Below, piece after piece: positions 1 through 64,000 of a stretch of DNA of 64,000 bases. The DNA comes from Oncomelania hupensis (Eukaryota; Mollusca; Gastropoda; Littorinimorpha; Pomatiopsidae): the NCBI GenBank assembly GCA_036898135.1, contig CM072525.1, positions 53,696,299 to 53,760,298 of the forward strand. The letters are read 5' to 3'. A program made the translations under genes and the position numbers. Within the stretch, counting starts at the first letter, position 1. Every line of letters starts with the position of its first letter. The notes under the pieces are model-generated. The model saw only the letters and a list, made by a program, of their open reading frames with translations, searched no databases and was not told the origin of the DNA.

Positions 1-34
1 GGCTATGAAGTGAATCGCGGCTTGGCCCCCAAAA

Positions 35-700
35 TGTTACATTCGATGTTGTTTTTTCTCTATCAGTAGTTGATTCAGCCCCGATGCTTGAAATCCTGAT
101 AGGTGTAACTTAGATTCGTTTATCCACGCAACCCGTTCAATCATCAACAAGTCATTTGTCGTCGTATGAAGTTTTCCACTTTTATTCAGCACACATCAAC
201 AACTGCATACCATCGCTCAATCGCTTTTTCCACTCTACAATTCTCAACTTTGAATTTTCCACTTTTTAACAACTTTCTCAACTCTAATACAACAGCTCTC
301 TCTACTGTCAACTCTCTCTAAAAAAAATCCTTTTGAAACAGTGCGGCACTATATATATATAGTCTCTCTAAACTCAAGAAAGAGCGAGAAAACCCCCAAC
401 GTGACACACCTCAACCAATCAGAATTAATTTTATCATCTCTGTCTCACGTCATACAACCCTATTTGGAATGGAAGCTTCCATGGTTACCACTAGAACTAT
501 CCATACGCTTCAATCGGTAGTAAACAAATGACTCGAGAAAATTCTCAAATAATATCGAGCAACTAAAATTATCAACGTTATACAAAGCTTCTTCTAACAA
601 CGCAAAATCAAATCAAAGATGAATACACTCTATTACTATTGCTTAGCAAAACAAAACGATCTGATCAATCGCGCGTCACACACTGTCGCGAAACGAAACA
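35..700 (-). mobile_element. 5' LTR of a minus-strand Gmr1-like LTR retrotransposon running off the left edge
   Basis: The reverse complement begins TGTTTCGTTTCGCG and ends GAATGTAACA, so it has TG...CA ends. Its 3' two thirds match the LTRs at 5303-5899 and 32554-33276. The bases beyond its 3' end (31 down to about 14, read on the minus strand) give TGGGGGCCAAGCCGCG, a primer-binding-site-like TGG start 3 nt after the LTR. This makes it the 5' LTR of an element whose body lies left of the window, rather than a solo LTR. Its U3 differs from the other two LTRs, so it is a diverged copy. Only the right boundary and the PBS support this; the body cannot be seen. Confidence 0.75.
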
Positions 701-1300
701 CTCGCGAGTTTTTTTTATTTTCCAAGTGCAAAACTTTATATAGAGTGCCTGTGGTAGATTTAGGAATATGATGTCAGTTTTGCTAGTGTCAGTCGCCATT
801 TTTTTTATTCCTGGAAAAGAATAAAATGGACGATTTGTGTCGATAATTCTTTTGTGTGAAAGATCGTGATTAGTTCCAATAATAAAATTTTTGGGAAAGC
901 AAAGTGGTTGTAAACTATTAATTTAATAAAATATAATATTTGAGGTGATAGATTACTTTTTGCATTGTGATATTTTCATTGGCTGTTCTAATGATGAAAG
1001 TGTGGTAGCCTAGGTGAATTGGAATTGAGGCGAAATCGGTTAGGAAAACTGTCGGAAGATCAGTTGGGAGGAAGATCTAGACTGGACAGGGAGGATTTTA
1101 CCCAAGCTCCGAGGCAACTTGTTCTGTGGGATGCCAACAACAGTTTAGCTTGATGCTGAATGATGTCTGATGTGGTTGGGCCAGGAAAATGAGTTGTTCC
1201 TCAGCGTTTGATCAGTGTTAGCTGAATTCTGGCACGGTAGGGTAAATATTTTGATTTTTCTTCATTCAAGATAATTTCCCAAGGAGATTGATAAGTGTGA
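701..1300. other. Unassigned AT-rich spacer
   Basis: No ORF of note and no match to the other families in the window. It lies where the gag and 5' LTR of the downstream pol ORF would be expected, but I see no gag-like reading frame. Confidence 0.5.
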
Positions 1301-1301
1301 T

Positions 1302-1512
1302 AATTTGTTCATTGAATATATGTATTTTCCAGAGGAGAAAAATTGTTTATTCATTGAATGCATTTGTTTTCCAGAGAAGTGAGATAATTTGTTCATTGAA
1401 TGCATTTCTTTTCCAGAGGAGTAAAATAGTTTGTTCGTTTGAATGCATTTGTTTTCCAGTGAAAGATAGCTGGTTCATATGAATGCAGTTGGTTTTCAGA
1501 GGACTGGTGTGT
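1302..1512. repeat. Tandem repeat, about 42-bp unit, five copies
   Basis: TTCATTGAATGCATTTG-like units recur near 1305, 1347, 1390, 1432 and 1473, each followed by TTTTCCAGAGGAG or a variant. Copies diverge towards the right. The short reading frames here are by-products of the repeat. It sits about 250 bp upstream of the pol ORF. Confidence 0.85.
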
Positions 1513-1760
1513 TGATTAATCATAATATGTTTTTTCAAGCGGAGCCGTACCTGGAGGAATTTAAGTTTGTTTGAAAATATTTTTCATGCAAACATCTAAG
1601 ACTAGTTTTGTTCGGCAGGTGTTTTTTTTATTCGTCTTGGGTTTCCGTGACGATCTCATCTTCGAGACTGCGCTGGATTCTTCTCTGATGTCTTGTTCAT
1701 GATCGGGGTGACTGATTCTACGATGGGACTGTACGTCAACGATGGCAACAGAAGTCACTG

Positions 1761-4700
1761 GTGGGTCACGGACAGCCATTAGATCTAACGGCGACATCGA
1801 CGTCAAGTTCCAGCTCTGATGAACTTTTCCTCCTACTCAACTTAAACCGCGTCGGAAATCATGAAGTGACTGTCCTAAGAGACTCTGGCTGCAGTGGGGT
1901 CATCGTCAGAGAAGACCTAATCGCTAAAGAACAGTTCACTGGCGATTCAAAATGGACACTCATGGCTGACAGCAAATGTGTGAAAGCGCCAGTTGCGAAA
2001 GTTCAAGTCAGCACCCCTTTCTACATAGGCGAAGTCGAAGCGGTTTGCCTGAAGAAGCCGCTGTATGATTTGATGATCGGGAACATCGATGGCGCGAGAC
2101 AACCCGACGACCCCGATCCAGGGTGGAGTCCTGCCTCAACTCAACACGTCGAAGTTGTGGAGGAGGATCCATTGCCATTTCCCGATGGAGACCTTACAGA
2201 GCTGCTACAGGACAATGTGGTTACAGCGGCTCAGCCCTGCCGACCAGAGATCGTCGTTGCTGTTACAACGAGGGCCCAGGCCAAGAGAGACAAGACGACT
2301 ACGCCACTGAAGGTCGCCGACAACTCAAAAGCTGCCATCGTGGACAGACATCAACTGATCCAGCTCCAGGAAGCTGATAGTACTTTAAACAAGTACAGGA
2401 ACCGCAAAGACCACGTGACCAAAGGCAGTGGTACGGTCTATTTTGAGGTGGAGGCCAAGATTCTGTACCAAATCTTCCAGCACCCGAGGGTCAACGGAGG
2501 GAAACCACTACGTCAAGTACTGGTACCGTTACCCCTAAGGCGCCAGGTGATGGAAGTAGCGCATGCCTCAATCATGGGAGGTCACCTGGGTATCAAGAAG
2601 ACGTCGGATATAATCCATGCGGTGTTCTACTGGCCAGGACTTCATGCGGACGTCAGCCGTTTCTGCCGATCATGTGACATTTGCCAGAAGACCATACCTC
2701 GAGGAAGTGTTCCTAAAGTGCCTATGCAGAGGATGCCTCTGATCGACCGACCTTTCAAGAGGGTGGCCTTGGATTTAATCGGCGAAATAAAACCTCCGAG
2801 TGAAGAAGGTCATCGGTGGGTACTGACTTTAGTGGACTATGCGACTCGGTACCCAGAAGCAGTGCCACTGAAGAAGATTGACACTGAAACTGTAGCAGAG
2901 GCACTGGTGGACATGTTCAGCAGACTTGGAGTGCCCGAAGAAATCCTGACAGACCTCGGGACGCAGTTCGTCTCTGACTGCATGAAGGAGGTCAACAGAC
3001 TGCTGAGCATCCGGCATTTGATTACGACACCCTACCATCCAATGTGCAACGGGCTCGTCGAGAAGTTCAATGCTACGCTGAAGTCCATCCTGAAGAAACT
3101 ATGCAGCGAGCAGCCCAGACAATGGCATCGCTACATCAACGCCTTACTGTTCGCCTACAGAGAAGTGCCGCAGGAGTCCACCGGCTTTTCTCCGTTCGAG
3201 CTGCTGTATGGAAGAACAATCCGAGGGCCGATGCACATCCTAAAAGAACTGTGGACGAAAAAAGTAGACACCCCAGAGGTGAAGAACAGTTACCAGTACG
3301 TGTTTGAGCTACGTGAGAAGCTTGAGCAGACTCTCGAGATAGCCAGAGGAAACCTGAAGAAGTCCCAGGACTGTGGGAAGCACTACTATGATCGTAGGGC
3401 TGTGAACAGGAAGTTCAAACCTGGCAACAAAGTGCTGGTGCTGCTACCTACCGATCATAATAAGTTGCTGATGCAGTGGAAAGGCCCGTACGAAGAAGAG
3501 ACCTTGGTGGGGATCAATGACTACAAGGTGAAGGTCGGCCAGCACTCCAAGATATACCACGCCAACCTCCTTAAGCTGTACGTGGAAAGGCCATCGGAGA
3601 CTGTACATGCAGCAACAGCAGCTGAGATAGACGACAGCTTTGACAGCGAGGAACTGTTGGAACTGGGAGATTTCCATAGCAAAGAATGCATCGATGATGT
3701 TAAGCTAGGACCAAGCTTGACGGAAGGTCAGAAGATGGAGCTCAAGGACCTTATGGGCGAGTTTCCCCGTAACTTCAGCGATGTCCCAGGCTCTACAACT
3801 TTGTTCGAACATGAAGTCCACCTTACTTCAGATATCCCTGTTCGATCCAAACCCTTCCCGATCCCTTTCAAGGCCTGTGAATCCTTGAAGAAAGATATCG
3901 ATGAGATGCTGAAGATGGGCATCATCAGGGAGTCCAGTTTCCCCTACGCGTCCCCTGTCGTGGTCGTGAAAAAGAAGGACGGGAGTAACAGAGTATACAT
4001 CGACTACAGGAAAGTTAATAAGATCACCGTCTTCGACCCTGAGCCGATGCCTACTGCAGCAGACCTCTTCCGCCAATTATCGGGGAGTAAAATCTTTTCA
4101 AAGATTGACCTCAGCAAGGGTTATTGGCAAGTCCCCGTGCTTCAACAGGACATACCAAAGACTGCTTTTATAACTCCTGATGGGACGTACGAGTGCCTAA
4201 GGATGCCCTTTAGCATGGTCAACAGCGGAGCTACCCTGAAGAGAGGGATGAAGAAGATGCTCAAAGGAATGGACAATGTCGTGTGTTACTGGGACGACCT
4301 GCTAGTCCACACCCAGACCTGGAGGGAGCATCTGCAGACCTTGAGGAAGATGTTTCACCGTCTTCAAGAGGCCGACCTGACCGTGAGACCCAGTAAGTGC
4401 ATTCTGGGAACTGACAACGTCGACTTTATCGGCCATTCCCTGAAAGAAGGACAAAAGGGGCTTCTAATAGAAAACGTCACCAAGATTCTGAACGCTCCAC
4501 GTCCCCAAACCAAGAAGCAGGTGCGATCTTTCCTGGGGTTTCCTGGATATTACAGGGAGTTTGTACCGAACTACTCCGCCAACACAGCACCCTTGTCGGA
4601 CCTGGTGCGGAAAGGCTGTCCTAATCAAGTGGAATGGGAACTGTCTCAAGAGAAAGCATACCAGTCTGTGCGCGACCTCCTTTCGAAGGATCCGGTGCTA

Positions 4701-5093
4701 CGACTGCCCGACACTTCCAAGGAATTCGTCTTAAGAACAGACGCAGCGAACGGAGGCATCGGCGCCATACTGATGCAAGAACACGAAGGGAAACTGTTTC
4801 CGGTCAGTTACGCCAGCAAGAAGCTGTCCGGGGCTGAGAAAAATTACTCGACCATGGAGAAAGAGTGCCTTGCCATCATATGGGGAATCCGGAAGTTCGA
4901 ACTGTACCTTCAAGGAGTGAAGTTCGTGCTGCAGACTGATCACAAGCTGTTAACTTACTTGAACTCTGCCAAGTTTATGAACAGTCGCATCATGAGATGG
5001 GCTATGTACTTGCAGAACTTTAACATGCGAGTAGAATCTATTAAAGGATCAGACAATGTTGGTGCGGACTTTCTCAGCAGAGTGTGTGAGTAA
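1761..5093 (+). CDS. pol: Gmr1-like Ty3/gypsy pol polyprotein (PR-INT-RT-RNase H)
   Basis: One unbroken frame of 1110 codons encodes the enzymes of an LTR retrotransposon. The order is aspartic protease (LRDSG at residues 39-43), integrase HHCC zinc finger (about 265-310), integrase core with DLIG, TDLGTQF and VEKFN giving the D, D, E triad, an integrase C-terminal region, then reverse transcriptase with YWDD (about 842) and RNase H (TDAANGG near 993, with E and a second D following). Integrase upstream of RT is the copia order but the domains are gypsy-like; this is the hallmark of the Gmr1 clade. All catalytic residues appear present. No gag or 5' LTR is found upstream, so the copy is 5'-defective although pol is open. 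The first ATG is used; the true product may start upstream by readthrough from gag. Confidence 0.9.
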   Translation: MGHGQPLDLTATSTSSSSSDELFLLLNLNRVGNHEVTVLRDSGCSGVIVREDLIAKEQFTGDSKWTLMADSKCVKAPVAKVQVSTPFYIGEVEAVCLKKPLYDLMIGNIDGARQPDDPDPGWSPASTQHVEVVEEDPLPFPDGDLTELLQDNVVTAAQPCRPEIVVAVTTRAQAKRDKTTTPLKVADNSKAAIVDRHQLIQLQEADSTLNKYRNRKDHVTKGSGTVYFEVEAKILYQIFQHPRVNGGKPLRQVLVPLPLRRQVMEVAHASIMGGHLGIKKTSDIIHAVFYWPGLHADVSRFCRSCDICQKTIPRGSVPKVPMQRMPLIDRPFKRVALDLIGEIKPPSEEGHRWVLTLVDYATRYPEAVPLKKIDTETVAEALVDMFSRLGVPEEILTDLGTQFVSDCMKEVNRLLSIRHLITTPYHPMCNGLVEKFNATLKSILKKLCSEQPRQWHRYINALLFAYREVPQESTGFSPFELLYGRTIRGPMHILKELWTKKVDTPEVKNSYQYVFELREKLEQTLEIARGNLKKSQDCGKHYYDRRAVNRKFKPGNKVLVLLPTDHNKLLMQWKGPYEEETLVGINDYKVKVGQHSKIYHANLLKLYVERPSETVHAATAAEIDDSFDSEELLELGDFHSKECIDDVKLGPSLTEGQKMELKDLMGEFPRNFSDVPGSTTLFEHEVHLTSDIPVRSKPFPIPFKACESLKKDIDEMLKMGIIRESSFPYASPVVVVKKKDGSNRVYIDYRKVNKITVFDPEPMPTAADLFRQLSGSKIFSKIDLSKGYWQVPVLQQDIPKTAFITPDGTYECLRMPFSMVNSGATLKRGMKKMLKGMDNVVCYWDDLLVHTQTWREHLQTLRKMFHRLQEADLTVRPSKCILGTDNVDFIGHSLKEGQKGLLIENVTKILNAPRPQTKKQVRSFLGFPGYYREFVPNYSANTAPLSDLVRKGCPNQVEWELSQEKAYQSVRDLLSKDPVLRLPDTSKEFVLRTDAANGGIGAILMQEHEGKLFPVSYASKKLSGAEKNYSTMEKECLAIIWGIRKFELYLQGVKFVLQTDHKLLTYLNSAKFMNSRIMRWAMYLQNFNMRVESIKGSDNVGADFLSRVCE

Positions 5094-5114
5094 AGAGCAT
5101 TGATTGTGTGGATG

Positions 5115-5210
5115 AACTGAGAACATTGACAGTATCCAGACAGTCTTGCAGATGAAAAACATGGACTCTGTGTATATAAACTGAGAACATTGACAGTATC
5201 CAGACAGTCT
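5115..5210 (+). repeat. Short direct duplication before the 3' LTR
   Basis: A 32-bp segment starting AACTGAGAACATTGACAG occurs at 5115-5146 and again at 5179-5210, between the pol stop and the polypurine tract. The second Gmr1-like copy (32400-32470) has only one. Confidence 0.85.
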
Positions 5211-5302
5211 GAAATAAGTTTTAATTCTGTACTTTGCTTGTGCATTACGTTTCAACGTTGTTGAAAGAAATTGGGTCAATTTCTTCTTGAGTGTGGGGGT
5301 TA

Positions 5303-5899
5303 TGTTACGTTGAAACGCGAAGGATAGTATGTCTGAAACGCGCAAGATAGATCTAATCGTTTCGCTTTGCAAAGTATTCAATAATAGAGTGTATTTACCT
5401 TTGATTTGAGTTTGCATTGTTGTTAGGAGAGGCTTTGTATAACGTTGATAATTTTTTTTTGGTCGATGTTATTGGAGAATTCTCTAGATTTGCGTGTTTA
5501 CTGTCGATAGAAATTTCCCGATAAATGTCGAAGTTTGAGAACGTTCCTGCAATGTTTAGAAAGATGTATGACGTAAGTCAGTGATGACGAACTCTAGTTT
5601 GATTGGTGGTAAAGCGTCATCGGGAACATTCTGACGTTATCTCGATCGAGAGAAAAACTATAAAATGGTTGATAGTGGGTTGATAGTGAGGGTTGAAAGT
5701 AAAAAGTTGAGAGTGGAAAAAGCGATTGTATGCAGTTGTTGATGTGTGCTGAATAAAAGTGGAAAACTTCATACGACGACTCCTGACTTGTTGATGAGTG
5801 AGAAGGCTGCGTGGATAAACGAATCAGAGTTACACCTATCAGGATTTCAAGCATCGGGGCTGAATCAAATACTGATAGAAAACACCAACATTGTAAGCA
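5303..5899 (+). mobile_element. 3' LTR of the Gmr1-like element
   Basis: Begins TGTTACGTTGAAACGCG directly after a purine-rich tract (GAGTGTGGGGG at 5290-5300) and shares its 3' half with the LTRs at 35-700 and 32554-33276, including the segment GGATTTCAAGCATCGGGGC. The expected GTAACA end is degraded to GTAAGCA, so the right boundary is uncertain by a few bases. It abuts an RNase H LINE fragment that begins within the same few bases. Confidence 0.8.
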
Positions 5900-6440
5900 T
5901 TTCAGGCTCTTTCCACGAGAAAGATATCACACCCTTTTTTTGGCAGAGATCCATTACCTCCACAAACAACTTTTTTCTGAGGGTAAAAAGTTTTTATGTG
6001 TACCTAGTCACATGGGCATCCGCTGCAATATTGCAGTGAACAAAGCGGCTAAAGAAGCTCTGCATCTAGATTTCCCTTCAGACATTTTGCAGTTTGTTCC
6101 ATACTTTGACCTGCGTTGTATGACTGGATCTTATTGTAAACGGCTGTGGTAGACCGAAAGGTCTAATAAAATAAGTAAATAAATATTTCAAATTCTTCAA
6201 AATGTGTCTGCTTGTTTGCCTAACTTTGCGTCCACCTACAAAGAAGAAACTGTTTTGGCTCGCCATCCTATGGGGCATACTTATGTCACCCATAGTTTCC
6301 ATTCTAAAAGGAGAAGAACCATCATGCTTTGCATGTGACAAACCCTTTTCCGTTCGCCATTGTATGTCTGAATGTGCTGATCTGGTTGATGAAAGGTCAT
6401 CCGCAAAACACTCATGTAATATCAAATAAAAACTAATGCA
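5892..6440 (+). pseudogene. I-like LINE ORF2 fragment, RNase H C-terminal part
   Basis: Frames here read PSHMGIR, then NKAAKEALHLDFPSD, then a Cys/His stretch FACDKPFSVRHCMSECADL. This is the end of an RNase H domain plus the terminal zinc-knuckle-like motif of an I-clade LINE. The order and wording match the copy at 28775-29712, with frameshifts between blocks. Non-functional. It starts exactly at the end of the LTR. Confidence 0.75.
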
Positions 6441-6459
6441 CACGTTGTATTATGCCATT

Positions 6460-7130
6460 ATGGAATAATCTTGACCTTCAGTGACCTTGAACTTGGGAGG
6501 ACCTCGACCTTCACGTGACCTCTCATGCAAGATCAAATAACCCAATTTTGTAGCATGCTATGGTTTAAATAGAGCCATTCCACCGTATGATTACGTATTT
6601 TTCTGTATGTTTTTGGAAGGCCTAAAATCACCTTGACCTTCAAGATCAACGGCAAACGGAACATATGAAAGATCAACCTGTCATCTCTAAATACAACCAG
6701 TTTGGACTTTATATCTCATACTGTAGGGTCAAGGTCATTTCAAAGTACCTATACTAACTGACTTTGGATAGCACCAGTGACCTGATCCTTGGAGAGAGGT
6801 TGACCAAATGTGCACATGAAGTGTGTCTCATTGATATTGTATCTATCATGTATCAAAAAATCGTAAGTTCAAAATTAATAACTTATTTTAAAAAAAGTGA
6901 CATTTTGTCAAAATTGGTCATTTAGTTGACTAACATTTGATGATCCTGTGACCTTGATTCTGAAGTGAAGTCATTCATTCATTAATCATTTATGAGGTCT
7001 CGTGGATATACACCAAGTTTGGTTTGCGATAGTTGATATAGATTCTTAGATATTAATCCACTTGCAAATTTTGCACTTACAGACGACGGACGGCGGACGG
7101 ACCTAAACAAAGTTAATGTCATTTGTGGAC
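6460..7130. repeat. TGACCTT-rich dispersed repeat
   Basis: Many TGACCTT or AAGGTCA motifs are scattered over about 650 bp, ending in ACGGACGGCGGACGGACC at about 7086. The same motif vocabulary recurs at 43288-43555. No reading frame. The motif resembles nuclear receptor half-sites but the context is repetitive DNA. Confidence 0.6.
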
Positions 7131-7890
7131 TATTTAGGACTCAAAAATCTGAAGTTTTGGGGGGAGGTAGGGGGTAGGGTGGGGTGAGTACATAAACTCA
7201 CATTGCTATGCATGTGAGTCAAAAATTAAACCAACAAGAACAACAATACAACAACAAAGTATTAAATGCTATTAAGTACACAAGGCTTGGATTGCAACCA
7301 CAATGGGAAACAAAGTCAACAAATAAGTAAATAAACAAATAATCACCAAGGACACTTGTAAACCAGTTCAAAATTTAAGAAATACATGATGACAATGTTG
7401 ATTCCCAGTAAAACCACTGGTAACAGATATTGGATTGTCCATTCCCATGCACAGGATTTGACTTATGGCCTACAAGCTGTGTGTCAACTTACTGTTGCAC
7501 GGCTTTATTGGGGTCTCCGTAACGTGACGTGGAGCTCTGGGACGGCTCATATGGTTTGAGGGCCTGGACAAAGCCGCGCCCTGTTAGTGAAACACAATCG
7601 TTAATGTTAATTCATCAACGTATCCCTCTCCCCATCTAGCCATACATCAATCCATCAAATAATAAGTTATTCAATCAGCCATGTCGCGGAGCTACCTGTA
7701 TAGAGGGTGTATGCCTATGCATGTATCGCTGCTTTGTAGGATAGACAACGGAGTATGGGCTGTCAATAGAGGTACGGGTGGTAGTTGTAAGCGGATCACG
7801 CAGTAAGCGTGGATCGCTTCCAGTGTTGACCGATTTTAGTGAGTTTTTGTTATGACCTTACAAGGTCAAGTGCGCAGAGTTGCATGTAGG
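7131..7890. other. Unassigned non-coding sequence
   Basis: No gene seen. It includes a G-rich run at about 7158-7187 (GGGGGGAGGTAGGGGGTAGG), which could form a quadruplex, and short AT-rich stretches. Confidence 0.5.
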
Positions 7891-7891
7891 G

Positions 7892-8452
7892 TATCATTAC
7901 ATTACATTACATGATTATTGCTTTAGGTCCAGCGGACTCTTCCGAGCCAAATCAGGACCGGACAACCCCTGATCCACATAAAAGATCGGCTGAAACAACC
8001 CTAGTGGTAAAACTGAAAGCTTTCCACCAGCCAGTCACTTTACAATAAAGACATCCCACGCAGGGGACGCTGAGGCTGTACTCTAATTTATTGAACCCCC
8101 GTTTACAAAAACAAAATAGAATACAAACGTCATTATAAATTGTCAACAAAACACATACATATAAAATGTCTACATTGCTAAATAATAGCATCATAGGAAG
8201 CCCTAGTGACCACCTGGCAGAAAGCGTCCAATATTCCCAAGCTGATCCAACAGCCCTCATACACAAATAAGGAGTCTTATCCCGGAAGAGTTTCAAACAA
8301 AGGTAAATGACTGGTCTAGCGAAAAAGAAGATAGTATAGCAGATTGATAGAACAGAGCAGGAATGAGAAAAAGCAAATGAGAAAGACAGCGTCAGTGGGA
8401 ATTTAAAGCACTAAATTTCCAGAAAGTGGGGATACTATTTATACTGAAACCC
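7892..8452 (-). mobile_element. LINE-derived 3' end copy with TTACA tail
   Basis: Minus-strand unit of about 560 bp. Its right limit (minus-strand 5' end, near TATAAATAGTATCCCC) matches that of the unit at 51962-52592, and the two are similar along their length. On the minus strand it ends GGTCCTGATTTGGCTCGG...AGTCCGCTGGACC and then ATGTAATG repeats. The same terminus closes the I-like LINE at 29712, so this is probably a non-autonomous derivative or truncated copy of that group. Confidence 0.65.
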
Positions 8453-8454
8453 CG

Positions 8455-8575
8455 GTGTAGCAGGCCAGATTATACCCCGCCTCAAGTATACCCAGGGTAT
8501 AAACTGGCCTAGCCCAGACTATGCCCCTGGGTATTATCTGGCCTAGGCTCGTTTAACCCTCTCCTGCCCATTATA
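8455..8575. repeat. Palindrome-rich dispersed repeat, copy 1
   Basis: Contains TATACCCAGGGTATA (a near-perfect palindrome) and CTGGCCTAGGC-type blocks. The same blocks occur at 15690-15805. No coding potential. Confidence 0.55.
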
Positions 8576-8660
8576 ACCTCCCCCCTCCCCCCACTACGGA
8601 AGACCTTATCCTTCACGTTACTCTTTAATTTATGTGTTGTAATTGTTCTGATGCACTCAG

Positions 8661-8678
8661 ATAGATAGATAGATAGAC

Positions 8679-8763
<85 letters not shown>
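8661..8763. repeat. GATA microsatellite
   Basis: About 25 tandem GATA units with one GACA interruption, followed by GAGAGA and two TTAGGG units (8777-8790). Confidence 0.98.
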
Positions 8764-8764
<1 letters not shown>

Positions 8765-8828
8765 AGAGAGAGAGATAGGGTTAGGGTTAGTTTTTTTTAG
8801 TTTTTTTGGGTTTTTAACACGCAAGATA

Positions 8829-9010
8829 AAGGCTCAAGACTCAAGACTCAAAGTTTATTGTATTTTGCTACAAGCAATTAACATTAAAACATTACAAGAA
8901 ACAATAGGCAATACAACTTGCAACACAAAGTGAACACAAGAACGGATCAAGGTTGCATTATCATGCGCAGAAACACCCCAAAACACGGACATAACCTCAA
9001 GCAGATACGC
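8829..9010 (-). mobile_element. LINE 3' end with GAGTCTT tail
   Basis: On the minus strand it reads AATGTTAATTGCTTGTAGC, then AATAAACTTTGAGTC and repeats of GAGTCTT. The same 3' terminus, with a GAATCTT tail, occurs at 40441-40595 on the plus strand. Severely 5'-truncated. Confidence 0.7.
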
Positions 9011-9440
9011 ACCGACACATCTGCCGTGAACTGACAAAACCGAGCAAGTCCACAAAACCTACTTTCGAGAAAATCGACGTTTTGTGTTGCGCTATATTAC
9101 GCGATCGTTTCTGGAAGTTTAAGGGCATATTATAATGCAATTCCTCGATTTAAGAGTGCATACCTTGAATGTTAAAGAAATGTTTGATAGATTTGATGTT
9201 TTAAGACTATTTGTGGACTTGCTTTGTTTTGTCAGATTATTCTTGAGATAGATCTTTGTTGAAAACATGACAAAACCAAGCAAGTCACCCGCTTGGTTTT
9301 GTCAGTTTATTATTGAATTAAATCCTTGTTAAAAAAATTCACAAAGCCAAGTAAGTCAAATCCGCTTGGTTTTGTCAGTTTATTATTAAGTAAATCATTG
9401 TTTTCAAAATTCACCAAACCAAGTAAGTCCCATAGGCCGT
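9010..9440. repeat. Hairpin-type tandem repeat, about 71-bp unit
   Basis: CTTGGTTTTGTCAGTTTATTATT recurs near 9290 and 9362 with a diverged copy near 9220. Each unit is followed by an inverted counterpart (ACAAAGCCAAGTAAGTC type), so each unit can fold. Related units reappear at 13755-14040 on the far side of RTE copy A, so the LINE split an older array. Confidence 0.75.
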
Positions 9441-9777
9441 TTCGTTTCTTTGTTAAAAAGTCTGACGAGATAAGTCACATAAGTTGGGTTTTGTAAGATG
9501 TGGGTGCGGCAGTTACAGTGAGTGTATATATGTATGCCTGTTTATTGATTTTAGCCATTCTTCACTTAATATTCCTGGGTTGGTATGCAGGAGTTATGGG
9601 TTTTTTTGCTCTCCCTTCAAAATAATATTAGATGCAGCCAATTTAATTTTAAAAATACAAAACTATTTTCCTTTCAGTTTCCTATTGTAGCGATCTTCCT
9701 GCCTTTACACCACGTGTATGTCTTGTATTTTGTTGCCCTTGTTGTGTGTCTGTAATATATTTGTTGCTGTTTGTTTG
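9441..9777. other. Spacer before RTE copy A
   Basis: No gene. Holds a 30-bp match (about 9689-9718, GATCTTCCTGCCTTTACACC) to the body of the SINE at 42060-42600, so it may contain a SINE end. The last nine bases (9769-9777) are the left target duplication of the next element. Confidence 0.5.
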
Positions 9778-9915
9778 TGGGTTCGGACACTGAATAGAAT
9801 AGGCCCAACGTTTCCCGGCGTGTCGTAAGAGGCGACTAACAGGTGTAAGGTTAGCACGGCATCACTGGGCGAAAGTCTTCTACACAGAAGTCACCGGCCA
9901 GGGCGAGGAACCTCA

Positions 9916-10283
9916 ATTCAATTCAATTTCAATATTTTATTTTAAAGTCTCTTCACGTTGTGATTTTAGACCACTTCATTCTCACGCATGGACATACAGA
10001 CATACAATTAAAACTGAAATGCAACCATAAATAATAACATTAAGCTTATTACTAATAATACTACAAACATTTTCCAACTGCGGACACGTATATTATACGA
10101 ACTATCTCCATTATTGCAGGACTATGCAATAAAATGTCAATGTCTTCTTGAATACCCACAATGATGTTCTTTTCTTCATAAAGTGGTGTCAAAATAGGAC
10201 ATTCATATAAAATATGTTTAACAGATATTGGGAATAAACAAGTACACAAGATATTTTTTGAAAACTTTGTGTTCCATGAAAAA
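9916..10283 (-). mobile_element. Nested 5'-truncated LINE inside RTE copy A
   Basis: A 368-bp minus-strand insertion flanked by a perfect 12-bp duplication CGAGGAACCTCA (9904-9915 and 10284-10295). The minus strand encodes a LINE C-terminus (VKHILYECPILTPLYEEK) and ends with an AATTG-repeat tail next to 9916. It entered after RTE copy A did. Confidence 0.92.
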
Positions 10284-10554
10284 CGAGGAACCTCACGTTG
10301 CTACAGGTTCAACGACCACGTGCTCGGGGCCAAGGCGAGCCACACTGTATTCGTGGATTTCGGCTGTGGCCAACAGCCTGGAGAGGATTGGGCACCACCA
10401 GGTCCTTTTTTGCCCAAGACACACTACATGCATGATGACACTATCCACTAATTCCATACCGGATAGGTCGTCGCCCGGCTCAAGGACCGCGCCTTCCGTT
10501 GGCCACCAGGACGGAGGTGTTAAGAATGCTACTGATGGACAATTTAGCAAGATC

Positions 10555-11335
10555 CGCACGAGAAACAACATCGTCATAGGAACCTGGAATGTCAAGACCC
10601 TAACTGCGGAAGGAAAATTAGAAGAACTGGCCCACGAGTTGGACCGCTATCGATGGAACGTTCTAGGCATTAGCGAAATGCGCTGGAAAGGCCTAGGTGA
10701 AACAATGACAGACAAAGGCCACAAGCTCTATTTCAGCGGTAGAGATGACAGGCACGAACACGGCGTTGGATTCTTGGTCCACAAGAACATTCTAGCCACT
10801 GTCATGGGTTGCCGCCCAGTAGACTCATTACCATCCACCTGAGAGCAGCCCCTTTCAACATCACCATCATCCAGACCTATGCCCCAACATCAGACTATGA
10901 CGACAGCGAAGTGGAGGATTTTTATGAAAATCTACAGGCGGTCCCTGACCAAGTGCCGAAGAAGGATATAGTCATAGTGCAAGGCGACTGGAATGCCAAG
11001 GTTGGCCAAGATGCGCACCACAACTGGGGAGACACATGTGGACCCCACTGCAACAACGAGACAAATGACAGGGGTTTGAGATTTTTGGAGTTTGCCAGAT
11101 ACCACAATCTGGTACGGGCAAACACGCTTGGTCTCCACAAAAACTCCAGACGATGGACATGGCACAGTCCCAGGGGGGGAGCACCACAACCAAATAGACT
11201 ACATCATGGTCAAGAAACGCTTCAGATCAAGCATCAACATTGGCAGGACACGCACTTTTCCAGGAGCAGACATCGGAAGTGACCACGATCTCTTGATGAT
11301 GTCTTTCCGGCTCCACTTGAAGAGAGTAAATACTG
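10555..11335 (+). pseudogene. RTE endonuclease domain, copy A
   Basis: Three frames, shifting near 10815 and 11175, together cover an APE-like endonuclease: IGTWNVKTL at the N-terminus, SEMRWKG, QTYAPTSDYDD, QGDWNAKVG, and GSDHDLLMM at the end. These are the Asn, Glu, Tyr, Asp-x-Asn and Ser-Asp-His motifs of LINE endonucleases. Many animal proteins annotated 'craniofacial development protein 2-like' belong to this family. Frameshifted. Confidence 0.85.
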
Positions 11336-11432
11336 CACTAGACTGAAGTTCGACCTGGACAAACTGCAAGACCCGGAGGTCGCAGAACTATTTCAGGCCA
11401 CAATTGAAGGAAAATTTGCACCACTGCTCATT

Positions 11433-13475
11433 TTGGGGGCTGGTGAAGTAGATGTCAACACCATGACCACCACCTTCAACTCAGCTGTGACAGATGCCGC
11501 CACTGAGATCCTTGGTAAGCACCGACCAAAGAAGAAGCCGTGGATCACACCTGAACTTTTGGATCTGTGTGATAAACGAAGAGAGATTTTAAAAAAAAGA
11601 AAGAAAAAGAACACCTCACAGGGAGCTGATGTCTACCGAAAAATCAACAATGACATCCGAAAAGGCATGAGCACAGCAAAGGGATAACTGGATAGAAGAT
11701 CAATGCCAGGAAATAGAGAACAGTCTGAACAAGAACAACAGCAGGAAGGCCTACCAGACTGTAAAGCGGCTGACAAGTTTCAAACAGCCCAAAGTCTCCG
11801 CGATCCAAAGCAAGTCTGGCATATGCCTTACAGAAGAACAAGAAGTCTTGGACAGATGGACAGAGTACTGCTCTGACCTTTACAACCATACACCAAATGG
11901 AGACCCATCAGTTCTAGCATGTCCCGAGAACAGAGAAGAAGAAATCCTCCCAATTCTCCGGGAAGAAGTTGAGGCAGCAGTGCAATCGGTAAAGAAAGGG
12001 AAGTCAGCGGGAGTGGACAACATACCCGCGGAACTGCTACAAGCAGGAGGAGAAGCGATGATTGATGCCCTCACCATTATCTGTAACAAGATCTGGCAGA
12101 GTGGAGAGTGGCCTATACCATGTGCCCAGTCGCTTGTCATCACTCTTCCCAAAAAAAGGTAACCTTCAGGAGTGTGAAAATTACCGCACCGTCAGCCTCA
12201 TCATCCATACCAGCAAGGTCCTCCTGAAAATAATACTCAACAGGTTGAAACCCCAAGCTGAACAAATCATAGCTGAAGAACAAGCAGGATTCAGGGCAGG
12301 GCGAAGTACCACTGAACAGAGATTTTCAACCTCAGAATAATCTGTGAGAAATACCTACAGCACCAACATCATCTATATCATGTGTTCATAGACTTCAAGA
12401 AAACGTTTGACCGAGTCTGGCATGCAGCTATATGGGCAACAATGAAAGCGTACAACATCAGACCTAAAATTATTGAAGTCATCAAAAACCTGTATGACAA
12501 GGCTACCAGTGCAGTCCTCCACAACAGCGCCATCGGGAACTGGTTCAGAACAACAATCGGTGTGCGTCAAGGATGCCTACTCTCTCCAACACCCTTCAGC
12601 ATCTTCCTAGAGCGCATCATGTCAGATGCTCTTGCAGATCACGAAGGCACAGTCAGCATAAGGGGTAGAGCAATCTCCAATCTTCGTTTTGCGGATGACA
12701 TTGATGGATTGGCTGGAGAAGAACAAGAACTTGAACAGCTGGTACAGAGGCTTGACACCACCTCCAAAGCTTGTGGAATTGAAATAAGTGCAGAGAAGAC
12801 CGAAATGATGACCAACAACACCAATGGCATCAACACGGACATCAAAGTCCAAGGCCAATCCCTCAACACAGTGCATAGTTTCAAATATTTAGGAGCCATT
12901 GTATCAGACAATGGGTCCCGACAGGAAGTCCTCTCCAGGATCACACAAACAACTGCTGCCCTGACAAGGTTAAGCCATTTGGAAAGACAGGACCATCATT
13001 CTACATTCCAAAGTAAGACTGCTGCGCTCCCTTGTCATCTCCATCTTCCTATATGCTTGCAAAGCATGGACCCTCACAGAAGATCTACAACGAAGAATAC
13101 AAAGCATGGAGATGAGGTGCTACAGAAGACTTCTGGGCATTTCCTATACCCAACACATCACCAACGACGAAGTCCGACAGACCATCACACAAGCCATTTG
13201 ACAACACGATGATCTGCTCACAGTGGTGAAGAAACGGAAACTCCGATGGTATGGCCACGTCACCAGATCATCAGGCCTTGCAAAGACTATTCTGGAAGGC
13301 ACAGTGCAAGGAGGTAGAAGAAGAGGGAGACCAAAAAAGAGGTGGGAGGACAACATTCGAGAATGGACTGGTTTGACACTGAGCGAAACCATCAGGGCTG
13401 CTGAGGACAGAGAGAGATGGAGTATGCTGGTTAAACGATCATCTGTGGTGCCCCTACGACCTCAGGGTTACGGGA
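11433..13475 (+). pseudogene. RTE reverse transcriptase domain, copy A
   Basis: Collinear with the unbroken frame of copy G (49244-51061). Motifs seen include KSAGVDNIPAELLQ, GFRAGRSTTEQ, FIDFKKTFDRVWH, GVRQGCLLSPT and the catalytic LRFADDIDGLAG, then YGHVTRSSGLAKTIL near the C-terminus. Frameshifts near 11690, 12160, 12325, 12975 and 13200 break it. Confidence 0.85.
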
Positions 13476-13754
13476 CAGGATAGGATAGGATAGGATAGGA
13501 TAGGATAGGATAGTTTGTTTGTTTATTTCCACACCTCGTGGAAGTTACCGCGTAGGCGAAAGATCTACAGGATCCTTCATGGTGGGCAGGAAAGTACATG
13601 AAGAAAACTCTTTTTCAAAAAGCCGAACACGTCCTTTGCTGACCGAAATTTCGTCATCATTTTCACAGGAAAATAATATTGCACAGCAGCAATAACATGG
13701 ATTCTCACTGGTCCACTTTATCTTAAGGCGCTTTCTCATTGGTCGGGAGGACTT

Positions 13755-14040
13755 ACTTTTCTTTGTCAGGTTATTGTAGAAAATGACGTCATCATGCCAA
13801 CTCGAGCATCAGCCAGAGGATCGCCGAAACAAAATCGCAGGGGACTTGCTTGGTTTTATCAGTTTATTCCCCCACTTAAAATTTTTTTAACAAGGACTTA
13901 CTCTATGATATCTCCAAATCTAAACATAGTTCGGATTTAATTTTTACAGGCAAGATGCGTCATTCTCTTGCAAGTTTGATGGCGCAAAAAAATTTTTTTC
14001 GATCTTAGGTGGACTTACTCGGTTTTGTCAAATCACGGCA
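13755..14040. repeat. Right-hand remnant of the hairpin-type repeat array
   Basis: GACTTGCTTGGTTTTATCAGTTTATT at 13850-13875 and GGACTTACTCGGTTTTGTCA at about 14013-14032 are diverged relatives of the array at 9010-9440. No reading frame. Confidence 0.6.
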
Positions 14041-14074
14041 GACATACATAGAGACACAGAAATACACATACACA

Positions 14075-14396
14075 CTACACACACGCACACAAACTTACAA
14101 ACACACACCCACACACACACACACACATATATATATATTTACAAAACCATATACATGAGACACGGTATTGACAATAATACAACTCATTAAAATTGGAAGT
14201 AAACCTAGGTGTATGGCACGAGTGCGCACACATCCATGCTGGCGTATTCACACAACATAAAATGATAACACCGACAAATATATAACACATACAATATAAT
14301 ATCGTAGATCGAGAGCATTATCCAAAAATATGTGACGCACACACACACACACCTACACACACACACCCACACGCACACCCACACACATGTATCTAA
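14075..14396. repeat. CA-rich microsatellite region
   Basis: CA repeats at about 14079-14128 and 14337-14388 with non-coding sequence between. The second run abuts the 3' end of the minus-strand LINE that follows. Confidence 0.8.
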
Positions 14397-15577
14397 TAAG
14401 GAAAACTGCGCACCTCTGTCGCTGCTTGTATGCCAAAAAATGATAACGAGCCAAATTACTGGTTATATCATCGTTTGTACATTTCAAGAGGTAGCTAAAA
14501 GAGTGCTCTCCTTGAATAAATTGAGCAATGTATTTGTTTCTGATAGTTGTATACTCAGGACAGTGCAATAAAAAATGCTCCTCTGACTCTCTTGGAGCTC
14601 CGCAGGCGACGCACGATGCGTCAGCGGGGTTTCCGACATGCACTATTTGAGCACTATAGTTAAGGTACAATATGCCAAGACGGAACTTGATTAACACATC
14701 CCTGAAACATCTTTCTGAAACTGTGATGAAATAGCGCTCAATTTCGATGGAGGTTTTAAATTGCCTGTACCTAGAATATCTTTCACTATCGTTAAGTGCT
14801 GACCACCACTCCTGGCAATAATTATCAACTAGTCTTTGCTTTAAGTCATGAATAAAACGAGACTCATCTATTACATGCTGTTTTATCCATAAAAAAACCA
14901 AAACCAGAGTGGAATAACAGATCTTTAACTCTGGTTGCCCAGCACGACTTCCCATTTTCGATCATTTTTAGCATCATTCTGTATGCTTGCTTTGGTAGTC
15001 TTGTGTCAGGCATAGCAAGCAGTTTTAACCAGTATTTAATACTTCTCAAGGTACTTTGTATGAATAATGGATGACGGCCTGATTCACCATAGATCATTCT
15101 AGTGGGGGTCTTGATTGGGACATTCAAAAAACGTTTTATTGCCATGACATGCACCCTCTCTAGGTTTTCAAGCCTGAGCAGACCCCAGACTTCTGAAGAA
15201 TATAGGAGAATAGGAGTTATCTGCGAATCAAAAATCTTAAAAAATACATGGCTTGGCAAATCTTTCAATGTTTTCAAAAGTTTTAGACATTCAAAAGTTG
15301 CTCTTCTGCCTTTTTGTACAAAATGATCAACATCTCTGGCAAAACTCATTGTGAACTTAAAACCCAAGTAAACATAATTATTTACAAGAGCGGAGTTTGA
15401 TATGAGGGCTATGTCGTCAGCAAACATGAGTAAGAACAACTCAATCAAACCTGGCATGAGCTGTACCCCATGCTTACCATTCTCTTTTACGTTTTCTGCA
15501 ACAACATTAATGAACAGGGAAAACAAAGAGGGACTTAAAAAAATATTAGCAAGATAAAGGCTGTTAGCTGAGTTCAC
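14397..15577 (-). pseudogene. Non-LTR retrotransposon RT fragment with C-terminal zinc motif
   Basis: Minus-strand frames encode the RT palm remnant FLLMFADDIALISNS, then an internal deletion, YLGFKF, ILLYSSEVWG, HVMAIKRFLNVP, and after a frameshift CVACGAPRESEEHFLLHCPEY, the CxxC-H-C motif found at LINE C-termini. 5'-truncated and frameshifted near 14900. No RNase H is seen, so it is distinct from the I-like copies; the clade is not resolved. Confidence 0.75.
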
Positions 15578-15689
15578 TCAGTTTTTTTTTTTCTTTTACA
15601 CGCAAGCAAAAGGCTGTTACCTGAGAGTTGGTCACGCAAACGGTCATGTACAACAAACCCATGAGTGAAATCTCTTTAGGTGGGGGTAT

Positions 15690-15805
15690 ATTCCGGGCGC
15701 GAGGGGTATGACCTGGCCTAGGCTGATCTATACCCAAGGGGTTAAACCCGCCTAGGCTACATTATACCCAGGGTATAAAGTAGCCAGGGGTATATTACGG
15801 CATGT
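15690..15805. repeat. Palindrome-rich dispersed repeat, copy 2
   Basis: Shares GGCCTAGGCT, ATACCCAGGGTATAAA and related blocks with 8455-8575. Function unknown. Confidence 0.55.
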
Positions 15806-15960
15806 TACACCGGGCCTCCCAACGGGGGTTGTAAGCTATCACGGCAAAGCAGGCAAAAAGTTCGAACTGAGAGGTGATTTCCAGTGGTATGTATTCTTGT
15901 GAAAGACAGCAAGGTTTCAATAACGGTATTGGCTGCAGTCAATATCAACATTGCAAATAT

Positions 15961-17975
15961 ATCACAGATGATCGTTTAACCAGCATACTCCATCTTTCCC
16001 TGTCCTCAGCAACCCTGATGGCTTCGCTCAGTGTCAATTAAACCAGTCCATTCTCGAATGTTGTCCTCCCACCTCTTTTTTGGTCTCCCTCTTTTTTACC
16101 TCCTTGCACTGTGCCTTGCAGAATGGTCTTTGCAAGGCCTGATGATCTGGTGACGTGGCCATACCATCGGAAATTCCGCTTCTTCACCACTGTGAGCATG
16201 TCATCGTGTTGTCCAATGGCTTGTGTGATGGTCTGTCGGACTTCATCGTCGGTGATGTGTTCGGTATAGAAAATGCCCAGAAGTCTTCTGTAGCACCTCA
16301 TCTCCATGCTTTGTATTCTTCGTTGTAGATCTGCTGTGAGGGTCCATGTTTCGCAAGCATATAGAAAGATGGAGATGACAAGGAAGCACAGCAGTCTTAC
16401 TTTGGAATGAAGACTGATGGTCCTGTCTTTCCAAATGGGCGTCAACCTTGTAGGGCAGCAGTTGTTTGTGGGATCCTGGAAAGGACTTCCTGTTGGGACC
16501 CATTGTCTGATACAATGGCTCTTAAATATTTGAAGCTATGCACTGTGTTGAGGGATTGGCCTTGGACTTTGATGTCCGTGTTGATGCCATTAGCGTTGTT
16601 GGTCATCATTTTGGTCTTCTCTGCACTTATTTCCATTTCATAAGCTCTGGAAGTGGTGTCAAGCCTCTGTACCAGCTGTATAAGTTCTTGTTCCTCTCCA
16701 GCTAATTCATCAATGTCATCCGCAAAACGAATACTGGAGAATGCTCTACCCCCTATGCTGAATGTGCCTTCGTGATCTGCAAGAGCATCTGACATGATGC
16801 GCTCTAGGAAGATGTTGAAGAGTGTTGGAGAGAGTAGGCATCCTTGACGCACACCGATTGTTGTTCTGAACCAGTTCCCGATGACGCTGTTATGGAGGAC
16901 TGCACTGGTAGCCTTGTCATACAGGCTTTTGATGATTTCAATAATTTTAGGGCTGATGTTGTACACTTTCATTGTTGCCCATAGAACTGCATGCCAGACT
17001 CGGTCAAACGCCTTCTTGAAGTCTATGAACACATGATATAGATGTTGTTGGTGCTGTAGGTATTTCTCACAGATTATTCTGAGGTTGAAAATCTGTTTAG
17101 TGGTACTTCGCCCTGCCCTGAATTCTGCTTGTTCTTCAGCTATGATTTGTTCAGCTTGGGGTTTCAACCTGTTGAGTATTATTTTCAGGAGGATCTTGCT
17201 GGGATGGCTGATGAAGTTGATGATGCGGTAATTTTCACACTCCTGAAGGTTACCTTTTTTGGGAAGAGTGGTGACAAGCGACTGGGTCCATGGTGTAGGC
17301 CACTTCCCACTCTGCCAGATCTTGTTACAGATAATGGTGAGGGCATCAATCATCGCTTCTCCTCCTGCTTGTAGCAGTTCCGCGGGTATGTTGTCCACTC
17401 CCGCTGACTTCCCCTTCTTCAGCGATTGCACTGCTGCCTCAACTTCTTCCCGGTTAATTGGGAGGAATTATTCTTCTTCTCTGTTCTCGGGACATGCTAG
17501 AACTGATGGGTCTCCATTTGGTGTATGGTTGTAAAGGTCAGAGCAGTACTCTGTCCATCTGTCCAAGACTTCTTGTTCTTCTGTAAGACATATGCCAGAC
17601 TTGCTTTGGATCGTGGAGACTTTGGGCTGTTTGCTTCACAGTCTGGTAGGCATTTTTGCTGTTGTTCTTGTTCAGACTGTTCTCTATTTCCTGGCATTGA
17701 TCTTCTATTCAGTTCTCCTTTGCTGTGCGCATGCCTTTTCGGATGTCATTGTTGATTTTTCGGTAGACCTCAGCTCCCTGTGAGGTGTTCTTTTTCTTTT
17801 TCATCTCTCTTCGTTTATCACACAGATCCAAAAGGTCAGGTGTGATCCACGGCTTCTTCTTTGGTCGGTGCTCGCCAAGGATCTCAGTGGCGGCATCTGT
17901 CACAGCTGAGTTGAAGGTGGTGGTAATGGTGTTGACATCTACTTCACCAGCCCCCAAACTAAGCAGTGGTGCAAA
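15961..17975 (-). mobile_element. RTE-type LINE copy B, truncated at both ends
   Basis: Minus strand. Covers the RT region collinear with copy G, starting at the segment before DLLDLCDKRRE and ending about 45 bp before the usual tail, which is missing. Motifs include FIDFKKAFDRVWH, GVRQGCLLSPTLFN and IRFADDIDELAG. Frameshifts near 17440 and 16450 disable it. It abuts the endonuclease part of the I-like LINE at 17980. Confidence 0.88.
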
Positions 17976-17979
17976 GCAA

Positions 17980-19950
17980 AGCTGATTTATTAAACTTGAT
18001 AGACCAACTCCCATCTTCCTTCGTGATTGTTGAAGATCTGAAAGGTCACTCCCCCAGATGTGGAAGTGACCATTAGAATCCCCAAGGCACAGTTTTGGAG
18101 ATTATTGTAGACGACCTGAACCTCTGTATTTTAAATTTAGATTCTCCAACGTATTGTAGCCATTTAGCAACACTTTCTAATAAAAGCCCAACGAAGTATC
18201 TTTCAAAATCCTACTGCTGAAAAATAAACTTCATCACTAAAAGCTTCGAGCCAAAACAAGATATGCCTTTAAACAAAACAGGCGTCAATCCTGGAAAAAC
18301 TTCTGTTCCAAACTTCAAACCAAAGTCGGTAAAATAATTAAAATAATTAAATGAAAAAGCTCCAAAGCTGTGATCCAAGGTCTGAAAAACGTGGACAGAA
18401 TATCATTGGCAACAAGCAGGTGGCTGATTTGTTGGCCTCCACCATCCATTACACTTCGTCGTCTGCTCATTAATCCCCCAAATTCCAAAACAACAAGGAT
18501 TAAAATAAGAAAGAGAACCCTGCTTTTTTGACTCCAATAATTGTGAGCCATATAACCTTCTCTTTTCTATGGAAGAATTGACAGATTCCATCCTGAAATC
18601 CAATAATTCTGCTTCCTGCACTTATGATGTTCATTATGATTTAATTTCGCATCTGCCTAAAGATTCCCTTAAAATTATCTTGGCTGTGTTTAATCATAAT
18701 CTCGTCTTCTGGTTGCTTTCCCCCCATCTTGGCGGGAAGCAGTTATTGTTCCAATCCCTATACCTGGTAATGATCAATCCGATCCAAATAACTACGGGCC
18801 CATTGATCTTACAAGCTGTTTGTGCAAAACAATGAAAAGAATTATCTATGAGCGTTTGACGTGGCAGTTAGAATCCATCAACGCTCTTGACATCTCTCAG
18901 TGTGGTTTCCGCAAAAAAAGATGAGCACTTCAGATCATCTCGTTCGATTCCAGTCGTTCGTCAGAAACGCGTTGGTTAACAGGTTGTTTCTGTGTTGTTT
19001 GATCTAGAAAAGGCATATGACACGACTTGGAAGTTCGGGATTCTAACAGATCTAGAACTCCTGGGCTACCATGGGAACTTACCCATTTTTAATAGAATTT
19101 TTTTATGCGATAGAAAGTTTTAGAACCGACTTGGCTACACTTTATCAGATTCTTTTGAACAGAAGATGGGTGTCCCTCAGGGTAGCATTCTATCTCATCT
19201 TTTGTTTAACATTAAGAACAACAACATAGTTCAGAACGTCAATTCTGGCATAGATAAATCCTTGTGTGTAGATGGTTTCTTCATCTTGGCTAAGGTAAAA
19301 ACCTTGGTAGAGGTGGAGCGTCAATTTGAGCTTTGCTTAGATACAATTCAGGGCGGGTAGAAGAAAACGGCTTCCAATTTTTGCTTTCTAAAACCGTATG
19401 CATTCATTTTCATTGCAAACAGAACCAGGTTTTGAACCATTCCCTCCATGTTTATGGCCAACCCATCAAAGTTTCTTAACAAGTAAAATGTGTGGGTGTT
19501 AGTTTTGACAGCAAATTTACTTTTCTTCCACATATTAAATACCTGAGGAAAGGCTGCCAGAAAGGTTTTAATGATTTGAACGTTATCAGCTACACAACCT
19601 GGGGAGCAAACAAGCAGACTCTGCTCCTCCTCTATGGTTCTCTGGTACGCTTTCAATTGGATTATGGTAGCATCGTATATAGTTCCGATAGGAAAATCTA
19701 TTTGAAAGCCTTGGACCCAATCCATCAAAAAGGTCTCCAGACCTGTCTGGGGGAGTTTCGCACTTCACTGAAGGAAAGTCTCTCCCTTGGAGATCCGCAG
19801 GTTTCTGCTCGCCATGAACTATTTTCTCAAACTTAAATCAAATCCAGAAAATCCCGCTTGTGATTGTATTCTAAACCTGTTAATTACGCTTAGATACTCC
19901 AACAAACCGACAGAAGTTTCTCCTTTTGGAATCAGAATACGTCCTCACGT
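17980..19950 (+). pseudogene. I-like LINE ORF2, endonuclease end and reverse transcriptase (part 1)
   Basis: Frames in order give an endonuclease end (LIDQLPSSFVIVEDL, HSPRCGSD), a linker, then RT motifs WREAVIVPIPIPGNDQ, GPIDLTSCLCKTMKR, QCGFRKK, MGVPQGSILSHLLF, the palm site decayed to CVDGFF, and after it GVSFDSKFTFLPHIKYL and ALDPIHQKGLQTCLG. Stops and shifts are frequent. The ORF is interrupted at about 19955 and resumes at 21947 and 28775. Confidence 0.82.
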
Positions 19951-19954
19951 CGAT

Positions 19955-20790
19955 ACTGCACACGCCTGTGCTTTCTTTCACTGGAAAGGACTTTTCAGTG
20001 GAGCTACTAGGCTAATTATAGCTGGCAAGCCCTGCAGCCAGCCGGCTAGCCTCATATCATGCCTGCAGTCTCGCTTCCCGCTAACATACTAGACAAAGAA
20101 CGGCGTAACACTGACTGGATCTCATCCATTAACTCTGTGCTATAGAATTGATCATGTTATGTGAAATATCGTTTGTATTGTGGTAGTCCTTTTGCATTTT
20201 AGTTACTTTCATATCTGTGTTTTGTGTTAGCATAAACTAAATCTCAGAATACCATTTCGTTTGTCTTATATTTTAGTCGATTTGACCGTGTGTACTTATC
20301 GGCCCTTCATTGCCTTGCAACGGACCGGTTTTCGATCTAGTGTATATACGCGTTTTAATTACACATTTAAATCCTTTCTACAATGTTCATCATTTGAAGT
20401 CACTTAGTACACAGTTTGAACTTTCTGGTGATGTGGTCGACATTATAAAATATTTTCTTGTGTTAGGTTGCAGGCCTCTGTAATTGTAGCGAATTTACGA
20501 AAGTCTCCTGGTGCTAATGGTGCAAGCAATAGGCACTCAATTGCATGTAGCGCAGCCGGCCGGCCAGCCCCCTTCCTGGCCCTATACAGTACAGAGCTTG
20601 GCGCGCGGTTAAAGTAATTATAAGCTTCCAGGCGAGTGCCAGTTGCATAGCTTGCGCTGTGGGTCGCTGGCCGTCTCTCAGCAGGTTATAAGCAGTCCAG
20701 CCTGCGTTAAGGGACCCTACGAGGCGGAACTAAGGGAGTTTTTAGACACAGTCTGAAAGTACTTGAATGACCAAGCGTGTGCAGGCATAG
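19955..20790. other. Unassigned insert within the I-like LINE
   Basis: About 0.8 kb unlike the LINE or the RTE copies. It contains two loosely similar GC-rich blocks (near 20010-20060 and 20550-20600, both with AGCCGGC and TAATTATA nearby). I see no gene; it may be a non-autonomous element. Confidence 0.4.
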
Positions 20791-20794
20791 ATGT

Positions 20795-21945
20795 TGGACC
20801 CAGTCGCTTGTCATCACTCTTCTTAAAAAGGTAACCTTCAGGAGGGTGAAAATTGCCGCACCACCAGCCTCATCAGCCATCCCAGCAAGGTCCTCCTGAA
20901 AATAATACTGAACAGGTTGAAACCCCCAGCTGAACAATTCATAGTTAAAGAACTAGCAGGATTCAGGGCAGTGCGAAGTACCATTGAACAGATTTACAGC
21001 CTCAGAATAATGTGCGAGAAATACCTACAGCACGAACAAAAACAATCAGTGTGCGTCAAGGATGCCTACTCTCTCCAACACTCTTCAGCATCTTCCTAGA
21101 GCGCATCATGTCAGATGACCTTGCAGATCACGAAGGCACAGTCAACATAAGTGGTAGAGCAATCTCCAAACTTTGTTTTGCGGATGACATTGATGGATTG
21201 GCTGGAGAGGAGCAAGACCTTGAACAGCTGGTACAAAGATTTGACACCACTTCCAGAGCCTATGGAATGCAAATAAGTGCAGAGAATACCAAAATAATGA
21301 CCAACAACACCAGTGGTATCAACACGGACATCAAAGTCCAAGGCCAATCTCTCAAAACAGTGCATAGCTTCAAATATTTAGAAGCCATTGTATCAGGCAA
21401 TGGGTCCCGACAGGAAGTCCTCTCCAGGATCGCACAAACAACTGCTGCCCTGTCAAGGTTGAAGTCCATTTGGAAAGACAACCATCAGTCTACATTCCAA
21501 GGTAAGACTGCTGCGCTTCCTTGTAATCTCCATCTTCCTATATGCTTGCGAAACATGGACCATCACAGAAGATCTACAACGAAGAATACAAAGCATGGAG
21601 ATGAGGTGCTACAGAAGACTTCTGGGCATTTCTTATAACCAGCACATCACCAACAACGAAATCCGATGACCTGCTCACAGTGGTGAAGAAACAGAAACTC
21701 CGATGGTATGGCCACGTCACCAGATCATCAGGCCTTGCAAAGACCATTCTGCAAGGCACCGTGCAAGGAGGTAGAAGAAGAGGGAGACCGAAAAAGAGGT
21801 GGGAGGACAACATTCGAGAATGGACCGGTTTGACACTAAGCGAAGCCATAAGGGTTGCTGAGGACAGAGAAAGATGGAGTACGCTGATTAAACGACCATC
21901 TGTGGCGCCCCTACGACCTCCGAGTTACGGGATAGGAGAGGGATA
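20795..21945 (+). mobile_element. RTE-type LINE copy C, partial
   Basis: RT part only, starting at the segment encoding TQSLVITL and ending GGGATAGGAGAGGG, a remnant of the tail. An internal deletion near 21042 joins CEKYLQHEQ to SVRQGCLLSPT. The longest frame (21012-21638) keeps LCFADDIDGLAG. It lies inside the I-like LINE. Confidence 0.85.
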
Positions 21946-21946
21946 G

Positions 21947-22101
21947 AAGTTGATAAAGATCAATTGCTAACTGTGCTTCCACCTTGGAACCTCATCAACC
22001 CTATTATCAACTTCACTCTCACATCCTTCAAAAGACCGAAACTTCCTAAGCTGTTTATAAGCAACTTTATTTAGAATAGTGTTCATTATGTAAAGGATAT
22101 T
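21947..22101 (+). pseudogene. I-like LINE ORF2 (part 2)
   Basis: Reads DKDQLLTVLPPWNLINPIIN, the spacer that precedes RNase H in I-clade LINEs, and ends ...HYVKDI at the LTR element boundary. The next LINE codons, YTDGS, appear at 28780 after the LTR element. Confidence 0.75.
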
Positions 22102-23822
22102 TGTCACAGGGCAGCCTGTGGTGAAACCGGGTAGTAAGTGTGGGTGGAGAGTTAATGAGTTGGGGTAGTAACTGCGCGGTCGTATGTATGGTTATGCGTG
22201 GAAAGCGTGATTTTTGAACAGCATAGTTTGGCCAGCCAGTTTTGGGAATGTGTTCACTGTTAGTCAGAACACGTTTGGCAGAGTGATAGAGAAGACGTAC
22301 GGTCTTAGCTCTCTGGGTATTTTGTTCTGGGAAGTAAGGATGGAACAGTTATTAACGTAAATAATAATTGGTTCTAGGGAAAGCCTAGTTGGAAATGTTA
22401 CTGTGGTAGTAGCAAGCTCAAGGAAAAGTGTGAGCAAATAACTAAGTTTGTGAGTTTGTGGTAGGTTAGTGTCGAGGTTATTGTCCACTAACGGGAACTA
22501 CTACGCACTGGATACCTTACTTGGAGTACTTTGTAGGCAAGCAGTCGGAAGTTCACTAGCTACAGGTACTTTACAATCGAGCCGTTGGGTAAGTGTGATG
22601 GTGACCTTCCTTTACTGTGCTAATGACCGATGGCCGGCTGTTTGGGGTGTTGAACGATAGCTGTGCGTGTGGCTGGGGGAAGTATGGTTGCACTGAGGAG
22701 AGGAAGGGTGCGACTGAAGGAGGGAGAATGAGGGAGGAGAATGGGGGTGAAGTGTGATGAAGGTAGGATGGAAGTGGTTGCTGTTGTTGAGGTTGCGGTT
22801 GCTCAAGATGGATAATGTGTTGATGATTTCATGTATTCATTTGCAGCATTGTTCATTTCATGCATTCATAATGTCATTTAGTTTTTGAATTATGTGTTTG
22901 ATTACAAGAGACAGTAAAAGTAGTCAAGGGAAGTGAAATGGACAGCAGTGGCGCTTCCTCAAGATACAGGAATTAGTTAGTGTAGTAGGGGGGGAGAGTG
23001 TGAGGAGGGAGTGGGACAGAATCGGGTGGACTTGACATTAACAATACGGCAAGCATGTTGCAGGTTCGAAAGTCTTTGTTCGTCGCTCGGAAGTTCGTCG
23101 AATTCTTCAGCGCGACGACGACGACGACATCCGGTCGTTGGACCCACATCATCATCACCACCCATTCGTCTACGTCCACGTTTGTGACATCCTCATGTTC
23201 CACCACCCCATCTTTCCCGCGTGATCGTGACGTCTGTTGCGGGACCTAGCCTCGACGTTACAAGGTAGCCACAAGGAGGAGTCAGGCATGAGAGGCGTCG
23301 ACGGCGGCAGGGCTGCCGCAACTACAGCGTCATCATCATCATCATCGTCGGCGGCGGAGGGAGTGGCGACACCACAGCGCCTGGATTTAACAGCGACAGT
23401 CCGGTGACAACCACAAGGAGGGGCAGCTACTTTCCGGAGACATCAACGGGGACACCCTACTATCAGGTCGGCTTGTTCTTTGTTGTCCCCCTCTAAATAC
23501 TCGACCCCCCCTGTGTTCGGACATTTGCAGTACACAGTCGTTAGTTAGACGTGGTTGATCAGCAACCCCCGTTCATCTGACATTTCCATTTCATTGTTCA
23601 TCGACCCATTGATTGTTCCATCACCATTTTTCTCGTTTCATGTGTAAATGTTGTATGTGTATGAGTGTGTGGTATGAATGAATAAATAGCTTGAAAGTTG
23701 TATATATATTGTTGTGTTATCATCACTTCACGTCTGCGGGAAACTGTCATTCTGTCTGGGTTGTCTGCGTGTGGAAGGTGTTTGTTTGTGGCGTCTACCC
23801 AGGGGGAGTCGTGGCAGTGACA
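22102..23822 (+). repeat. 5' LTR of the 6.7-kb element
   Basis: Starts TGTCACAGGG and ends GGCAGTGACA; the outer TGTCAC/GTGACA are inverted. AATAAA at 23681-23686 and a TATATATA stretch at about 23700. A TGGTGGAGATGC primer-binding-site candidate follows 2 nt after the end. Contains short CGA and CAT microsatellite runs near 23110-23160. Confidence 0.93.
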
Positions 23823-24206
23823 TATGGTGGAGATGCAGGGTATGGTGTGAGTGTGCCCAGACGTGAAGTTGTCTTGTGATTGTCTTGTGGTGTCCGAGTG
23901 TGTGAGGCGTGACTCGGTGAGAGTGTGCACCCCAGCGGGTGGTTGGAGGGAGTCAGGTCGCTGTTTAGCGGAGGCTCACAGCCGGCCTGGGTTCGACCAC
24001 ACGTGAGGGAAGGGGCCATTGCACTCTCCAACCGGTTCGCTACCTCGCAGGCCAGTTTCCACTGTTTGAGTGGGAGGAGGTGGGTGATAGGTAAGGAAGA
24101 TAGCTTAGTTAGGTAGGTTAGTATCTAAGGCTAGGATAAGTTAGGTAAGATTTAGGGATTGTTGACTTGTTGTTGTTGGTTGTTGTTGCTTCCCTTGTTA
24201 AGCAGG

Positions 24207-25500
24207 ATGGCATCGATCGAGGAGGCTGAAGGAGTGTCACCGATCGCGGCTCGTACGCGTTCTCGCGTGGGTGTCACGATGGACGAGCGCACGGCGGCAG
24301 CAGCTGATACGGGAGTCACCGATCTACCTTCTGCGACCGAGCAGCGGAGATCGCCGGTCAGGTCATCGCGTCGTGGGTCAGCAGACGAGGAGTTGACGAC
24401 GTTTGAAGCCAGAGACACAGTGAGTGATCCTTTTGTGACGGGATTTGGCGCGACTGGCGGGATGTCAGCAGGCACCGACGTCTACGGAGACCAGGATCGT
24501 CTGAGCGACGCAACGAGGCTGAAGAGGTTTCGAGACCAATCCTTACCGTTCAGTCTACAAGGTCGAGGCGGCACCGACGCCGAGGACAGGACCGTTCGCG
24601 GACGAGACGCCGATGGAGAGGATCTTGAGGCTCGCCAAGCGCGAAGGACTGAAGGGTCAGGCAGCGTTAGACTACGCGATAGACCAAGCGGCTAGGGGGA
24701 AGAAGAAGCAGACTTAGACCGAGAGTGAGAGGAGAGGGAGATAAGCTGCAGGAGCGAGCCGGAAGATGCAGACGCGAGAGAGAGAGAGGCAAACGAAGAG
24801 CGAACGGGCATGGCGCCCGGGAGGTTGCGCGGGGCGCCGGGAACCGCAGGAATCGTCAACCCGAGTTCGAGACGGTCAAGCTCAGGTTACCATTCTTCGA
24901 GGATAAGGACGACCTAGAGACCTACTTGTGTCAGTTCGAGCGGTTCGCCAAGGCTCAAGACTGGAAGAAGGACACGTGGGCTATTCGCTTGGGGACCTTG
25001 CTGAAGGGGAAGGCGAGGGAAGTTTACGTTGGCTTGAACGAGGACGACTCTGCCGACTATGAGATCCTGAAGGCAGCGTTGCTGGTACGTTTCAACCTGA
25101 CGGCCGAGACGTATCGCAAGAAGTTTCGCCAGCTAAGAAGGGAGCCACCAGAGACTTTCAAACAGTATCTGCGGAAGTCAGAGTTGTTCCTGGAACGCTG
25201 GATGGGACTAGCGAACAAGAAGGCCACGTATGCGGACTTACTGGACCTGGTGTTGATGGAGCAGATGGTCAACGGTTTGACGCCAGAACTGGTCACGTTC
25301 GTGCGCGAGCGCAACCCAGCAACGGTGGAGGAGGCCGCGACGTTGGCACAGCAGTACGTCGACGCCAGAGCCGGGACCAACCTACGTTTCCCACCACGTC
25401 AACCCTTTACACCCAGGGACAAGAGCGAGGGTCGCAAGCCAGCGGGACCACGACCCAACTCGCCTGACAAGCGTGTGCTACAGCTGCGGACAGAAAGGGC
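24207..25500 (+). pseudogene. gag: gag of the 6.7-kb element, SCAN-like capsid region
   Basis: Likely start at 24207 (MASIEEAEG) in a frame running to 24695, followed by a frame change into 24725-26266. The capsid part includes FFEDKDDLETYLCQFERFAK, LGTLLKGKAREVY, ALLVRFNLT and LERWMGLA, the helical pattern shared by Gmr1-type gag and the vertebrate SCAN domain. The nucleocapsid region after about 25440 has shifted frame (a Cys/His knuckle is readable only in another frame near 25475-25515). Disabled by at least two shifts. Confidence 0.8.
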
Positions 25501-25599
25501 ACTTGAAGCGGGATTGTCCGAAACGCAGCGAGCGGAGTGGAGCAGCGTTGCGCATCTTGAAGGAGGCAGGCAAGAGGGAGATCCTCGGTTCCAGAGCCA

Positions 25600-27015
25600 A
25601 GTGGTAGTGGAAGGTGTTCCGCTGACGGCCATGAGGGACACGGGGGCTGACCTGATATGCCTTGCGGGAAGGGGAGGTTGCCAACCTCAAGTACACGGGA
25701 CGCACGCGGCGCGTAGGATTCGCCATTCGACAGTTGTCCAAGTCGCTACCGACAGCGTGGGTGCAACTGGAATCACCATTCTACACCGGGAGAGTGGAGG
25801 TAGTGGTGGTACCAGACTTGACTACCCAGTGGTGATCGGCAACTGGGCGAGGACAGAACAGCAACGTGACACAGCACTGCCAGTGTGTTCGTCGAGGGGA
25901 GCCGCAGAGTGTTGCGCTGTGCAGACGCGAGCGCAGCCAGCCAAGGAGCAAGTCGCTGCGGAACCATTGGTAGTCGGACCAAGCAAGAGCATCGTCACGA
26001 CGCCAAAGGAGATTCGTCAACTACAGTTGGAAGACGGCGAACTTGCAAAGGTGCGACAGCTAGCGGACCGGAAGGCAGGGAAGGAGAAACGTGGCAAGGG
26101 CAAGTGGCATTTGTCTGGAAGCGAGGCCTGTTGTACCGCGAATACACAGGACAGGACAAAGTGGATCACAGCCAGTTGGTGGTACCAGCCAAGCTTCGAC
26201 CGGAGGTGCTACGCGTGGGACACGACACGCCTATGGCTGAACACCGAGGAGCCAAGGGGACCCTAGATCAGGTGTGGACCAAGTACTACTGGCCAGGGAT
26301 GTGTCGCGATGTCCGGAAGTACTGTACTTCATGCGACGCATGTCAACGAACGACACCCAAGGGCGCATCAGGAAAGGCGCGTGTGCAGAGAGTCGGCAGG
26401 AACAGGAAGCCGTACCACACGATCGTGCGGAAGCGCTATGAGGAACGCCGAGCAGAACCAGAACCGACGGTGGCCGTCGTGTTGGACCAAACTGAGACAG
26501 AGGGAACCACAGATATCAGCTACCAGGGCGCTGTACCACTGATACCGCTTCAAGCGAGCGAAGGGCCAGTGGACATACGGATAGACACGGAGCTATCTGC
26601 GCTACATGAGAGAGCACCGCCGCTGGACGAGTGCGAGGTGATGTCGACCGACGACAGCCCTGAACGTAACCGACAGCATCCGCTACCATTTTCACAGATG
26701 GAAGTCGTCAAGGGTGAAGTGGAACCGATGCTGGAGTTGGGGGTTACCGAGTCATGTACATCGCCGTACAGAGCACCGATCGTGCGAGTAAGGAAGAAGG
26801 CAGAGGTCAACAAGAGGGAGGCGAGTGAGCCAGTGGTAAGGCTACCAGTATTGGAGGAGGAATTCATCTGGAGGACGGACGCACTTCAACAGTGCCAGAC
26901 TCACCCGATGGGCTATGCAGTTGCAGGCCTATGTCTTCACAGTTCGACCGATTCCAGGAAGAGACAACATAGAGGCGGATTTCCTCAGCAGATCTGACCC
27001 TGTGGAAGATTAAGT
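25600..27015 (+). pseudogene. pol: pol remnant of the 6.7-kb element
   Basis: Protease is marked by TAMRDTGADLICL near 25625. After a frame change, the integrase HHCC finger reads GHDTPMAEHRGAKG ... CTSCDACQRT (26220-26350). The integrase core is missing; its C-terminal YHTIVRKRYEER follows directly. RT retains only HPLPFSQMEVVKGEVEPMLE and SPYRAPIVRVRKK, then jumps to the RNase H start FIWRTDA and, in another frame, to an end reading GRDNIEADFLSRS. All RT and most RNase H catalytic residues are gone. Confidence 0.82.
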
Positions 27016-27052
27016 TTTGAACTCTCCGTAGTTTCGTCTTGGGAGGGGGGTG

Positions 27053-28769
27053 TGTCACAGGGCAGCCTGTGGATGAAACCGGGTAGTAAGTGTGGGTGAG
27101 AGTTAATGAGTTGGGGTAGTAACTGCGCGATGTCGTATGTATGGTTATGCGTGGAAAGCGTGATTTTTGAACAGCATAGTTTGGCCAGCCAGTTTTGGGA
27201 ATGTGTTCACTGTTAGTCAGAACACGTTTTGCAGAGTGATAGAGAAGACGTACGGTCTTAGCTCTCTGGGTATTTTGTTCTGGAAGTAAGGTTGGAACAG
27301 TTATTAACGTAAATAATAATTGGTTCTAGGGAAAGCCTAGTTGGAAATGTTACTGTGGTAGTAGCAAGCTCGAGGAAAAGTGTGAGCAAATAACTAAGTT
27401 TTGTGAGTTTGTGGTAGGTTAGTGTCGAGGTTATTGTCCACTAACGGAAACTACTACGCACTGGATACCTTACTTGGAGTACTGTGTAGGCAAGCAGTCG
27501 GAAGTTCGCTAGCTACAGGTACTTTACAATCGAGCCGTTGGGTAAGTGTGATGGTGATCTTCCTTTACTGTGCTAATGACCGATGGCCGGCTGTTTGGGG
27601 TGTTGAACGATAGCTGTGCGTGAGGCTGGGGGAAGTATGGTTGCACTGAGGAGAGGAAGGGTGCGACTGAAGGAGGGAGAATGAGGGAGGAGAATGGGGG
27701 TGAAGTGTGATGAAGGTAGGATGGAAGTGGTTGCTGTTGTTGAGGTTGCGGTTGCTCAAGATGGATAATGTGTTGATGATTTCATGTATTCATTTGCAGC
27801 ATTGTTCATTTCATGCATTCATAATGTCATTTAGTTTTTGAATTATGTGTTTGATTACAAGAGACAGTAAAAGTAGTCAAGGGAAGTGAAATGGACAGCA
27901 GTGGCGCTTCCTCAAGATACAGGAATTAGTTAGTGTAGTAGGGGGGAGAGTGTGAGGAGGGAGGGGGACAGAATCGGGTGGACTTGACATTAACAATACG
28001 GCAAGCATGTTGCAGGTTCGAAAGTCTTTGTTCGTCGCTCGAAAGTTCGTCGAATTCTTCAGCGCGACGACGACGACGACATCCGGTCGTTGGACCCACA
28101 TCATCATCACCACCCATTCGTCCACGTCCACGTTTGTGACATCCTCATTGTTCCACCACCCCATCTTTCCCGCGTGATCGTGACGTCTGTTGCGGGACCT
28201 AGCCTCGACGTTACAAGGTAGCCACAGGAGGAGTCAGGCTGAGAGGCGTCGACGGCGGCAGGGCTGCCGCAACTACAGCGTCATCATCATCATCATCGTC
28301 GGCGGCGGAGGGAGTGGCGACACCACAGCGCCTGGATTTAACAGCGACAGTCCGGTGACAACCACAAGGAGGGGCAGCTACTTTCGGAGACATCAACGGG
28401 GACACCCTACTATCAGGTCGGCTTGTTCTTTGTTGTCCCCCTCTTACTGACCCCCTCTGTGCTCGGACATTAGCATTGCACAGTCGTTAGTTAGACGTGG
28501 TTGATCAGCAACCCCCGTTCATCTGACATTTCCATTTCATTGTTCATCGACCCATTGATTGTTCCATCACCATTTTTCTCGTTTCATGTGTAAATGTTGT
28601 ATGTGTATGAGTGTGTGGTATGAATGAATAAATAGCTTGAAAGTTGTATATATAATTGTTGTGTTATCATCACTTCACGTCTGCGGGAAACTGTCATTCT
28701 GTCTGGGTTGTCTGCGTGTGTAAGGTGTTTGTTTGTGGCGTCTACCCAGGGGGAGTCTTGGCAGTGACA
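27053..28769 (+). repeat. 3' LTR of the 6.7-kb element
   Basis: Preceded by the polypurine tract GGGAGGGGGGTG (27041-27052). Nearly identical to 22102-23822. AATAAA at 28627-28632. Ends GGCAGTGACA followed by the ATATT duplication. Confidence 0.93.
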
Positions 28770-28774
28770 ATATT

Positions 28775-29712
28775 AAAAAAAAATACGGATGGGTCGAAGA
28801 ATTAAGACTCAGTTTGCTGCTATGTCGATCTCTGGGAGACACATCGACCAGCCTTTGCAACAGCGCATACCTGATTTTTGTTCTGTTTATACAGCTGAGC
28901 TCAAGGCAACATGTAGCTCTGAAACAGGTTTATCAATCCAAAGATCCTCGTTTTTAATTATGTCTGACCACTGTCAGCAACTTCAGGATCTTTCCACCGG
29001 AAAAAATATCACTCCTTTTCTGGCAGAAATTATGTGACTTCCACACACAACGTTTCTGGGTAAATGATAGTTTATGTGGGTATTGTCACATGGGCATGCA
29101 ATATTGCAGTAACAAAGCGGCTAAAGAATCTCTGCATCTAGATTTCCCTTCAGAAATTTTCCAGTTTGTTCCATACTCTGACCTGCGTTGTATGCAGCCC
29201 TTATTTGTAAACGACTGTGATAGACTGAATGGTCTAATCAAATCGATAACAATTATTTTAAATTCTTCCAGATTTGACTACTTCTTTGCCTAACTTTGCG
29301 TCCACCTGCAAAGAAGAAACTGTTTTGGCTCGCCTTCATTTGGGCATACTTATGTTACCCATAGTTTTCCTTTAAAAGGAGAGCCACCAGGTGCTTTGCA
29401 TATGACAAATCCTTTTCCACTGGCCATTTTATGTCTGAATGTGCTGATATCATTGATGAAAAGAAAGATATTTTGGTTCCATACCTTTTCATGAGATTTT
29501 TAAAGTATGCAATAGTCAAAACCTGTTTCAATTTTTACATGATGTTGGTTTGTTTTATAGCATATAAATCATATCGTCTTCTTTTGTATTCTTGGTGGTA
29601 TTTTATTGTGAGACTGATCTTTTATCCATATTTAAATGTTAACAGTTTAGTCTGATTTCAATTTTATGTGGTTCTAATTCGGTTTGCAGTCCGCTGGACC
29701 CTATAAAAACTG
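28775..29712 (+). pseudogene. I-like LINE ORF2 (part 3): RNase H and 3' terminus
   Basis: Starts with the RNase H active-site motif YTDGS (28780), then VYTAELKAT in a shifted frame, NKAAKESLHLDFPSE, and a C-terminal MSECADIIDE tract ending at 29655. The element ends TTTGCAGTCCGCTGGACCC then TATAAA near 29705. This terminus identifies the short dispersed 3' end copies elsewhere in the window as the same group. Confidence 0.8.
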
Positions 29713-29732
29713 AATATCTTTCTATCTATCGT

Positions 29733-30560
29733 CGCTTAGTGTCAGGCCAGTCCATTCTCGAAGTTGTCCTCCCATCTGTTTTTCTGTCTCCATCTTCTTC
29801 TGTCTCCTTCCACAGTGCCTTGCAGGATGGTCTTTGCAAGGCCTGATGCTCTGGTGACGTGACCATGCATCGCAGTTTCCGTTTCTTCACCACTGTAGCA
29901 TGTCATCGTGCTGTCCAATGGCTTGTGTAATTGTATCATTGTTGGTGATGTGCTGGGTATAGCAAATGCACAGAAGACTTCTGTAGCACCTCATCTCCAT
30001 GCTTGTATTCTTTGTTATAGATCTGCTGTTAGGGTCCGTGTTTCGCAAGCGTATAGGAAAATGAGATGACAGAGAGCGCAGCAGCAGCTTTACCTTTGAA
30101 TGTAGACTGATGGTCCTGTCTTTCCAAATGGACTTCAACTTTGTCAGCGCCGCAGTTGTTTGTGCGATCCTTTAGAGGAATTCCTGTCGGGACCCATTGT
30201 CTGATACAATGGCTCCTACATATTTTAAGCTATCCACTTTGTTGAGGAATTGGCCTTGGACTTTGATGTCCATGTTGATGCCATTGGTGTTACATTACAT
30301 TACATGATTATTGCTTTAGGTCCAGTGGACTCTTCCGAGTCAAATCATGACTATTTGGTGGTGTTGGTCATCAATTTGATCTTCTCTGCACTATTTTTTT
30401 TAATTTCATATGCTCTGGAGGTGGTGTCAAGCCTCTGTACCAGCTGTTCAAGTTCTTGTTCCTCTCCAGCCAATCCATCAGTGTCATACGCAAAACGGAG
30501 GTCGCTCTACCACCTATGCTGTTTGTGCCTTCGTATCTGCAAGGGCTTCTGATATGATGC
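29733..30560 (-). mobile_element. RTE-type LINE copy D, partial
   Basis: Minus-strand RT C-terminal half, tail missing, many small indels. Readable pieces include WKDRTISLHSKVKLL and VTRASGLAKTILQGTV. It is interrupted by a 65-bp LINE 3' end insertion near 30290. Confidence 0.82.
30290..30354 (-). mobile_element. Ultra-short LINE 3' end insertion in RTE copy D
   Basis: Minus strand: AGTCCACTGGACCTAAAGC then CATGTAATG repeats. TTGGTG flanks it on both sides (30284-30289 and 30355-30360); the RTE sequence is continuous in other copies, so this is an insertion of about 65 bp. The duplication is short and one adjoining base differs. Confidence 0.75.
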
Positions 30561-30679
30561 GCTCGTCTTCCGATAAGAAGTCTCTAATTTAAAGTGGCCT
30601 AAAGCGTATGCAAACTCTTTAGTGACCCTTACTCAGTTCGTGTCATTGGTACGTGGTTTTTTTTTATGTTCATCACTGC
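30561..30679. other. Short spacer with T-run
   Basis: Non-coding join between RTE copy D and the second Gmr1-like pol remnant; includes a T-run at 30655-30665. Confidence 0.5.
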
Positions 30680-32431
30680 TGTGCTTACATCCTGAAAGAA
30701 CTGTGGACGAAAGAAGTAGAGACCCCAGAGGTGAAGAACAGCTACCAGTACGTGTTTGAACTACGGGAGAAGCTGGAGCAGGCTCTCGAGATATCCAGAG
30801 AAAAACTGAAGAAATCCCAGGACTGTGGAAAGCACTACTATGATCGTAGGGCTGTGAACAGGAAGTTCAAACCTGGCAACAAAGTGCTAGTGCTGCTACC
30901 TACCGATCATAATAAGTTGCTGATGCAGTGGAAAGGCCCGTACGAAGTGGAGACCGTGGTGGGGATCACCAACTACAAGGTGAAGGTCGGCCAGCACTCC
31001 AAGATATACCACGCCAACCTCCTTAAGCTGTACGTGGAAAGCCCATCAGAGACTGTACACGCAGCAACAGCAGTTGAGATCGACGACAGCTTTGACAGCG
31101 AGGAACTCTTGGAACTGGGAGACTTCCATAGCTAAGAAGGCATCGATGATGTTAAGCTAGGACCAGGCTTGACGGACGGAAAGTCAAAGGTTGGAGCTCA
31201 AGGACATTATGGGCGAGTTTCCCCATAGCTTCAGTGACGTCCCAGGCTCTACGACTTTGGTCGAACATGAAGACCACCTCTACGCATCTCCTGTCGTGGT
31301 CGTGAAGAAGAAGGACGGGAGCAATAGAGTATGCATCGACTACAGGAAGGTTAATAAAATCATTGTCTTCGACCCTGAGCCGATTCCTACTGCAGCAGTC
31401 CTCTTCCGCCAATTATCGGGGGAGTAAAATCTTCTGAAAGATTGACCTCAGCAAAGGTTATTGGCAAGTCCCCGTGCGTCAACAGGACATACCAAAGACT
31501 GCTTTCATAACTCCTGATGGAACGTACGAGTGCCTAAGGATGCCCTTTGGCATGGTCAACAGCGGAGCTACCCTGAAGAGAGGAATGATGAAGATGCTCA
31601 AAGGGATGGACAACGTCGTGTGTTACTGGGACGACCTGCTAGTCCACACCCACACCTGGGAAGAGCATCTGCAGACCTTGAGGGAGCTATTTCACCGTAT
31701 GACAGAAGCTAACCTGAATGTGAGACCCAGTAAGTGCATTCTGGGAACTGACAACGTAGACTTTATTGGCCATTCGCTGAAAGAAGGACAAAAGGGGCTT
31801 CTGCTAGAAAACGTCACCAAGATTCTGAATGCTCCACGTCCCCCAAACCAAGAAGCAGGTACGATCTTTCCTGGGGTTGGCTGGATATTATAGGGAGTTC
31901 GTACCGAACTACTCCGCCATCACAGCACCCTTGTCGGACCTGGTGCGAAAAGGCTGTCCTAATCAAGTGGAGTGGGGACCGTCTGAGGAGAAGGCATACC
32001 AGACTGTGCGCGACCTCCTTTCGAAGGATCCGGTGCTACGACTGCCCGACACGTCTAAGGAATTCGTCCTAAGAACGGACGCAGCGGACGAAGGTATCGG
32101 CGCCATATTGATGCAAGAACACGAAGGTAAACTATATCCAGTTAGTTACGCCAGCAAGAAACTGTCCAGGGCTGAGAAAAATTACTCGACCATGAAGAAA
32201 GAGTGCCTTGCCATCATATGGGGAATCCGGAAGTTCGAATTGTACCTTCAAGGAGTGAAGTTCGTGCTGCAGACTGATCATAAGCCGTTAACTTACTTGA
32301 ACTCTGCAAAGTTTGTGAACAGTCGCATCATGAGATGGGCTATGTACTTGCAGAACTTTAACATGCGAGTAGAATCTATTAAAGGATCAGACAATGTTGG
32401 TGCGGATTTTCTCAGCAGAGTGTGTGAATGA
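30680..32431 (+). pseudogene. pol: Second Gmr1-like pol copy, 5'-truncated
   Basis: Closely related to 3230-5093. It starts in the integrase C-terminal region (ILKELWTKEVETPEVKNSYQ), has a stop after LGDFHS near 31135, lacks about 130 bp around the RT N-terminus, and shifts frame near 31425 and 31845. The RT YWDD and RNase H TDAADEG motifs remain readable. The protease and integrase core are absent. Confidence 0.9.
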
Positions 32432-32553
32432 ACAGAGAACATTGACAGTATCCAAACAGACTGAAATAAGTTTTAATTTTGGACTTTGTTTGTTCGTTGC
32501 GTCTCAACGTTGTTGAAAAAAATGAAGTAAATTTCTTCTTGAGTGGGGGGTTA

Positions 32554-33276
32554 TGTTACGTTGGAGACGCGTGCGATGGTACATGTAGGTTTACGTGAGA
32601 AATGCGCACAATAATAGGCTTGCGTGCGTGACGCGCACGATAGATCAGATCGTTTGTTTTGCTAAGCATGCAGTAATAGAGTGTATTTATCTTTGATTTG
32701 ATTTTGCGTTGTTATTAGAAGAAGCTTTGTATAACGTTGGTATTTTTAGGTGGTCGATATTATTTGAGAATTTTCTAGAATTGGTTGTTTTCTATCGATC
32801 GAAGCGCATGGATAATTCTAGTGGTAACCACGTGACGCTTCCATCCCAAATAAGGTTGTGTGACGTGAGACAGTGATGATGAAATTAATTCTGATTGGTT
32901 GAGGTGTGTCACGTTGGGGGTATTCTCGCTCTTTCTGGAGTTTAGAGAGACTGTATATGTATAGTGCCGCACTGTTTCAAAAGGTGTTTTTTTTTAGAGA
33001 GAGTTGACAGTAGAGAGAGCTGTTGTATTAGAGTTGAGAAAGTTGGAAAAAATGGAAAGTTCAAAGTTGAGAATTGTAGAGTGGAAAAAGCAATTGAACG
33101 ATTGTATGCAATTGTTGATGTGTGGTGAATAAAAGTGGAAAACTTTATACGACGACTCCTGACTTGTTGATGATTGAAGGGGTTGCGTGGATAAACGAAT
33201 CTGAGTTATACCTATCAGGATTTCAAGCATCGGGGCTGAATCAACTACTGATAGAAAAACAACGTCGAGTGTAACA
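32554..33276 (+). repeat. 3' LTR of the second Gmr1-like copy
   Basis: Starts TGTTACGTTGG after the tract GAGTGGGGGG and ends CGAGTGTAACA, giving clean TGTTAC/GTAACA inverted ends. It is the reference for the other two LTRs of this family. A TATATGTATAG stretch near 32952 may be the core promoter. Confidence 0.9.
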
Positions 33277-33304
33277 GATACATATCTTTGATCACTGCCA
33301 AAAC

Positions 33305-33585
33305 TCTTCAACTTCAACTTCAACTTTTTATTGGCTCCAAGTACATTTGACAACATACTAGAGAATTTGCTTCGCGCATAGAAAGAAAAAACAGATAAAA
33401 ACCCGTTACAATGTTAGAAATAAATAAATAAATAAAAGTAATACCAGTTTTTATTAGCTTCTCCCAAAGCATATTACGCTGTAGATTATATGATGAGGCA
33501 TGGCTATATAAAGACTGGGAAATAAAAGGTTGTTCTCGTGTGCGTCTGAGAGTGTCTGAGATTGACAGAAATAAGACTAGGATAT
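33305..33585 (-). mobile_element. LINE 3' end with GAAGTT tail
   Basis: Minus strand ends AATAAAAAGTTGAAGTTGAAG, a typical LINE polyadenylation and tail structure. No coding part is recognised. Confidence 0.6.
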
Positions 33586-33800
33586 CAGAATCAGAATCTT
33601 TATTGTCCCCATGAAAACACAAGGAAATGTGTGTGCGGCGTAAACTTCATCAACACAACGGCACAAAAGCAATAAAACACAAAAGACTTCAGGGATTAAA
33701 ACAACACACCCCAAAGAACAGAAAAGCAGTTGTAAGCCTACACAACATGAATGTAGCTTATCAAATAATAAAAGTCACGCATCCTACTTTCTAACCCCTA
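33586..33800 (-). mobile_element. LINE 3' end with GATTCT tail
   Basis: Minus strand ends GGGGACAATAAAGATTCTGATTCTGAT, a common LINE terminus with a hexamer tail. Sequence further in is non-coding. Confidence 0.6.
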
Positions 33801-33815
33801 ACACAAAACACCCAC

Positions 33816-33821
<6 letters not shown>

Positions 33822-33858
<37 letters not shown>

Positions 33859-33893
33859 CCCACACGCACACACACACACACCCACACACACTA
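33822..33893. repeat. CA microsatellite
   Basis: CACACA runs with CCCACA interruptions. Confidence 0.97.
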
Positions 33894-34132
33894 GAAGTTT
33901 AAAAGTTACCGGTACAGTAGTTAATGCAGACTGTCAGTGGCCTGTGGCAGGACCAGTAATGACGTCACTTTTAACCTAGTTACAGTGTTCTAAACATACA
34001 ACGGGAGTTGTGCTAAGTCTGTCTTTATTTCAGTTCAGTGCAGATCAAATGAAATTCCTGGATATTATTTTTATACGTACACAACAGGACCCAAGAAACA
34101 AAGACATGAATTTCCGAGCAGTATACATGTTT

Positions 34133-36635
34133 AGAAGTCACCGGCCAGGGCGGAGGAACCTCACGCTACTACAGGTTCAACGGCAATGTGCTCAGGGCCA
34201 AGGCGAGCCACACTGTATTCGTGGATTTCGGCTGTGGCCAACAGCCTGGAGAGGATTGGGCTCCGCCAGGTCTTTTTTTGCCCATGACACACTACAATTA
34301 TGAAGCTATCCACTAATTCCGGATCGGTCGTCGCCCGGCTCAAGGACCGCGCCTTCCGTTGGCCACCAGGACGGAGGTGATAAGTATGCTACTGATGGAC
34401 AAATTAGCAAGATTCGCACGAGAAACAACATCGAGGAGCAGACATCGGAAGTGACCACGATCTCGTGATGATGTCTTTCCGGCTCCACTTGAAGACAGTA
34501 AATACAGCAAAGTGCACTAGACTGAAGTTCGACCTGGACAAACTGCAAGACCCGGAGGTGGCAGAACTATTTCAGGCCACAATTGGAGGGAAATTTGCAC
34601 CCCTGCTCATTTTGGGGGCTGGTGAAGTAGATGTCAACACCACGACCACCACCTTCAACTCAGCTGTGACAGATGCCGCCACTGAGATCCTTGGCAAGCA
34701 CCGACCAAAGAAGAAGCCGTGGATCACACCTGAACTTTTGGATCTGTGTGATAAACGAAGAGAGATGAAAAAGAAAAAGAACACCTCACAGGGAGCTGAT
34801 GTCTACCGAAAAATCAACAATGACATCCGAAAAGGCATGCGCACAGCAAAGGAGAACTGGATAGAAGATCAATGCCAGGAAATAGAGAACAGTCTGAACA
34901 AGAACAACAGCAAGAAGACCTACCAGACAGTGAAGCGGCTGACAAGTGTCAAACAGCCCAAAGTCCTCAAGATCCAAAGCAAGTCTGGCATATGCCTTAC
35001 AGAAGAACAAGAAGTCTTGGACAGATGGACAGAGTACTGCTCTGACCTTTACAACCATACACCAACTGGAGACCCATCAGTTCTAGCATGTCCCGAGAAC
35101 AGAGAAGAAGAAGAAATCCTCCCAATTCTCCGGGAAGAAGTTGAGGCAGCAGTGCAAGCGCTAAAGAAAGGGAAGTCAGCGGGAGTGGACAACATACCCG
35201 CGGAACTGCTACAAGCAGGAGGAGAAGCGGTGATTGATGCCCTCACCATTATCTGTAACAAGATCTGGCAGAGTAAGGAGTGGCCTATACCATGGACCCA
35301 GTCGCTTGTCATCACTTTTCCCAAAAAAGGTAACCTTCAGGAGTGTGAAAATTACCGGACCATCAGCCTCATCAGCCATCCCAGCAAGGTCCTCCTGAAA
35401 ATATTACTCAACAGGTTGAAACCCCAAGCTGAACAGATCATAGCTGAAGAACAAGCAGGATTCAGGGCAGAGCGAAGTACCACTGAGCAGATTTTCAACC
35501 TCAGAATAATCTGTGAGAAATACCTACAGCACCAACAACATCTATATCATGTGTTCATAGACTTCAAGAAGGCGTTTGACCGAGTCTGGCATGCAGCTCT
35601 ATGGGCCCTAAAATTATTGAAGTCATCAAAAGCCTGTATGACAAGGCTACCAGTGCAGTCCTCCATAACAGCGCCATCGGGAACTGGTTCAGAACAACAA
35701 TCGGTGTGCGTCAAGGATGCCTACTTTCTCCACCACTCTTCAACATCTTCCTAGAGCGCATCCTTTCAGATGCTCTTGCAGACCATGAAGGCACAATCAG
35801 CATAGGGAGTAGAGCAATCTCCAATCTTCGTTTTGCAGATGCCATTGATGGATTGGCTGGAGAGGAACAAGAACTTGAACAGCTGGTACAGAGGCTTGAC
35901 ACCACCTCCAGAGCCTATGGAATGGAATTAAGTGCAGAGAAGACCAAAATGATGACCAACAACACCAATGGCATCAATACGGACATCAAAGTCCAAGGCC
36001 AATCCCTCAACACAGTGCATAGCTTCAAATATTTAGGAGCCATTGTATCAGACAATGGGTCCCGACAGGAAGTCCTCTCCAGGATCGCACAAACAACTGC
36101 TGCCCTGACAAGGTTGAAGCCCATTTGGAAAGACAGGACCATCAGTCTACATCCCAAAGTAAGACTGCTGCGCTCCCTTGTCATCTCCATCTTCCTATAT
36201 GCTTGCGAAGCATGGACACTCACAGCAGATCTCCAACGAAGAATACAAAGCATGGAGATGAGGTGCTACAGAAGACTTCTGGGAATTTCCTATACCCAAC
36301 ACATCACCAACGACGAAGTCCGACAGACCATCACACAAGCCATTGGACAACACGATGACCTGCTAACAGTGGTGAAGAAACGGAAACTCCAATGGTATGG
36401 CCACGTCACCAGATCATCAGGCCTTGCAAAGACTATTCTGCAAGGCACAGTGCAAGGAGGTAGAAGAAGATGGAGACCGAAAAAGAGGTGGGAGGACAAC
36501 ATTCGAGAATGGACTGGTTTGACACTGAGCGAAGCCATCAGGGCTGCTGAGGACAGAGAAAGATGGAGTATGCTAGTTAAACGATCATCTGTGGTGCCCC
36601 TACGACCTTCGGGTTACGGGACAGGATAGGATAGG
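34133..36635 (+). mobile_element. RTE-type LINE copy E
   Basis: Flanked by a perfect 10-bp duplication ATACATGTTT (34123-34132 and 36636-36645). The 5' end is truncated within the 5' UTR, the endonuclease is almost wholly deleted (join near 34433), and the GGATA tail is short. Because the duplication encloses the whole unit, the copy inserted as a single piece. Confidence 0.93.
34465..36629 (+). pseudogene. RTE reverse transcriptase, copy E
   Basis: Two long overlapping frames (34465-35754 and 35601-36629) joined across a roughly 26-bp deletion near 35607 that removes the segment before PKIIEVIKSLYDKA. The catalytic FADD motif reads FADA (LRFADAIDGLAG), so an active-site aspartate is lost. 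The stop codon TAG is formed by the first GGATA tail unit. Confidence 0.9.
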
Positions 36636-36645
36636 ATACATGTTT

Positions 36646-37715
36646 TTGATATTATGAACCAGACTGCCATGCAAGGACAAACTGGGTCAGTACAGGGTTT
36701 TCTGATGATTAACTTTGCACAGACTAAGTATGGTTATGCATATGAATCTCTTAAAAACTAGACGACTAAAATCTATTGCTCTAAAAGTAAATTACATAGA
36801 ATCACGCTGGATCCAGCTGATAATAAAAGAGTCAAGCTACAAAGAGGTAAGTAATAAATGCTTCAACCTACAAATTTTCCTCCACATGCAGGTTTATTAT
36901 AGCTAAAATAAACAAAACAAAACAAAACAATACTTTTACAACCACTCCTACAGGCATACACTCATGCACACACATGAATACACACCACCACTACTGTTAA
37001 TAACAACAATAACAATAATCACAGTCTGATTATGACATATAAAATGATATTGCATCCAATCTAACAATCTCCCTAGGGTGTATTAGTGTATTAGGGTGTA
37101 TTAGTGGAATGACAGATAGACTGAAAGACAAGGGGTGAATGCTTATTTTGTGTGACTTAGAAATATTGTGTTACTTCTACTTTTCACTGTGGTGATTCTG
37201 GATTCTGTTCATGACCGACACTGTAATTGGAATATTTATATTTTATGATTTATTTGTTTGAAATATAATATTGATAACTAATTTCGTAAATGCATAACAT
37301 TTTTTTTTTAAAATAGATAAATGTAATTTTCTGTCACACTGGGAATGGGATTGCTGCAAGGAAAAATAAAATATTATAGTTCCGCTATTTGTTATTGTAT
37401 TACTTTAGGACTAGACTACAGTTTTCTTGACTTCCGTTTTAATTAATTATTATTCGATTGCTTTGAGTGAGAAAGAAGAAAACCATAAAATTAGCAAAAT
37501 CTATATTGGTGTTGTGTTTTATCTCTCTGTCTTAACTTGTGTAATTATGAATGCGTGTATGCGTGACATTGGAAAGTTAATAACCGTTTGCAAATTAATA
37601 TCAAGGTTGTAAGAATCTTCTGAGAATAGAGCTAATTATGTCATAACACGCACGTGACGTTTATGACAACGTGGTCAGTGCTTATGTCTCCTTTTCTAAA
37701 TACCTGCTTGTTCAT
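36646..37715. other. Unassigned AT-rich spacer
   Basis: No convincing gene. Contains a small GTGTATTAG repeat (37077-37107) and A/T-rich tracts. Confidence 0.5.
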
Positions 37716-37716
37716 T

Positions 37717-38715
37717 CCTATCCTATCCTATCCTATCCCGTAACTCGGAAGTCGTAGGGGCACTATAGATGATCGTCTAACCAGCGTACTCCATCTTTCT
37801 TTGTCCTCAGCAACCCTCATAGCTTCGTTCAGTGTCAAACCAGTCCATTCTCGAATGTTGTCCTCCCACCCCTTCTTTTATCTCCTTGCACTGTGCCTTG
37901 CATGGTGGTCTTTGCGAGGCCTGATGATCTGGTGACGTGGCCAAACCATAGGAGTTTCCGCTTCTTCACCACTGTGAGCAGGTCATCGTGTTGTCCATTG
38001 GCTTGTGTGATGGTTTGTCGGGCTTCGTCATTGGTGACGTGCTGGGTATAGGAAATGCCCAGAAGTCTTCTGTAGCATCTCATCTCCATGCTTTGTATTC
38101 TTCGTTGTAGGTCTTCTGTGAGGGTTTCGCAAGCGTATAGGAAGATGGAAATGACAAGGGAGCGCAGCAGTCTTACTTTGGAATGTAGACTGATGGTTCT
38201 GTCTTTCCAAATGGGTTTCAACCTTGTCATGGCAGTAGTTGTTTGTGCGATCCTGGAAAGGACTTCTTGTCGGGACACATTGTCTGATACAATGGCTCCT
38301 AAATATTTGAAGCTATGCACTGTGTTGAGGGATTGGCCTTGGATTTGATCTCAGCGTTGATGCCATTAGTGTTGTTGGTCATCATTTTGGTCTTCTCTGC
38401 ACTTATTTCCATTCCATAGGCTCTGGAGGTGGTTTCAAGCCTCTCCAGCCAATCCGTCAATGTCATCCGCAAAAAGAAGGTTGCAGATTGCTCTACCCCA
38501 TATGCTGACTGTGCCTTCGTGATCTGCAAGGGCATCTAACATGATGCACTCTAGGAAGATATTGAGTGTTGGAGACAGTAGGCATCCTTGACGCACACCG
38601 ATTGTGTTGTTCTGAACCAGTTTCCTATGGCGCAGTTATGGAGGACTGCAATGGTAGTCTTGTTATACAAGCTTTTGATGACTTCAATAATGTTAGGGCT
38701 GATGGTTGTACACTC
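37717..38715 (-). mobile_element. RTE-type LINE copy F, 5'-truncated
   Basis: Minus strand with an intact GGATA tail at 37717-37740 and the RT C-terminal half. Frames read LGAIVSDN, ISIFLYACET and YGHVTRSSGLAK-like segments with small deletions, including one that damages the FADD region near 38450. No clear target duplication. Confidence 0.88.
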
Positions 38716-38759
38716 TCATGATTACACTCTCTCACTCTCTGTGGGCAATCTTGCTCATT

Positions 38760-40145
38760 AACAAACAAACAAAGTATTTGAATCTAAAAATAGAGTAATC
38801 CTGTAATTAATTATGCTCGTGAGAAGTTTACCCATACAGCTTAGGACCGTTATACCTCTATAATAACTATATTTAAACTTTCCCCTTTACATTTATATAA
38901 TGGCCATATAATACCAACTGACCAGTTATCTGGAATTTTACCACTGCTTAGAGCAAGGTTGAACAACATTGTACTAATATTTAACAACTTTGAAGAAGAC
39001 GCTTAAAAAAAAAAAAACTCTTTCAAAGTACAATCAACACCACAAGCTTTGTTATTCTTTAATTTTCTAATAGATTTTAAAACGTCCTCGTGTTATATCA
39101 GCATTTACACTAATATTACCTAATAAACGTGTTTGGGGTCAAGTGGGTCTGTAGGATGCAGAATTTCACCTTCAGGGATGTTATCAAGCTCTTCAAAATA
39201 ATTCACAAAATTATCCTGTGTAGGCATAGTTGCATCAGGTGATTCATTATTCGAGAGGTCATTCAAAAATGTCCAATAAGCTTTACAATCTCTACACTTC
39301 ATTGTACGTAAACTTGTATGCCTATTTCTTCTGTGTACACTAATCTTCCTACAAACAGTGCTTTTGTATGTTTTGTACGCTTGTTTCCTCAATTCCCTCC
39401 AGTTCTGGTAGTGAATACGAGCATGATATCGTTTAGCATTAGGAAAAATGTGTCTGTTGTGCCTACATTGGCCATCAAACCACGGCATTTTGTTGCTCTT
39501 CTTCACCATGTTATATTTTACAGTCAATGAATGAGTTGGCGGCAGCTAATAAAATAGCAGCTATTTCTTTGTTAATGTTATTAACCTCAACTTGAGTTAC
39601 ATCCTGCCCACTCTGTGGGGATGGGGTGGGAGGTTCGCCATCGTATGCCTTACATCCCGAAGACTCTCATGATCAATGATGTCTATAAAAATATTCTCAG
39701 TTTCCTTTTTCCAGATTGGCTTGGAAGATTTATTGCCGCAATGGATATTAAGGTCACTCCCTAAGAGGTTATCATCAAACAAAAAAATCATTAAAGGCTA
39801 ATGTAAAAAAACACGAGGCTATGGACCATCAGAAATACACTCATCAAAGACGCCAACGACAAACCTAGCAACTTGGGTAACAAGGCAAGGCAGGCATCCA
39901 CATGATCACCTACGCTAATTCCTTTGCATGTAGGTCTACCTACACTAGCATCATCACCGGCTCTAGCGTTGACGATCAGCAAGTTCTGCCCGATACAGAA
40001 ATCTAAGAGAGTTTTGCCAAAATTGTTTACATTATTGTCCTGAGATATTTTTGATTTTTTTTTTTGGGGGGAGGGGGGGGGGGGGATACCGTACACATCG
40101 ATTAAATGGGCAGTATTGGCAATAAACTGATCCACTTCTTGCTCC
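38760..40145 (-). pseudogene. LINE endonuclease and linker remnant
   Basis: Minus-strand frames give NNFGKTLLDFCIGQNLLIVN, GDDASVGRPTCKG and SDGHSLVFFYISL-like wording (39791-40135), the C-terminal half of an APE endonuclease, then a basic linker MPWFDGQCRHNRHIFPNAKR and AYWTFLNDLSN (39120-39527). Typical of LINE ORF2 between endonuclease and RT. Frameshifted; no RT follows. G- and C-rich insertions sit at about 40068-40085. Confidence 0.75.
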
Positions 40146-40192
40146 TCATCTACGACCCTATAAACAATGACTAACTAACTGACCACTAGTCT

Positions 40193-40440
40193 ATGCATCT
40201 TTATATACCAAGATTACTATACACCTACATGTATTTATATATCTATATATTCCACTATTACTATACACCTACATGTATCTATATATCTTTATATACCACT
40301 ATTACTATACACCTACATGTATCTATATATCTTTATATACCACTATTACTATACATCTGTCTATGCATCTTTATATACCACTATTACCATACATCTGTCT
40401 ATGCATCTTTATATAACACTATTACTATACACCTATCTAA
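40193..40440. repeat. Minisatellite, CTTTATATACCACTATTACTATAC units
   Basis: About six diverged units of roughly 40-47 bp. The same array resumes at 40584-40760 and 40834-40876 after LINE insertions. Confidence 0.9.
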
Positions 40441-40595
40441 ACGCTTGAACATTAATTGTAATGTTTTAATGTTAATTGCTTGTAGCAAAAACAATAAACT
40501 TTGAATCTTGATTACATTACATGATTATTGCTTTAGGTCCAGCGGACTCTTCCGAGCCAAATCAGGACCAATTTGAATCTTGAATCTATACACCT
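40441..40595 (+). mobile_element. LINE 3' end with GAATCTT tail
   Basis: AATGTTAATTGCTTGTAGC, AATAAACTTTGAATCTTGA: the same terminus as 8829-9010 but on the plus strand. It sits in the minisatellite and is itself split by the next feature. Confidence 0.7.
40512..40571 (-). mobile_element. Ultra-short (60 bp) LINE 3' end insertion
   Basis: Flanked by TTTGAATCTTGA at 40500-40511 and 40572-40583. Minus strand: GGTCCTGATTTGGCTCGG, AGTCCGCTGGACC, then ATGTAATG tail. Only the last 60 bp of the donor terminus were copied. Confidence 0.88.
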
Positions 40596-40876
40596 ATCTA
40601 TACATCTTTATATACCACTATTACTATACACATATCTATACATCTTTATATACCACTATTACTATACACATATCTATACATCTTTATATACCACTATTAC
40701 TATACACATATTTATACATCTTTATATACCACTATTACTAAACATCTATCTATAAATCTTTTTATACGTGGTCCTTATTCGGCTCTTTGCAGTCTGCTGG
40801 ACCCTATAAACAATGACTAACTAACTAATCTCTATATACTACTATTACTATACATCTATCTATACATCTTTATATA
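40584..40876. repeat. Minisatellite continuation with embedded LINE 3' end
   Basis: Units as at 40193-40440. Between about 40778 and 40830 lies a plus-strand LINE terminus (GGTCCTTATTCGGCTC, AGTCTGCTGGACCC, then CTAA repeats), another very short insertion of the same group. Its target duplication is masked by the repeat. Confidence 0.8.
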
Positions 40877-41594
<718 letters not shown>

Positions 41595-41818
41595 ACCTTT
41601 TTTAAAAAGTCTCTTACAAGTGTCCTGGCCGTTGGGGGAATGGGTGGACAAAATTCTCGCTGTACAAATGTTGGGGTAATCAATCACCCAGCTAGGGGTT
41701 CCGCTCGATAAAAAATAGCTCCGCTTGCTGGCGCCATCGCTCGCAGGGTGACGTCTGAGGTTGACGTAATCTGAGTAATTATTCGTCGCCTGATGACCGA
41801 ATATGCCAAAGCTGCCTG

Positions 41819-41835
41819 AAAATCATCATCATCAG

Positions 41836-41909
<74 letters not shown>

Positions 41910-41925
41910 CCATCTTCATCATCAT

Positions 41926-41985
<60 letters not shown>

Positions 41986-42035
41986 TTCATCGTCGTCATC
42001 ATCATCAATATCAAAATCATCATCACCATCAACAA
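41819..42035. repeat. ATC trinucleotide microsatellite
   Basis: About 65 ATC units with TTC and ACC interruptions. The long Asp-rich and His-rich frames on either strand are artefacts of this repeat. Confidence 0.98.
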
Positions 42036-42059
42036 TCAAGGTGGTCTGTGGGTTTATTT

Positions 42060-42163
42060 ATTTATTATTATTTAATCGTTCTCGTATAGCGCTTTTCCAG
42101 CTTAAGAGCTGCTCAAGGCGCTGGCAGATACAGGATCTAACTCAAGCCGCTCGAGGCGCCTAC

Positions 42164-42230
<67 letters not shown>

Positions 42231-42600
42231 AGGATGTTATGTACGCGCCTTTCCCCAAGGCTCAAAGCGCGGCGATCTATACCAACATACACGCTCACCT
42301 GTCTCATTTACCCTCACACACACTAAATACACATACATCACTCAAACAGGTGGTGTAAAGGCAGGAAGATCGCTATTAGAAGACGGAAGAAAATCGAATT
42401 TTTATTTTTGAAATTTTTATATTGACTGCATCCTGTACCATTATTGAAGGGAGGGAGGAAACCGGAGTGCCCGGAGAAAACCCTCGGTGACCTCAATAGT
42501 CTCGTACCTAAATCACATACGTTCGCCCCTTGCGGGAATCGAACCCGCGACCTTCGGCATAGGAAACCGGCGACTTATCCACTGCGCCACGAGGCCACCC
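42060..42600 (-). mobile_element. tRNA-derived SINE(s) with ATT-repeat tail
   Basis: Minus strand: a tRNA-like head (42516-42595), then a body with TTTTCCTCCGGGCACTCC-like wording at 42445-42485 (the strand reads GGGTTTTCTCCGGGCACTCC), a 3' part with CGCTTTGAGCCTTGGGG, and an ATT-repeat tail (42163-42230). Immediately downstream (42062-42160) a second 3' end of the same type (CGCCTTGAGCAGCTC, AAAAGCGCTATACGAG) points to an older copy that was hit or lies in tandem. Confidence 0.8.
42516..42595 (-). other. tRNA-like SINE head, Arg-like
   Basis: Minus strand contains GGCCTCGTGGCGCAGTGGAT (A-box region) and GGTCGCGGGTTCGATTCCCG (B box and T arm). The anticodon loop reads TTCCTAT if a 4-bp stem is allowed, giving CCT (Arg). 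The stems are imperfect, and it continues into a SINE body, so it is a promoter head and not a functional tRNA gene. Confidence 0.75.
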
Positions 42601-42848
42601 CAATACCCTCGTACTTGCACCGTAATGACGCTCCAGACAACTGAGCACAATCCTGGGCAGCCACGGGTGGGGGAGAAGGACCTAGGTGCATGCTGGGTGA
42701 GTTTCCCATGCTGAAAGTTGTGGTTCAATACCTTTCTCCCCCCCCCCTTCCTAGACCTCTCCCCTAACTCTACCCCTGTCCCCCTCCCCGTTTTTTATCT
42801 GGGAATGAAACTGTGGGGACATGTTCCCATTTCCTCCCTCTGTTTATA
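42601..42848. other. Non-coding sequence with C-rich tract
   Basis: Upstream flank of the SINE; C-rich stretch at 42738-42790. No gene seen. Confidence 0.5.
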
Positions 42849-43025
42849 CAATGGCAAAGGTGTTGCATGCAGTCAATAGAAATTTAAAACCAAATGGCAA
42901 AGGTGTTGCATGCAGTCAAATAGAAATTTAAAACCCAATGGCAAAGGTGTTGCATGCAGTCAATAGAAATTTAAAACCAAATGGCAAAGGTGTTGCATGC
43001 AGTCAATAGAAATTTAAAACCAAAT
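42849..43025. repeat. Tandem repeat, 43-44 bp, four copies
   Basis: ATGGCAAAGGTGTTGCATGC starts at 42851, 42894, 42938 and 42981, nearly identical, so the expansion is recent. Confidence 0.96.
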
Positions 43026-43287
43026 AGCACGGTACTCGAATGTATTCTGGGACACAATTCCACATTGCATAGCTTCGTAAGTATACATCGACTAAAAACT
43101 CAACGAAATCATAACTAAAAGGGCAAAGCCCATATGACTCACACGCTTCTTAGAGAACGTATATGCAATAGTGTCCATGAAAAGGATTTACCAGAATTGA
43201 GTTAGTTTTAAAAACTAAAACCAACCAAACGGTTGCATAAGATTACGCATACTAATGTTAACTTTCACCAGAGTTGTTGCAGACTTT

Positions 43288-43555
43288 GTGATAACTTTGA
43301 CCTTCACATGAACAATCACATATGATTAAGTAATTTAAAAGTAAAAAGTTGTTGTAATGAAAAACAATGACCTGATATGATTTTGACCTTGAGATTACCT
43401 TGACTTCCACAGGAACAATCACATATGATCAAGTAATTTAAAAGTAAAAAGTTGTATTATAACTTGAAAAAAAAGACCTGATATGACTTTGAACTTGAGT
43501 TGACCTTGACCTCCACATGAACAATCACATATGATCAAGTAATTTAAAAGTAGAA
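43288..43555. repeat. Tandem repeat, about 104 bp, three copies
   Basis: ACAATCACATATGATCAAG and flanks recur at 43312, 43415 and 43521. Each unit also contains TGACCTT motifs, linking it to the dispersed repeat at 6460-7130. Confidence 0.9.
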
Positions 43556-44618
43556 ATGCTACTATTTAAGTGTGCATGTAGATAGTTCAGATATAGTGGT
43601 CTATCATTCCATCTTGTCCTTTTGCTTCGACGGATAAAGTCGAGTCACAGCACCACCAAAAAAAAAAACATTGCAAACAATTATTGGTGAGGACTTATTG
43701 GTGCAAGCACTGACCTCTGGAAAAAACATTTCAATGGTTTGCCATCTTGCTTTTTTGCTTTTGACAGCTAGGAACTTTTGACAGGTACCCTATAGGAAAT
43801 TAAAAATTTTCCGAAATTAGCTATATGGAATCTTCAAAATATTTCAGAAAAAAATGTTTATTTTGTCAAAGTGTGCACGATTGTAACCGTCTTCCTACTC
43901 CTTGTTGCACTCAGAACGAAGGAATGATAATCCTTGTCACTGAGACTATTACTGCTTTCTAAAGCCAAATTAAAGCATTCACGTTCGTATTATTCACCCA
44001 GAAAACAGTACAGCAGATGATAATTCACATGTGGAATAAGCGATTACTGGTCGTACATCTTTTGCACTGTCACAATAATCCATTGGAAAATAAATCGGAA
44101 CCCGTCAAAGTGATCGCCGAATTCCTAACGATCATTTGCAGGACGATGACTTCATTCATAGATGTATCCGGATTAATTCTTGTGACCCCTTTGTCATTTT
44201 GGCACGGACAGCCAAGGTCGACAGATCGGACCGAACGTCTCCTAAGGCTGGGGCGGACGCGGTGTAAAGGGGGGGGGGAGGGGGAGGGGGGAGAAAGGGT
44301 GTGATCACTGGGTGCACGTGCACCCACATCAACCTCCCCTCCCTCCGCCATAAATAAATAAATAAAAAGAGAGAAGAAGGAGAAGCAAAAATGCAATGAC
44401 AGCTTTTGACAAATCTTTGAGGGACGCTGCCTGTTAAAGGTTATAGTAAGTATATATTTTGACCATCCCGGAAACCACACATTATAGCCTATACCCTCTC
44501 CCCTCCCTACCCAACCCCTTTGCTCTGACCGTGGGCCGCTCCTGTAAGGATCAATAAATCTAATCTAGGTATTACGGATGCAAGGGCCGGTAACTCTTCC
44601 GAGACCTGACTAATTTTA
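43556..44618. other. Unassigned non-coding sequence
   Basis: No gene recognised. Features are a G-rich run (44268-44300) and a perfect 16-bp palindrome GGGTGCACGTGCACCC at 44310-44325. Confidence 0.5.
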
Positions 44619-44623
44619 CAGCT

Positions 44624-44832
44624 TGTCGTGTTATGTGTTATTTTCGGTTCTAAGTTAAAGTGACGTAGTCTAAGGAAAAGTGACGTAGTCTTTTTCGCAT
44701 GGTGAGAGTCTGGTTTTGTGCCTGGTTGGACAATGGCCTTTTCAGTTTACGGGTTGTCGAAATCTCAATAAATACTTCTTGGTAAAACTACACGTTCGCC
44801 TTCGGCCTTTAATGAACGCTCGGAACACAAGT
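44624..44832 (+). repeat. 5' LTR of the gag-bearing element
   Basis: Starts TGTCGTGTTATG. Contains two AAGTGACGTAGTCT boxes in tandem, AATAAA at 44767-44772, and ends ...GGAACACAAGT. The ACA end would be the usual one, but both the adjoining PBS and the target duplication place the boundary three bases later. Confidence 0.85.
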
Positions 44833-44922
44833 TGGTGGCAGCGGTCAATCCGGATGCAGTTTTGTGTGCTGAACTGAGACCTACAACCAGTGTGTGTCTT
44901 GCTGCGAACTTTTTGTGGTACA

Positions 44923-45498
44923 CTGGGCCCGTGTGCATGAAGAATCTTAAAGGGCAACTTAAGCTTAAGTTCGCTTACTCAAGCTTAAGTTTGAACTCTC
45001 CGTGTGCATGAGCGAACTTAACTTCGCTAAGCATAAGATTTCTTGCTCAACTTTAAGACTGGTACCCCCTTGGCATAAACCATTGCTTAGCTGAGAAAGA
45101 CGACTTAACTTGGCTTTTAATGATTTCCTCCACTGAAGAGGGCCAATATGGCGATGTGAAGAATAGTGTTTCGATGTGAAATGAGGCTATGCATGAGGAG
45201 ATAACGAGTTTTTCGGGATCGTCAGAATCCGTTCGATACTTATAATGATTTTGATCTGTATCAGTGTAATGATCGCTTCGAACGTGATCAAATTGCTTAC
45301 ATCTGTGAAATCATTGCTGACGACAGCGATGACCCAGTGTCCCGCAAGGGAAGTTTGCCACCTATCATACAACTGATGGCTCCACCCATCACTCTGCACC
45401 ATCCTGTGGCCCACCTCCCATAGGCATTCGCTTCTGCTGGCTTTGCCAACTAATGGCCTTCTGTTTCATATTAGAAGTTACAGGAAACAAATCTGAGT

Positions 45499-45587
<89 letters not shown>

Positions 45588-46295
45588 TTAAAAATAATAA
45601 TAATAATAATAATACGTCATTATCAATACGTAATATTTGATAATGACGTCATTCCTTGTGCACTTGTAGCACAGGGAAGACCAACGTCTTAGATCTTCGC
45701 ATTTTGTTTGTGAAAACGACAGTAATAATGAATTTTGAAGAGGCAGAGGTCAGTGAAAAATTGAACAGCATCATTTCATATCTGTTTCACTACTCTCTAC
45801 TTCTTTTTCACTTTGTCCCAACCCCGGACGCAGGAACTGCGAGCACTGACTGCCTAAGATATTTTCTGCCACAGTTCGTTTTTCTTTTTGGCTGTGCACG
45901 TTGGTGACAAAGATCTAAACAGCATGTTGGTTTTTTTCCTCTCCGACATAAGTGATTAGACAACGGATCTTAGCGTCGCTCCAGTTCAATGATCTATCTT
46001 TCTTTATACTCAATTTCACTTTCCCACTCTCCGCCATAGGCCTATTTCCTCTTGGACTCGTCGCAAAATATGGGAGCGCGCTTTTTCATTGGTCAATGTA
46101 CGCACGTTTCCGCCACGAACCACGTACAATAAAAATAGACGGGCTTAACCTAACTCTCAGCTAAGCAAACGGTTAAGTAGCCTTGTGCACACCGCGGGCC
46201 TGTCGGATTAAGCATGAGCTTAGCTGAGCAAATCTTTGGCTTAAGCAAGGCGATTTAAGCAAGGGAAATAAGTACTCTTATGCACACGGGCACAG
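44923..46295 (+). mobile_element. PIF/Harbinger-like DNA transposon, decayed
   Basis: Inserted in the leader of the LTR element. Ends are inverted: CTGGGCCCGTGTGCATGA at left and, reverse-complemented, CTGTGCCCGTGTGCATAA at right. Many CTTAAG or GCTTAAG motifs lie just inside both ends. A transposase fragment is present at 45145-45420. The interior includes an A-run and AAT microsatellite (45505-45615). I could not fix a target duplication. Confidence 0.75.
45145..45420 (+). pseudogene. Harbinger-like transposase N-terminal fragment
   Basis: One frame with an early stop reads RVFRDRQNPFDTYNDFDLYQ then RFERDQIAYICEIIADD, which matches the N-terminal part of PIF/Harbinger (HARBI1-type) transposases. 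A few codons (CND) are inserted and no catalytic DDE region remains. Confidence 0.72.
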
Positions 46296-46317
46296 GTCTG
46301 TGAAGTAACGGTCAAGA

Positions 46318-47640
46318 TGGGTCCGTTCAAGCCACCGGAAAACTTCGATTTTAGCAACCCTACAACATGGCCTGAGTGGGAACAACGTTTCCAAAGATTC
46401 TTCACGGCTTCAAAGCTGAATAAAGAATGTTATTGTTTGTAGATTATAGTCACACGACACTTTCGCATATAGGTGACTACTGGACCGATTTATACTGACA
46501 CCAGCGGGCCAGTTGTTGGTAAAGGGGAAAATAATATGATCACACGTTGACCAATCCGGGATTCGAACCAGCGACCTTTCGGTTACTAGCAAGACGCTCT
46601 TACCAACTGAGCTACACGCCCCCCCCCCCCCCCCCCCACACACACTAACTGAATAAAGAAGTTCAGATAAGTACTCTTATTTACGTCATGGGCCAAGACG
46701 CAGAAAAGATTCTGACGTCATTTCAACTGACCGAAGACCAAGGAAAGGTCTACGAGACTGTTCTAGAAAAGTTTGATGAATATTTTGTCCCTCAAGTGAA
46801 CGTCATACATGAAAGAGCCAGGTTCCACTCGCGAAACCAGAGGCAGGGAGAAACCATTGAGGCTTACGTCCGGGATTTATATGATCTTGCAAAGTTGGCC
46901 AAAATAGACAAACAAGTTGAAGCAATACGGGATCTTCTCGTTCTGGGAGTGATTGATCGTGAGCTTTCTGAGAAATTACAGCTCATACCAACACTAACAT
47001 TGTAGAATGCCATTACTGCAGCACGGCAGTATGAACAAGTAAAGACGCAGCTTACAGAACAACGTCAGACCATTGATGCAGTCCATAGCGGCAAAGGCGC
47101 TGGTGGAGGACATCACAGCGGCGGTCGACGCGACAGTGACGATAGTCGAGGTGGCAGGCCGGGCGGTTATCCACAGGGCAGCGGCTCTGGCCGTAGGGGC
47201 GGCGGTCAGCAGAACCAGCATGCTGGTGGCAGTTCACGCGACCGTGGAAATCAACACTTCAGGCAGAGGGGGAGAGGAGGTTACCCATCATCCTCATGCT
47301 TAAGATGCGGTCGTCACCATGGCAACACAGAAATATGTCCAGCACAAGGAAAAAAGTGCCGAAACTGTTCGAAGTTGAACCACTTCGCAGCAGTATGCAG
47401 AAGTAAATCGATGCATTCAGTGGAAGAGTACCACTACGACTGCTACAACTACCCGTATGAAGAAGAAAAAGAAAAAGCACCCAGTGTGGCACCCAAGCAA
47501 AGCTTCTTGGGCACGTTAAACAGTGAGACCAGCAGTGAACCACCGTGGACAACAGTTCTGACAATTGATAACAGCAAAATCACGTTCAAGATCGACACAG
47601 GGGTCGATGTGAGCTGGACAACGAGAAGAAGTGGGGAAGT
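46318..47640 (+). pseudogene. gag: gag and protease of the gag-bearing LTR element
   Basis: Start at 46318 (MGPFKPPENFDFSNP). A SINE splits it at 46428-46648. It resumes with LIYVMGQDAEKILTSFQLTE, RARFHSRNQRQGETIEAYVR and VLGVIDRELSEKLQ; a TAG at 47003 interrupts the frame; then a Gly/Arg-rich basic stretch and two zinc knuckles (CLRCGRHHGNTEIC and CRNCSKLNHFAAVC). The protease motif FKIDTGVDV lies at about 47590. Apart from the SINE and the stop the frame is open. Confidence 0.88.
46428..46648 (-). mobile_element. tRNA-derived SINE inserted in gag
   Basis: Flanked by a perfect 12-bp duplication CTGAATAAAGAA (46416-46427 and 46649-46660). The minus strand starts in a G-run, then CGTGTAGCTCAGTTGGTAAG (A box) and GGTTCGAATCCCGG (B box). 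The anticodon loop CTAGTAA would give AGT (Thr). The tail lies at the 46428 end. Its body differs from the 42-kb SINE. Confidence 0.92.
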
Positions 47641-48141
47641 CCAGCTATCGTACAGCAGCAGTGTGCAACAAGGTCCTATGTGGTGCAGACGCCTAACGGC
47701 AAGAACTTTCGGCGAAATCGTCGCCATCTCAGGCTGTTCTCCAGTCAGCCTGAACAGCCTTGTCCTTACCCCAGCCCTATCCATAAGCGCCTGTTCCAGT
47801 CCAGTCATGCTTTCCCTGTCCTTGAATCCAGTGACAAGCATGGAGATTGTGGCAGTCCCCGCCACAATGCAGCACGTTCTAGCTGCAACGACTCTGACAG
47901 TCAAAATTCAGAGTACGGTTCTAGTCTGAGTCAGGGCAAGTCCATCGTCCAAATTGGTCAACGTCCAGTCAACGTCCTAGCTCAACTCCCGCCAGATGAC
48001 ATCAGTCTACGTCCCGACGCTTGCAGCGTTCCTAGCGGTCGTCTACCTCCAGGCCGACCTCCCGAGGGCAAAAGCAGTCCGGTTGTGACGATGACCCGCA
48101 GTGGCCGCATCATTACCAAGCCAGCCCGTTTTCAAGATTGA
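47641..48141 (+). pseudogene. pol: pol tail of the gag-bearing LTR element
   Basis: The frame containing YVVQTPNGKNFRRNRRHLR is the typical C-terminal end of Ty3/gypsy integrase. It continues through a Ser/Pro-rich stretch to MTRSGRIITKPARFQD and a stop at 48141. The join to the protease, around 47610-47665, marks a deletion of several kilobases of pol. Confidence 0.8.
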
Positions 48142-48483
48142 TATTTTAAACATTTTTCAAGTTGAACTTTTGAGTTAAAGTAAAATCATCTCCCTTTTCG
48201 GTTATCACAAACTCTAACAAATAACTAGCCAGTTAACTGATTTTTTTTTTTGAAAAATCTCAAAGGAGGGAAGATGTCGTGTTATGTGTTATTTTCGGTT
48301 CTAAGATAAAGTGACGTAGTCTAAGGAAAAGTGACGTAGTCTTTTTCGCATGGTGAGAGTCTGGTTTTGTGCCTGGTTGGACAATGGCCTTTTCAGTTTA
48401 CGGGTTGTTGAAATCTCAATAAATACTTCTTGTTAAAACTACACGTTCGCCTTCGGCCTTTAATGAACGCTCGGAACACAAGT

Positions 48484-49222
48484 CAGCTGATACCAGAACC
48501 AGATTACGGTCACAAACGGTAATGCACAGTGGTTGTTTCTAAAACAAATGACCAAAAACGAAAGAGGAGACATTGGCGCAGCCCAGCAACTACTTTTTGT
48601 GGGGGAGCATTTTCAACTTCGTTTTTAAAAAAAAAGAAGTTATTTTTGCTTTATAAAAAAATGCTTGGCTCACATTTTTATTTTATTAGGTAACCTGATG
48701 TTTTTTTTTTTAAAATAATACAAGGACACAAATACAAAAAGAACACTTTTTGAGCGTAAAGCCTTTACAATTATACAAAAACAAGGCCACAGAACGAATG
48801 GTTACGCCCCTTCTGAGTGGTCACCATTTTGTTTTCATTCGTTGTCACGGCTTCGCTTACACACATTCAGATTAGAACTCATGCGTTTCACAATAAGTTA
48901 TGAAGTTATGTCAACTCCATGGGTGAGCTTTGTTTGCAAAACAATGTGCTTCTTTTACATTTATTTCTGTGAATTTTGCAAGGTCTTTGTTTCTCGAGTG
49001 AGTTGGGCCTACTACTACTACTAGTTGTTTATGAAGTTATTCTGGTACATCAGTACAGCAGTAGTATTACTAGGTCTGTAAATGGGTTATTGTCGCTTGA
49101 TTGTCTACAGGTACCAATTTATAACTATAAAACACAATTTAGGCTATTAATGTAATATTTTTGGTGTTGTATTTACTCCACAACTCCCAACAAGATCTTC
49201 ATATAGTCGAACACTTAATTAA
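48484..49222. other. Non-coding sequence
   Basis: Flank between the LTR element and RTE copy G. No gene recognised; T- and A-runs only. Confidence 0.5.
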
Positions 49223-49231
49223 TATGGACTA

Positions 49232-51103
49232 TCCTATCCTATCCTATCCTGTCCCGTAACCCGAAGGTCGTAGGGGCACCACAGATGATCGTTTAACCAG
49301 CATACTCCATCTTTCTCTGTCCTCAGCAGCCCTGATGGCTTCGCTCAGTGTCAAACCAGTCCATTCTCGAATGTTGTCCTCCCACCTCTTTTTCGGTCTC
49401 CCTTTTCTTCTACCTCCTTGCACTGTGCCTTGCAGAATAGTCTTTGCAAGGCCTGATGATCTGGTGACGTGGCCATACCACCGAAGTTTCCGTTTCTTCA
49501 CCACTGTTAGCAGGTCATCATGTTGTCCAATAGCTTGTGTGATGGTCTGTCGGACTTCGTCGTTGGTGATGTGTTGGGTATAGGAAATGCCCAGAAGTCT
49601 TCTGTAGCACCTCATCTCCATGCTTTGTATTCTTCGTTGGAGATCTGCTGTGAGGGTCCATGCTTCGCAAGCATATAGGAAGATGGAGATGACAAGGGAG
49701 CGCAGCAGTCTTACTTTGGAATGTAGACTGATGGTCCTGTCTTTCCAAATGGGCTTCAACCTTGTCAGGGCAGCAGTTGTTTGTGCGATCCTGGAGAGGA
49801 CTTCCTGTCTGGACCCATTGTCTGATACAATGGCTCCTAAATATTTGAAGCTATGCACTGTGTCGAGGGATTGGCCTTGGACTTTGATGTCCGTATTGAT
49901 GCCATTGGTGTTGTTGGTCATCATTTTGGTCTTCTCTGCACTTATTTCCATTCCATAGGCTTTGGAGGTGGTGTCAAGCCTCTGTACCAGCTGTTCAAGT
50001 TCTTGTTCCTCTCCAGCCAATCCATCAATGTCATCTGCAAAACGAAGATTGGAGATTGCTCTACCCCCTATGCTGACTGTGCCTTCATGGTCTGCAAGAG
50101 CATCCGACATGATGCGCTCTAGGAAGATGTTGAAGAGTGTTGGAGAGAGTAGGCATCCTTGACGCACACCGATTGTTGTTCTGAACCAATTCCCGATGGC
50201 TCTGTTGTGGAGGACTGCACTGGTAGCCTTGTCATACAGGCTTTTGATGACTTCAATAATTTTTGGGCTGATGTTGTACACTTTCATTGTTGCCCATAGA
50301 GCTGCATGCCAGACTCGGTCAAACGCCTTCTTGAAGTCTATGAACACATGATATAGATGTTGTTGGTGCTGTAGGTATTTCTCACAGATTATTCTGAGGT
50401 TGAAAATCTGCTCAGTGGTACTTCGCCCTGCCCTGAATCCTGCTTGTTCTTCAGCTATGATTTGTTCAGCTTGGGGTTTCAACCTGTTGAGTATTATTTT
50501 CAGGAGGACCTTGCTGGGATGGCTGATGAGGCTGATGGTGCGGTAATTTTCACACTCCTGAAGGTTACCTTTTTTGGGAAGAGTGATGACAAGCGACTGG
50601 GTCCATGGTATAGGCCACTCCCCACTCTGCCAGATCTTGTTACAGATAATGGTGAGGGCATCAATCATCGCTTCTCCTCCTGCTTGTAGCAGTTCCGCGG
50701 GTATGTTGTCCACTCCTGCTGACTTCCCTTTCTTTAGCGCTTGCACTGCTGCCTCAACTTCTTCCCGGAGAATTGGGAGGATTTCTTCTTCTTCTCTGTT
50801 CTCTGGACATGCTAGAACTGATGGGTCTCCATTTGGTGTATGGTTGTAAAGGTCAGAGCAGTACTCTGTCCATCTGTCCAAGACTTCTTGTTCTTCTGTA
50901 AGGCATATGCCAGACTTGCTTTGGATAGTGGAGACTTTGGGCTGTTTGACACTTGTCAGTCGCTTCACAGTCTGGTAGGCCTTCTTGCTGTTGTTCTTGT
51001 TCAGACTGTTCTCTATTTCCTGGCATTGATCTTCTATCCAGTTCTCCTTTGCTGTGAGCATGCCTTTTCGGATGTCATTGTTGATTTTTCGGTAGACATC
51101 AGC
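49232..51103 (-). mobile_element. RTE-type LINE copy G, 5'-truncated
   Basis: Flanked by TATGGACTA (49223-49231 and 51104-51112). Minus strand; GGATA tail at 49232-49250. The 5' end lies just after the endonuclease, so only the RT half was copied. It is the least damaged RTE copy in the window. Confidence 0.93.
49244..51061 (-). CDS. RTE reverse transcriptase, open frame of 605 codons
   Basis: Encodes the RT half of an RTE-type ORF2 without a stop. In order: a basic linker, GKSAGVDNIPAELLQAGGEA (about residue 115), GNLQECENYRTISLISHPSK, QAGFRAGRSTTEQIFNLR, HVFIDFKKAFDRVWHAALWA, GVRQGCLLSPTLFNIFLERI, the catalytic LRFADDIDGLAGEEQE, then the thumb and a C-terminal region with KLRWYGHVTRSSGLAKTILQ. 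Both Asp residues of FADD are present. The stop TAG is made by the first tail unit, so there is no 3' UTR. The element lacks its endonuclease and start region, so the frame is unlikely to be expressed, but it is a good reference for the family. Confidence 0.9.
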   Translation of the reverse strand: MLTAKENWIEDQCQEIENSLNKNNSKKAYQTVKRLTSVKQPKVSTIQSKSGICLTEEQEVLDRWTEYCSDLYNHTPNGDPSVLACPENREEEEILPILREEVEAAVQALKKGKSAGVDNIPAELLQAGGEAMIDALTIICNKIWQSGEWPIPWTQSLVITLPKKGNLQECENYRTISLISHPSKVLLKIILNRLKPQAEQIIAEEQAGFRAGRSTTEQIFNLRIICEKYLQHQQHLYHVFIDFKKAFDRVWHAALWATMKVYNISPKIIEVIKSLYDKATSAVLHNRAIGNWFRTTIGVRQGCLLSPTLFNIFLERIMSDALADHEGTVSIGGRAISNLRFADDIDGLAGEEQELEQLVQRLDTTSKAYGMEISAEKTKMMTNNTNGINTDIKVQGQSLDTVHSFKYLGAIVSDNGSRQEVLSRIAQTTAALTRLKPIWKDRTISLHSKVRLLRSLVISIFLYACEAWTLTADLQRRIQSMEMRCYRRLLGISYTQHITNDEVRQTITQAIGQHDDLLTVVKKRKLRWYGHVTRSSGLAKTILQGTVQGGRRKGRPKKRWEDNIREWTGLTLSEAIRAAEDRERWSMLVKRSSVVPLRPSGYGTG

Positions 51104-51112
51104 TATGGACTA

Positions 51113-51960
51113 TTAATGTATAATCATTTTCGTTTATCCTGCTGCAAACTGGCAAAAACTTGTGTTTCCTGAGCCTACTAGAGGGTACTGCAAAATGTTG
51201 TGTAAAAACAATGCCTTTTTATGCACTTTTGTATTAATTTTTGACACCAGAGCCCTTGTTTTTGGAAAAAAAAAACGTGTTTTATTTTTGTGTGAGGGTT
51301 ACCAACTTTGAACAGTTAAATAATTGCCTTAATATTGACAGATTTTAATAATTTAAATTTTGTTACAATTGTAAAGGTCTGTGCTATATCCTGAACCAAA
51401 ATACAATTTTTGTCCGTAATACCTATCTATGCAGTTGCAGTTTTGCTAGTTTAAAACAAAAAAAAACTGTCTTGCTTCTCTATAATAAAGAAGAATAAAA
51501 CAGTTTTAGGAGCCAGTGTAATAGACAAGTTGAATACACACATACGTATGTAGGAGGCCTACGACTTTAAAAAGACGAAAGAAAAGACTTCAGAGCCCGT
51601 GCTTCAACTGAAAGAAGAAGTCAAAAAAAGAAGTGAAAGAAAAAGATGAAAACGAACATATCAAACCTGCCAGTCCAGTGCATAAAATGGCCAGGACAAA
51701 GATGGGCAGTTTTGTGCTGAAACATGACATGGCGATCCACTACAACTGCTGGCTTTCTCCGCATTTGACTTTTGCCAGAGTCGTCAGCAAACATGTACCC
51801 ACATCTCGACAGAAAGCATCTTCGTCCCTCTATAAAATTTAATCAGATGGAAATGACGTACACGTACAAATGACGTAAACATAAAATTGACGTCATATTA
51901 CTGATTTCGGCTCCTCCATTCTCACACTCATAGCCTAGGAAAATAAAAGAAAAATGGTAA
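51113..51960. other. Unassigned AT-rich sequence
   Basis: No supported gene. Small frames (for example 51633-51842) have no recognisable features. Confidence 0.5.
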
Positions 51961-51961
51961 A

Positions 51962-52592
51962 ACAATGTGTTAGTTAGTTTGTTAGTTACTCATTGCTTAC
52001 AGGGTCCAGCGGACTGCAAACAGCCGACTCAGGACCACAAAATAAGGACCACAACTTCGCTGAAAGAGGACTCATCCCTGATCCGTATAAAAGATCTGCT
52101 GAAACAACCTTTTCCTTATAGCTAACGCAATAGGACTTTAATCTTCGTTATTCCTCTTAGTGGTAACACTGAAGGCACTCCACCAGTCGGTCACTTTACA
52201 ATAAAAAAAACACTCCACGCAGGGCACTCTTATCGAACTCCCGTTTACAAAAAATAAAATAGAATACAAACATCATTATAAAATATTAACAAAACTCATA
52301 CATATAAACTGCCTACATTGCTAAATAATATCAATATTCCCAAACTGACCAACAGTCAACAGTCCGTTGGAGCCTGTAAGCAATGAATAACTAACAGATC
52401 TCATACACAAATGAGGAGTATTGGAAGAGTTTTCAAGAAAAAAGGTAGATGACTGGCCTCGCGAAGAAGAAGATAGTATAGTAGATTAATAAAACAGAGT
52501 AAGAATGAGAAAGAACAAAGAAAGAAAGCAACAGTGGGAATTTAAAGCACTACATTACCGGAAAGTGGGGATACTATTTATACAGAAATCCC
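51962..52592 (-). mobile_element. LINE-derived 3' end copy with TTAGT tail
   Basis: Related along its length to 7892-8452, with the same right-hand limit. The minus strand ends GTCGGCTGTTTGCAGTCCGC, TGGACCC, then GTAACTAAC repeats. It holds a 40-bp insertion at about 52360-52402. Confidence 0.65.
52360..52402 (+). mobile_element. Ultra-short LINE 3' end insertion
   Basis: AGTCCGTTGGAGCCTGTAAG then AATAACTAAC is absent from the homologous position of the 7892-8452 copy (between CCAACAG and CTCATACAC). AACAG flanks it on both sides. About 40 bp were inserted. Confidence 0.7.
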
Positions 52593-52785
52593 TAGCATCC
52601 CTTTCCCCCCCCTCCCCACCTCCCCCCCATGGGGATAAAACAATTTTTTACAGATATGATATGGAATTGATATGATAGTAGAGTGAGATTAGATTAACAT
52701 CTTAACCTTCGCCCGACCTCGCAATTTGCTTTGCATAACCGATTATGCGCGTCCTCCACGACCCATGCGTTTTATAGGATTACCG

Positions 52786-52960
52786 GACAATCACCACCCG
52801 GACAATCGCCACCCGGACAATCGCCACCGGACAATCGCCACCAAGTCAATTGCCACCCAGACAATCGCCACCTGGGACAATCGCCAACCGGACAATCGCC
52901 ACCTGGGACAATCGCCACCTGGGACAATCGCCAACCGGACAATCGCCACCGGAAAGTGCA
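52786..52960. repeat. Minisatellite of GGACAATCGCCACC units
   Basis: About eleven units of 14-18 bp, with CCGGACAATCGCCAC and CTGGGACAATCGCCA variants alternating. Confidence 0.95.
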
Positions 52961-53219
52961 AATGCCACCATGTCTTAAAATGATAACCTATACAGTTGGT
53001 AATGAAAAAATCAAATACAGCTTCAGTTTTGGTTTTTTAAAGTGTATATTAAGTGAACGAAAGATCACAGTCTCACTCCAATCAGGTTGACAAAAATGTT
53101 TTCCGATTAAAAAAACAAATCAAACATCAAAACATTAGTCCAACTGTGAACTAAAGTTCACACTTCAATCAAATTGACAAAATTGTGTAAACAAAACAAT
53201 CAGACGTCAGGCTGTGAAG

Positions 53220-53730
53220 TAAAGTTCTCAGTCACACTCCAACAAAGTTGATAGGATGGATGCGATTGCGTCTTCTCATGGAAAGAGCATGTTCGAAGAG
53301 AATGGTTTCGTCTACTCTTTTCACAAAAATTTGAAAGACGACAAGAAAACTATTCTCCGTGTCTAAAGCCGTCACACCTGCCGCGAGGGAGGCCATGCCT
53401 CAGGCCGCCACAACATCGACGGCAGGTTTCAGCGACCGGGTGGTCGCAGAGGCGGCCAAGATCTTATTGTCTCAGCCGGGGAGCGTCAGGGGAGGAGATG
53501 GCAAAGTTGCGACGGGTGAGAGGGGGAGAGAAGATCCAGAACCAGTGCTGGGGAAAAGGGGAGGAAGGCAGCTGGCAGTTTGGGATCCGAGGGGTTGAAG
53601 AAAAATCAAAAGCCTAGACCCCTTTCTTCCAGGCACCATAAACCACTCGAGACGGAGAACCGTTTCGGGGAGTTGATGAACCATGAGGAGATGGATGAGG
53701 GTCAGAAAACTAAAGAGACATAATTGTGCT
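53220..53730 (+). pseudogene. I-like LINE ORF1 C-terminal part (probable)
   Basis: An open stretch (53359-53598) rich in Ala, Gly and charged residues is followed in other frames by NRFGELMNHEEMDEG and a stop shortly before the endonuclease start at 53773. The position directly upstream of ORF2 and the wording fit a LINE ORF1 end. No zinc knuckle is seen. Confidence 0.5.
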
Positions 53731-53772
53731 CTCAGGGATGGAAATATTTAGCTTTCTTTTACTTTATTTTAA

Positions 53773-54223
53773 TGGCTATCTTTCAATGGAATATACGCGG
53801 GATAAGAGCAAATTATGAGGAGTTATGCTGTCTGCTGACAGAACTTCGACCTGAGGTGTTGGCAATTCAGGAGACTCTCTTATCAGACAGCCTATAGATA
53901 TCTCTGGTTACTCGTCACTAAGTTGTCCATCTTTCAGAGGCGTTTCACTCTTTATTCATAGAAACGTCCCATTTCATCCAGATACACTTAACACAAGTTT
54001 ACCAGCAGTAGCAGCCAGAGTATCTCTTTTCAAGTCCCTTACAAAATGTTCCATATATCTGACCCCATCAATAAATGTAAATAAAAATGACCTTGAGAAT
54101 TTGATCCAACAATTACCTACCCCTTTTTTGTTGTTGGGAGACTTTAATGGACGCTCTCCCATGTGGGGCAGCGATCGTAACGATACTCAAAGGAAAATAA
54201 TTGAAGACATTTTAGATTCATTG
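53773..54223 (+). pseudogene. I-like LINE endonuclease, split by the Kolobok element
   Basis: Begins MAIFQWNIRGIRANYEELCC, then LAIQETLLSD; after a frameshift, IHRNVPF and LLLGDFNGRSPMWGSDRN, which are the Asn, Glu and Asp-x-Asn motifs of an APE endonuclease. The sequence stops at the TTAA where the DNA transposon begins. The wording resembles the endonuclease end at 17980, so it belongs to the same LINE group. Confidence 0.8.
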
Positions 54224-54227
54224 TTAA

Positions 54228-54247
54228 AGGTAGTAGAAAGGCAGTTT
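54228..54247 (+). repeat. Left terminal inverted repeat
   Basis: AGGTAGTAGAAAGGCAGTTT next to the TTAA at 54224-54227; one mismatch to the right repeat. Confidence 0.95.
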
Positions 54248-54308
54248 GCTGACCCAATTATTTCTTGGTGCGAGAGTATCGCGAGACGGTTGGAAGTAGG
54301 CCTAAACA

Positions 54309-54325
54309 CGTGACGTCATCTGCAG
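54309..54325 (+). promoter_or_regulatory. CRE-like promoter motif, left copy
   Basis: CGTGACGTCATCTGCAG, containing the CREB/ATF site TGACGTCA, 76 bp before the start codon of the P2X7-like gene. It matches the inverted copy at 60600-60616 in 16 of 17 bases. Confidence 0.75.
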
Positions 54326-54401
54326 TAGACTTTCTCCGACACAAATTTTCACAGCTCAATCATCAATTGTGTACCACCGTTTTACTTTGCGTAAGCTGAG
54401 A

Positions 54402-56098
54402 ATGGCCGAATATGCAGGGTACCAGTTCGAGCCACTGGCCTCGGCCATGGAAAACATCGGCATTGAGTGGGAATCGGAGGAGAGTGAAAATGAAGAGCAG
54501 GGGGAACCAGCACATGTTGCAGACGATGCAAGGTAAACAAAGCACATTCACTCCTGGCGCTCTCTGATTGTCATGTCTTGTGATGAAAATCTTGTTCAAA
54601 TACTGCCTTGTAGTTAAATTTCTTTGACTTTGGTTTCTTCAGCGTCGTTCTCTAATTCATTGATTCAGATACTTTGAGAACCATTCAAGTGTTTAATTTT
54701 TGTTTAGGCATCGATGTTCATGTCTGCCTTTACAAGTGAAGGGGCTGCTAGTACTAGTAGTACTACTAGTCTTGTCAACATCAGTTTGAAACAGTGCAAT
54801 GTTGTAATTGTCAAACTTTGATCAGTAATAAATGTAGTGATGCATGACTGTGTAACCATCAAAGTAACGTTTCAACAACCGACTGTTATCTTGGACCTAC
54901 ATCACTGTTCCAGTACATTCTGCCAATGTAAAAAATGTGAGGTGTGGCCAGGGCAGAAAGATGTTGAAAAGAGGTGCTGCCACTTCTATCAGGAGGTTGA
55001 GTCCCACCTACAGGATGGCCCCCTTTGCATCACTGACCATGAAGGGGCATTTGTGAATTGCTTGTCAAGGTGTGTGTAAAACTCATTTCAGGCTTAATGT
55101 ACACATGCCACATAATTACAAGAAGAAATCTTTATGTGCATCTTAAAATTTCATTACATTTTATTGTATAATAATAATAATGCATTATTTATAAAACACT
55201 GACCCTCACAGAGATCAAAGCGCACACACGTATACAAACACACACCTACACACGTCTTGTTTAAAGCACAAGGACACACTTACAAGCACATTTTAATGTT
55301 ACAAAAAAGTACATTCATTACCGCATTTGGTTTGCTTATAATTTTCCCCCTTTAATTAAACACAGCACAAAATCAAAATCAACTATATATCTACCAAGTT
55401 CCAAATAAGAGTTGGTTTTTGCCTAAAGAACTTTAAACAACAAATTCTAACTATTATGGACACAATTTGTAGTGCAACACCAATTTGTTTTATCTACTAG
55501 TGCTAAAGTCTTATTATGATGTTTTTAATCACAGATACGCCATTGAAACAACAATTGTCCTGCTGAAGCAGAAACTTCGAGAATATTACAGGAATGAGGT
55601 ACAGAGAGATCATCCACATAGGTAAGTCTCAAGGTATCTGTTCTGTTACTATATGTATTAATTACCACTGTAGGAAAGAAAATAGCTATAAATATATATA
55701 TGATATATTGTTGTTTTTCTAATGAAGCACAATAAATAGTGCGAAAGCTCGGATTAAAAATCCATGGAGTTAAGAGTTTATATTAATTATTTTCTATAGA
55801 ACATCTTTTAGCCATGTTTCAGTTATTCCAGCCCAGCTTCTTTTAAAAAAAATTGGTAAAGCAGACCTGATCAGTTGACACAAGTATATACTGTGCTGAG
55901 GCAAAAATATAACATATTTAGTAAAACCTTATATTTTATTTTAGGACATACCGGCATGTTGCCTACTGCAACTTTGTGAGGTGGATTTGGGGGACAACTG
56001 GCAAGGGGAACAGGAAAGTGTTGCCAGCCTGCCTTGTGGCTGCCATACGGAAGAAGTTTCCATCACAAGAGTATGCAGGCTTCAGATATGCAGTGTAA
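54402..56098 (+). CDS. Free-standing P2X7 C-terminal (ballast) domain protein, 4 exons
   Basis: Exons 54402-54532, 54914-55069, 55535-55621 and 55945-56098 join at GT-AG sites without loss of frame and give 175 residues. An acidic N-terminus (YQFEPLAS, then a Glu/Ser-rich run to about 40) leads to a cysteine-rich segment: FCQCKKC (47, 49, 52), RCCHF (65, 66), LCITDHEGAF (82), C93. Later come YRHVAYCNFVRWIWG (127-141) and PACLVAAIRKKFP, YAGFRY at the end. This series is that of the cytoplasmic ballast domain of P2X7 receptors, which in the mammalian receptor binds zinc through cysteines and a guanine nucleotide. No membrane segment or ATP-binding ectodomain is present, so it is not a channel. 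All four exons lie inside the Kolobok element, convergent with its transposase. Role in transposition is unknown; DNA or protein binding through the zinc cluster is a guess. Confidence 0.9.
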
Positions 56099-56242
56099 AA
56101 GGTAACTTTTACTTTTATTTGTTTACTTTTATATTCAAGATATATATCATATTTTATTCTGCTTCGTCTTGAAAACCCAAGTCCCATGAAAGCCAAAGAA
56201 AGTGTAAAAGAGTAGTGCATAAACAAACTACATGTATTTGTA

Positions 56243-56274
56243 AATAAAGAGAAGATTGAACTTTTTTTTTTATT
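56243..56274. terminator. Facing polyadenylation signals of the two convergent genes
   Basis: AATAAA on the plus strand at 56243-56248 serves the P2X7-like gene. AATAAA on the minus strand (plus TTTATT, 56269-56274) serves the transposase. With cleavage 10-30 nt downstream the two 3' UTRs would overlap by tens of bases. Confidence 0.75.
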
Positions 56275-56339
56275 GTGAGTGCTGCAAAGTAAAACTAATG
56301 TAATCTAGCAGTGTTCACAGCAAAACAGATGATTGTAGT

Positions 56340-59300
56340 CTAGTTGGGGTGACTTCTGTTCCAGTTAAGTCGCGCGCAGTGATGAGCAACCACATCTGCT
56401 TTGTTTACTGGAGTTTTCGATTTGCTCAGGGGTAGGGGAACTGTGTCCAAATAATCTTGCTGGGCTTCTTTGGCCTTCTTGTAGCTTTGGTTTTCGAGGC
56501 GCAGCAGGATAACCTCCTGATACAGCTCCTGAATGTAACCTGTAGGTAGAAATAGGATTTATAACTTCCAAAACACACCTTCCATCATTTGCAATATAAA
56601 TATATATTACAGTACTGCGTTCAATATAGACAACTCTGTTATTCTTAATCTAGCATACAATTCTACATAAATCTTGCTATAAAGTTTGGAGAAAGAGAAT
56701 TTCAGAATAGATCAAAGTTAAACGTACTCCTTGTTTGTGGCACCTTGATTGGCTTTGCTACTGCCACTCCCTTGGCAGATTTAGGATGAGCAACGATCCA
56801 CTGAAGGTCCCCGTTAGCAGTGACAGCTTGTTTGCGGTCAGCATTTGCATTGAAGTGCATGGCTGCAAGGTAGAGCCTATAACACAGGAGAAAAATTTAA
56901 TCTTAGAAACTGATACAGAAGAAAGAAACATTCATACAGAAGAATAAAACAGAAGAAAAAAACATTTATATACCTAAGAGATTTACATAGAAGACAAGGT
57001 AACCATTGACATAAATTAAAAAAGGCGAAAAAATATATACTCAGCGTCTCATCATTACAAACTTGATCTAAAGAAGAAACAACATTGTGTTTAATTCTGC
57101 CAATGTAAAAATGTCATACTTCGCTTGCATCACTGAAAATGTGAAGCTGTTCAGTTTTGGGGCGAAATGACAGACTGTTGCATGATAGGATTCCAAGCTC
57201 GCTGTTTGTACGTCTGGAGACAACAGGCCAATGTCTCGCAAGAGATATTTACTGCTCACAATATTGTCCAGAGTTCTATATTGTGTTGTTCCTGGGGAAA
57301 AAAATCACCCCATATTAACGTTTTACTTCAAGATTACAAAAGGTTCATTTTATATTAAAATTTGGAAGTGAAAAAATCATATACTGAAAAAAATAACTTA
57401 TTGTCTTGTTTACCTTGTTTGATCCAGGCTCGAGGCTCCAAGTCACCATGCTCACATTTGGGGAACAAGGTACCATGACCTTCATGGATGTTAGCGACGT
57501 GGTTGCGGATAGACAACCACTTTTCCTTGATAATGTTAGTTCTGTTTGGGCCTTCTGGAGTGGTTGTAGAGCACCAGTACATATGGTTGCCAATGCTCTG
57601 TGACCAAAGAGCCAGGTGTACATTCTGACGCTTCTTCCCAGCTTTGTCTATCTTCTTACCAACACCTGAAAAAAGTGTATACAAGCCAAAAAGGTTGTGA
57701 CAATGCATAGTACATGTATGGTCAGTAAACTGAGTGTAAGCCAAGTTTAGACGGACACACTGCATGGTGTATCATTATGCATGCAATTAAAATAATAAAT
57801 CATATTGACAAAAGCACCTTACCTTTTGCCATGTGCCAAATGTCAAAGTGATGAGTGATGCTTGGTTCATTTTCTTGCATGTGTTTCTTTACACTAACAT
57901 GTCGATCAGTGATGAGATGACTGATTCTGACTTCTTCTTTCACTTTTCTCAGCCCTTTTTTGAGGCCTTCAAGTTCCATGGCATGAGAGTTTTTCACCTG
58001 GCTACTCTGTACAGACACATTTGGGACCTTCATTACATTCATTGTGCAATGATTGTGAAATTCTGAAGAAGATTTTATATATACAAAAGACTATTCAAAA
58101 ACAAACACAAGAAGTATAAACATTCCTCTTTTAATAGTCTTGAAAATTTTTGGCCTTTAAGGTTTCTTCAGTCAGTGATTGAGTGCTAGATATAACCTCA
58201 TGTTCTTTCTTTAGCCCATATTTGCACCCACGTGAAGCTTTAAGTTGTATTCTGAAAGTGTGAGTATTGTTTTGTGAAAGTATACCTGGATTAGTTCACT
58301 GTGCAAAACTTCAGCTGTTTCTGCATCCATCAGAGTGTAACTGCCATACTTTGCGCAGTGTCCTGGCGAGTCGCATCTGCCATCCCCTGCAAGTTTGACT
58401 GATCTTCCTCTCCTTGCTGCAAAAAGGCGCTGCTGCCATACTTGCCACACATTTCTCACTGCAGGCACCAGATATGATGACTGAATGCTGTTGTAAGTCT
58501 GTAGGCTGAAACATGCTATGTCTGCCTGCTTCAAGGCATTAATGAGTCTACTAGGTGAACATGCTGTGAAAAATGTAGCAGCTGCCATAACCAGATTACC
58601 TAGAGGTAGTTTTTGTGAGCAGGGCTGAGAGCGCCAGGTGTACTTGTGGCCACAGGTAGCAAGGCTGCACTCACAAGAGAACTCTACACTAGTGCCACAT
58701 TCCCCTTTCTTTATCACTTTACATGGCTGATGACACTTTTGACACTTACTCAGTAAGGTCTCAAGCTGACTCTCAAACACTATATATTTACGCTGTTTGA
58801 ATGGATCCACAGAGTGAAGGTCTTCAGTCAGTTGGCGTCTGGAAAAGAAAAAAAGCCTACAGGATTTGCTCATTTTTCATGTCTAATCCCTTAATTGCAT
58901 TAGTTACTTACGTATTACGTTTTGGCAAGCAAGTTTAAAAAATAAAGATTTTGATTTGTTTCTAATATTAATTTTTTTTGTTTTTTTTAACAGTATGTGT
59001 GCAGGGCACTCAAAACTGACAAAGTACAATTTTTTCCTTATACGCAGGGAGAAACTCAAAAATAAGTACAAGTTTTACCTTGGAGTAGTCTGCTGTGATT
59101 GATATTGCCACTCTGGATCATCTGCAGCTGTGTTCTCTTCCTCTACATGCTCTTCTAGCTCGGGCCTGCCACAGCAATCAGTTATCATCACAAACCATGA
59201 AACCAAGCAATTAGATCTTTTAACATTATTACTATTATTATTATAAACAACATGTGTCTGTTGGAGATTTGTGCATTATAATTGGAATTTTTTCTATTTG

Positions 59301-60541
59301 GAAGTTAGAAAGTGAATGCATTTTTTCAACCCTTACCCGACCAGATCAGTTTGGGTGAGCTTGGAAGACATGTGAGGAGCAATCTCTCTTGCCTCGGTGT
59401 TTTCTGGCTCAGTGCACTCAGTCTGCACTTCACAGCAAGCAATTGCTTTGTGCAGTGTTTGCTGCTTTGTATTCACTACGATCTGAAAATCACAAAGCTT
59501 GTTATCACACATATGACATAACACGCACACACACACATAAAACGTGTTTTGATTTTTTTAACCACACAATTTCCTTCAAATTCACTAATTTTACAGTTAC
59601 AGTCTGATACAAGTTTTGAAAGACTGAAACCGGTTACATGTACAATGATATGAGTTTATGCAACAGTAAGCCAACTCTGATGCAAAATGATATACCGGTG
59701 TAACTTGGATCCCAATGTCTTGCATGCAAGTAGGTGGTGGAATGCTGGCTGTGCTACTAGTGGTAGCACAGGTGTCATCAGAACACATGGGCATAGCACT
59801 AGCACCAGCATCCACGAGTTCCAGACTGGGAGGTGTTGCAGTCTGCAAAAGTGTCCCAAGTTCCTGTGTAAACAACAAATGAAGGTGTTAAAACTAAAAC
59901 TCTAATAATAAAGAAGGGTAAAAAAATCTTTGGTATTATTTATATTCTTTAAATTTTATTTATTTATTTTTGGTTATATTTTTTTTTAACATGCAGAAAC
60001 CATTTACTTAATTAGTTTGCAAATGATGTATTCAGACATGCACAAACACATTTCCCCCTTTTCCCTACCTATGAAGAACATTTTCTACAAATTCCCCAAC
60101 CTACAAGTGGAATTTTTCTTTAAATAAGATATATGTGACAATACTTACTTGTGTCTTTTGCTTTTTCTTTGACACAGCTGATCTCCTCCTTGTTGCTTCT
60201 TCCTCTCTCTTTCTCTTGCTTATATTGTACTCAAAAATAGTCGGCACTGCATTATCAACCAACTTTGGTAAAAATTTTAGGGTTTTAATGCTCGTGTCCG
60301 TCAGTGCCAGACGTGTTCTTTGCGTAAAAGATTCCGGCGCGAAATGCCGGGAACACAACACGTCGTGTTTTGCTGGCATCCACAGCATCTTTTTCCCTGT
60401 TTTGGGGCATCTCACCTCCCTGTTAACTTTCAAAGCCCATTCTCGTTTTAAATCTTTGTCCGAAGGAAATTTATGAAATGAAAATTGGCTTCCAGGCACT
60501 TGCAGCTCATTACATTCGCCAGCAGCGCATTCTTTCGGCAT
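56340..60541 (-). CDS. THAP-domain Kolobok-type transposase, 10 exons, 767 residues
   Basis: Minus-strand exons 60541-60149, 59863-59696, 59482-59337, 59165-59079, 58838-58286, 58006-57823, 57665-57414, 57291-57120, 56876-56728 and 56539-56340 join in frame at GT-AG borders (2304 nt with stop). Residues 1-103 are a THAP zinc finger: C5, C10, C63, H66 and the AVPTIF box at 98-103; this binds DNA, presumably the element ends. A basic stretch follows (107-130). Residues 190-260 are acidic and Gln/Thr-rich. A Cys-rich block (297-327) precedes the catalytic region, with candidate acidic residues D417 (AGDGRCDSPGH), D483 (ITDRH) and E628 (SLESYH). The C-terminus has a helical Leu/Glu stretch. Start at 60541 is chosen because MPKEC supplies the first zinc ligand; an upstream in-frame ATG at 60607 exists. 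Catalytic residue assignment is inferred from spacing. Confidence 0.9.
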
Positions 60542-60599
60542 CGCGGTGATAAGCAGCAGAACGGGATGTTTACTTTCGCTATTCCCCTCATCTTTCACC

Positions 60600-60616
60600 C
60601 TGCACATGACGTCACG
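60600..60616 (-). promoter_or_regulatory. CRE-like promoter motif, right copy
   Basis: Minus strand CGTGACGTCATGTGCAG, 58 bp before the transposase start codon; inverted partner of 54309-54325. Confidence 0.75.
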
Positions 60617-60809
60617 ATGCCTATGCGCATGCGCGCGAGAATATTTGAGACTTGGATAAGCAGACGACGCTTGTTGCTCGCTCGGCGAAACTTTTTGCTA
60701 AATTATATTTTTTGCAGAAAATATTGGCAGTTGATTAGGTATGCAAACAGTTTTCCGGAATAACATGGATGAACGAGACGTATACTGTGTGTGCATTCTG
60801 AAACCTTTA

Positions 60810-60829
60810 AAACTGCCTTTCTATTACCT
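60810..60829 (-). repeat. Right terminal inverted repeat
   Basis: Minus strand AGGTAATAGAAAGGCAGTTT, followed on the plus strand by TTAA (60830-60833). Confidence 0.95.
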
Positions 60830-60833
60830 TTAA

Positions 60834-61249
60834 ACAGAAGACTCAGAACCAGACTCAAAAGTGTCAGCTTAATTTTGTGAGGACAGCATGCATAGCAGTA
60901 TAGGCCTAATGCGAGTCATGTACTTAGGAGCTTGTAGTTATAGTAATAGTGACGCTGGACTTCAGATCTTCCGACGGCTGCAAATATGGAAAGTGTACAA
61001 TATTCAGTTGATGCTATTATTTCCAAAATTTAAAACACTGCGTTGTAGGAAATGTATTGGTGTCTTGATTTTGCTTTTGTGGTGTTTACTTTTGATTGTG
61101 ATTTTGGTTGCTATCGTGATAGTTAATGGGATATGGAAATGAATCCGTATTCAATTGGCGTCTTTAATGCACTTTGCTCTCTTGTCTTTGTTTATACTCT
61201 ATGTGTATACTCTGTGCTTAGTTCTAAAAGTATATGCACTGCCATTACG
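60834..61249. other. Right flank of the Kolobok element
   Basis: No gene recognised. If the target LINE continued here it should encode the rest of the endonuclease, but I cannot read it, so the LINE was probably already broken. Confidence 0.5.
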
Positions 61250-62145
61250 ATCAGTGCTAAACAGACACAGACAGTTACACAGTCTTCGAGGCCTGCATAG
61301 TGCAGAGAAAGTAGTATTCTTAAAAATATGCTCTTCTGGTGTATGGATGATGTGTGTGTGTGTGGGTGTGCGTGTGTGTGGGTGTGTGCGTGTGTGAGTG
61401 AATGTGAGAGAGAGAAAGAGAGAGATTTGGTTACAGCTTTTCATGTATAAGTTGTCTTCCTATCCTATCCTATCCTGTCCCGTAACCCGGAGGTCGTAGG
61501 GGCACGAACAATGTTGTTTCTCGAGCGAATCTTGCTAAATTGTCCATCAGTAGCATACATATCACCTCCGTCTTGGTGGCCAACGGAAGGCGCGGTCCTT
61601 GTTGAGCCTGGCGACGACCGATCCGGTATGAAATTAGTGGATAGTTTCATCATGTACACAACTCTTGGGCAAAAAAAAACCTGGCGGTGTCAATCCTGTC
61701 CATGCTGTTGGCCACAGCCGAAATCCACGAATACAGTGTGGCTCGCCTTGGCCCTGAGCACGTGGTCGTTGAACCTGTAGTAACGTGAGGTTCCTCCGCC
61801 CTGGCCGGTGACTTCTGTGTAGAAGACTTTCGCCCAGTGATGCCGTGCTAACATCACCCCTGTTAGTCGCCTTTTACGACACGCCGGGAAACGTTGGGTC
61901 TATTCTATTTCATGCCGGAACCCACAGGGCCATAAGTTGTCTTATCGTATCTTTAATTTTTCTCGTAAATGAAAAACTGTAACCAACTCTCTCTACCTCT
62001 CTCTCTAACACACACACACATGCACACACACACACCATCCATACACCATAAGTGCACGTATCTGGGCATACTACTTCCTCCGCTCTGTGCACGCCTCGAA
62101 GATTGATTGCATACCTGTAGTGTCTGTTTTGCACGTGCCAGTGCA
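61250..62145. repeat. Imperfect foldback element enclosing a mini-RTE
   Basis: Left arm 61250-61446 and right arm about 61965-62145 are inverted relatives. They share AACAGACAC, TCTTCGAGGC, GTGCAGAG/GTGCACAG, AAGTAGTAT, TGGTGTATGGATG, a GT microsatellite, GAGAGAG and GGTTACAG. Without the insertion the arms would be separated by a loop of about 40 bp. Each arm contains a GT and GA microsatellite in the same order. Confidence 0.75.
61459..61931 (-). mobile_element. 473-bp mini-RTE with both ends and no coding region
   Basis: Flanked by a perfect 12-bp duplication ATAAGTTGTCTT (61447-61458 and 61932-61943). On the minus strand it starts GGCCCTGTGGGTTCCGG, continues as the RTE 5' UTR to about 61505, then joins directly to the last 45 bp of the family (CGACCTCCGGGTTACGGG) and the GGATA tail. 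Endonuclease and RT are completely missing. The intact duplication shows it inserted in this form or was deleted exactly internally afterwards. Confidence 0.93.
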
Positions 62146-62299
62146 TCTTCGGTTTCACTTTGCCGTTGATACATCTTGAGATTAACTTTGCCAAAATGAA
62201 AGCAAATTCAGTTCAGTGGTAGATCTAGTCCAACTAGCAATGCACCATTTGATTAACAAATGATATCGTGTCACATAGGCAACAAGCAATCATAAGGGC

Positions 62300-63560
62300 T
62301 ACTTTCCACACACTTTTGGAGCTTTCTAGCATTCCAAGTGTTAAAGCACGTCATGGTTTCCTCAACAATGGGACACTTTGGTAGAAACAGCAGCCTTTGC
62401 CCACAACAACACGGGTTTAGAAACAATGCTCCCGAGACGCAGCTCCTCGAGCTACTGGATGACCTGGTCGACAAAAAGCTTCTAAACAGACTTGTTTTTA
62501 AGGCCTTCGACCGAGTCAACCATAGCCTACTCATCCAGAATATGTGACGTTACGGGATCCAGAACAACGTCCTCCAATGGAAAGAGCTTCCTGTCAGATA
62601 GGCGTCAGATAATTGTTGTTCAGGCATCCAATCAGGTCATACTGAGGTCTGGAGTCCCCCAAGGCTCAATCCTAGGTCCTTGCCTCTTCCTGGCCAAAGA
62701 CCTCCCATACACCCTTTCATCACTGTGGTCCTGATTCGACACTTTGCAATCCGCTGACCTTATAAACAATGACTAACTAATCCTTTCATCACTGTCCAAA
62801 CTGTTTGCTGACAACAATGCTTTCTACATGACCATCGCTTGCCATGAAGGTCAAGTCCAGCTACAACACGACCTCCACTGCTTAGCGGAATGGGAGGCAG
62901 GCTGTGACATGCAGTTCCACCCAAGCCATGCTCCTACCAACTGCATTGTCACACGCTGGATGCAGTTACATCAACAAAGTACCTCAGAGTCACACCCCAG
63001 AAGAAGATCAGCTTTGACCAACATGTTGATGCCATCGCTATGATGCCATCACTACCAAGGCCAGCGCAACTCTCGGATTCCTGCGGCAGAACCTGAAGAT
63101 AGCTTTGACAGAACTGCAGGAAAAGGCGTACGTGGTCTTTGCCCGGCCCATCATGGAATACGCCAGTTAACATTCAGAGGAACAGTGAGAAGACCAAGGC
63201 AATAAAGCAACAGGCGGCGTGCTTCATTCTGAACCGCTACAACAACATCTCTAGTGTGAGCGCCATGAACGATTCTCTGGTATAGTCCCGACCAAAAGAA
63301 GCCAGACTGTGTATGCTGAGGAAAATCAGAAACGGACAAGTCCAGGAACAACACAGCACGCTACAGCCCGCGTCTGCCCGCAGCTGCAGAGATCATGACC
63401 AGCAGTTCCGACTGATCCCGTGCAGGACAGACTACAGGAAGTTCTTCTTCTTTCCATCAGGGACTAGAACATCCTCTCCGCCGAAGAAGCCAGCGACCCT
63501 GACTCTGCTGCCATTAGGCTGTGCTAGGGTTGGTACTCAGGCCTTAGCTTGATGTGGCTG
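62300..63560 (+). pseudogene. CR1/Jockey-like LINE RT fragment
   Basis: Frames in order read QQHGFRNNAPETQLLELLDD, FKAFDRVNHSLLI, a VPQGSILGP block (62650-62685), LFADNNAFYMTI (the catalytic FADD now FADN), LAEWEAGCDMQFHPS, SATLGFLRQNLKI-like text, and a C-terminal DQQFRLIPCRTDYRKFFFFP. Several shifts and one short insertion (62727-62781). Dead copy. Confidence 0.78.
62727..62781 (+). mobile_element. Ultra-short (55 bp) LINE 3' end insertion
   Basis: Perfect 14-bp duplication CCTTTCATCACTGT on both sides (62713-62726 and 62782-62795). The insert reads GGTCCTGATTCGACACTTTG, AATCCGCTGACC, TATAAACAATGACTAACTAA, the terminal part of the I-like LINE group with a CTAA tail. Confidence 0.93.
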
Positions 63561-63644
63561 GAATGCAAAACGCTAAGCCCAGCAGCTCCACCACATATAA
63601 TTGTTCCTTCAGCAAGTAGCTTCACATTATTATTGGTTTTAGAT

Positions 63645-63745
63645 GCGCGCGCGTGCCCGCGCGTGTGTGTGTGTGGGTGGGCGCGCGCGTGTGTGTGTGT
63701 ATGCCACCACCCTCATTCACATCCACACACACAAACACACACCTT
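63645..63745. repeat. CG/GT and CA microsatellites
   Basis: GCGCGCGCGTG and GTGTGTGTG runs followed by CACACA; potential Z-DNA-forming sequence. Confidence 0.9.
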
Positions 63746-64000
63746 AGAAAACACGGCAACCACATAGTAACAACCTACAGCAGCAAATGATTCAACGTTT
63801 TGATTGTGGTTGCTCAACCCAAGAAGAGAAGAAGTTCGTCGCACTCTCCTTGGACTGCCATTTTTGTCGAAAACAACTTGGAAATGCATAATATGACACT
63901 CACTTCTTGTTGTTATAGAGTATGGGTCGTGGAAAACCCGCATCATCGGTTGCAGAATAAACAATTCGAGGCACCTATAACACGTATGGGTCGTGGAAGA
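63746..64000. other. Unassigned right edge
   Basis: No gene recognised. GTATGGGTCGTGGAA occurs twice (63922 and 63985), perhaps the start of a repeat continuing beyond the window. Confidence 0.5.

Follow-up and report, generated by a model that had tools for sequence, protein, structure and literature searches.

A Kolobok transposon in a snail with a P2X7 ballast-type gene, KolX, beside its THAP transposase

Why should a DNA transposon carry, beside its transposase, a gene for the ballast domain of the P2X7 channel? In this study, we examined such an element in a 64-kb stretch of snail DNA (hereafter the window), where a predicted THAP transposase gene and a ballast gene, called KolX by homology, lie between the same inverted ends. 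Our findings support a two-gene Kolobok transposon, in whose transposition complex KolX would likely serve as an accessory subunit built around zinc. The sequence-only reading had taken the ballast protein for a standard second gene of its transposon lineage, which is borne out by print, and knew of no earlier account of the pairing, which is overturned by the same source: Kol0-lineage Kolobok families are reported to encode a transposase and KolX, a protein with the P2X7 ballast fold that resembles residues 476-595 of human P2X7, including its seven cysteines (Kojima & Bao 2022, PMC9587614). The window element is thus a further example of a known pairing, which seems to have been published with little notice; among the best matches in the open-licence literature, no further paper linked ballast and transposon. 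The passages on KolX in PMC9587614 give it no function in transposition, and what it does is relevant to the zinc and GDP sites of the P2X7 tail, themselves still unexplained.

The element spans 6,602 bp (54228-60829) and is flanked on both sides by TTAA, as read in the sequence (table 1). Its terminal inverted repeats, 20 bp each, differ from one another at 1 of 20 positions. The end pattern was scanned through the 64 kb and through 100 shuffles, the differing base being written as R and as many as three mismatches tolerated; it occurred at the two element ends only, with a maximum count of 0 in the shuffled sequences. The flanking TTAA and the 20-bp ends with one mismatch proposed by the sequence-only reading are upheld. 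The termini are RR...YY as in Kolobok and unlike piggyBac, with AG at the left end and CT at the right. Long terminal direct repeats (~450 or 660 bp), a trait of KolobokP, were absent, the longest direct repeat between 54200 and 60900 being 27 nt. Splice sites were picked by homology and consensus, and the introns of the two predicted gene models are GT-AG in 12 of 12 cases. The transposase model has 10 exons on the minus strand (60541 to 56340) and encodes 767 aa followed by a stop; that of KolX has 4 exons on the plus strand and encodes 175 aa followed by a stop. Both are stop-free under the predicted splicing and, with the Pfam matches given below, agree with the 10-exon THAP transposase and 4-exon ballast gene first proposed. 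The two genes are convergent, with 241 bp between them, and since they face each other each element end lies upstream of one gene. Immediately downstream (3') of KolX, on the plus strand (56129-56200), there is a relic of the last transposase exon, in the opposite orientation to the intact gene. Its 72 nt align to exon 10 with a single gap at a score of 49, whereas 300 base shuffles scored 27 at most, and one frame reads ILLRLENPSPMKAKE, with a stop four codons later. This relic may be the mark of past recombination between two related elements.

Table 1. Positions of the element's ends, target-site copies and predicted exons in the window.
Feature	Position	Strand	Remarks
Target-site duplication, left copy	54224..54227	.	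TTAA, read in sequence
Left terminal inverted repeat	54228..54247	+	20 bp, AGGTAGTAGAAAGGCAGTTT
KolX predicted exon 1	54402..54532	+	YQFEP motif and acidic stretch
KolX predicted exon 2	54914..55069	+	CxCxxC, CC and CIT zinc cysteines
KolX predicted exon 3	55535..55621	+	
KolX predicted exon 4	55945..56098	+	RHxAY, last zinc cysteine, IRxxFP, stop
Transposase predicted exon 10	56340..56539	-	C-terminus and stop
Transposase predicted exon 9	56728..56876	-	
Transposase predicted exon 8	57120..57291	-	catalytic E628
Transposase predicted exon 7	57414..57665	-	H566, H571, C581, H583 (putative zinc finger)
Transposase predicted exon 6	57823..58006	-	catalytic D483 and DxxH 504-507
Transposase predicted exon 5	58286..58838	-	catalytic D417
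Transposase predicted exon 4	59079..59165	-	
Transposase predicted exon 3	59337..59482	-	
Transposase predicted exon 2	59696..59863	-	
Transposase predicted exon 1	60149..60541	-	THAP domain (residues 5-103)
Right terminal inverted repeat	60810..60829	-	20 bp, AGGTAATAGAAAGGCAGTTT on the other strand (60829-60810)
Target-site duplication, right copy	60830..60833	.	TTAA

Pfam recognises a THAP domain in the transposase (PF05485, E 2.1e-11, 44.9 bits, cut-off 23.9), which PDB searches likewise bear out. Residue conservation was counted in 60 rows, the window protein plus 59 of the 120 best of 138 relatives, each count referring to the rows with a letter at that position. The DDE triad is nearly invariant (D417 in 58/59, D483 in 58/58, E628 in 57/58). 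Between its second D and E lies a DxxH motif (D504 and H507, both 58/58), and between this motif and E stand H566, H571, C581 and H583 (each 58/58), which by our own reading of the sequence would represent the published Kolobok zinc finger. C420, H425 and C426 are also present in the window transposase but vary among its relatives, being kept in 38/59, 47/59 and 18/59 rows, respectively; they were compared with the invariant second CCHC finger of KolobokP/E/D by its location after the first D. THAP combined with an RNase H-fold transposase, as in the window element, is likewise seen in the P element and THAP9; the P-element target duplication is 8 bp, and neither of them is known to have KolX. 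When the transposase fold was compared, the best 50 matches per comparison included no P-element structure. Together, the TTAA, the AG...CT ends and the DDE, DxxH and zinc-finger residues support the assignment to Kolobok DNA transposons made in the sequence-only reading. The further placement in Kol0 would follow from KolX and general Kolobok features rather than from a tree with reference families. With the Kol0 lineage (type Kolobok-1_XT) the window element has in common the TTAA duplication, RR...YY ends, a DDE transposase with DxxH and zinc finger, and KolX as a second gene with ballast sequence. It is one copy in a snail, likely a caenogastropod, whereas the Kol0 hosts named in the relevant parts of PMC9587614, a list perhaps incomplete, are vertebrates, annelids, cnidarians and sponges, with molluscs unnamed.

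KolX matches the C-terminal domain of P2X7 in Pfam (P2RX7_C, PF20478, E 2.7e-12, 47.4 bits, cut-off 23.5), and a PDB search also returned the P2X7 intracellular domain; no other Pfam domain, the P2X channel domain included, was found at E up to 10. Counts for KolX refer to 17 rows, the window protein plus 16 of 23 matches likewise called KolX by homology, after removal of P0003, P0137, P0138, P0139, P0141 and P0142, which match in the C-terminal part only, and of P0143 (102 aa); a structure alignment of the homologues took in 15 of the 23. All seven zinc cysteines are retained in KolX and are shared with the P2X7 ballast (PDB 6u9v, 8tr5, 9e3m), as are the equivalents of R546, H547, Y550 and R578, and both proteins have FP and GF near the C-terminus. 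Unlike P2X7, KolX has no channel, stands alone at 175 aa, bears an N-terminal YxFEP motif and lacks R574 and K583. The YxFEP-like motif is found in 16 of the 17 rows (strict in 11, loose in 5). The ballast fold was modelled on the homologue P0002, 53% identical to the window protein, with a mean pLDDT of 66.9, falling under 50 at residues 1-55, YxFEP included, and at 180-189.

An accessory role of KolX is suggested by its conservation and by its reported persistence in the Kol0 lineage. Each element end would drive one gene inwards, and the transposase would bind the ends via THAP, then cut and join at TTAA. KolX would fold round two zinc ions, and its YxFEP-like motif, borne on an acidic linker, might dock it on the transposase or on a host factor, a docking site being our guess for this motif; docked KolX could then aid end pairing or target joining. 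The ballast module would later have been captured by a P2X4-like gene, in line with the published inference that P2X7 arose from a fusion of such a gene with KolX (PMC9587614). The accessory role is weakened by the other Kolobok lineages, which are described as having different accessory genes or none (PMC9587614). For probing the job of KolX, this stop-free copy with both predicted genes offers a concrete protein pair together with its ends.

The main rival holds that KolX is a regulator, damping transposition or repressing transcription from the ends, so that the element persists in its host. Truncated P-element products damp transposition or repress transcription in this manner, and a KolX gene that is distinct from the transposase gene and faces it could be controlled separately. 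A role in transcription regulation has also been hypothesised for nanor (PMC7016195). Yet Pfam recognises no known DNA-binding domain in KolX, whose only match up to E 10 is P2RX7_C, and we consider a regulator unlikely.

The boldest rival, and to us a quite improbable one, is that the transposase receives a guanine nucleotide from KolX in trans, in the way of the GTP-binding insertion domain of the P element. The P-element transposase, which also has THAP, needs GTP and, unlike the window transposase, carries a GTP-binding domain inserted between beta5 and alpha4 (PMC7776569), while the ballast of P2X7 holds GDP (PMC7016195, PMC9859053), which in the rat it contacts via R546, H547, R574, R578 and K583 (PMC7016195). 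Three of these five contacts, R546, H547 and R578, have equivalents each kept in 16/17 KolX rows, window included; two basic residues of KolX, R148 (R in 17/17) and K149 (K or R in 15/17), non-basic in human and rat P2X7, moreover adjoin the pocket positions A567/L569 of P2X7. Against this, R574 is R and K583 is K in 0/17 rows (V156 and S165 in the window protein), the kept contact residues may only serve folding, and in P2X7 itself the functions of the zinc site and of the nucleotide site are reported as unknown (PMC9859053). That P-element structures are missing from the best 50 fold matches of the transposase is neutral in this respect. An extension, which we hold to be very doubtful, derives the P2X7 ballast from a transposition cofactor: it would have supplied zinc and guanine nucleotide in trans to a THAP-DDE transposase, as a detached equivalent of the GTP-binding domain within P-element transposase, and the GDP of the P2X7 tail would be a leftover. 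As a separate observation, the H547 equivalent occurs in KolX of molluscs and jellyfish, contrary to its published absence beyond deuterostomes. Finally, it is highly improbable that the ballast gene was taken up from the host as cargo, a passenger of one copy without a role in movement: one copy was examined here and many animals have ballast proteins annotated as stand-alone genes (PMC7016195), but KolX is reported as the second protein of Kol0 across animals, which would account for such stand-alone proteins (PMC9587614), so that, a single copy being seen here, recent capture is excluded by print rather than by the window data.

KolX as the second gene of a transposon, the reading we prefer, also touches on earlier accounts of ballast genes. 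Nanor and ZCD proteins are stand-alone ballast proteins like KolX, but are treated as host genes (PMC7016195), whereas nanor is likely a domesticated KolX according to Kojima & Bao (PMC9587614). Ancestral synteny was the description given to two markers that lie close together next to ballast genes in animals ranging from sponge to molluscs and sea urchin, and an Ixodes protein was described with a "TAHP" domain (spelt so), which we take as THAP, ahead of the ballast (PMC7016195). Since KolX is the second gene of a transposon, these markers, and the Ixodes fusion, may represent the transposon's transposase travelling with KolX.

Other features were noted in the window. The Kolobok copy directly adjoins, or sits inside, a piece of a non-LTR retrotransposon endonuclease (53855-54223, plus strand; Exo_endo_phos_2, E 2.2e-9). 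An open frame of 1,125 aa (1716-5093, plus strand) has integrase domains at residues 270-442, followed by reverse transcriptase at 751-908 and then RNase H at 999-1102, an order opposite to that usual in Gypsy and presumably resembling that of Gmr1-type elements; pieces similar to it were seen by eye at 30626-32431. Another open frame (24683-26266, plus strand) has a SCAN-domain match (E 2.7e-12) and is followed, by eye, by an H2C2-type integrase stretch in the frame 25870-26997. A 20-bp tandem unit, TCTAAGRAAAAGTGACGTAG, occurs nearly identically at 44649-44691 and 48300-48342, in the same direction and ~3.65 kb apart, and the two sites possibly lie inside direct terminal repeats of another element.
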